Notes: a model not told the origin generated them from the letters alone. DNA of 36,668 nucleotides from Acidimicrobiia bacterium (GCA_022828045.1 JAJEIW010000130.1:1-36668), one strand, 5' to 3'; positions 1-36,668 are shown, counted from the stretch's first letter. Numbers and translations are program-made.

Positions 1-5
1 CATTG

Positions 6-521
6 ATGGCGGGACCGGCGGGCAACACTCACCGTCTGCTGACGGTCGTCAAGTCGGGCTCGATTCAAGACGTCAAGGCCTCCCCGGGCGACAAGGTGCA
101 CGTCTGGCCCCACCTGCTGGCCGCCGAGTTCGCCGCAGCGCTGTTCATCACGGCCTTCACGCTGGTGTTCTCGCTGTTCATCAACGCGCCGCTGCTCGAG
201 CTGGCCAACCACAACGAGACGCCCAACCCCTCCAAGGCGCCGTGGTACTTCCTGGGCCTGCAGGAGCTGCTCACGATGTTCGACCCGATGATCGCGGGCG
301 TGACGATTCCCGGCGTCGTGCTGGTGCTGCTGGGGTTTGCGCCCTACATCGACAAGAACCCGTCGCAGCGGCCCGAGGACCGCAAGTTCGCCATCTCCGT
401 CCAGACGATCCACCTCATGTTCTGGGCGGTGCTGGTCATCATCGGCTCGTTCTTCCGCGGGCAGGGATTCAACTTCACCTACCCGTGGGACACCGGTCTG
501 CACGGCATCTTCCACCTGTAG
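6..521 (+). CDS. Cytochrome b C-terminal (subunit IV-like) protein of a bc complex
   Basis: This 171-residue membrane protein resembles the C-terminal part of cytochrome b (PetD/subunit IV type), which forms part of the quinol oxidation site of complex III. Visible signs are an aromatic-rich WYFLGLQELL segment near residue 80, three hydrophobic spans (about residues 40-62, 95-115 and 132-150) and a GFNFTYPWD tail. The segment after the first span (NETPNPSKAPWYF) matches the conserved ef-loop region of split cytochrome b proteins. I chose ATG at 6 because a TGA at 4-6 overlaps it as TGATG, the coupling pattern used throughout this window, so an upstream cytochrome b N-terminal gene probably ends there. 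A TTG at 3 is an alternative, and a fused cytochrome b running in from outside the window is not fully excluded. The Rieske gene follows after 12 bases. Confidence 0.85.
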   Translation: MAGPAGNTHRLLTVVKSGSIQDVKASPGDKVHVWPHLLAAEFAAALFITAFTLVFSLFINAPLLELANHNETPNPSKAPWYFLGLQELLTMFDPMIAGVTIPGVVLVLLGFAPYIDKNPSQRPEDRKFAISVQTIHLMFWAVLVIIGSFFRGQGFNFTYPWDTGLHGIFHL

Positions 522-533
522 GAGCACGTCGGC

Positions 534-1418
534 ATGTCCACCGGAACCATCCTCGCGATTGCCATACCGGTCATCGTCGTGCTCGGTGCGGTGGTCGGCT
601 TCGTGTCCTTGCGTCGCCGTGACGTCTCGGGGCTGGGCTACCTGTCGCGTGAGACCCGCCGGCGTGACGAGATGGCGGCCGCCGGTGCAGGCGAGGCGCT
701 CCCCGACGACGCCGGCGCGTTCGGCGTGAGCTCAGAGGCACGCGAGCTCGAGCGCTCAGTGGCGCTCGAACGCCGCCCGCCGCCTGTCGCGGTCGACGAG
801 CCCGAACTGCCGCAGGACTGGGCGCCGCCGCCTGCCGAGGAAGTCGGGGTCACGCGCCGGCAGTTCCTGAACCGCTCGTCGGTCCTGCTGATGGCGACCG
901 GTCTGGGCACCTTCAACGCCGCCATGATCGCCTTCCTCTGGCCGCGCCCGATAGGCGGTTTCGGCTCGAAGATCAAGATCGGCACGGTCGATGCAGTGGA
1001 CGAGGCGATCGCGTCAGGGACTCCCGCGGAGAACTTCTCGTACTTCTCTGAGGCCCGGAGCTACATCCAGCCGTACCCGACCGACGCGGCGACGCTGTCC
1101 AACGCCGAGGCGACCTATGGCGGCGCTGTGCTCGAAGGCATGCAGCAGGGATACGTGGCGCTCTGGCAAGTGTGCCCGCACTTGGGCTGCAAGGTGCCGG
1201 TGTGCGGCAGCTCGCAGTGGTTCGAGTGCCCCTGCCATGGTTCGAAGTACAACCGTGTGGGCGAGAAGAAGTCGGGTCCGGCGCCGCGGGGCATGGACCG
1301 GTTCCCGTTGACGATCGAAGACGGGAGTGTCTTCGTCGATACCGGACGGGTGTCTCAGGGTCCCGCCATCGGCGTCGACACCACGGGCCAGGGCCTCGAG
1401 GGACCGCACTGTGCATGA
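534..1418 (+). CDS. qcrA: Rieske iron-sulfur protein of the bc complex
   Basis: This 294-residue protein is the 2Fe-2S subunit that takes the first electron from quinol and passes it to a c-type cytochrome. The cluster ligands are visible as CPHLGC (C214, H216) and CPCHGS (C232, H235), with C219 and C234 placed to form the usual Rieske disulfide. There is an N-terminal membrane span (about residues 4-26), a charged linker of roughly 80 residues, then a second span (about 115-136) preceded by RRQFLNRSS, which looks like a twin-arginine type signal anchor. Long N-terminal extensions with additional spans are typical of actinobacterial QcrA; here two spans are seen. It lies between cytochrome b and cytochrome c genes. 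Its stop codon overlaps the likely GTG start of the cytochrome c gene by 8 bases. Confidence 0.92.
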   Translation: MSTGTILAIAIPVIVVLGAVVGFVSLRRRDVSGLGYLSRETRRRDEMAAAGAGEALPDDAGAFGVSSEARELERSVALERRPPPVAVDEPELPQDWAPPPAEEVGVTRRQFLNRSSVLLMATGLGTFNAAMIAFLWPRPIGGFGSKIKIGTVDAVDEAIASGTPAENFSYFSEARSYIQPYPTDAATLSNAEATYGGAVLEGMQQGYVALWQVCPHLGCKVPVCGSSQWFECPCHGSKYNRVGEKKSGPAPRGMDRFPLTIEDGSVFVDTGRVSQGPAIGVDTTGQGLEGPHCA

Positions 1419-2574
1419 AGTGAGCGCGAACGCGTCAGCCGGGCACGGAGCCCATCACTTGCTGGGTGTCAGCACCGAGCGCTCGATAGCGATCGTGCTG
1501 CTGGCCATCGTGGTGATCGGCTGGGCGATCTACGTCTTCATCAACATCCGTCAGGCCAAGGCCGAGGTCGGCAGCGAGATCGAGCTGGCGCCCAATCGCG
1601 GCAACCTGCCCGACGACGAGGAGCTGGAGGGCCGTCGGCTCGAGAAGGTGCAGGCGTTCGGTGTCCTGATGCTCTTGATCATGGCGCTGGTCTTGCCGGT
1701 GTACTGGATGCTCGAAGGCGGGCGCCGCTCCGGCGCCGAGACCTCGTTCTCCGAGGCGTCGATCGCCCGTGGCGCGGCGCTGGCCGCCGAGCAGGAATGC
1801 ACCGACTGCCACGGCGCCGACCTGGGAGGTGCGAGATTCGCGCCGGTGGTGCTCGACATCGGCAACCAAGTCGCCGACCGGGACTCATTCATCATCAACA
1901 CGACGTGGGAGGGTCCCTCGCTCGACGACGTGTTCACCCGGTTCGACACCGACGCCGAGACCGTGGACGAGGTCAGCGAGGTGCGGCAGATCCTCGTGTA
2001 CGGCCGGGGAGTCATGCCGTCGTGGGGGCTCGAAGGCGGTGGACCTCTCAATGATCAGGAGATCGACGATCTGGTGGCCTGGCTGTGGAGCGAGCGCGTC
2101 TCCGACGAGGAGGCACAGGCGCGCGCCCAGGCCCGCTTCGACGCCGCCCAAGCCTCCGAGGAGTACGTCGGCGCCTCTGACGGCAAGATCTTGTTCGACT
2201 TGCACTGTGCCCGCTGCCATACGCCCCGCTGGCCCGGCCGCGGTCCCGCCCAGCTGCCGAACAACGGCGGCACCATCGAGGTCCAGCCGGGGCCTGACGG
2301 CGCCGGCCGATACGGACCGCCGCTCAACAAGGTGAGCTTGGAGCGGCTGTTCCCCGACATTGCCGATCACCTCTCGTTCATCGAGAGCGGCGCGGCCGAC
2401 AACGTTCCCTTCGGTGAGTTCGCACGGCTCGGCAACTACGGCATGCCGGGCTTCGGACGGGTCCTCAGCGACGACCAGATCCGCCAGATAGCCGAGTACG
2501 AGCGCAGCCTCAACCCAGAGGATCAAGTGCTGCCCAGCTTCGAGCAGCTGCACCAGCCGGAGGACGCCGAATGA
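1411..2574 (+). CDS. Membrane-anchored diheme c-type cytochrome
   Basis: The protein has two c-type heme motifs, CTDCH (residues 130-134) and CARCH (266-270), each in its own cytochrome c domain. Candidate distal Met ligands lie in GVMPSW and YGMPGF. Two membrane spans precede the hemes (about residues 25-46 and 82-100), so both heme domains should face outside the membrane. Length is 387 residues from GTG 1411. GTG 1420 is an equally plausible start; longer in-frame starts run deep into the Rieske gene and read as out-of-frame low-complexity sequence. By position it is the cytochrome c subunit of the bc complex, like the diheme QcrC of actinobacteria. However, its anchors are N-terminal, whereas classical QcrC carries its main anchor at the C-terminus. 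The next gene overlaps by ATGA. Confidence 0.88.
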   Translation: MHEVSANASAGHGAHHLLGVSTERSIAIVLLAIVVIGWAIYVFINIRQAKAEVGSEIELAPNRGNLPDDEELEGRRLEKVQAFGVLMLLIMALVLPVYWMLEGGRRSGAETSFSEASIARGAALAAEQECTDCHGADLGGARFAPVVLDIGNQVADRDSFIINTTWEGPSLDDVFTRFDTDAETVDEVSEVRQILVYGRGVMPSWGLEGGGPLNDQEIDDLVAWLWSERVSDEEAQARAQARFDAAQASEEYVGASDGKILFDLHCARCHTPRWPGRGPAQLPNNGGTIEVQPGPDGAGRYGPPLNKVSLERLFPDIADHLSFIESGAADNVPFGEFARLGNYGMPGFGRVLSDDQIRQIAEYERSLNPEDQVLPSFEQLHQPEDAE

Positions 2575-3398
2575 GCACCGCGCACGTTCTCGGGATCGTC
2601 AGCTGGGACCCAGTTCTCACCGGCTACTTGGCCGTCATCATCGGTGTGTTGGTCTTGTGTGGGTCGGTGTACCTGCTGCTGGCGACCAACCTCGGCGCCC
2701 GCCTCGGCTTCCTCGTCGCGTGGACCGGCCTGTGGGGATGGATGCTGCTGATGGCGATCGTGTGGTGGGTGTTCGGCATCGGCTGGATCGGCAGCCAGCC
2801 GGGATGGAACGTGATTCAGGTTGCCACCGATCCCGCCGTTGTGCCTGTCGAAGAGATACAGCAGCTGTCGGGCCGCGGGGTGGACGGGCTGCCGTCTGAC
2901 TGGACCGAGGTCGATGAGGCCGATGCGCGCTCAGCGGCAGACAGCCATGTGGTCTGCGCCGATGCCGATCCGCGGCGACTGCTGGCCGTGAACTCGTGCC
3001 TGTTCACCGCGGCCACCGACTACTTCACGCACCGGGTGGTGGTCACCGGCGGTGAGCGCTATCGCCCGCTCGGCGTTCCCGACAATGTCATCACCCAGTA
3101 TTTCTTCCCGAGTCGTGGCCGCCCCAACTATGCGGTCGTGCAGATCCAGCCCTACGCACCGGTGGACGACATCGACCCGAACCTGCTCGACGATGAGGGC
3201 GCGCTGATCCTGCCGGTTGCCGAGATCGACGACGACGCCCCCGTGTATTCCGTCGTGATGGTGCGAGACCACGGCAGCGTCAGGCTTCGACCGGCCCTGC
3301 TGACGATCTTCTCGGCGTTGCTGTTCGGCTTGGGCTGCTATCACCTGCATCGCAGGGACCAGGCCATCTGGGCGGTACGCGAAGCTGCGGGCCAGTGA
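2571..3398 (+). CDS. Unrecognised membrane protein at the end of the bc operon
   Basis: I do not recognise this 275-residue protein. It starts with two adjacent hydrophobic spans (about residues 15-38 and 42-70, rich in Trp), has a hydrophilic region of about 170 residues, and ends with a third span (about 243-260) followed by a basic tail. The hydrophilic region contains C126 and C140 (VCADADP and NSCLF) but no CXXCH heme motif and no obvious metal site. Its ATG overlaps the stop of the cytochrome c gene (ATGA), so the two are almost certainly translated together. That position suggests an accessory subunit or assembly factor for the bc complex or a bc-oxidase supercomplex, but this is inference only. 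The downstream gap carries direct repeats before nuoA. Confidence 0.75.
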   Translation: MSTAHVLGIVSWDPVLTGYLAVIIGVLVLCGSVYLLLATNLGARLGFLVAWTGLWGWMLLMAIVWWVFGIGWIGSQPGWNVIQVATDPAVVPVEEIQQLSGRGVDGLPSDWTEVDEADARSAADSHVVCADADPRRLLAVNSCLFTAATDYFTHRVVVTGGERYRPLGVPDNVITQYFFPSRGRPNYAVVQIQPYAPVDDIDPNLLDDEGALILPVAEIDDDAPVYSVVMVRDHGSVRLRPALLTIFSALLFGLGCYHLHRRDQAIWAVREAAGQ

Positions 3399-3417
3399 AC
3401 CCAGAGGCTGAGCCCTG

Positions 3418-3517
3418 GGCCCGAGCGGCCCGTGAGCGCAGCGAACATGAGCGGGAAACACGGTGCGAAGCCGTGGCCCGAGCGGCCCGTGAGCGCAGCG
3501 AACATGAGCGGGAAACA
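3418..3517. repeat. Two exact 43-bp direct repeats between the bc and nuo operons
   Basis: A 43-bp sequence starting GGCCCGAGCGGCCCGTGAGC and ending GAGCGGGAAACA occurs at 3418-3460 and again, identical, at 3475-3517 with a 14-bp spacer, so the period is 57 bp. It fills nearly half of the 228-bp gap between the unknown bc-operon gene and nuoA. On the minus strand it can be read through both copies without a stop, but codon context gives no reason to call a gene. The remainder of the gap (3518-3626) should hold the nuoA promoter; a TTGACC box is present at 3539-3544 without a convincing -10 partner. Confidence 0.9.
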
Positions 3518-3626
3518 ATTGGTGGGGCAGCAAGATGGTTGACCTAGCCGGGCGCCTTCCTGCGACCTCGCTTGGGCCAGACTGGGACCGGCATCTGATC
3601 GGCGACGCGCAGAGGGGGACCGGGTC

Positions 3627-4129
3627 ATGAACAGCGGCTTGGCGGAATACCTGCCAGTGCTGGTACTCGGCGTGCTCGCCGTGGTGTTCGTGCTGCTGAG
3701 CATCATCGCCTCGCGGCTGCTGGCTCCCCAGCGCACCACCGACGCCAAGCTGGCGTCGTACGAGTGCGGCATTGTCGACCAGGCGGCCATCCCCGAGCGA
3801 TTCCCGGTCCGCTTCTATCTCGTGGCGATGCTGTTCATCATGTTCGACATCGAGATTGTCTTCCTGTACCCGTGGGCGGTCGCGAACGCCGAATTGGGAC
3901 TCTTCGGGTTCATGGCGATGCTGATCTTCGTCGTGATCTTCTTCCTGTCGTTCGTCTATGAGATGGCGATGGGCGGACTGGAGTGGGGCCCGCGCAAGCG
4001 CCGCGTGGTGCCGTTGCCGCCGGCCACCCGCAGCGGCGTGGCCGGAGTGCGAACGGTCGGGCTGGCCGGACGCGAGTTCGTGCCCGCCACTGCGGACCAG
4101 CCCGGCGCGGCGATGGCGGAGGCGGGCTG

Positions 4130-4130
<1 letters not shown>
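3627..4130 (+). CDS. nuoA: NADH-quinone oxidoreductase subunit A
   Basis: Small membrane subunit of complex I that sits at the junction between the peripheral arm and the proton-pumping arm. Three membrane spans are visible (about residues 9-31, 67-90 and 97-117). The conserved loop has the family pattern KLASYECG near residue 50, and FDIE occurs in span 2 ([15 protein letters not shown]), both diagnostic of NuoA. At 167 residues it is longer than typical NuoA (about 120-150) because of a Gly/Ala/Arg-rich hydrophilic tail of some 45 residues. ATG 3627 is supported by a purine-rich AGAGGGGGA about 8 bases upstream. The stop overlaps nuoB as TGATG. It is the first gene of the 14-gene operon. 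Confidence 0.95.
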
Positions 4131-4749
<619 letters not shown>

Positions 4750-4750
<1 letters not shown>

Positions 4751-5280
4751 TGGCCGACGCCGCCGCAGAGACCGACGATGCCGCGCCCGAAGGTGAGGCG
4801 AGCGATCAGCCGATGATGTTCGGCGTGCCATGCACGGACGAACGCGGCCAGACAGTGCTCTATCCGACCCGCGAGGAGTATCCCGATGTGCTCGCTCTGG
4901 CTGCGGCAGACGGCTTCGAGCTCTGCGTCGACCTGTGTGCCGTCGACGCGCTCACGAATCGCAGCCGGGTGGTGCCCGCCGGGGTCGAGCCGGAGCGCTT
5001 CGAGGTGGTGGTGAACCTGCTGGACATGCGAGGCCGGCGGCGGCTGCGCATCCGCACGCAGGTGCCCGCCGACGATCCGCAGGTGCCCTCGGCAGTGAGT
5101 CTGTACCCGGGCACCGAAGCGCCCGAGCGAGAAGCGGCCGACTTGTTCGGCATCAGCTTCAGCGATCACCCTGATCCGAGCCGGATTCTCATGCCGCCCG
5201 ACTGGGTCGGCCACCCGCTGCGGAAGGACTACGCGATCGGCGCGATCCCGGTGCAGTTCAAGGCGGTCGAAGGCCGATGA
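4750..5280 (+). CDS. nuoC: NADH-quinone oxidoreductase subunit C
   Basis: Peripheral-arm subunit (30 kDa type) that packs against NuoD and helps connect the arm to the membrane; it carries no cofactor. The family signature is visible near the C-terminus as EREAADLFGISFSDHPDPSRILMPPDW, in which the invariant EREAxDLFGI...HPxLRRILxPxDW pattern is clear, followed by HPLRKDY. The protein is 176 residues, with an N-terminal extension of about 25 Ala/Asp/Glu-rich residues. ATG 4750 overlaps the nuoB stop (TGATG), and the stop overlaps nuoD (ATGA). NuoC and NuoD are separate genes here, unlike the fused NuoCD of enterobacteria. Confidence 0.95.
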
Positions 5281-6596
5281 GCACCGCCACGACACCCGTG
5301 CGCCGGCCAGCCGATGCCGTGCTGCGCATTTCCGAGGAAGCAGCGCTCGCCGCCGCTGTCGTCGACGAAACCGAGGCGTCCACGGCGGCATCAGACACCG
5401 CCGATGTTCCATCGGCGCAATCAGACACCGCCGATGAGCCGATGCTCATCAACATGGGGCCCCAGCATCCCTCCACCCATGGCGTGCTGCGCATAGCGAT
5501 GGAACTGCAGGGTGAGACCGTGCTGCGGTCCAAGCCGATCATCGGGTACCTCCACACCGGCATGGAGAAGACCGCCGAGGATCTCACCTACCTGCAAGGG
5601 CCGACCAACGTCACCCGGATGGACTACGCCTCGCCGCTGTTCAACGAGCTGGTGTTCTGCTTGGCGGTCGAAGATCTGCTCGGCACCGAGATCCCGCCCC
5701 GTGCCACGTGGATCCGGATGCTCATGTGCGAGCTGAACCGCATGAGCTCGCATCTGCTGTTCCTGGCGACGAACGGCATGGACCTCGGCGCGGTCGGGAT
5801 GATGCTCTACGGGTGGAAGGAGCGCGAGGAGATCCTGCGTTTCTTCGAGAGCGTCACCGGCTTGCGAATGAACCACAACTACATCCGGCCGGGAGGCGTC
5901 GCTGCGGATCTGCCGGACGGGTGGCAGGCGGATGTGGAGCACATCTTGGCCGTGCTGCCGGACCGGCTGGAGCAGTTCGACACGCTGATGACCGGTCAAC
6001 CGATCTGGCGGGACCGAACCCAGGGTGTCGGTGTCATCACGGCTGACGAGGCCATCGCCATGTCGGCCACGGGGCCGCTGCTGCGCAGCACCGGAGAGGC
6101 GTGGGATCTGCGCCGCACCATGCCGTACCTGGTCTACGACGAGGTGGAGTTCGATGTCGTCGTCGGCGCGTACGGCGACACCTTCGACCGCTACGCGATC
6201 CGGCTGAACGAGATACGCGAGTCGATGCGCATCGTCTCCCAGTGCCTCGACAAGATGCCGAAGGGTCCCTACCGCACCGAGGACCGCAAGGTCACACCGC
6301 CGCCCCGGGCCCGCATCGACGAGTCCATGGAAGCCTTGATCCATCACTTCAAGATCTTCACGGAGGGATTCCGCGTGCCGCCCGGCGAGACCTACGTGGC
6401 GGTGGAGTCGCCGCGCGGCGAACTGGGCTGCTACCTCGTGTCCGACGGCGGCCCCAAGCCGCAGCGAGTGCACATCCGGGCGCCCTCGTTCGTCAACCTC
6501 CAGAGCCTGCCTCATCTGATGTACGGCGGCCTGATCGCCGACGCGATCGCCGTCATCTCCTCCGTCGACCCGATCATGGGGGAGGTAGACCGGTGA
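5277..6596 (+). CDS. nuoD: NADH-quinone oxidoreductase subunit D
   Basis: The 49-kDa-type peripheral subunit that builds the quinone-binding cavity with NuoB. The conserved core starts at about residue 56 with NMGPQHPSTHGVLR, whose HPSTHG motif contributes to the quinone site. It continues through HTGMEKTAE and GVAADLP and ends with PIMGEVDR, the usual C-terminus. Length is 439 residues, including an N-terminal extension of about 54 residues absent from most NuoD proteins; this extension contains an SDTAD repeat encoded by a structured DNA duplication (5384-5436). ATG 5277 overlaps the nuoC stop as ATGA. Just after the stop lies an inserted 62-bp duplication unit before nuoE. Confidence 0.96.
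   Translation: MSTATTPVRRPADAVLRISEEAALAAAVVDETEASTAASDTADVPSAQSDTADEPMLINMGPQHPSTHGVLRIAMELQGETVLRSKPIIGYLHTGMEKTAEDLTYLQGPTNVTRMDYASPLFNELVFCLAVEDLLGTEIPPRATWIRMLMCELNRMSSHLLFLATNGMDLGAVGMMLYGWKEREEILRFFESVTGLRMNHNYIRPGGVAADLPDGWQADVEHILAVLPDRLEQFDTLMTGQPIWRDRTQGVGVITADEAIAMSATGPLLRSTGEAWDLRRTMPYLVYDEVEFDVVVGAYGDTFDRYAIRLNEIRESMRIVSQCLDKMPKGPYRTEDRKVTPPPRARIDESMEALIHHFKIFTEGFRVPPGETYVAVESPRGELGCYLVSDGGPKPQRVHIRAPSFVNLQSLPHLMYGGLIADAIAVISSVDPIMGEVDR
5384..5436. repeat. Palindromic 30-bp-period repeat in the 5' part of nuoD
   Basis: ATCAGACACCGCCGATG occurs at 5390-5406 and again at 5420-5436, a period of exactly 30 bp that keeps the frame and duplicates SDTAD in the protein. The second copy is the loop-plus-arm of a perfect hairpin: CATCGGCG (5410-5417), loop CAATCAGACAC, CGCCGATG (5429-5436). 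The first copy forms GGCGG (5384-5388), loop CATCAGACA, CCGCC (5398-5402). Alternatively, CGCCGATG at 5399-5406 can pair with 5410-5417 over a 3-base loop. Confidence 0.88.
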
Positions 6597-6658
6597 GCGT
6601 TTGCAACCGCCGCGTTGATGTCCACTCCGCCCCGGACGGCGAAGGGGTAGACCGGTGA
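6593..6658 (+). repeat. Inserted element and 21-codon mini-ORF between nuoD and nuoE
   Basis: The 13-bp end of nuoD, GGTAGACCGGTGA (6584-6596), is repeated exactly at 6646-6658, flanking a 49-bp insert like a target-site duplication. A GTG at 6593 overlaps the nuoD stop (GTGA) and opens a 21-codon frame that ends with the duplicated VDR-stop. The insert contains CCGCCGCGTTG (6607-6617) and CGGACGGCG (6633-6641), in which CGCCG and CGGCG can pair. The same two blocks with the same 26-bp offset occur between nuoE and nuoF. Whether the mini-ORF is translated as a useful peptide is unknown; it would keep ribosomes moving towards nuoE, which starts 16 bases downstream. Confidence 0.75.
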
Positions 6659-6674
6659 AGGGAGAGGCCGCCAA

Positions 6675-7304
6675 GTGAGCTTCTTCACCGAGGAGAACCG
6701 CGCGCTCGCGGGCGAGATCATCGGCCGCTACCCGAAGCGTCGTTCCGCGATGATCCCGCTGCTGCATGTCGCGCAAGGTCAGGCCGGCTGGGTCACGCCC
6801 GAGGCGATGACCGAGATCGCCGATCTCGTCGACACAACGCCCGCCGAGGTGCTCGGCACCTGCTCGTTCTACGAGATGTTCAAGCGTGAACCCGTCGGCA
6901 AGTACCTCGTGAACATCTGTGTCACCATGTCGTGCGCGCTCGCTGGGGCAGTCGAGCTGATGGAGCACGCCGAAGAGCGCCTCGGGGTCCGCGCCGGCGG
7001 CACGACGCCCGACGGCATGTTCACCCTGGCGTCCGCAGAATGCCAAGCCGCCTGCACCGAGGCGCCTTGCCTGCAGGTGAACTACCGGTATCGCTACCGG
7101 GTCGACACCGAGGGGTTCGATCGGCTCATCGACGATCTGGCATCGGGCAGCCTCGACGGCGAGATTCCTCAGCACGGCATCACTGCTCGCGTGCGCCAGC
7201 ACATTCCCGAAGACCGGGCGGTCGGTGCCGTTCCGCCCGACGAGGTGAACGAGGCACCCGTGTGGCTGGCAGCGTCGGCCCCCAACGGAGCAGGTTCGTC
7301 ATGA
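6675..7304 (+). CDS. nuoE: NADH-quinone oxidoreductase subunit E
   Basis: Peripheral 24-kDa-type subunit that carries 2Fe-2S cluster N1a beside the FMN site of NuoF. Cluster ligands are C82 and C87 (CVTMSC) and C123 and C127 (CQAAC), the usual CX4C...CX3C thioredoxin-fold arrangement. The N-terminal helical segment with IIGRYPKRRSAMIPLL is also typical. Length is 209 residues, with about 50 residues of hydrophilic tail after the fold. The start is GTG 6675, supported by GGAGAG at 6661-6666. The stop overlaps the ATG of a 20-codon mini-ORF leading into nuoF. Confidence 0.95.
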   Translation: MSFFTEENRALAGEIIGRYPKRRSAMIPLLHVAQGQAGWVTPEAMTEIADLVDTTPAEVLGTCSFYEMFKREPVGKYLVNICVTMSCALAGAVELMEHAEERLGVRAGGTTPDGMFTLASAECQAACTEAPCLQVNYRYRYRVDTEGFDRLIDDLASGSLDGEIPQHGITARVRQHIPEDRAVGAVPPDEVNEAPVWLAASAPNGAGSS

Positions 7305-7363
7305 GGGCTGGTAGCCGCCGCGTTGGCGTGCGGCCTGCGTCGGACGGCGGAAGGCTCGGCTGA
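7301..7363 (+). repeat. Inserted element and 20-codon mini-ORF between nuoE and nuoF
   Basis: ATG 7301 overlaps the nuoE stop (ATGA) and opens a 20-codon frame whose TGA (7361-7363) overlaps the nuoF ATG (TGATG). The stretch carries CCGCCGCGTTG (7315-7325) and CGGACGGCGG (7341-7350), the same blocks with the same 26-bp offset as in the nuoD/nuoE spacer. CCGCCG and CGGCGG can form a stem. The two mini-peptides share RRV-x-V at the start and an Asp-Gly pair 10-11 residues later, in the same frame. Confidence 0.75.
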
Positions 7364-8787
7364 TGGCGTCGTACACGATTCCCCATGCACCCGGATTCGT
7401 GGCGAACGACGCGCCGCGCATCGTCACCGAGCGATTCGACGATCCCGCCAGCTTCACGCTCGAGCGCTACCTGGCCACCGGCGGTTACGACGGCCTGCGG
7501 GCCGCGCTCGAGCGGCCGCCTGACGAGGTGCACAGCGAGGTGCGCGACGCGACACTGCTGGGCCGGGGCGGCGCCGGCTTTCCCGCCGGGGTGAAGTGGG
7601 GGTTCTGCCCGCCGGGAGTGTGGCCCCGCTATCTCGTCGTCAACGGCGACGAGTCCGAGCCAGGCACTTACAAGGATCGCCTCCTCATGGAGCTCGACCC
7701 GCACCAGCTCATCGAGGGGTGCCTCATTGCCTGCTACGCCGTGGGCCTGTCGCAGTGCTTCCTCTACATCCGCGGAGAGATGGCGCTGGCGCAGGAGCGT
7801 GTGGCCCAGGCGCTCAACGAGGCCTACGAGGCCGGCTGGGTGGGGCGCAACATCTGCGGCACTGACTTCTCGGTGGACATCGTGCTGCACTCCGGCGCCG
7901 GTGCGTATGTCGTCGGCGAGGAGACGGCGCTCATCGAGAGCCTCGAAGGCAACCGCGGCATGCCGCGCCTCAAGCCGCCCTACTTCCCCGCAGCGATCGG
8001 GCTGTACGGCCTGCCCACCATTGTCAACAACGTCGAGACGCTCTCGAACCTGCCGTGGATCATGCGCAACGGCGCTGAGGCGTTCACCGCCATCGGCACC
8101 TCCACCTCGCCGGGCACGCGCATGATCGCCGTCAGCGGCCACGTGCAGCGGCCCGGCGTGTACGAGATCACCAACGGCACCACCACATTCAGGGACCTCA
8201 TCTACGGCGAGGACTATTGCCGCGGCCCCCATCCGGGCCGCGAGCTGAAGGCCTTCGTGCCCGGCGGCGGCTCAGCGCCCTGGTTCACGCCCGCACAGCT
8301 CGACCTGCCCTTCGAGGCCTCCGAGGTGGGCCCGCAGGGGTCGATGCTGGGATCGGGAGCAGTGATGGTGATGGACGACACCACCGACATCCCTGCCGCG
8401 GCGCTGACCCTGACGAAGTTCTACGCGCACGAATCGTGCGGCAAGTGCGTGCCGTGCCGCGAAGGCGCCACTTGGCTGGAGCGCGTGCTGCGGCGCGTGT
8501 GCGGCGGCACCGGCACACCGCGTGACCTCGGCGTGCTGCTCGAGGTCGGCGCTTCGATCAGTCCGGGCGACTTCCCGCATGCAGCGGTGCCCGAGCGCGG
8601 ACTCGAGGCCAAGCCGTTCCCGTATCAGATGACGACGATCTGCTTCGTGGGTCCGTCGGCGTTCGCTCCGGTGCACTCGGCGTTGACGCTGTTCCCTGAA
8701 GAGTTCGAGGCCCGGGTGGCTGCGAACGCCCATCTCGACGCTGATCTGTCGGGAGATCCCGTCTCGGAGGTGCCGGTCAGTGTCTGA
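7363..8787 (+). CDS. nuoF: NADH-quinone oxidoreductase subunit F (NADH and FMN binding)
   Basis: The 51-kDa-type subunit that binds NADH and FMN and holds 4Fe-4S cluster N3; it is where electrons enter the complex. The glycine-rich GRGGAGFPAGVKW (near residue 68) and NGDESEPGTYKDR (near residue 92) mark the nucleotide and FMN sites. Cluster ligands are C359, C362 and C365 in ESCGKCVPCREG, and C427 in TICFVG. Length is 474 residues. ATG 7363 overlaps the stop of the upstream mini-ORF (TGATG). The 3' end overlaps the GTG of nuoG by 8 bases. Confidence 0.96.
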   Translation: MASYTIPHAPGFVANDAPRIVTERFDDPASFTLERYLATGGYDGLRAALERPPDEVHSEVRDATLLGRGGAGFPAGVKWGFCPPGVWPRYLVVNGDESEPGTYKDRLLMELDPHQLIEGCLIACYAVGLSQCFLYIRGEMALAQERVAQALNEAYEAGWVGRNICGTDFSVDIVLHSGAGAYVVGEETALIESLEGNRGMPRLKPPYFPAAIGLYGLPTIVNNVETLSNLPWIMRNGAEAFTAIGTSTSPGTRMIAVSGHVQRPGVYEITNGTTTFRDLIYGEDYCRGPHPGRELKAFVPGGGSAPWFTPAQLDLPFEASEVGPQGSMLGSGAVMVMDDTTDIPAAALTLTKFYAHESCGKCVPCREGATWLERVLRRVCGGTGTPRDLGVLLEVGASISPGDFPHAAVPERGLEAKPFPYQMTTICFVGPSAFAPVHSALTLFPEEFEARVAANAHLDADLSGDPVSEVPVSV

Positions 8788-11269
8788 CACGACTGCTGCG
8801 GAGGCGGCACCCAGCACGGTCGAGGTGATGATCGACGGCGTCGCCGTGGATGCACAGCCGGGTGAGCTGGTCATCGCGGCAGCCGAGCGTGCCGGGGTGC
8901 ACATCCCGCGCTTCTGTTACCACGAGCGGATGAGCTCGGTCGGCATGTGCCGCATGTGCCTCGTCGAGATCGACACCGGCCGCGGGCCGCAGCTGCAAGC
9001 CTCCTGCATGGTCCAGGTCTCGCCGCAGATGGTGGTGGACACCACCAGCGAGCGCACCCAGCGTGCCCAAGAGGGCGTGCTGGAGATGCTGCTCATCAAC
9101 CACCCGCTCGACTGCCCCGTGTGCGACAAGGGCGGCGAATGCCCCCTGCAGGACCAGACGATGGCGTACGGCCCGGGAGAGTCCCGCTTTGTCGAGGAGA
9201 AGCGGCATTTCCCCAAGCCGATCCCCATCTCGGAGTTGGTGCACCTCGACCGGGAACGCTGCATCCTGTGCGACCGCTGCACCCGCTTTGCGGACGAGAT
9301 CGCCGGCGACCCGCTCATCGACTTCACCGAGCGCGGCAACGAGACCCAGGTGCTGACCTTCCCCGGCGAACCGTTCTCGTCGTACTTCTCGGGCAACACG
9401 GTGCAGATCTGCCCGGTGGGGGCGCTCACCGCAGCGCCGTATCGCTTCAAGGCGCGGCCCTGGGACCTCGCCCAGACCGAGTCCACCTGTACGACGTGCG
9501 CGGTCGGGTGCCGGATCGCAGTGCAGTCGTCGCGCAACGAACTGGTGCGCTACTTGGGGGTCGACATCGATCCGGTCAACCATGGCTGGCTCTGCGACAA
9601 GGGCCGTTTCGCCTACGGATCGGTCGGCAGCCCAGAGCGCGTCACGAGGCCGATGCAAGCGCGCTCGAGCGGTCGGGTCGCCGATATCGCTGCAGTCGAG
9701 CCGATGCGCAACTTCGAGCCGTCGGACTGGGCCAGGGCGCTCGACGCGGTTGCCGCCGCCGTCAAGACCGCTCGGCCAGGGGCGATTGCCGTGCTCGGAG
9801 GCGCCCGCGGCACGAACGAGGACGCGTACTCCTGGTCCAAGCTGGCTCGCACCGTGCTGGGTACCAATCATGTCGACGCGCAGCTCGGCGACGGTCTGGC
9901 CGCAGACATCACCGTCGGCCTCGGAACCGCGACGATCGATGACGCCTGCACTGCCGACACCACGCTGCTGGTGTGCGGCGATCTGCGTGAAGAACTGCCG
10001 GTGCTGCATCTGCGCCTGCGGGGAGCGGCGCGGGCGGGCTCGACACGCTTGGTCGAGGTCTCCCCGACCGAGACCGGCCTCACCCGTGATGCCGCACGCA
10101 GCGAGCGGTGCGGGGGCGGCGAAGCCGCCGCGGTCCTGCGTGATCTGCTCGACGGCGATGACCCGCTGAGCGACGAGCTGGCCGGCGGATCAGTGGTGGT
10201 GGTGCTGGGGCGGTCCTCGGTTGCGGAGTCTGCTGACGCTGCCGCCGAGGTGGCATCGGTCCTGGCCGATCGCGTGCCTCACGCCAAGTTCCTGGTGGCC
10301 GCCCGGCGGGGGAACATCCGGGGAGCGCTCGACATGGGCCTCGCACCGGGCCTGCTGCCAGGGCGCTGCCTGAGCGCCGACCCGACGCCCGCGCTTGCAG
10401 CAGCGTGGGGTGAGCTGCCGCCCGAACCGGGACACGACGCGGCCGGGATCCTGGCAGCCGCCGCCGCGGGCGACATCGATGTGCTCTTCCTGCTCGGTGC
10501 CGATCCGCTGACAGATTTTCCCGACAGCGTGCTCGCACGGCTCGGCGTGGCGGGTGCGCGCACCGTCGTCGCGGTGGACACCTTCCTGAACCAGTCGACG
10601 ATCGAGGCCGATATCTTCCTGCCCGCTGCTGCATTCGGCGAGAAGTCCGGAACCACCACGAACTTCGAAGGCCGCGTCTCTGAGCTGAGCGAGTTGGTGA
10701 CCGCGCCCGGGTCGTCCCGCCCTGACTGGATGATTGCCGCCGAGTTGGCGATGCTCTGCGACGCCGACCTGGGATTCGTGTCGGTCTCTGAGATCACGGC
10801 CGAGATCGCTGCGGTCTGCGAGACACATGCCGAAGCGATGGGATCGCCCGTCGACGGCGACGGCGTGCTGGTGAGCGGTGCCGCGTTCGAGCCTGCATTG
10901 CCGCCCGCGCACGTGGCGCCGCCCCGAGACGCCTACGGCTTGCGCCTGGTGTGCAACCGCAAGCTCTACGACGGGGGTGTCACGGTCGCCCAGACACCGG
11001 CCCTGGCGTCGCTGCGGGCCGAGACCGCTTTGCGTGTGCACCCCATTGATCTCGAGCGGGTGGGCGTTGCATCGGGCACCGAGGTGGAGGTTCATTCCGA
11101 GCGCGGCGCCTTGCGTCTGCCGATCGTGGCGGATTCCGGTGTCGGCCGCCACAACGCCGTGCTGGCGTTCCCGTCGCCCGAGCTCGACGTGGGGGCGCTC
11201 ATCGATGCGACGGCGACCGTGACCGATGTCCGCATCGAGACCCGCGGCACCCAGGAGCCTGCGTCGTGA
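8780..11269 (+). CDS. nuoG: NADH-quinone oxidoreductase subunit G
   Basis: The large iron-sulfur subunit that wires NuoEF to NuoI. The N-terminal ferredoxin domain binds 2Fe-2S through C46, C57, C60 and C76. H108, C112, C115 and C121 fit the His-ligated cluster N5, and CILCDRC with a later CPVGAL fits N4. A fourth site, C237, C240, C244 and C272, has the CX2CX3CX27C spacing of cluster N7, which is present only in some lineages. The rest (about residues 230-829) is the molybdopterin-oxidoreductase-like domain, without catalytic function here. Start GTG 8780 has GGAG about 9 bases upstream. Length is 829 residues. The stop overlaps a GTG that opens a 25-codon copy of the nuoH start. Confidence 0.95.
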   Translation: MSDTTAAEAAPSTVEVMIDGVAVDAQPGELVIAAAERAGVHIPRFCYHERMSSVGMCRMCLVEIDTGRGPQLQASCMVQVSPQMVVDTTSERTQRAQEGVLEMLLINHPLDCPVCDKGGECPLQDQTMAYGPGESRFVEEKRHFPKPIPISELVHLDRERCILCDRCTRFADEIAGDPLIDFTERGNETQVLTFPGEPFSSYFSGNTVQICPVGALTAAPYRFKARPWDLAQTESTCTTCAVGCRIAVQSSRNELVRYLGVDIDPVNHGWLCDKGRFAYGSVGSPERVTRPMQARSSGRVADIAAVEPMRNFEPSDWARALDAVAAAVKTARPGAIAVLGGARGTNEDAYSWSKLARTVLGTNHVDAQLGDGLAADITVGLGTATIDDACTADTTLLVCGDLREELPVLHLRLRGAARAGSTRLVEVSPTETGLTRDAARSERCGGGEAAAVLRDLLDGDDPLSDELAGGSVVVVLGRSSVAESADAAAEVASVLADRVPHAKFLVAARRGNIRGALDMGLAPGLLPGRCLSADPTPALAAAWGELPPEPGHDAAGILAAAAAGDIDVLFLLGADPLTDFPDSVLARLGVAGARTVVAVDTFLNQSTIEADIFLPAAAFGEKSGTTTNFEGRVSELSELVTAPGSSRPDWMIAAELAMLCDADLGFVSVSEITAEIAAVCETHAEAMGSPVDGDGVLVSGAAFEPALPPAHVAPPRDAYGLRLVCNRKLYDGGVTVAQTPALASLRAETALRVHPIDLERVGVASGTEVEVHSERGALRLPIVADSGVGRHNAVLAFPSPELDVGALIDATATVTDVRIETRGTQEPAS

Positions 11270-11343
11270 CTGGCGACCCGCTTTTCGCGGACGGCCCCGA
11301 AGGGCAGGGCGACACCGCGGCCCCTGATGGGGCGTTGTCATGA
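11266..11343 (+). repeat. 25-codon mini-ORF that duplicates the nuoH start
   Basis: GTG 11266 overlaps the nuoG stop (GTGA) and opens a frame encoding [10 protein letters not shown] followed by [15 protein letters not shown], ending with TGA at 11341-11343, which overlaps the nuoH ATG. The first ten residues match the real NuoH start, [10 protein letters not shown], apart from the start codon. TGACTGGCGACCCGCT is identical at 11267-11282 and 11341-11356, a period of 74 bp, with diverging bases afterwards. The inserted remainder includes CCCGAAGGG and a CCCCTGATGGGG hairpin (11320-11331). Confidence 0.85.
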
Positions 11344-12566
11344 CTGGCGACCCGCTCTTTGCCGACGGCGTCGACTGGGGCGACATCGCGGTCATGGGCG
11401 TCAAGGTCGTCGTGGCATTCGCCGCGCTGCTCGTCGCCACCATGTTCATGATCTGGTTCGAGCGCAAGCTGATCTCAGACATGCAGCATCGCATCGGCCC
11501 CAATGTGGCCGGGCCGTGGGGCCTGCTGCAGGCGTTCGCCGACGGGGTCAAGTTCTTCTTCAAGGAAGATCTGCGCCCCGCGAATGCCGATCCGCTGGTG
11601 TTCCGCCTGGCCCCGTACATCTCGGCAGTCACGGCGTTCGTGGCGTTCGCCATCGTTCCCGTCGGGGGCGTGTTCGCCGCCGAGCCGGGCCGTCAGGGCA
11701 CGGTCACGCTGTTCGGCAAGGAGACCATCCTGCAGGTGGCCGACCCGCCGGTCGGCATCCTGCTGCTGCTCGCGATGTCCTCGGTCGCCGTCTACGGCGT
11801 GATGCTGGCGGGCTGGTCGTCGGGCTCGAAGTACCCGCTGATCGGCTCGGTGCGCGCCTCTGCGCAGGCGATCTCCTACGAGGCAGCACTGGGCATGTCG
11901 GTGGTGGCGGTCGTGATCGTGGCGGGTTCGCTGTCCACCCAGAGCATCGTGGCGTCCCAAGCAGGCGGCGTGAACACCTGGCTGCTGCTGACCACGGGCA
12001 TCGTGCCGTTCCTGGTCTTCCTCATCTCTGCCACCGCCGAGCTGAACCGGCCGCCGTTCGACCTAGTGGAGGCCGAGCAGGAGCTGGTGGGCGGCTTCCA
12101 CACCGAGTACTCCTCGATCCGGTTCGCGCTGTTCTTCCTGGCCGAGTTCATGAACGTCATCACGATGTCGGCGATCATGGTCACGCTGTTCTTCGGCGGA
12201 CCGGCGGGCCCGGTGTTCTTCGGCTGGACGTGGCTGTGGCCGACGGTGTGGTTCTTGGCCAAGGTCGTCGCGTTCCTGTTCATGTTCGTCTGGTTCAGGG
12301 CGACGCTGCCAAGGCTGCGCTACGACCAGCTCATGTCGCTGGGATGGAAGGTGCTCATCCCGGTGATGCTGTTCTGGCTGATGTTCCTGGGTCTCGTGCA
12401 GTTGGCGGGCGTGCAGGGCTGGAACAGGATCTGGGTGTTCATCGCAGCAGCGATCGGTTTCGCCCTCGGCTGGGCACTGCTGGCGGCTGCGCTGCGTGCA
12501 GCCAAGCGCAACTCCGTCGATGACGACGTCGAAGCGCTCCCGACTCACACCGCAGGGAGGAGCTGA
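11340..12566 (+). CDS. nuoH: NADH-quinone oxidoreductase subunit H
   Basis: Integral membrane subunit that forms most of the quinone access channel and the link to the proton-pumping chain. Diagnostic motifs are [18 protein letters not shown] (from about residue 50), KFFFKEDL, and [18 protein letters not shown] (near residue 235), the last providing conserved acidic residues of the E-channel. At least eight hydrophobic spans are visible across 408 residues. The start ATG 11340 overlaps the stop of the duplicated mini-ORF. The stop overlaps nuoI as TGATG. Confidence 0.96.
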
Positions 12567-13240
12567 TGGGCTACCTCGACGGATTCGTCGTCACCTTCGG
12601 CAAGCTCTTCGACGAGCGTGTCACCACCGAGTACCCCCACGACAAGCGACCGAAGCCGCCTCGCTTTCACGGGCGCCATGTGCTCAACCGCTATCCCGAC
12701 GGCATGGAGAAGTGCATCGGCTGCGAACTGTGTGCGGGGGTGTGCCCAGCGCGCTGCATCTACGTGCGCGGGGCGGACAACCCCCCCGACAGCCCGGTCG
12801 CGCCCGGGGAGCGCTACGGCTACGTCTACGAGATCAACTACCTGCGCTGCATCCACTGCGATCTGTGTGTGGAGGCCTGCCCAACCGAGGCCATCACCGA
12901 GACGAAGGTCTTCGAGTTCAGCTTCCCCACCCGGCGTGATGCCATCTACACCAAGGACGAACTCCTCACCGACGACGACGGCCAGCCCCGGCGCCAGCCG
13001 TGGGAGCTGTGGCACGACGGTGACGACGAGCACACCTCGGGCTGGATGCGGGCGACGTCGCCCTCCGGCCAGCCGGCCTATGAAGGGCGTGTCGCGTGGA
13101 GCGGTGAGCTGGGGTACGGCGTGCGGGCGCCCGAGCAGGGCCAGCATGCTGAGACCGACGACGACGAGCCCGAGGGCCAACCCGTCGGCGGCGATCACGG
13201 CGACGCCGGCGATGAGCACAGCCACGGGAGCGGCCGCTGA
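12566..13240 (+). CDS. nuoI: NADH-quinone oxidoreductase subunit I
   Basis: Ferredoxin-like peripheral subunit that carries two 4Fe-4S clusters, N6a and N6b, and passes electrons to NuoB. The ligands are C50, C53, C56 with C60 and C95, C98, C101 with C105, in two CX2CX2CX3CP motifs. Each cluster takes the last cysteine of the other motif, as in bacterial ferredoxins. The core ends around residue 150. It is followed by a hydrophilic tail rich in Asp, Glu, Gly and His that takes the length to 224 residues, longer than the usual 150-190. ATG 12566 overlaps the nuoH stop; the stop overlaps nuoJ, both as TGATG. Confidence 0.96.
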
Positions 13241-13866
13241 TGGTCGAAGTTGCCGTCTTCGCGGTTGCCGCCGCCGCGTGCCTCGTCGGCGCGATCGGCG
13301 TGGTGCTCTCGCGCAATCCGGTGCACGCAGCGCTCATGCTGGTGATGACGCTGTTCGGCATAGCGGTGCTGTTCGTGGCCCAGCAGGCGCACTTCATCGC
13401 GGCCGTGCAGGTGATCGTCTATGCGGGCGCGATCGTCGTGCTGTTCCTGTTCGTCATCATGCTGCTGGGCGTCGACCGGGCCGCCGAGCTGTCCATGGGT
13501 GCGTTGCCGGCACAACGCTGGACCGCTGCTGCGTTCGGCCTCGGCGGTGCAGCCGTGCTGATCTGGCTGGTGGCGGCCGTCGACCGGCTGTTCAAGGGCG
13601 CCAAGTCGCTGGCACTCGAGACCGCCGGCCTCACAGACGCCGGTGCGGGCAGCGATCCGACGGACTACGTCGCGGATGTGAGCGCCCTCGCCCGGTCGCT
13701 GTTCTCCGACTACGTGTATGCGTTCGAGTTGACCTCGCTGCTGCTCATCGTTGCCGTCATCGGCACGGTGATCCTGGCCCGCCGCAGCGGTTACGGCGGC
13801 AGCCAGCACAACGGCAATGCGTCGGAGGCCGCCAAGGCTGAAACGTCGAGCGAGGCCGGCCAATGA
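13240..13866 (+). CDS. nuoJ: NADH-quinone oxidoreductase subunit J
   Basis: Membrane subunit with five predicted spans (about residues 3-22, 28-48, 53-75, 91-112 and 160-181). The segment PVHAALMLVMTLFGIAVLFV, followed by AQQAHFIAAVQVIVYAGAIVVLFLFVIMLLG, is the highly conserved span 2-3 block of NuoJ and includes the pi-bulge region near the E-channel. Length is 208 residues, with a hydrophilic tail after the last span. ATG 13240 overlaps the nuoI stop (TGATG) and the 3' end overlaps nuoK (ATGA). Confidence 0.94.
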   Translation: MVEVAVFAVAAAACLVGAIGVVLSRNPVHAALMLVMTLFGIAVLFVAQQAHFIAAVQVIVYAGAIVVLFLFVIMLLGVDRAAELSMGALPAQRWTAAAFGLGGAAVLIWLVAAVDRLFKGAKSLALETAGLTDAGAGSDPTDYVADVSALARSLFSDYVYAFELTSLLLIVAVIGTVILARRSGYGGSQHNGNASEAAKAETSSEAGQ

Positions 13867-14177
13867 ACGGTCTCGAGGTGGTGACGAGCTGGTACCTCGT
13901 CCTCGGCGCGCTGCTGTTCATCATCGGCGGCACCGGGCTGCTGGTGCGGCGCAACCCGCTGATCATGCTGATGTGCGTCGAGCTGATGCTGAACGGCGTC
14001 AATCTCAGCTTCATCGCGTTCGCGGATCGCTTCGGCGATGTGCATGGACAGACGGTGGTGCTGTTCGTCCTGGTGGTTGCCGCCGCCGAGGTCGTGGTGG
14101 GCCTGGGCTTGGTGGTCGCGGTGCTGCGTGCCTCGCCACGCGCCACCGCGGACGACCTGTCTGCCTTGAAGGGCTGA
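13863..14177 (+). CDS. nuoK: NADH-quinone oxidoreductase subunit K
   Basis: Small three-span membrane subunit of 104 residues. The family pattern is visible as IMLMCVELMLNGVNLSFIAF in span 2, with the conserved membrane-embedded Glu in CVELMLN, and VVAAAEVVVGLGLVVAV in span 3, with the second conserved Glu. These two glutamates form part of the proton-transfer path between the E-channel and the antiporter-like subunits. ATG 13863 overlaps the nuoJ stop as ATGA. Only four bases separate its stop from the nuoL start. Confidence 0.95.
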   Translation: MNGLEVVTSWYLVLGALLFIIGGTGLLVRRNPLIMLMCVELMLNGVNLSFIAFADRFGDVHGQTVVLFVLVVAAAEVVVGLGLVVAVLRASPRATADDLSALKG

Positions 14178-14181
14178 GTCG

Positions 14182-16083
14182 ATGGTGGAACTCGTTTGGC
14201 TCATCCCCGCGCTGCCGCTGGCCGGGTTCGCCATCCTCCTGTTGGCCGGTCCGCGGCTGGGCGAACCTCGCGCCGGCTGGCTGGCCACCGCAGCCAGCGC
14301 CGGCTCGTTCCTGTTCACGCTCATCACGTTCGGCGGGTTGCTGGGGCTCGAGTCGGTCACCAAAGGCGGTGCCGGAGGGCGCGGCGGTCGCTCGTTTGAG
14401 TCAACGCTGTTTGAGTGGATGCCGATCGGCGGCCTCGAGGTCGACGCCGCGCTGCTGGTGGACCCGCTGTCGATGACGATGGCGCTGTTCGTGACCGGCG
14501 TCGGGACGCTGATCCACCTCTATTCGGTCGGATACATGCATGGCGACCCGAAGTACTCGAAGTTCTTCCTGTACCTCAACCTGTTCCTCTTCTCGATGCT
14601 CATGCTGGTGCTGGGCGAGAACTTGGTGGTGACCTTCCTGGGCTGGGAAGGGGTCGGCACCTGCTCGTACCTGCTCATCTCGTTCTGGCACGAGCGGCCC
14701 ACCGCTGCCACCGCCGGCAAGAAGGCGTTCGTCACCAACCGCGTCGGCGACTTCGGCTTCATGGTGGCCACGTTCCTGCTGTGGACGGCGCTGGGCACGG
14801 TCTCCTACACCGGTATCGCTGCACTGTCGGGCGGCTTGGCAACCGGCACCGCCACGGCCGTGTCGCTGCTGCTGCTCCTGGCAGCCGCGGGCAAGTCAGC
14901 CCAGCTCCCGCTGTACGTCTGGCTGCCCGACGCCATGGAGGGCCCCACCCCGGTCTCGGCCATGGTGCATGCCGCCACGATGGTGACTGCCGGTGTGTAC
15001 CTGCTGGTGCGGCTCAACCCGGTGCTGACCGACACGGCACTGCTCATCATCGCCATCGTGGGTGCTGCCACTGCGCTCTTTGCGGCGCTGGCGGCCGTGG
15101 CTCAGCACGACATCAAGAAGGTGCTGGCGTACTCCACGATCAGCCAGCTCGGCTACATGTTCTTGGCCATCGGCTCGGGTGCGTACGTGGCGGCCATCTT
15201 CCACGTGATCACCCACGCGTTCTTCAAGGGCCTGCTGTTCCTCGGCGCCGGCTCGGTTATCCACGGGCTCGGCGACGAGCAGGACATGCGGCGCATGGGC
15301 GGTCTGCGGGCCGTCATGCCCATCACAGCGGTCACGTTCATCGTGGGCTGGCTGGCGATCGCCGGGGTGCCGCCGCTGTCGGGCTTCTGGTCCAAGGACG
15401 AGATCCTGCTCGCGGCGTGGGAGCAGTCCGACATCGGCCCGCTGCTGTGGGCCGTGGGCCTCGTCACTGCCCTGCTCACCGCCTACTACATGAGCCGCCA
15501 GACCTTCCTGGTGTTCTTCGGCGGCCAGCGGTGGGATGACAGCGCGCACCCGCACGAGTCGCCTGTCACGATGACCTTGCCCCTGATGGTGCTAGCCGGA
15601 GCAGCAGCCATCGGCGGAGTCATGAACCTGCCGCTGGTGGCTGACTGGCTGGTGCTTGAGCATTTCCTGGAACCCACCTTGGCGCACGCGCATCACTTCA
15701 CGACGCCTACCTGGCAGAAGCTGTTGCTTGCATTCGTCGCGGCGCTCGCGGCGCTGATCGGCATCACGGTGGCTGCCTTGGCGTGGCTGCGTTCGCGTAT
15801 CCCGACCGACAAGCTCGAACCAGCACTGCTGGAAAATTCGTTCTACGTCGACTCGATCATCTCCAACTTCGTGGGCGGCCCCGGCACCAAGGTATTCGAG
15901 GCTGCCGCTGCCGCTGACAGACGCTTCGTCGACGGCGCTGTCAACGGCGTGGCGAAGCTCGTCCGGATGCTCGGCGAAGCCGTGCGGCCCCTCCAGTCGG
16001 GCTATCTGCGGCACTACGCATCGGGCGTGGCTGTCGGTGCGATCGTCCTCGTCGTCTGGCTCGCGCTGCGGGGAGTCTCCTAG
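14182..16083 (+). CDS. nuoL: NADH-quinone oxidoreductase subunit L (antiporter-like)
   Basis: The distal antiporter-like proton-pumping subunit. The core has the family sequence GWEGVGTCSYLLISFWHERP with the conserved Glu, then KAFVTNRVGDFGF. LPLYVWLPDAMEGPTPVSAMVHAATMVTAGVY carries the broken helix and key His/Lys region. The C-terminal third contains the long lateral helix region and a final span (about residues 610-630) typical of NuoL but not NuoM or NuoN. Length is 633 residues. The ATG at 14182 follows nuoK by 4 bases. The TAG stop is 2 bases before the nuoM ATG. Confidence 0.96.
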   Translation: MVELVWLIPALPLAGFAILLLAGPRLGEPRAGWLATAASAGSFLFTLITFGGLLGLESVTKGGAGGRGGRSFESTLFEWMPIGGLEVDAALLVDPLSMTMALFVTGVGTLIHLYSVGYMHGDPKYSKFFLYLNLFLFSMLMLVLGENLVVTFLGWEGVGTCSYLLISFWHERPTAATAGKKAFVTNRVGDFGFMVATFLLWTALGTVSYTGIAALSGGLATGTATAVSLLLLLAAAGKSAQLPLYVWLPDAMEGPTPVSAMVHAATMVTAGVYLLVRLNPVLTDTALLIIAIVGAATALFAALAAVAQHDIKKVLAYSTISQLGYMFLAIGSGAYVAAIFHVITHAFFKGLLFLGAGSVIHGLGDEQDMRRMGGLRAVMPITAVTFIVGWLAIAGVPPLSGFWSKDEILLAAWEQSDIGPLLWAVGLVTALLTAYYMSRQTFLVFFGGQRWDDSAHPHESPVTMTLPLMVLAGAAAIGGVMNLPLVADWLVLEHFLEPTLAHAHHFTTPTWQKLLLAFVAALAALIGITVAALAWLRSRIPTDKLEPALLENSFYVDSIISNFVGGPGTKVFEAAAAADRRFVDGAVNGVAKLVRMLGEAVRPLQSGYLRHYASGVAVGAIVLVVWLALRGVS

Positions 16084-16085
16084 CC

Positions 16086-17746
<1,661 letters not shown>

Positions 17747-17747
<1 letters not shown>

Positions 17748-19363
17748 TGCCGCCGCTCGACGAGCTGTTCGACGAGACGTTCGCGTCGCCGGGCGTCGAC
17801 TGGTGGGTGCTCGTCCCGCAGATCATCCTTGTCGGCGCTGCGCTCGGGCTGCTGCTGGTGGCCTCGCTGGCGCCGCGAGCGCTGCCTGCCTGGGCGTCCA
17901 CGATCGTCACGATCTCAACCGGCGCTGCCACCGCCATCACCGCGGCAATCCAGTGGACCGACTGGGGCTCTGCGCCGCGTTCCACTTTGGCGGGCGCATT
18001 CGTCAGCGACGGCTTCAGCCTGCTCATCACCGTGCTCGTCGGCGCGGGTGTGGTGATGACCGCCTTGGTCGCGCACTCCGCCCTCGACCGCTACGCCATG
18101 GCGCCGCCCGAATTCGCGGCGTTGCTGCTGGCGTCCGCCGCGGGCGCCGTGGTGATGGCCGGCGCCAACGACCTCATCGTGCTGTTCCTGGGCCTCGAAT
18201 CGCTCTCGATCGCCCTGTACGTGCTGATCGCACTGGCGGGCCGGCGTGCGAGCGCCCGCGAGTCCGCCATGAAGTACTTCGTGCTGGGTGCATTCAGCTC
18301 GGCATTCTTCCTGTACGGCATCGCGCTGGTCTACGGAGCCACCGGCGGCACCAATCTCAGCGGGATCTCGGAGTTCCTCTTCGGGACGGTCCGCGACAAC
18401 GACTACCTGCTGCTGGCCGGCGTCGCGTTGCTGCTGGTGGGCTTGGGGTTCAAGATCGCCGCTGTCCCGTTCCACTTCTGGGCACCCGATGTGTACGAGG
18501 GCGCCCCGAGCCCGGTCACCGGCTACTTGGCGTCGATCGCCAAGGCCGCGGGCTTCGCGGCGCTGGCGCGGGTGCTGTACGTGGCGGTGTTCCAGCAGGG
18601 CACCGCCTGGTCGCCGATCATCGTGGCGCTGGCGTTCGCATCGCTGTCGGTCGGCGCGGTGATGGCCATCTGCCAGTCGGACGTGAAGCGCATGCTGGCG
18701 TTCAGCTCGATCAGCCACGCCGGCTTCGTCCTGGTCGGCTTGGCGGCTATCGATCCCGACATCGTGGACCGGCTCTGGGCGAACTTCGCCGGCTCGGTCG
18801 GCGGCGCCGCCGATCTCGGCGACGGTGTCTCGGGGGCCGTTTTCTACCTCGTCGTCTACTCGTTCATGGCGCTGGGCAGCTTCGCCGTGCTGTCGGCGGT
18901 CGTCGGATCGTCGACCGATCCCGATGACGGCACCAGCCGCCATGATCTCAGCCGCTACAGCGGGCTCGCCCGCCGCCGACCGGTGCTGGCGCTCGCCTTT
19001 GCCGTGCTCCTGCTGGCGCAAGCAGGGGTGCCGCTCACGGCGGGGTTCGTGGCGAAGTTCGAAGTCATCCGAGCAGCCGTCGGCGAGGGCGTCTATGTCC
19101 TGGCGGCCGTTGCGATGGTCACTGCGGTCGTGAGCGCCTTCGCCTACCTGCGCGTCGTGCTGGCGATGTACGCACCGGACGGCGCATCCGTGGCTGATGA
19201 CGATCCTCCGACCGCCCGTGTCAGCCGCCCGCGCTGGGGAGATCTGCCGCTGACGACAGTGCTGGCCATCGCCCTCGCGGTGGCGGTGACCTTCGTCGTC
19301 GGCGTCCTGCCGCAGACGCTCCTCGAATGGAGCGCCGACGCCGCCCTGTCGATCTTCCCCTGA
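17747..19363 (+). CDS. nuoN: NADH-quinone oxidoreductase subunit N (antiporter-like)
   Basis: Third antiporter-like proton-pumping subunit and last gene of the operon. The family markers are LFLGLESLSIALYVLIAL with the conserved Glu, ESAMKYFVLGAFSSAFFLYG with the conserved Lys, and FHFWAPDVYEGAPSPVTGYLASIAKAAGF. Fourteen or so hydrophobic spans are spread over 538 residues. ATG 17747 overlaps the nuoM stop. A small GC-rich hairpin follows immediately after the stop, and the next gene begins 48 bases later with its own promoter-like box. Confidence 0.95.
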
Positions 19364-19379
19364 CGCGAGCCGTCGCGTC
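19362..19379 (+). terminator. Possible hairpin at the end of the nuo operon
   Basis: A perfect 7-bp inverted repeat, GACGCGA-GCCG-TCGCGTC, starts at the nuoN stop codon. There is no U-rich tract after it, so it could be a weak terminator or simply an mRNA-end stabilising hairpin. Confidence 0.35.
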
Positions 19380-19411
19380 GCTCGGGAATAGTCTGGCGGC
19401 CCCGGGATTCT

Positions 19412-20065
19412 GTGACGATAATCGCCGCTCGACGAGTTGCCGCCCTGCTGGCTCTGCTTGCGTTGCCTGTAGCGCTCGTCGTGGTTGCGGCGAGTCCAGC
19501 CGGTGCGCATCCGCCCGAGCGCTGCTTCTTCGGATGGACCGAGGTGGACGGTGCGCCCGTGGACGGCGGTCCCGACAATCCCGTCCAAGTCTGTTTGGAT
19601 GAGCCGTGCCGCGCCTATCCGAGCATCCACTTCGTTGGAGACGCCCCTGACGATCACATCTGTGTCGCGTCCCATCGTCACCCGTGGCGCGACGGTCTCA
19701 TCCGCTTGGCTTCCTTCGCCGCGTTCTGCCCATTGCTCTATGCGTTGATCATCACGCCGGAGGCGCTGGCGCAGATGAAGGAGGCCCGGCACGTCGGCTG
19801 GCGCACGATCGCGCATCGTCGGCGGCTGTACGAGGCCCTGCCGCGGAGTCACTGGCTGGCGTGGTGGTGCGGATTCGCGCCTGCGTTCATCTTCAGCTCT
19901 GCGGCGTCACCTCTCCTGCTGGAGTGGCTGTTCCCGCCCGTCGGCACGGTCACGGTGGCGCTCTACGTTGTTGCTTGCAGTTTCGTCACCGTGGTCGGCT
20001 CGCGTGTATGGACGCGTAAACGGCGGGAAAGCGAGCGAGCGGTATTGCAGCATTCCCCAGCCTGA
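19412..20065 (+). CDS. Unrecognised secreted or membrane protein with signal peptide
   Basis: I do not recognise this 217-residue protein. It starts with a clear signal peptide (ARRVAALLALLALPVALVVVAA, likely cleaved after SPAGA near residue 32). An extracytoplasmic segment of about 60 residues follows, with Cys in ERCFFGW, QVCLDEPC and HICVAS, which may form disulfides. After that come three hydrophobic stretches (about residues 95-112, 148-166 and 174-194) and a basic tail (TRKRRESER). This layout suggests an exported loop held in the membrane. The start is GTG 19412, 17 bases after a TANNNT box (TAGTCT, 19389-19394). It is not obviously linked to nuo or to the toxin-antitoxin genes that follow. 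Confidence 0.65.
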   Translation: MTIIAARRVAALLALLALPVALVVVAASPAGAHPPERCFFGWTEVDGAPVDGGPDNPVQVCLDEPCRAYPSIHFVGDAPDDHICVASHRHPWRDGLIRLASFAAFCPLLYALIITPEALAQMKEARHVGWRTIAHRRRLYEALPRSHWLAWWCGFAPAFIFSSAASPLLLEWLFPPVGTVTVALYVVACSFVTVVGSRVWTRKRRESERAVLQHSPA

Positions 20066-20095
20066 ACTCGCCGGGGCTGCGTCTCAGCATGTGGT

Positions 20096-20121
20096 GTATA
20101 GTCTGGGTATGCGGCGTATAC
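20096..20121 (+). promoter_or_regulatory. Leaderless-type promoter and inverted repeat at the vapB start
   Basis: TATAGT (20097-20102) lies 6 bases before ATG 20109, the spacing expected for a -10 box of a leaderless mRNA. GTATA at 20096-20100 and TATAC at 20117-20121 form an inverted repeat spanning the start. Toxin-antitoxin operons are usually autorepressed by antitoxin binding to such a site. Confidence 0.5.
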
Positions 20122-20339
20122 AGCTCTACATGGAACCTGACATCGACGACGCCTTGACAGTGGTGGCTTCGCAGCGAGGCGTCTCGCGCTCGGCCTTGAT
20201 GCGCGACGCCGTGCGTGCGCTGCTTGATACCCATGGTCCAACGGAACCCGATCCCATCGATGCTCTTGTGGGATGGCTGGACGTAGAACCTAGCGACGAT
20301 ATCGATGCTGTCGTCTATGGCTACGAAACGGACACGTGA
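20109..20339 (+). CDS. VapB-type antitoxin (ribbon-helix-helix)
   Basis: This 76-residue protein has a short N-terminal strand (MRRIQLYMEPDIDDAL) followed by two helices, with VSRSALMRDAVRALL as the second. This is the layout of CopG/Arc ribbon-helix-helix DNA-binding domains. The acidic C-terminal part (DPIDALVGWLDVEPSDDIDAVVYG) is the likely toxin-binding tail. ATG 20109 is chosen because the domain begins there and a -10-like box sits just upstream. The stop overlaps the toxin start as GTGA. A second copy of the tail (DPVDALLGGLDVEPSDELDSVIYG) survives at 21264-21362, showing that this region once held a related antitoxin gene. It should neutralise the downstream PIN-domain RNase. Confidence 0.85.
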   Translation: MRRIQLYMEPDIDDALTVVASQRGVSRSALMRDAVRALLDTHGPTEPDPIDALVGWLDVEPSDDIDAVVYGYETDT

Positions 20340-20731
20340 GATTCGCTGATACTTCGTTCTGGATCGCGCTACAAGTCCGACGCGATCGCAACCACGCTTC
20401 CGCTGCGGCCCTGTGGCGCAGCAATCGGCGACCAGTGCGGACCTCGAACGTCGTGCTCGGCGAAACATGGACCTGGCTGCGAAGCCGTGCCGGTCATGCG
20501 GTCGCAGCACGGGCCATCGCCGAAGTGCGCCTCTCTGGGCGTGTCTCGGTCGCGCTGGTCGGGGAGTCGATTGACGAGCGGGCGTGGGAATGGCTTCGGC
20601 GGCATGACGAGCGCGCCTACTCCTACGTCGATGCCACCAGCTTCGAGATCATGCGTCGCGAGCGGATCACCGAGGCGCTTGCTTTCGACGGAGACTTCAG
20701 CGCAGCGGGCTTCGTGGAGCTGCGCCCGTAG
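20336..20731 (+). CDS. vapC: VapC-type toxin, PIN-domain ribonuclease
   Basis: A 131-residue PIN-domain protein. The expected acidic metal ligands are visible: D5 (FADTSFWI), E43 (VVLGETW), D99 (SYVDATSFE) and D118 or D120 (AFDGDFSAAGF). The family cleaves specific RNAs, often tRNAs, when its antitoxin is degraded. The start is GTG 20336, overlapping the antitoxin stop. All catalytic positions are intact, so the toxin should be active. The sequence after the stop is AT-rich and begins a long inverted repeat. Confidence 0.9.
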   Translation: MRFADTSFWIALQVRRDRNHASAAALWRSNRRPVRTSNVVLGETWTWLRSRAGHAVAARAIAEVRLSGRVSVALVGESIDERAWEWLRRHDERAYSYVDATSFEIMRRERITEALAFDGDFSAAGFVELRP

Positions 20732-20750
20732 CCCCCAACCGCCCGGTTTG

Positions 20751-20798
20751 CAAAGTTTTGAACGAGAAGTCAAATTCACAGCAAATTTCAAAACTTTG
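20751..20798. repeat. Perfect 12-bp inverted repeat downstream of vapC
   Basis: CAAAGTTTTGAA at 20751-20762 is matched by TTCAAAACTTTG at 20787-20798, with a 24-base spacer. The stretch is AT-rich against a GC-rich background. It lacks a GC stem and a T-tract, so it is not a typical intrinsic terminator. An operator for the now-truncated gene downstream or a recombination-associated site is more likely. Confidence 0.85.
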
Positions 20799-20878
20799 AA
20801 TCTGCAACATCGCTCCGCGACACCGAGCGATGCGTCCGACAGCCCGACTTCACCCAAACGCCGCTGCCCGCCGCGACT

Positions 20879-21196
20879 TCCGATGACTTGGACCCACTGG
20901 AGATCCAGCGTTTCCGCGACATGGCCATCAGCGAGCACGGCGACGCAGTACTTGCGTCTCTGGATGACGAAGCGCTGCTGCGTGCACTGGAACTCGTCGA
21001 TCTCTCAGGCCAGATCTGCGTCGGCAGTGTGCTGCTGTTCGGCACACAGGCCGCAGTGCGCCGTCACATCCCCGTCGCCGAAGTCGCCTTCCAGCATGTC
21101 AGCCCCGCGCTGGATGTTCTGGCGAACGACATCAGCTGCGTGCCGCTTCTTCGGGCGATGTCGGAGCTGTTCGAGCGGGTGCAGGCGCGCAATTGT
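20879..21196 (+). pseudogene. Truncated Schlafen/AlbA_2-type ATP-binding regulator fragment
   Basis: The reading frame contains DPLEIQRFRDMAIS, DDEALLRALELVD, SVLLFGTQAAVRRHIPVAEVAFQ and ELFERVQARN. I recognise the middle pattern (LLLFG...R.IP..EV.FQ) as part of the region after the AlbA_2 domain in RecG-like or Schlafen-type transcriptional regulators. The N-terminal AlbA_2 domain itself is missing: the frame opens only after a stop at 20759-20761 and has no ATG, only TTG 20888. After QARN the frame runs into unrelated sequence, while another frame carries a VapB-like tail. It therefore looks like an internal fragment left by deletions. Recognition is from memory of the family pattern, not a search. 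Confidence 0.6.
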
Positions 21197-21263
21197 GTTG
21201 CGTCTTGTCGGCGAGCGCCGCACGGCGCGCTATGTGGCCGCAGCAGCTCAGTCCGACGGGACA

Positions 21264-21362
21264 ACAGACGGCGATCCCGTCGATGCTCTCCTCGGCGGTC
21301 TCGATGTCGAACCCAGCGATGAACTCGACTCGGTCATCTATGGCTCCGACAGGGACTCATAA
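21264..21362 (+). pseudogene. Remnant of a second VapB-like antitoxin C-terminus
   Basis: This frame reads TDGDPVDALLGGLDVEPSD followed by ELDSVIYGSDRDS and a TAA stop. It aligns along its length with the tail of the antitoxin at 20109-20339 (EPDPIDALVGWLDVEPSD, then DIDAVVYGYETDT). The ribbon-helix-helix part is absent and no toxin gene follows. The fragment is joined directly to the truncated Schlafen-type sequence, so this stretch records at least two deletion or insertion events. The wider gap 20732-21487 contains no intact gene that I can support. Confidence 0.75.
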
Positions 21363-21410
21363 GGATCGCGGGTGCATCGCGGGCTCATCGAGACTGGGGT
21401 GATCGCGCCG

Positions 21411-21416
21411 TAGAGT
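21411..21416 (+). promoter_or_regulatory. Possible -10 box for the methyltransferase gene
   Basis: TAGAGT fits the TANNNT -10 pattern and lies about 70 bases before the ATG at 21488. No convincing -35 element is visible, so this is tentative. Confidence 0.3.
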
Positions 21417-21487
21417 GAGCGGCGAGTTCTCTGAAGCAACCAAGACGCACAGTTCGCAGGCCCTCCAGAACGAGCGGGGATGCTTCG

Positions 21488-24400
21488 ATGCTTGAAGGAA
21501 AGCTCCACGAGCACGATTTCAACGCCGCGCTCGCCGAGGCGATGAAGCGGATGCACGCCGACGATCGCGTCATCTTCAGCCACGAGCGCGTCGGCGTGCT
21601 CAGGCCCGTCTCCGGCGGCGGCTCGCGCCGCGTGGACGTGTTGGTGAGGGCCAAGAATCTCCTGCCGGTTGCCGTGGAGGTCGAATACGACCGCCCGGGC
21701 GCCAAGCCCGACCGCGATGCCGAGGCACGGCTGGGCCTCGAATTCGTCGGCGACGGTCGGGTGATCTCCTCAGCGATCTCGGTGCTCGCGCCCCCGCTGG
21801 CTGAGCAGTGGACCGATCACGAAGACGCCGTGAGCCGCCTCGTCGGCGGAGCGCAACTGCGGTACGCCGTCCTCTCTCGATCAGACGATGCGGCAGAGTC
21901 CCTCCGCTGGCCTCGGGCGGGCTGGCTCACCGGCACGGCGCAGTCGCTGGCCGAGCTTGCGGTCATGGTCTCGGTTCCGCCGGGTCAACTGGAGCTGGTA
22001 GCCGCCGACGCTGCCGACAAGATGCGCGGCATTTCAGAAGACCTCGCCGCCGACCTCAGCGACGACGCCAAGCTCCGGCTGGCGGCTGCGATGGGGCGGC
22101 CGTCTGGCTCGGACAGCCTCAGCGTGGTCGGCGTGGTGTGGCTGAACGCGTTTTTGTTCCAGGATCGGATCGCGCAGGCGCACCCCGATGTGCCGGAGCG
22201 TTCGGAGGCAGCGCCGGATTACGACCCGATTCCCGAGTTGGTCGGAAAGGCCTGGCAGGCGATTCGCAGGATCGACTACCGATCAGTGTTCGACCCCGCG
22301 GAGGCTGCTCTGCGAATCGTCTATCGAGATCTCGGAACGGCGCGCACCGCTCGATTGCTGGGGCGGGCGGCGCTCATCGCCGGACGGGTCGAATCGGGTG
22401 TGCTCGGCGTGTTCGACATCGGCGGTGAGCTGTTCCAGCGCCTTATCTCCGACAGGTCCGAGGCAGCGAGCTATTACACGCGGCCAGAGGTCGCGGAGTT
22501 CCTCGCCCACCTCACGGTCAACGACAGTGTGCGGCTGCCGCGCTCGGCCCGCGCGGTGGCGCTGGGCGAGTCGGATCACCTGGGCGAGGTCTTTCGCATC
22601 GCCGACTTCGCCTGCGGCACGGGAACTCTGCTCCGTGCGGCCTATCGGAGAGTTCGCGCCCTTGCGCGAGCGGCGGGAGCGCAGCCAGAAGGCTTGTCCG
22701 CGTTGCATACGCACCTGATGGAGGAAGGCTTCTGCGGCGTCGACATCTCGCCGATAGCGGCTCACCTGACTGCATCGAGCCTCTCGAACATCGAGCCCGC
22801 TGCCGATTACCGCCACACCAACATCGGCGTCGCGCAGGCATGCGGACCGACGGGAGCAACCGGATCGGTCGAGTATCTCGAAACCGATTATCTCGCCGAC
22901 CTCTTCGGATATGAGGCGTCGTCGACAGGGTCGGCACCTCGCTCTGACGCAGAAGCAGACGCACGAGGCCTGTACGCGCCCAAAGAGCGTTTCGACATCG
23001 TGATGATGAACCCGCCGTACTCGCGTTCACGCGGCGGTCAGGCCCTCTTCGACATCGCCGGGGCGACAGAAGCCGAGCGCAAGCGCGCCCAGAAGCGGGC
23101 GCAGGCCTTGGTCCGAGACACGCCGGCCGATCTCAAGGCCGGGCTTGCGGCAGTCTTCTGTGAGCTCGCGCGCCGAAAGCTCAGCCCCGGCGGGCGCGTC
23201 GGCATGGTGCTTCCCATCACCGCTGCGGCCTCTCCCGCGTGGTCGCTCATCAGGGCCATGTTCGAGACACACTTCGACGACCTCTTGCTCGTCGCATTTC
23301 CCGGCGCGACACGCGGCGGAGACAAGACGCTCTCGGCCGACACCGCCATGGGTGAGATGATCATCGCCGGCACCAGGCGATCTGAGCCCCACGCTGACCT
23401 CTCCGAGGCCGACATCATGACGGTGGCGCTCGATGAACCCTTCGGCACCATCGCCGTTGCTGCCGAGACGGGACGCTCAGTCGACGCCGCGCTCCGCGGC
23501 CGGGAGGAACAGCGGGAGGGCAACGTCACCGTCGGAACCGCGGTGAGCGGCCGCTGGACCATGCTGCCTGCTTCCGGGGGTGGGCCGTGGGCAGCCGTCG
23601 GCGCGGCGAGCTTCGGCGCCGTCGCCGTTGCCGAGCGGCTGACGCGGCGCGGCGAGTTCATGCCCCTCGACGCACACGAACCCGTATGCCGGGTAGCCAT
23701 GACGACAATCGGCGAGCTGTTCGAGCTTGGCCCGACGCATCACCGCATCGGCCATGTCGCGGGCAATGAGCCAATTGGTGCCTTCGAGCTGTGGCCGATC
23801 GCTGACGATCAAGTACGCCCCGACACGTCGTTGTGGGCATCCGATGCTGAGGCTCAGACCACCTTGACCGTTGACCCCACGCATTACGGTCACGTCGTCG
23901 GTCCACGGTTCAGCGATGCACGTGAACGTGCTCTCGTCCAGTTGCAACGCAAGCTGTCACGGACGAGTGGCGGCAAACCCAGCGACGCAGCAATCGAGGA
24001 GGCCCAAGCAGAAGCCGAAGCCGCCGAACGCTCCCGGTCGCAGAGCGCACTCGACGAGATGCGACGCTGCCGGTCCACGCTCTTCTACCAGCGGGGCATC
24101 TTCTGGCCGTCACAGGTGGCGCTTGCCGCGGTCACCGACAAACCGGTCATGGGTGGACGGGCCTGGTGTGCGCTCTTGCACGACGACCCCGTCGTCCGTT
24201 TCGGCTTCGCGATCTGGGCGAACTCGACGCTTGGGATGGTCGTCCACTGGTCGCGTGCGCAGCGCCAACAGCATGGACGCAGCAGTACGCAACTGGAAGG
24301 CATCCGACAGATGCCCTGCCCAGAATTCAACGAGACTGCAACGTACGCCAAGGCATTGGAATTGTTGGAACACGAGTCGGAACTCCTTCGCATGACACTC

Positions 24401-24562
24401 ATGCCCGCTCGTGACGCCTACCGTGATCCGGCGCGCGCGGCACTGGACGACGCAGCCGCCGGCATGCTCGGAATCCCCGACACCGAGTCGCTACGCGATC
24501 TCGCCCGCAACTGGTGCTGCGAGCCATCCGTCCACGACGGAACCCCGCCAGTGTTCGAGTGA
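21488..24562 (+). CDS. N6-adenine DNA methyltransferase, possible fused restriction-modification enzyme
   Basis: A 1024-residue protein with a typical gamma-class N6-adenine methyltransferase core. SYYTRPEVAEFL starts the core at 328, the AdoMet motif I is D373-FACGTGT, and the catalytic motif IV is N508-PPY, followed by SRSRGGQALFDIAG. GGRVGMVLPITAA matches the motif after the catalytic loop. The C-terminal 400 residues would hold target recognition. The N-terminal 110 residues contain VDVLV with D50 and VAVEVEY with E64 and E66, arranged like the strand core of PD-(D/E)XK nucleases, although a Lys in the usual place is not evident. It could be a type IIG-like single-chain enzyme or a solitary phage-defence methylase. 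No separate restriction or specificity gene is adjacent. Start ATG 21488 has GGGGA upstream. Confidence 0.85.
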   Translation: MLEGKLHEHDFNAALAEAMKRMHADDRVIFSHERVGVLRPVSGGGSRRVDVLVRAKNLLPVAVEVEYDRPGAKPDRDAEARLGLEFVGDGRVISSAISVLAPPLAEQWTDHEDAVSRLVGGAQLRYAVLSRSDDAAESLRWPRAGWLTGTAQSLAELAVMVSVPPGQLELVAADAADKMRGISEDLAADLSDDAKLRLAAAMGRPSGSDSLSVVGVVWLNAFLFQDRIAQAHPDVPERSEAAPDYDPIPELVGKAWQAIRRIDYRSVFDPAEAALRIVYRDLGTARTARLLGRAALIAGRVESGVLGVFDIGGELFQRLISDRSEAASYYTRPEVAEFLAHLTVNDSVRLPRSARAVALGESDHLGEVFRIADFACGTGTLLRAAYRRVRALARAAGAQPEGLSALHTHLMEEGFCGVDISPIAAHLTASSLSNIEPAADYRHTNIGVAQACGPTGATGSVEYLETDYLADLFGYEASSTGSAPRSDAEADARGLYAPKERFDIVMMNPPYSRSRGGQALFDIAGATEAERKRAQKRAQALVRDTPADLKAGLAAVFCELARRKLSPGGRVGMVLPITAAASPAWSLIRAMFETHFDDLLLVAFPGATRGGDKTLSADTAMGEMIIAGTRRSEPHADLSEADIMTVALDEPFGTIAVAAETGRSVDAALRGREEQREGNVTVGTAVSGRWTMLPASGGGPWAAVGAASFGAVAVAERLTRRGEFMPLDAHEPVCRVAMTTIGELFELGPTHHRIGHVAGNEPIGAFELWPIADDQVRPDTSLWASDAEAQTTLTVDPTHYGHVVGPRFSDARERALVQLQRKLSRTSGGKPSDAAIEEAQAEAEAAERSRSQSALDEMRRCRSTLFYQRGIFWPSQVALAAVTDKPVMGGRAWCALLHDDPVVRFGFAIWANSTLGMVVHWSRAQRQQHGRSSTQLEGIRQMPCPEFNETATYAKALELLEHESELLRMTLMPARDAYRDPARAALDDAAAGMLGIPDTESLRDLARNWCCEPSVHDGTPPVFE

Positions 24563-24622
24563 CCGCAGGTCGGCTCAGCGCGTCTTCCGGGGTGTGCGAC
24601 GTGTGCGCCCGTATGGAGCCTG

Positions 24623-25933
24623 TTAGGGGCCGAGGGCAGTGAGGGGCACTACGGAGATGCCGTCGGGGCGTGTGTAGGCGTAGCCGACGGGTGTCACCAC
24701 CATGAGCGCTGCTGGGGAACCGGCTCGGTCAGTGTCGACGCTTTCGGCCATTCGGTGCAGCGATGCTGCGGCTGTGTCGATCGAGGCTGGGCTGGGCGAG
24801 AGCTTGACCTCGACGGCGATCCACTCCCCGCCGAATCGTCTGCTGACGACGGCATCTGCTTCGATGCCGCTGTCGAGGCGGTAGTGCGTGATGTCGCAGT
24901 CGGCTCCCTCGGCGTAGATGCGCAGGTCTCGCACCACGAGCGACTCGAACAGCAAACCGCAGGTCTCGAGGTCGCGCAGCAGGGCATCGGGGTCTGCGCG
25001 CAGGATCGCGGCGGCCAGCGACGGGTCGGTGAAGTGCCGCTTCGGCGACCTGGTGAGGCGCGACCGCGAGCGAAGATGCGTCGGCCACGGCGGCTGGTCT
25101 TCGATCACGAAGATCTGGTGCAGAGCGTCGAGGTAGGCAGTTGCGGTCTGGTGGTTCAGCGGGCGTTCGCCACCGCTGTCCGCGGCGAGCCGTGCGACCG
25201 GCACTGTCGCAGCCGAGTTGCGGGCAAGCGAGATCATGAGCCGCTCCACCAGCACCGGGTTACGGCTGCGCGCCGACTCGCCGTTGATCTGCACGTGCCT
25301 CACCTCGTCGAGGTACTCACGCAGCCGTCGTTGTGCCTCAGCCGGCGTGGCGGCGGCGAGCCACGGCCAGCCGCCGATGCACAGCGCGTCGAGCACGTCG
25401 CGGAACTCCGGTTCAACGGCCGCGGCCTGAGCGGTCTCGCCCGCGAGCAGCGCTGCGAGCGACACTTGGCCCGTAGAGAGGCCCGACTCGAAGAGCGACA
25501 TCGGCCGCAGCCGAGTCCGCGCGATGCGGCCTGCACCGGAGTGCCGCATCCGGTCATTCGCCGGCACGGCCGACCCGGTGAGCAGGAACTGACCCGGCTC
25601 GGACGCGCGGTCGCAGGCATGGCGAACGTGGTTCCAGATCGTCGGCGCGAGCTGCCATTCGTCGAGCAGCTTGGGACGGGCGCCGTCGAGCACTGCATCG
25701 GGGCTGATGGCGGTCAGATCGCGTGCCGATGCATCGGCATCGAAGCGGACGATGCTGCGGGCGTGCCGCAGCCCGGTCCACGTCTTGCCGCAACCCTTGG
25801 GTCCCTCGATGAGCACCGCGCCCATGATGCGGAGCAGCTCGTCCACCTGCGCATCCGCGACGCGCTGCCGGTATCCCTGCGGCGTCAACGTTGCGCTGGG
25901 GCCGCCTAGCGCGGACCCCGGCTCAGCCGGCAT
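24623..25933 (-). CDS. AAA-family ATPase with DUF4143 C-terminal domain
   Basis: A 436-residue protein of the ATP-binding AAA_14/DUF4143 family found widely in bacteria and archaea and often linked to mobile or defence DNA; its exact role is not established. Walker A is GPKGCGKT (residues 44-51), Walker B is KLLDEW with D91-E92, and LLTGSA is the sensor-like strand. A winged-helix-like middle section follows. The C-terminal DUF4143 part ends with SGIEADAVVS and WIAVEVKLS, which resembles a PD-(D/E)XK nuclease-like core (D, then E-x-K). It is the only well-supported minus-strand gene of this region and is convergent with the methyltransferase, with 60 bases between them. ATG 25933 is the likely start; the upstream 224 bases are AT-rich. 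Confidence 0.88.
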   Translation of the reverse strand: MPAEPGSALGGPSATLTPQGYRQRVADAQVDELLRIMGAVLIEGPKGCGKTWTGLRHARSIVRFDADASARDLTAISPDAVLDGARPKLLDEWQLAPTIWNHVRHACDRASEPGQFLLTGSAVPANDRMRHSGAGRIARTRLRPMSLFESGLSTGQVSLAALLAGETAQAAAVEPEFRDVLDALCIGGWPWLAAATPAEAQRRLREYLDEVRHVQINGESARSRNPVLVERLMISLARNSAATVPVARLAADSGGERPLNHQTATAYLDALHQIFVIEDQPPWPTHLRSRSRLTRSPKRHFTDPSLAAAILRADPDALLRDLETCGLLFESLVVRDLRIYAEGADCDITHYRLDSGIEADAVVSRRFGGEWIAVEVKLSPSPASIDTAAASLHRMAESVDTDRAGSPAALMVVTPVGYAYTRPDGISVVPLTALGP

Positions 25934-25990
25934 CGTCCAGCCTGTGATCTCGTCGCGTTGGCACTCGCCAAGGGCGTAGAGAATTCATAT

Positions 25991-26010
25991 CTGCAAATAT
26001 AGCAAATTTA
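25991..26010. promoter_or_regulatory. AT-rich direct repeats upstream of the DUF4143 ATPase gene
   Basis: GCAAAT occurs at 25993-25998 and 26002-26007, a 9-bp period, in a run of AT-rich sequence starting 50-80 bases upstream of the minus-strand ATPase start. The minus strand reads TTTGCTATATTTGC. It looks like a promoter or repressor site. The short GCAAATTT sequence also occurs within the 20751-20798 inverted repeat. Confidence 0.4.
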
Positions 26011-26121
26011 CCATCCTGACTGTAGGAAATCCGATATTCAGAGCGTAGTGATCTTGATCTCCGGTAGCGGCGCCCCGCACTGGATGACGCAACAGCTCGT
26101 TTGTCCCGAATCAGCGACTCG

Positions 26122-26151
26122 TTGTTGCTTCCCGATCTCGTCCCCTATCGT
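26122..26151 (+). promoter_or_regulatory. Leaderless-type promoter for the small HTH gene
   Basis: TTGTTG (26122-26127) and TATCGT (26146-26151) are separated by 18 bases and sit 6 bases before GTG 26158. This is the spacing of a leaderless actinobacterial promoter. It also argues for the GTG start rather than the upstream in-frame TTG at 26101. Confidence 0.5.
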
Positions 26152-26157
26152 GACGCC

Positions 26158-26388
26158 GTGATCACTCCGCTCGGATGTGAGATGCGCGATCTCGCGCGAC
26201 AGATCGCAGATGGGTCTTCGCAGATGGGCGATATCGAGCAGCAGCAGACGCTACGGCGCGAGCTGGAACGCAAGCTTGCGGATGCCGGTGGGACCATGAA
26301 GGAGATCGCCAAGGCAGCGGGCGTTTCGCGGCTCACGGTGTATGCGTGGAGTCGTCAAGCCCACAAGGGTCGGCATCCCACGCTCTAG
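26158..26388 (+). CDS. Small helix-turn-helix DNA-binding protein
   Basis: A 76-residue protein. Residues 46-66 (TMKEIAKAAGVSRLTVYAWSR) have the pattern of a helix-turn-helix like those in resolvases and MerR/Hin-type DNA-binding segments. The first half (DLARQIADGSSQMGDIEQQQTLRRELERKLAD) is mostly helical and may mediate dimerisation. There is no effector domain. I chose GTG 26158 because a promoter-like pair ends just before it. It is transcribed divergently from the DUF4143 ATPase gene and could regulate it or the surrounding island; that is inference from position. Confidence 0.65.
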   Translation: MITPLGCEMRDLARQIADGSSQMGDIEQQQTLRRELERKLADAGGTMKEIAKAAGVSRLTVYAWSRQAHKGRHPTL

Positions 26389-26501
26389 GGTCCACGCCGA
26401 CTGCGCGGCACGGCGGTTCACCAGTGGTCGATCCCGTCGACGTACTCGTAGGGCAATTCGGGCTTTCGATACCCCGGTCGCCCTGGCGGCCATCTTCAGC
26501 A

Positions 26502-26801
26502 CTAGCGATCAAGCCTGCTGATCGGTGGATTGATGCTGTGTCGTCGCAGCATGACCGTGGCGATGTCGCGTAGTTGCTTGTCGGTGATGCGCCGCGGCCA
26601 CCGCGCCGTCACGTAGGTGTGCGTGTCAGTAACGACGGCGGCGCTGCTGCGTCGAGGCCAACCCTCGATGCGCATGACAGGCCAGCACTGTCCTGAGCTG
26701 TCCTTGACGGTGCCGATATCGCGACCTGTCAGGTCTCGCTTCCCGCGACGAACTGTGCCGATCCATCCATACCCATTCAGTATTGGAACGTCAGCGCTCA
26801 C
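26502..26801 (-). CDS. Small hypothetical protein
   Basis: A possible 99-residue minus-strand gene starting at GTG 26801 with GAGGA about 6 bases upstream. The sequence reads like a real globular protein (YGWIGTVRRGKRDLTGRDIGTV, CWPVMRIEGW, VTARWPRRITDKQLRDIATVMLRR), with no obvious motif. I do not recognise it. A plus-strand frame across the same DNA looks worse in composition. The neighbouring stretches 26389-26501 and 26802-26909 show no gene that I can support. Confidence 0.4.
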   Translation of the reverse strand: MSADVPILNGYGWIGTVRRGKRDLTGRDIGTVKDSSGQCWPVMRIEGWPRRSSAAVVTDTHTYVTARWPRRITDKQLRDIATVMLRRHSINPPISRLDR

Positions 26802-26909
26802 GGCGTCCTCGAACGCGGAAGTACTGCCCGTAACGCTATGCCCTTCTGTCCGAGTGGCGCTCCATGGGTTTCACCGTGTGTTGATGTGACAGAAGTGATC
26901 AATCGCACC

Positions 26910-27001
26910 AGTTTGGCTTAACTGCCATCGGCCAAACTGCCGGTTGCGGCGAACCGGGCACCCGTGAACGATGGTGCCTGCGGAGCTTGGGGTTGAAGCT
27001 C
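26910..27001 (+). promoter_or_regulatory. Cluster of four inverted repeats upstream of the PTS locus
   Basis: Four perfect inverted repeats follow one another. They are AGTTTGGC/GCCAAACT (26910-26917 and 26931-26938), CCGGTT/AACCGG (26940-26945 and 26952-26957), GGCACC/GGTGCC (26957-26962 and 26973-26978), and GAGCTT/AAGCTC (26983-26988 and 26996-27001). The dehydrogenase start follows at 27021 after a GGGAGGA ribosome site. The block may hold operators for the PRD-type regulator or for another repressor, or may fold as a structured mRNA leader. Confidence 0.55.
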
Positions 27002-27020
27002 CTGCAGGGAGGACCTGCCC

Positions 27021-28787
27021 GTGACGGCGACCGGCGAGTGGTCATACGACCGATACCGAGAGGGCACGGCGCCCCTTCCGCGTCCGAATCTGGCATGGAA
27101 TAGCTACGGCAGAGGCGTCGAGAGCATCGGCCGCGACGGGCGCCCGGAACCGGTCGATGTGCCGGCGCTGGCGCCCGATCAACTGCTGGTGCGGGTCGAC
27201 GCTGTCGGGCTCTGCTTCTCCGACGTGAAGCTGATCCGTCTGGGCTCCGAGCATCCCAAGCTGTACGGACGCGATCTGTCGATTGACCCCATTCGCCTCG
27301 GCCACGAGGCGACGGTGACGGTCATCGAGGTGGGCGACGACCTCGCCGACACTTACCGCACCGGTGATCGTCTCGCCATCCAGCCGGACATCTACTTGAA
27401 CGGCCGCAGTGTGGCCTACGGCTACACCATCCCCGGCGGCCTGATCCAGTACCACCTGATCGGTCCCGAGATCCTCGCTGCAGACGGTGTCTCCTATGTG
27501 ATTCCGGTTGCTGAGGGCATCGGATACGCGGCAGCAGCGTTGTCTGAGCCCTGGGCATGCGTGGAAGCTGCATACACGCAGCGCCGACGGCTGTGGCCGC
27601 GCAGCGACGGCACGGCCTGGATCATCGGCCACCCCGACGACGAGCGCAGCTACGACTTCGGCGAGACGCTTCGCGACACCGCTCGCGTCGTGCTCACAGG
27701 TGTGAGCCCGAGCACCGTCACGGCCGTACTCAAGGCCACGGGTCCGCGTACCGAGACATCTGTCGTCGATGCCTTGGAGTTGGCGGAGTATTCCTCGCTT
27801 GTCGATCGTGAGACCGATGGAGAGGGCTTCGACGACATCATTCTCCTCGACCCGAGGTCTGCCTCCGAGGTGACCGAGATCGCGCGGCACATCGCGTTTC
27901 GCGGCACGCTCAATCTCGTCAGCGAACGCTCGCTGGACGGTCCGTCGTCTATCGACTTCGGTCGTTTGCACTACGACTACACGGCCTTTGTGGGCACACG
28001 CGGCCCGAAGATTGCGGCGGCATACGGCGAGCAGCGCAATCGCTGTGATCTCCGTCCCGGCGGTTTGGCGGTATTCGTCGGCGCAGGCGGACCGATGGGT
28101 CAGATGCACGTGCAGCGCGCGCTCGAGAAGGCCGATGGCCCCGCGGTTGTCATCGGCATCGACCCCGACCGCGGGCGCCTCGACGTGCTGGCCGACTCGC
28201 TCGGCCCGCTCGCGGAACGCTCTGGCTGCGAACTCATCGTGCTGAATGCCGACGCGTCCGATCCGGGCGTGCGTGAGCTTGTCGATCAGCGTTCAGCCGG
28301 AGCTGGTGCCGACGATGTCATCGTCACGGTGCCAGTGGCATCGGTGATGGCTTCGGCGGCGCAGTTGATGAGCCCCGACGGGATGCTGGTGTTCTTCGCT
28401 GGCGTCGCCAACGGCACCACTGGGCCGCTCGACATGAGCCCGGTGTATCTGAGCAATGCTCAATACACGGGCACGTCGGGTTCGACACTGGATGATCAGG
28501 CGCTGGTGCTCGACAAAACGGCACAGGGCTCCCTGTCGCCCGACTTGAATCTGGCCGCGGTCGGTGGAATCGAAGCCGGCCGGGACGGCGTGCAGGCGAT
28601 GCTCGATGGCCGGTTCGCCGGAAAGATCGTCATATTCCCCCAGGTCACCGGAATGCCGCTGCTCGGACTGGACGAGCTGGCCGACAAGTTCCCGGAGATC
28701 GGCAGCGCCTTGGGACCGCAGGGCCAGTGGACCTCCGAAGCCGAACGGCGGCTGCTCGAGATCTGCGGAGTCGTCGAGGACTCGTGA
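27021..28787 (+). CDS. Medium-chain (zinc-type) dehydrogenase with extra internal domain
   Basis: A 588-residue oxidoreductase of the medium-chain dehydrogenase superfamily. The GroES-like half has C65 (VGLCFSDVK), G94-H95-E96 and E177 as likely zinc ligands, plus GGLIQYHLIG. The nucleotide-binding fold shows VGAGGPMG at 353-360. The usual length is about 340-410 residues. The excess is a segment of about 145 residues (roughly 195-340) containing AWIIGHPDD and DDIILLDPRS, which reads like a second, degenerate Rossmann-type unit. The nearest recollection is the L-sorbose-1-phosphate reductase type. Position at the head of a PTS operon suggests it oxidises or reduces the imported sugar or polyol phosphate; the substrate is unknown. 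GTG 27021 has a strong GGGAGGA upstream. The structural four-Cys zinc lobe is absent. Confidence 0.8.
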   Translation: MTATGEWSYDRYREGTAPLPRPNLAWNSYGRGVESIGRDGRPEPVDVPALAPDQLLVRVDAVGLCFSDVKLIRLGSEHPKLYGRDLSIDPIRLGHEATVTVIEVGDDLADTYRTGDRLAIQPDIYLNGRSVAYGYTIPGGLIQYHLIGPEILAADGVSYVIPVAEGIGYAAAALSEPWACVEAAYTQRRRLWPRSDGTAWIIGHPDDERSYDFGETLRDTARVVLTGVSPSTVTAVLKATGPRTETSVVDALELAEYSSLVDRETDGEGFDDIILLDPRSASEVTEIARHIAFRGTLNLVSERSLDGPSSIDFGRLHYDYTAFVGTRGPKIAAAYGEQRNRCDLRPGGLAVFVGAGGPMGQMHVQRALEKADGPAVVIGIDPDRGRLDVLADSLGPLAERSGCELIVLNADASDPGVRELVDQRSAGAGADDVIVTVPVASVMASAAQLMSPDGMLVFFAGVANGTTGPLDMSPVYLSNAQYTGTSGSTLDDQALVLDKTAQGSLSPDLNLAAVGGIEAGRDGVQAMLDGRFAGKIVIFPQVTGMPLLGLDELADKFPEIGSALGPQGQWTSEAERRLLEICGVVEDS

Positions 28788-29710
28788 TCACAACGCTGAC
28801 GCCGAATCCGAGTTTCGACCGGACACTGCGCGTCAGTGCACTTCAGCGAGGCGAGGTGCACCGGGCATCACTCGTACGCGTCGAGTGCGCCGGCAAGGGA
28901 GTCAACGTCGCCCGCGCCCTCGCTGTCAACGAGCACCCGGCGAGGGCCGTGTTCCCGGCCAACGATGAAGACTTCGCAGCCTTTGATGCCGCGTTGACCG
29001 CAACCGGGGTGACGTCGCATGCGGTCCGGATTCGAGGGTCCATCCGGAGCAACATCACCGTGGTCGAGCCCGACGGCACGACCACGAAAGTCAACGAGCC
29101 GGGACCGGAACTCAATGGTGCTGAGGCTGCCGAGCTGATACGAGCCGCGGTGACGGCCTCGGATTGGCTGATTGCCAGCGGAAGCCTTGCACCTCGAACG
29201 CCCACGGACTTCTACGCTCAGCTCGCCGCGTCACTTCCCGACGCGGCGCATCGGCTCGCTGTCGATTCAAGTGGTCAACCGCTTCAACAGCTCGTCGGTA
29301 CACCGTGCGCAGTGGTGAAGCCAAACCTCAGTGAGCTGGCCGATCTCACACCCCGGCGCTTGTGCACCGTGGGCGATGTCGTCGACGCAGCCCGGGATCT
29401 GCACGACGGCGGCTGGGGTTCGGTGCTGGTCAGTCTCGGACGCTTCGGCGCGGTGCTGGTGAGTGACGAGATCTCCTACGGCACGGTCGCTGCGACCGAT
29501 GTACGCAACACGGTGGGAGCGGGCGATGCACTGCTGGCTGGTTTCATCTCTGCAGGCGGTCGGGGAGTGACAGCGCTCGCCGAGGGCCTTGCCTGGGCCG
29601 CGGCCGCGGTGAGATCGGTGGGCACGGCGGGCGCCCGCGTCAGCCTTGATGATCGATGTGCGGTCGTCGTGTCGCAGTGTGTGCCGCGAGATCTGCCCGT
29701 GGAGGAGTGA
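28784..29710 (+). CDS. PfkB-family sugar phosphate kinase, 1-phosphofructokinase-like
   Basis: A 308-residue ribokinase-family kinase. The start MITTLTPNPSFDRTL, then AGKGVNVARAL and NTVGAGDALLAGF with the catalytic base at D248, are the signature of the 1-phosphofructokinase/tagatose-6-phosphate kinase subgroup. These enzymes phosphorylate fructose-1-phosphate or tagatose-6-phosphate to the bisphosphate. GTG 28784 overlaps the dehydrogenase stop as GTGA, and the protein aligns from its first residue with the family start, so longer starts are rejected. Being next to the dehydrogenase, it probably acts on the ketose phosphate made by that enzyme. No bisphosphate aldolase is in the window. Confidence 0.85.
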   Translation: MITTLTPNPSFDRTLRVSALQRGEVHRASLVRVECAGKGVNVARALAVNEHPARAVFPANDEDFAAFDAALTATGVTSHAVRIRGSIRSNITVVEPDGTTTKVNEPGPELNGAEAAELIRAAVTASDWLIASGSLAPRTPTDFYAQLAASLPDAAHRLAVDSSGQPLQQLVGTPCAVVKPNLSELADLTPRRLCTVGDVVDAARDLHDGGWGSVLVSLGRFGAVLVSDEISYGTVAATDVRNTVGAGDALLAGFISAGGRGVTALAEGLAWAAAAVRSVGTAGARVSLDDRCAVVVSQCVPRDLPVEE

Positions 29711-29712
29711 GC

Positions 29713-30390
29713 ATGCGCGAACAGTTCCCGCTCCCGATCTCGGCGATGTTCCGCTCCGGAATCTCGGGGTACTTCAAGAACGTTGTCCCGCTGACCTCCG
29801 CCGCTGCGGTCACCATCGCAGTATTCGGCGTCTTCCGATTCTGGGCACAGGCTGCCACCAATGACGACAGGGTCTTTCAGTCGATCGTCTTTGATCTCGT
29901 CGGGCTCGTGCTGGCTGGCACGATTGCGCTGCCGTGGTTCGCGTATGCCCTTGATGCTGCTCGCGACAAGCCGATCGACGTTGGCGGGCCATGGCGCAGC
30001 GGCAAACAGTTCGCCGCCCAGTTCGTATGCGCAGTCTTCTTCTGGGCGGCTTTCTTGCTCGGATTGCGCTACTTGGCAGGAATCCCGTCGATTCTCGCCG
30101 CGCTGTTCTACGGGTTCTACGGCTACGTCGTCGCAGATCGGGCGGCGAAGGGAGGCCTGCGAGCACTGGGCACCAGCGTCCGCCTCGGCACCAAGCGACG
30201 GGTTGCACTCTTCGCGATATTGGCGCTGTTCGGAGCATTCAATCTGCTGGCCGCGATCCCGCTCGGTTATGCCGTATCAGTGCTGACGGTCGTGCTCACG
30301 CTTGCCTTGCTCACCGTCACCGCCAGCGTCACGCTCGTCGGGTGGGCATGCCTGTACGACGCCTTGACTGAGCGACTGGACGAGCAATGA
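29713..30390 (+). CDS. Unrecognised polytopic membrane protein in the PTS locus
   Basis: A 225-residue membrane protein with about five or six hydrophobic spans (roughly residues 26-46, 55-76, 98-118, 122-140, 160-180 and 185-212). The N-terminus is amphipathic (FRSGISGYFKN), and the segment around AAKGGLRALGTSVRLG resembles loops of bacterial integral membrane proteins of the DUF975/YciC kind, but I cannot assign a family. ATG 29713 has GGAGG at 29701-29705; upstream starts run into the kinase gene. The 3' end overlaps ptsI by ATGA. Its tight coupling to both neighbours suggests a role in the same uptake pathway. Confidence 0.75.
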   Translation: MREQFPLPISAMFRSGISGYFKNVVPLTSAAAVTIAVFGVFRFWAQAATNDDRVFQSIVFDLVGLVLAGTIALPWFAYALDAARDKPIDVGGPWRSGKQFAAQFVCAVFFWAAFLLGLRYLAGIPSILAALFYGFYGYVVADRAAKGGLRALGTSVRLGTKRRVALFAILALFGAFNLLAAIPLGYAVSVLTVVLTLALLTVTASVTLVGWACLYDALTERLDEQ

Positions 30391-32093
30391 GCGAAGCACC
30401 AGAGATCAGGCTGGGCGGAACTCCAGCCTCGGCGGGCGTCGCCATCGGGCCGGCGATCGTCGTCGACCCGCAAGCAGCGGTGGTGCCGGATCTGGCAGAC
30501 CCTGCCGCTGCGTTCAGCGAAGCGAGCGCAGCGGTGAGTCGACAACTTGAATCGTTGTGCGAGACGGCTCGGGCGGCCGGGCGCTCCGAAGCGGGTGATG
30601 TCCTCGAAGCCCAGGCGCTGATGGCACAGGACCCGATGCTGGCCGACGCCGTTGCCACTGCGCTCGATGGCGGCGCCGGACTGGATGCCGCGCTGCATCA
30701 GGCGCGCCAGCAGATCGAGGAGCTGTTCGCGGCGATCGACGATCAGTACATCGCGGCACGAGCTCAGGACGTGATCGAAGTCACCGACCGGATCCGCCGA
30801 TCGCTCGCCGGCGTCGAGGTGCCCGACTTGGAGCAGATCGCTGAACCGTCGGTGCTCGTTGCGAGGGCGCTCACCGCGGCCGACACCGCCGCGCTCGACC
30901 CCGCATCGGTGCTCGGCTTCGCGACCGAAGCCGGCGGGCCCACCTCTCACGTTGCCATCATCGCTCGATCGCTGGGCGTCGCGGCCGTGGTGGGAGCCGC
31001 GGGCATCGTCGACCGCACGCGAGCAGGTGACCCGGTCGCCATCGACGGCGCGACGGGCGATCTCATCATCCACCCGACCGAGGCGACGCTCGACGATTTT
31101 GCGGCACGCCGCGAGGCGTTCGACGCCGCGGTTGCCGCCGCCGATCAGTTCAGGGGCATCAGCGTGGCCCTCGGCGAACATCAGGTCCAGGTGCCAGCCA
31201 ACGTGGGATCCCGCGATGACGTCGAGAGCGCCGTCGCCGCCGCGGCGGAGGGCATCGGCCTGCTTCGCACCGAGTTCCTGTTTCTCGACCGGTCTGATGC
31301 ACCCAGCGAGGACGAGCAATTCGATTTCTACGCGTTTGCCGGTTCCAGCTTCAGTGAACCCGTCGTGATCAGGACCTTCGACATCGGCGGCGACAAACCG
31401 GCGCCCTATCTCAGCATCGCACCAGAGGAGAATCCATTCCTCGGTGTGCGCGGCGCGCGGCTGTACAGCGAGTTCCCCGAGGTGTTCGAAACGCAGGTGA
31501 GAGCAATCCTGCGAGCTGCAATCGACTCCCCGATCTGTCTGATGCTTCCCATGGTGTCCACGGTGACCGAGATAGATGACCTGCGCAGCCGGATTGCCGA
31601 GATCTCGGCCGGGTTGACAGCAAGCGGAGTGCGCCATGAGATGCCGCCGATCGGGATCATGGTGGAAGTCCCCTCGGTGGCACTGGTGGCCGACGCCGTG
31701 GCACCCCATGTGGATTTCTTCTCGATCGGAACCAACGATCTCACGCAGTACGTCATGGCTGCTGACCGCACCAACTCCGGGCTCGACGAACTCCAGGATC
31801 CGCTCCATCCTGCGGTGCTGGCTCTGTGCGAGCGCACAGTGGCCGCGGCCAGGCGCAACGGCATCAGCGTGTCGGTGTGCGGTCTCGCTGCGGCCGACCC
31901 GCTCGGTGCTGCGGTATTCGCCGCCATGGGCGTCGACAAGCTCTCGGTCAGCCCGCGAGCGGTCAACATTGTGAAAGCGGCGGTCGCGGCAACAGATGCG
32001 TCGACGGCCGACTCGATGGTCCGGGCGGCCCTTGCAGCGGCGACCGCTGATGAAGCCCGCAGCATCATCGCCGACACGACTGGCAGCCCATGA
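30387..32093 (+). CDS. ptsI: Phosphotransferase system Enzyme I
   Basis: Enzyme I takes phosphate from phosphoenolpyruvate and passes it to HPr. The phosphorylated His is H188 in GGPTSHVAIIARSLG. The PEP-binding barrel shows RTEFLFLDR, FDIGGDKPAPYL, SIGTNDLTQYVMAADR and the C-terminal active-site Cys in VSVCGLAADP. Length is 568 residues, normal for the family. ATG 30387 overlaps the stop of the membrane protein gene. The 3' end overlaps the PRD regulator (ATGA). Having the general PTS enzyme inside a sugar-specific operon suggests this may be the only PTS in the cell. Confidence 0.95.
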   Translation: MSEAPEIRLGGTPASAGVAIGPAIVVDPQAAVVPDLADPAAAFSEASAAVSRQLESLCETARAAGRSEAGDVLEAQALMAQDPMLADAVATALDGGAGLDAALHQARQQIEELFAAIDDQYIAARAQDVIEVTDRIRRSLAGVEVPDLEQIAEPSVLVARALTAADTAALDPASVLGFATEAGGPTSHVAIIARSLGVAAVVGAAGIVDRTRAGDPVAIDGATGDLIIHPTEATLDDFAARREAFDAAVAAADQFRGISVALGEHQVQVPANVGSRDDVESAVAAAAEGIGLLRTEFLFLDRSDAPSEDEQFDFYAFAGSSFSEPVVIRTFDIGGDKPAPYLSIAPEENPFLGVRGARLYSEFPEVFETQVRAILRAAIDSPICLMLPMVSTVTEIDDLRSRIAEISAGLTASGVRHEMPPIGIMVEVPSVALVADAVAPHVDFFSIGTNDLTQYVMAADRTNSGLDELQDPLHPAVLALCERTVAAARRNGISVSVCGLAAADPLGAAVFAAMGVDKLSVSPRAVNIVKAAVAATDASTADSMVRAALAAATADEARSIIADTTGSP

Positions 32094-33610
32094 CGGCCCT
32101 GCTCGACACCCGTGCCCTGCGCATCACTCGGTGGCTGCTGCAACAGGACCAACCCCGCAGCACTGCCGCGCTTGCCTCAGACCTCGGATTGAGCCAGCGC
32201 GTCGTCCGTTATCGACTCGACCAAGTCGAGCGGTTTCTCCAAGAATGCGGTGCTGAGCTGGCACGCAAACGGGGCCAAGGCCTGCTGGTCACTGCCACAT
32301 CCGATGTTCGTTCGAGAATCGCGGCCGGCATCCGGTCATTGCCAGAGGTGCCGCGGGTGTATGCCCCGCCTGAAAGGGCGCGGATTCTCCTCGCGGCACT
32401 GCTGTGGGAAGCGCCGGACGTGGTGTCCCTCGAGGAGCTCCACCTGGAACTGGAAGTCTCGAAGACATCGGCTCGCCGCGATCTGCAGAGGTGTGAGCCG
32501 TGGCTCGAACGCAATGGACTCCCGCTGGTGCGACGCGCCGGCCGAGGGATCTCGCTGGTCGGCACCGAACGACGCATCCGCCGCGTGACTGTGCAGCTCA
32601 TTCTCGAAGCAATCCCAGAAGAGGTACTGCACCTGCAGCTCGCTGAGGCACCGTCTGCAGCGCAACAGGCGACCGCGCGGGTGCCCATCGGCCTGCTGGA
32701 GCGGATCTTCACGCTTCCCTTGGCCGAGACCGCCGCGATCGTTCGGTCCAGCGCACTCGGCCAGACGCTCACCACAGGCCGCAGCGATGCGGTCTTCGCC
32801 CTGTATCTGGCAGTGTCGGTCGCCCGGATCCAAGCAGGACGCTGCGTCGCACTTGATGCTGGTTCGCATCGGTCGGCGATGGACCATCCCATTGCCCGCA
32901 GCGTCGCGACCATCGTTCCGAGCTTGGAGCAGCTTGCCGGCACCAGCCTCCCCGCGGCAGAGGTGGCGACGATCACCGAATATCTGCTCGGACTCGATGC
33001 CCTCGACACCGCACACTCGGGTTCGGAGGGCATCGGCGATGAACTCCTCGACGCGATCATGCAACTCGCCGGCGACAGGCTTCACACGGCACTCGTCGAC
33101 GACTCGGAGCTCAGGCGTGGGTTGGCGGCTCATCTCGAACGTCTCGGTGTTCGCCTGCGCTATGGGTTGCCGATTCACAATCCCCTGCTCGAAGAAGTGC
33201 GCGAGCGTTATCCCGACGTGTATGCCGTCGCCGGCGAGATGGCATCACTGATCGCCGAGACGATGCATGTGGCGGTCGCTGAGGACGAGATCGGCTTCAT
33301 CACCATGTACGTCTCGGGTGCGATGGAACGAGCGCGGCTCCGGCCGAGGCGCCGCGCCCTCGTCGTATGCCCCAGCGGGATGGCCACGGTCTGGGTGCTC
33401 GTGTCTCGGATCAAATCCGAGTTCCCCGAACTGGACCTTGTGGAAGTCCTGTCTGAGGGAGGATTCGAAGAACTCCCGCATGATGACTTCGACCTCGTCA
33501 TCTCGACGGTGCCACTGCGGGCAAGCGACGTACCGGTGGTGGTGGTCAGCCCTCTGCTGTCGACAACCGATGTCGCACAGGTCGCGCTATACGCCTTATC
33601 CCGCGCGTGA
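32090..33610 (+). CDS. PRD-domain transcriptional regulator with EIIB-like domain (MtlR/BglG type)
   Basis: A 506-residue regulator. The N-terminus has a helix-turn-helix (STAALASDLGLSQRVVRYRLDQVERFL, about residues 22-50) and a second one near residues 110-135 (VVSLEELHLELEVSKTSARRDLQR). Two PRD domains follow with candidate phosphorylated His H266 (MDHPIARS) and H363 (PIHNPL). The C-terminal part is EIIB-like with C427 in LVVCPSGMATV. Such proteins sense PTS flux through phosphorylation and control transcription of their own sugar operon. No C-terminal EIIA-like domain is seen, unlike full-length MtlR. ATG 32090 overlaps the ptsI stop. It probably acts on the upstream region of EIIC and on 26910-27001. 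Confidence 0.88.
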   Translation: MTALLDTRALRITRWLLQQDQPRSTAALASDLGLSQRVVRYRLDQVERFLQECGAELARKRGQGLLVTATSDVRSRIAAGIRSLPEVPRVYAPPERARILLAALLWEAPDVVSLEELHLELEVSKTSARRDLQRCEPWLERNGLPLVRRAGRGISLVGTERRIRRVTVQLILEAIPEEVLHLQLAEAPSAAQQATARVPIGLLERIFTLPLAETAAIVRSSALGQTLTTGRSDAVFALYLAVSVARIQAGRCVALDAGSHRSAMDHPIARSVATIVPSLEQLAGTSLPAAEVATITEYLLGLDALDTAHSGSEGIGDELLDAIMQLAGDRLHTALVDDSELRRGLAAHLERLGVRLRYGLPIHNPLLEEVRERYPDVYAVAGEMASLIAETMHVAVAEDEIGFITMYVSGAMERARLRPRRRALVVCPSGMATVWVLVSRIKSEFPELDLVEVLSEGGFEELPHDDFDLVISTVPLRASDVPVVVVSPLLSTTDVAQVALYALSRA

Positions 33611-33636
33611 TATTGGCTCATATGCCATTGAGACAT

Positions 33637-33679
33637 GGTGCCGTGCGCGCACCGAATTGTCGTTACCGAAAGGTGCCGT
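33637..33679 (+). promoter_or_regulatory. Repeated GGTGCC motif upstream of EIIC
   Basis: GGTGCCGT occurs at 33637-33644 and 33672-33679. The first copy is also part of GGTGC-CGTGCGC-GCACC, an inverted repeat. A similar ATGGTGCC lies at 26971-26978, upstream of the dehydrogenase gene. These are candidate binding sites of the PRD regulator encoded next door. The 140-base gap (33611-33750) also contains an AGGGGG ribosome site before ATG 33751. Confidence 0.35.
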
Positions 33680-33750
33680 ATTGGCAGTAGATCCGGGTGG
33701 CTTCCAGGGGCAAGGATGATCCCATCGCCTGAAGCAAGGGGGTTCTACGC

Positions 33751-34887
33751 ATGCTTCAACGTGTCCAACGTTTCGGCGGCTTCTTGTCGAGCATGGTCAT
33801 ACCGAATATCGGTGCCTTCATGGCATGGGGTTTGATCACTGCTCTATTCATCCCGACAGGTTGGCTAGCCAAGACCAGCATTGACTGGGACTGGGATGCC
33901 ATCACCGGCAACATTGTCGGACCGACGATCGTGTATCTGCTGCCCGTTCTGGTCGCATACACAGGCGGCAAGCTGATCCACGGCCACCGCGGTGGCGTGC
34001 TCGGCGCAGTCGCTGTCCTCGGCGTCATCGGCGGTGCATCCTTCGAGTTGGCTTCTGGTGCCTCGGCCCAGAATGTGCCGCAGTTCCTCGGAGCAATGAT
34101 CGTTGGCCCGCTCGCGGGTTACGCGATGAGGGAGATCGACAAGTGGCTCGAGGACAAGCGTCCCGCCGGGTTCGAGATGCTCATCAACAACTTCTCTCAG
34201 GCCATCGCCGGGCTCTGCTTGGCCCTGCTCGGTTACGTGGTCATCGGACCGATCACATCGAGCATCGCCAACGCATTCGGCAACATGGTTGAGGGCATCA
34301 GCGATGCCGGATTGCTGCCGCTCATGGACCTGCCCATCGAAGTCGGCAAGGTGCTGTTCCTGAACAACGCCATCAACCACGGGGTGCTCACGCCGCTCGG
34401 CTCAACCGACGTGGCTGAGACAGGCCGCTCCATCTACTACATGCTCGAGTCGAACCCCGGACCTGGTCTGGGACTGCTGCTCGCGTACTGGTTTGCCGGC
34501 AAGGGGCTGGCCAAGCTGTCCGCCCCTGGCTCCATCGTCATCCACTTTTTCGGCGGGATCCACGAGGTGTACTTCCCGTATGTCCTGATGAACCCGGTGA
34601 TGATCGGTGCGATGTGGGCAGGCGGCATCACGGCCGACATTGTTTTCGTCATCTTCGATGCAGGCCTCACCGGGCCGCCGTCGCCAGGCAGCATCTTCGC
34701 CTACTTCTCGTTCTTGCCGTCCGACGGCGGTGCGGTCGCAGGCGTGCTGCTCGGTATTGCCGCAGGGGCCGCAGCCGCATTCATCGTCGGCTCGATCCTG
34801 TTGAGACTCTTCCCGGTTCCGGAGATAGACGACAGCGACGATGACACCTCGCTCGACGACGCCATGGAGGGTGTCCCGCTGAACTGA
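33751..34887 (+). CDS. PTS mannitol-family EIIC membrane permease
   Basis: A 378-residue sugar-translocating EIIC. The N-terminus VQRFGGFLSSMVIPNIGAFMAWG is typical of mannitol-type (MtlA) permeases. The conserved blocks VLFLNNAINHGVLTPLG and GGIHEVYFPYVLMNP contain the residues that bind the substrate. About eight hydrophobic stretches are seen. The protein stops after a short acidic tail (EIDDSDDDTSLDDAMEG), so EIIB and EIIA are not fused but encoded by the next genes. ATG 33751 follows an AGGGGG. Homology to mannitol permeases does not fix the substrate, because related permeases carry other hexitols. Confidence 0.92.
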   Translation: MLQRVQRFGGFLSSMVIPNIGAFMAWGLITALFIPTGWLAKTSIDWDWDAITGNIVGPTIVYLLPVLVAYTGGKLIHGHRGGVLGAVAVLGVIGGASFELASGASAQNVPQFLGAMIVGPLAGYAMREIDKWLEDKRPAGFEMLINNFSQAIAGLCLALLGYVVIGPITSSIANAFGNMVEGISDAGLLPLMDLPIEVGKVLFLNNAINHGVLTPLGSTDVAETGRSIYYMLESNPGPGLGLLLAYWFAGKGLAKLSAPGSIVIHFFGGIHEVYFPYVLMNPVMIGAMWAGGITADIVFVIFDAGLTGPPSPGSIFAYFSFLPSDGGAVAGVLLGIAAGAAAAFIVGSILLRLFPVPEIDDSDDDTSLDDAMEGVPLN

Positions 34888-34931
34888 GCCACGACGGAGG
34901 TTGCGCCGAGCCCCAGATGAGCGCGGCCTGA

Positions 34932-34974
34932 GGAGGCCGGGGCGGCTCAGGATTGCTGACCGCCCCGGTCCTCC
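34932..34974 (+). terminator. Strong GC hairpin between EIIC and EIIB genes
   Basis: GGAGGCCGGGGCGG (34932-34945) pairs with CCGCCCCGGTCCTCC (34960-34974), with one unpaired base, and CTCAG/CTGA extends the stem inwards. The tract after it, TAATCT, is not a good U-run, so complete termination is doubtful. In the middle of an operon, a partial terminator or mRNA-processing hairpin would lower or stabilise expression of the flanking genes. Confidence 0.5.
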
Positions 34975-35075
34975 TAATCTCAGTGGCCCATATTCTTCGT
35001 GGCACCGCCATCCTGCGTATTGGTCGGTGGCGCAGGAGCGGCACCAGTATCCGAAAGACCGACCGGAGATCAAAT

Positions 35076-35405
35076 ATGACGGAGCGAGTCACCAAGACGG
35101 CCAGCGACGTGAAGTTGATTGTGTTCGCCTGCGAAGCGGGTATGGGCAGCAGCCTGATGGGCGCAAATCAACTGAAGAAGATGGTCAAGAAAGCCAAGCT
35201 CGACATCGCCGTCGTGCATCGACCGGTAGGTCAGCTGGCTGACGATGCCGACGTGATAGTTGTCCATCAAGGCCTCGCGAAGCAGGCGCGGGAGAAAGTC
35301 CCGACGGCGGCCATCGTGCCGTTCGTGCTCTTCATGAATGACCCATCAGTGAAACAACTGGTCGCGACGCTGAAGGCCGGTGAGCCGGTCGTGTCAAAGA
35401 TCTGA
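35076..35405 (+). CDS. PTS EIIB component, mannitol family
   Basis: A 109-residue EIIB domain protein. LIVFACEAGMGSSLMGANQLKK contains the phosphorylated cysteine C19 and the loop that holds the phosphate, almost identical in pattern to the EIIB part of MtlA. EIIB receives phosphate from EIIA and transfers it to the sugar in EIIC. ATG 35076 is supported by GGAG about 8 bases upstream and by alignment of the domain; longer in-frame starts include the hairpin region and are rejected. The stop is 8 bases before the EIIA GTG. Confidence 0.92.
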   Translation: MTERVTKTASDVKLIVFACEAGMGSSLMGANQLKKMVKKAKLDIAVVHRPVGQLADDADVIVVHQGLAKQAREKVPTAAIVPFVLFMNDPSVKQLVATLKAGEPVVSKI

Positions 35406-35413
35406 GCTCTGAC

Positions 35414-35881
35414 GTGGACGACAGCGTGGACAACGGACTTGGGTCTGTGCTGACCCGAGCGGACGTTGTGCTCGGGTGCAGTGCGGATTCCATGGACGAA
35501 GCCATCGAATACTCGGGCAGCCTGCTCGTGAATCGCGGCTCGGTGACTCCGCCCTACGTCGAAGGGATGAAGAATCGCGAACGGGTTGTCTCCACCTACT
35601 TGGGCAATGGCGTGGCCCTGCCTCATGGGGTCAACGAGAGCAAGGAGTTCATCCGATCGACGGGGATCGTGGTCGCCCAGTATCCCGAGGGCGTCGACTG
35701 GGGGCCAGGAACCGCCTATCTGGTGGTCGGGCTTGCAGCGGTAGGCGACGATCACGTACGCGTCCTGTCGCAGCTTGCCGAGATACTGCAAGACGAGGAA
35801 TTATGCGAGCAGCTTGCGCAGACGGGTGATGCCGACTTCGTCTACGACCAGCTGAGCGCTGCGCCGTCGGACGACGATTGA
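35414..35881 (+). CDS. PTS EIIA component, mannitol/fructose family
   Basis: A 155-residue EIIA protein. The active-site His is H71 in GNGVALPHGVNES, matching the (A/V)xPHG pattern of mannitol/fructose-type EIIA. The helical start (DEAIEYSGSLLVNRGSVTPPYVEGMKNRE) is the usual EIIA N-terminal element. It receives phosphate from HPr and gives it to EIIB. GTG 35414 is the first start in frame after the EIIB gene, and the following HPr gene starts 21 bases downstream. All expected domain parts are present. Confidence 0.92.
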   Translation: MDDSVDNGLGSVLTRADVVLGCSADSMDEAIEYSGSLLVNRGSVTPPYVEGMKNRERVVSTYLGNGVALPHGVNESKEFIRSTGIVVAQYPEGVDWGPGTAYLVVGLAAVGDDHVRVLSQLAEILQDEELCEQLAQTGDADFVYDQLSAAPSDDD

Positions 35882-35902
35882 CCCCAGGAGTTGGAGATCT
35901 CG

Positions 35903-36166
35903 ATGGACCCGATGTTCGCCGAAGTGGTCATCACCAATCCGCATGGCCTTCACGCCCGGCCTGCCGCAGTCATGGTCGAGAAGTTGAAGGCATTCGATGC
36001 GGAGGTCAGGATCGAAGCCGGCCAGAAGACCGCCAATGCGGTGAGCATCATGAGCGTGCTCGCGCTCGGAGCGGGACCCGGTGACACTGCGCGAGTCCAC
36101 TCAGAGGGACCGCAAGCCGAAGCCGCGCTTGAGGCTGTCGTGGCCATTCTCACCGAGGAGGAATGA
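35903..36166 (+). CDS. ptsH: Phosphocarrier protein HPr
   Basis: An 87-residue HPr. The phosphorylated His is H17 in NPHGLHARPAA. The regulatory serine region is visible as NAVSIMSVLALGAGPGD, with S48 at the position of Ser46. It shuttles phosphate from Enzyme I to EIIA. ATG 35903 has GGAG at 35893-35896; a TTG at 35891 is possible but would overlap the ribosome site. Seryl phosphorylation needs an HPr kinase, which is not in this window. One base separates its stop from the next ATG. Confidence 0.95.
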   Translation: MDPMFAEVVITNPHGLHARPAAVMVEKLKAFDAEVRIEAGQKTANAVSIMSVLALGAGPGDTARVHSEGPQAEAALEAVVAILTEEE

Positions 36167-36167
36167 C

Positions 36168-36470
36168 ATGAGCCGACTCGACCATGACGCGCTGACTGCA
36201 GCTGTGGCGGCAGCGGTTGGCGCGACTGCCGATGCTTCGGGCGCAGCCGATCTCGTGTTCGACAAGGGATCCATCGTCGTCGCGGCCAGCGTGGACGACC
36301 TCAAGGGTGCCTTCAAGCGTGTCAAGAAGATCGACGGCTACCGGTGGGTGGCCATCAACCGCGCCGATCTGTTCGGCGCGAACCCGCTCTCCCTTGGGTC
36401 TAAGGCCGGAATCATCGATGCTCACGGCGAGATTCTCAAGAACGCGGACATACCCCGCAGGAAGGTCTGA
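36168..36470 (+). CDS. Unrecognised 100-residue protein at the end of the PTS locus
   Basis: I do not recognise this protein. The N-terminal half is Ala/Asp-rich and probably helical (LDHDALTAAVAAAVGATADASGAA). The second half has alternating hydrophobic residues that suggest strands (SIVVAASV, YRWVAINRADLF, AGIIDAHGEIL) and a basic C-terminus (PRRKV). There are no Cys and no membrane span. ATG 36168 follows the HPr stop by one base with GGAGGAA upstream, so it is translated with HPr. It may be a PTS-associated regulatory or sensing protein, by position only. Confidence 0.75.
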   Translation: MSRLDHDALTAAVAAAVGATADASGAADLVFDKGSIVVAASVDDLKGAFKRVKKIDGYRWVAINRADLFGANPLSLGSKAGIIDAHGEILKNADIPRRKV

Positions 36471-36505
36471 TCGCACGCCCCAAGCCTTCGCGATTCCGCT
36501 TGGAC

Positions 36506-36561
36506 ACGTTCGCCGCGGAACGTCGCAGATTCGGCGCAGGGTGGCGCGAAGTCGCTAGCGT
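36506..36561 (+). promoter_or_regulatory. Inverted repeat and -10-like box before a second nuoA-like gene
   Basis: ACGTTC (36506-36511) and GAACGT (36518-36523) form a perfect 6-bp hairpin with loop GCCGCG after the PTS locus. TAGCGT at 36556-36561 fits TANNNT and ends 8 bases before GTG 36570, as expected for a leaderless start. No clear -35 is visible. Confidence 0.4.
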
Positions 36562-36569
36562 TGCGGTCC

Positions 36570-36668
36570 GTGTCCGACCTCTTGCGGAGCTATCTGACCG
36601 TCGCAATCTTCGGCGCAGCGGCAGTCCTGATGGCCTTCACGATGTTCGGAGTCGCACGGGTCCTGCGG
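36570..36668 (+). CDS. Start of a second NuoA-like gene (cut by the window end)
   Basis: GTG 36570 opens a frame of 33 codons that reaches the window edge. It encodes a short polar start (SDLLRSY), a single hydrophobic span of about 20 residues (AIFGAAAVLMAFTMFG) and VARVLR. This resembles the first span of NuoA (compare the nuoA at 3627: [28 protein letters not shown]). A second complex I locus would then begin here. The identification rests on one span only and other membrane proteins cannot be excluded. Confidence 0.55.
   Translation, partial: MSDLLRSYLTVAIFGAAAVLMAFTMFGVARVLR

Follow-up and report, generated by a model that had tools for sequence, protein, structure and literature searches.

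The window, the whole stretch of 36,668 nucleotides from an Acidimicrobiia bacterium that was analysed, contains a cassette of ten genes at positions 27021-36470, all on the + strand according to open reading frame and family calls. Judged from its sequence, the cassette is probably a self-contained mannitol phosphotransferase system (PTS), with a route from mannitol via mannitol-1-phosphate and fructose-1-phosphate to fructose-1,6-bisphosphate. The wider proposal, in which a dehydrogenase with tandem Rossmann modules serves this route and the new accessory proteins U100 and Mem are needed alongside a dedicated EI/HPr pair, is more tentative, and we lean slightly away from it.

Organisation of the cassette

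Neighbouring genes mostly overlap or almost touch; the longer intergenic gaps are those between the PRD regulator and EIIC (140 nt) and between EIIC and EIIB (188 nt). The G+C content of the window is 66%. From 5' to 3', the features are:

27021-28787, + strand: DH, zinc-type medium-chain dehydrogenase of the SorE/YggP group, 588 amino acids (Pfam ADH_N and ADH_zinc_N above cut-off)
28784-29710, + strand: PfkB kinase, 1-phosphofructokinase subfamily (TIGR03168); the GTG start at 28784 overlaps the DH stop
29713-30390, + strand: Mem, membrane protein without family, 225 amino acids
30387-32093, + strand: EI, PTS enzyme I (TIGR01417, 444 bits, cut-off 342)
32090-33610, + strand: PRD regulator, HTH - HTH/Mga - PRD - IIB-like (Pfam)
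33657-33691, + strand: conserved element TTGTCR-N16-TATTGGNAGTRGCG, likely promoter/operator (conservation before EIIC)
33751-34887, + strand: EIIC, mannitol (MtlA) type (TIGR00851, MtlA identity)
34931-34975, + strand: intercistronic hairpin in the EIIC-EIIB gap (stem common to 34 loci)
35076-35405, + strand: EIIB, Cys in CEAGMGSS (PTS_IIB above cut-off)
35414-35881, + strand: EIIA, mannitol/fructose type, His in ALPHG (PTS_EIIA_2 above cut-off)
35903-36166, + strand: HPr (PF00381)
36168-36470, + strand: U100, soluble protein of 100 amino acids without family, directly after HPr

Eight of the genes, all except Mem and U100, are assigned by Pfam or NCBIfam, and they are the same eight components that the first-pass annotation had placed together in one locus. 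The phospho-Cys of EIIB and the phospho-His of an EIIA-2, both expected of a mannitol-type PTS, are present (Pfam, sequence motifs). The PRD regulator differs from the activators of the MtlR type, which have HTH domains, two PRDs and both IIB-like and IIA-like domains: by Pfam it has HTH domains, one PRD, an IIB-like domain scoring just under cut-off and no IIA-like domain. EIIA and HPr, separate genes in the window, appear as one continuous reading frame in the related loci L057, L059, L061 and L064-L070. Upstream of the cassette, a methylase-like gene and an AAA/DUF4143 gene are located at 21488-25933.

The transport protein and its substrate

EIIC shares 52% identity with E. coli MtlA and 53% with CmtA over about 340 residues, and retains the GGIHE and NNAINHG motifs. 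Against TIGR00851 (mtlA IIC) it scores 404 bits over nearly the full model, below the curated cut-off of 468. The strongest clue to the substrate comes from two variant cassettes, L102 and L090, in which a classical MtlD, with both Mannitol_dh domains above cut-off, follows EIIA and is fused to HPr. The L102 cassette starts at Mem, with unrelated genes upstream, and lacks DH and PfkB, while the L090 contig begins inside the PRD gene; DH was not found in the genomes of either. Conversely, none of the 21 genomes with the main cassette (whole, cut or broken) has a strong MtlD match; they yield three weak partial matches of 29-31% identity. Strong MtlD matches occur in G405 and G406 only, and the window's genome has no match to this hallmark of the classical mtl operon. 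DH and MtlD are reciprocal in their occurrence, the natural replacement being seen in two MtlD variants only. Because EIIC is of the MtlA type and MtlD takes the place of DH in the variants, the substrate is most likely mannitol, which narrows the earlier assignment of the locus to an unknown substrate. In the MtlD-HPr frames (L090 2607-3977, L102 8619-10001), a polyol-phosphate dehydrogenase is joined to a phosphocarrier, an unusual combination.

The dehydrogenase, the kinase and the proposed route

DH aligns with YggP and SorE with an HHalign E-value of 1.4e-34 over 394 columns, leaving an insert unaligned; tblastn gives 26-30% identity to SorE/YggP over 91-92%, indicating full-length homology. 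Members of the SorE/YggP group are about 410-425 amino acids long and contain one cofactor domain, whereas DH, at 588 amino acids, contains a duplicated, degenerate Rossmann-like module. Residues 196-343, approximately, have no counterpart in the SorE/YggP alignment. This insert resembles the true cofactor domain of DH, giving an internal repeat (z 5.7-11.4, seven homologues), and in the AF2 model DH has two Rossmann modules, the insert folding separately; the insert has no glycine motif. An identical type of insert is present in a Deinococcus plasmid protein of 564 amino acids, 40-42% identical to DH. This long-form relative is found with FGGY kinase and ABC transporter genes and no PTS, so the DH family is not tied to phosphorylated polyols, which counts against the proposed role.

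PfkB scores 250 bits against TIGR03168 (cut-off 216) and 248 against the equivalog model TIGR03828, under its cut-off of 292; it scores 92 on the Pfk-2 model and 85 on the LacC model. A 1-PFK-type PfkB is likewise paired with an MtlA-type EIIC and a zinc dehydrogenase in the outgroup loci L072 and L073, described below.

SorE acts on the carbon adjacent to the phosphate, converting L-sorbose-1-phosphate to glucitol-6-phosphate and back. Since D-mannitol is symmetric and shares its configuration at that carbon with glucitol, the same chemistry on mannitol-1-phosphate would give D-fructose-1-phosphate. We propose that EI and HPr, encoded only in the cassette, relay phosphate from PEP to EIIA, EIIB and EIIC in turn, and that the MtlA-type EIIC imports mannitol as mannitol-1-phosphate. 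DH would oxidise the carbon beside the phosphate to yield D-fructose-1-phosphate, PfkB, as a kinase of the 1-PFK type, would convert this to fructose-1,6-bisphosphate, which would then be cleaved by the class I aldolase encoded on the chromosome. The first-pass annotation had favoured a pathway in which a ketose phosphate is turned into a bisphosphate, and the joint presence of a SorE/YggP-type DH and a 1-PFK-type PfkB, standing in for MtlD, supports it. It had also argued against the simple mannitol-1-phosphate route; here the step that follows does appear to change, but mannitol-1-phosphate is very probably still the first intermediate. If the scheme is correct, mannitol-1-phosphate can be consumed in a second way that does not pass through fructose-6-phosphate. 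No description of a fructose-1-phosphate route for mannitol, or of yggP with cmtA, was found in the open-licence literature.

Two other assignments of the enzymes were weighed. With mannitol as substrate, DH could yield fructose-6-phosphate as MtlD does, and PfkB could be a 6-phosphofructokinase making the bisphosphate. DH replacing MtlD one for one would fit such a scheme, as would the pairwise identities of PfkB, where the 32% to Pfk-2 equals the 30% to FruK. However, PfkB scores about 150 bits higher on 1-PFK profiles, SorE-type enzymes act beside the phosphate, which on mannitol-1-phosphate would give fructose-1-phosphate, and PfkB is missing from the cassette of the MtlD variant L102, which argues that the kinase goes with DH; we regard this assignment as unlikely. 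Alternatively, the substrate could be another hexitol or a ketohexose (glucitol, L-sorbose, tagatose or fructose), with DH and PfkB acting on the matching ketose phosphate. DH does belong to the L-sorbose-1-phosphate reductase group, the SorE reaction with sorbose-1-phosphate and glucitol-6-phosphate makes a glucitol-type substrate possible, which counts against mannitol, and EIIA is as near to fructose EIIA (42% identity) as to mannitol EIIA (41%). Yet EIIC falls clearly in the MtlA/CmtA group, known sorbose operons use mannose-family EII proteins and the variant cassettes carry MtlD, leaving a different sugar decidedly improbable.

Comparison with known systems

The E. coli cmtB-cmtA-yggP-yggF region likewise places an MtlA/CmtA-type EIIC beside a SorE/YggP-type dehydrogenase; in strain K-12, yggP adjoins cmtA and cmtB, and fbaA is located a few genes downstream. 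This region differs from the cassette in its EIICB fusion, in having the general EI and HPr elsewhere and in the presence of yggF (a bisphosphatase) and yggC, while PfkB, the PRD regulator, Mem and U100 are absent and YggP does not have the extra Rossmann module. If the proposed route is right, it suggests a testable role for yggP beside cmtA/cmtB, and hints at that of the cmtAB-yggP genes as a whole.

With the classical mtlA-mtlD(-mtlR) operon, the cassette shares mannitol-type EIIC, EIIB and EIIA, and its two variants also carry MtlD; it differs in having DH and PfkB for MtlD, its own EI and HPr, EIIC, EIIB and EIIA as separate proteins, and two proteins without known function. In the L-sorbose operon of Klebsiella and Lactiplantibacillus, SorE is homologous to DH (26-28% over 91-92%), but the operon contains mannose-family EIIABCD and an SDR enzyme where the cassette has MtlA-type EII components and PfkB. 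The fructose PTS fruBKA likewise combines a 1-PFK-type kinase with EIIA and HPr and follows the same logic from fructose-1-phosphate to the bisphosphate; it uses a fructose EII (FruA) rather than an MtlA-type EIIC, and needs no dehydrogenase. Work on the mannitol/sorbitol pathway of Haloarcula hispanica (PMC11519228) likewise deals with mannitol breakdown in a setting where fructose-1-phosphate and 1-phosphofructokinase feature; there, in contrast, the free polyol is taken up by an ABC transporter and oxidised to fructose before phosphorylation, and no PTS is involved.

General enzymes and aldolase

The window's genome is a draft, 84% complete, in which a genome search found no second HPr. The only other match to PEP-utilizing enzymes is pyruvate phosphate dikinase and not EI. 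HPr was found in two of 21 genomes searched, both cassette holders, with one copy each. As no other EI or HPr was found in the genome, a check that the first-pass annotation had called for, the cassette seems to bring the general enzymes with it. That the cassette is the genome's sole source of EI and HPr, and that a PRD-IIB regulator lies within the operon, would also suit a PTS that is mainly regulatory, with transport secondary. Against such a function, EIIC is complete and has its transport motifs, the catabolic enzymes are dedicated ones, and the PTS is wholly absent from most congeners, so no general regulation depends on it; we consider a mainly regulatory system very improbable, and retain the catabolic one.

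The aldolase that had been reported missing from the window is indeed not there; a class I fructose-bisphosphate aldolase is encoded elsewhere in the genome, at G000:C29 (found via PF01791; 602 bits, cut-off 327). The search for a class I aldolase with PF00274 had no positive control. A class II aldolase is absent from the window's genome according to the genome search. An aldolase in the longer PRD-EIIC gaps of some loci was ruled out, these gaps containing AAA/DUF4143-type and other genes.

The proteins U100 and Mem

No relative of U100 was found in Pfam, NCBIfam or the PDB. Homologues from different families share 49-77% identity with the window's copy, 28 alignment columns are invariant, and dN/dS values of 0.03-0.13 indicate strong purifying selection. 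This selection, together with the recurrence of the gene order across the order, shows that the locus is not a chance assembly. The AF2 model of U100 is confident (pLDDT 89), and comparison with PDB folds gave no match better than E=1.4. Profile searching of PDB sequences yielded only azurin matches, at chance level. The 26 homologues compared share no conserved His or Cys, so U100 is not a phosphocarrier of the usual type.

Mem has no Pfam or NCBIfam family; its best Pfam matches, to RhaT (0.011) and DUF975 (0.07), are weak and isolated and were dismissed. It is more variable than U100, at 34-68% identity outside the genus, and is kept in every cassette in which that region is present. L102, which lacks DH and PfkB, retains both proteins, and L090 retains U100. 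Because they remain when the catabolic enzymes are swapped, they probably serve the transport or phosphotransfer side, as accessories to transport or the phosphorelay rather than to catabolism. The first-pass annotation had drawn attention to two proteins of unknown family; they prove to be real and conserved, and stay with the PTS genes. It also suggested looking for them next to other PTS operons; 33 of 34 U100 loci are the same cassette, and the outgroup PTS loci L072 and L073 have neither protein. If the reading is correct, they define two conserved, PTS-tied protein families whose function is not known.

Control regions

Nearly all of the 32 loci compared carry the element TTGTCR-N16-TATTGGNAGTRGCG, 64-89 nt before EIIC, and it scores 10.3 out of 12 on average, against 7.7 in shuffled sequences. 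Its conservation suggests a separate promoter for the PTS half, which the PRD regulator probably controls through this element. In several loci an added dyad, GTGGCGNNCGTCAC, lies downstream of it. The EIIC-EIIB gap (34888-35075 in the window) contains a hairpin with 8-22 uninterrupted stem pairs in all 34 loci (shuffles, mean 6.9); it is GC-rich, without a clear T-run, and its sequence differs among loci. This suggests a processing or attenuation point after EIIC, and the hairpin may govern how much of the membrane part of the PTS is made relative to the soluble parts. Rfam revealed no RNA in the locus.

Distribution and probable exchange of the cassette

An EIIC search of 397 genomes from the order detected the cassette or relatives of it in 27, and gene order and strand are preserved in about 20 Acidimicrobiales genomes. 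Of 20 retrieved regions, 18 match the window's cassette in gene content and order, some being cut by contig ends, the other two (L072 and L073) having the outgroup arrangement. In L072 this is DeoR-PfkB-EIIC-EIIB-EIIA-zinc dehydrogenase-HPr-EI; both lack the PRD regulator as well as Mem and U100. These outgroup loci (L072 10477-16471, L073 839-6706) represent a second mannitol-type PTS operon within the order, of simpler build; its regulator is of the DeoR type, its PfkB of the 1-PFK type, and its zinc dehydrogenase about 345 amino acids long.

Scanning 84,980 species genomes with U100 gave 34 loci, all from metagenome-assembled genomes titled Acidimicrobiia, Acidimicrobiales or Acidimicrobiaceae, and one Actinomycetes. 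U100 is directly 3' of HPr within the cassette in 33; all ten genes are visible in 24, DH being cut by the locus end in some. The sole exception, L075, is a broken remnant in which DH and U100 are truncated and the middle is replaced by unrelated DNA. A strict search for DH in 397 genomes across the phylum detected it in just two, that of the window and another from the order.

The cassette and its counterpart in congener G008 are about 99% identical in DNA for most of their extent, against 82% for the flanking respiratory-complex genes. Positions 28801-31600 (PfkB, Mem and the 5' part of EI) are 85-93% identical, with about 99% on both sides, a pattern taken to be a mosaic recombination tract. 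The contrast between cassette and flank, with most congeners having no PTS, fits recent exchange of the cassette as a unit by recombination. A full PTS including its general enzymes would then move as one unit among bacteria otherwise without a PTS.

In congener G001 (L008 16250-17210), the central part of the cassette has given way to unrelated DNA, near the end of which there is an imperfect inverted repeat, GCCTAATCAACCGCG ... CGCGGTTGATTAGGC. Loci L058, L060 and L062 contain other AAA/DUF4143-type genes inside the PRD-EIIC gap.
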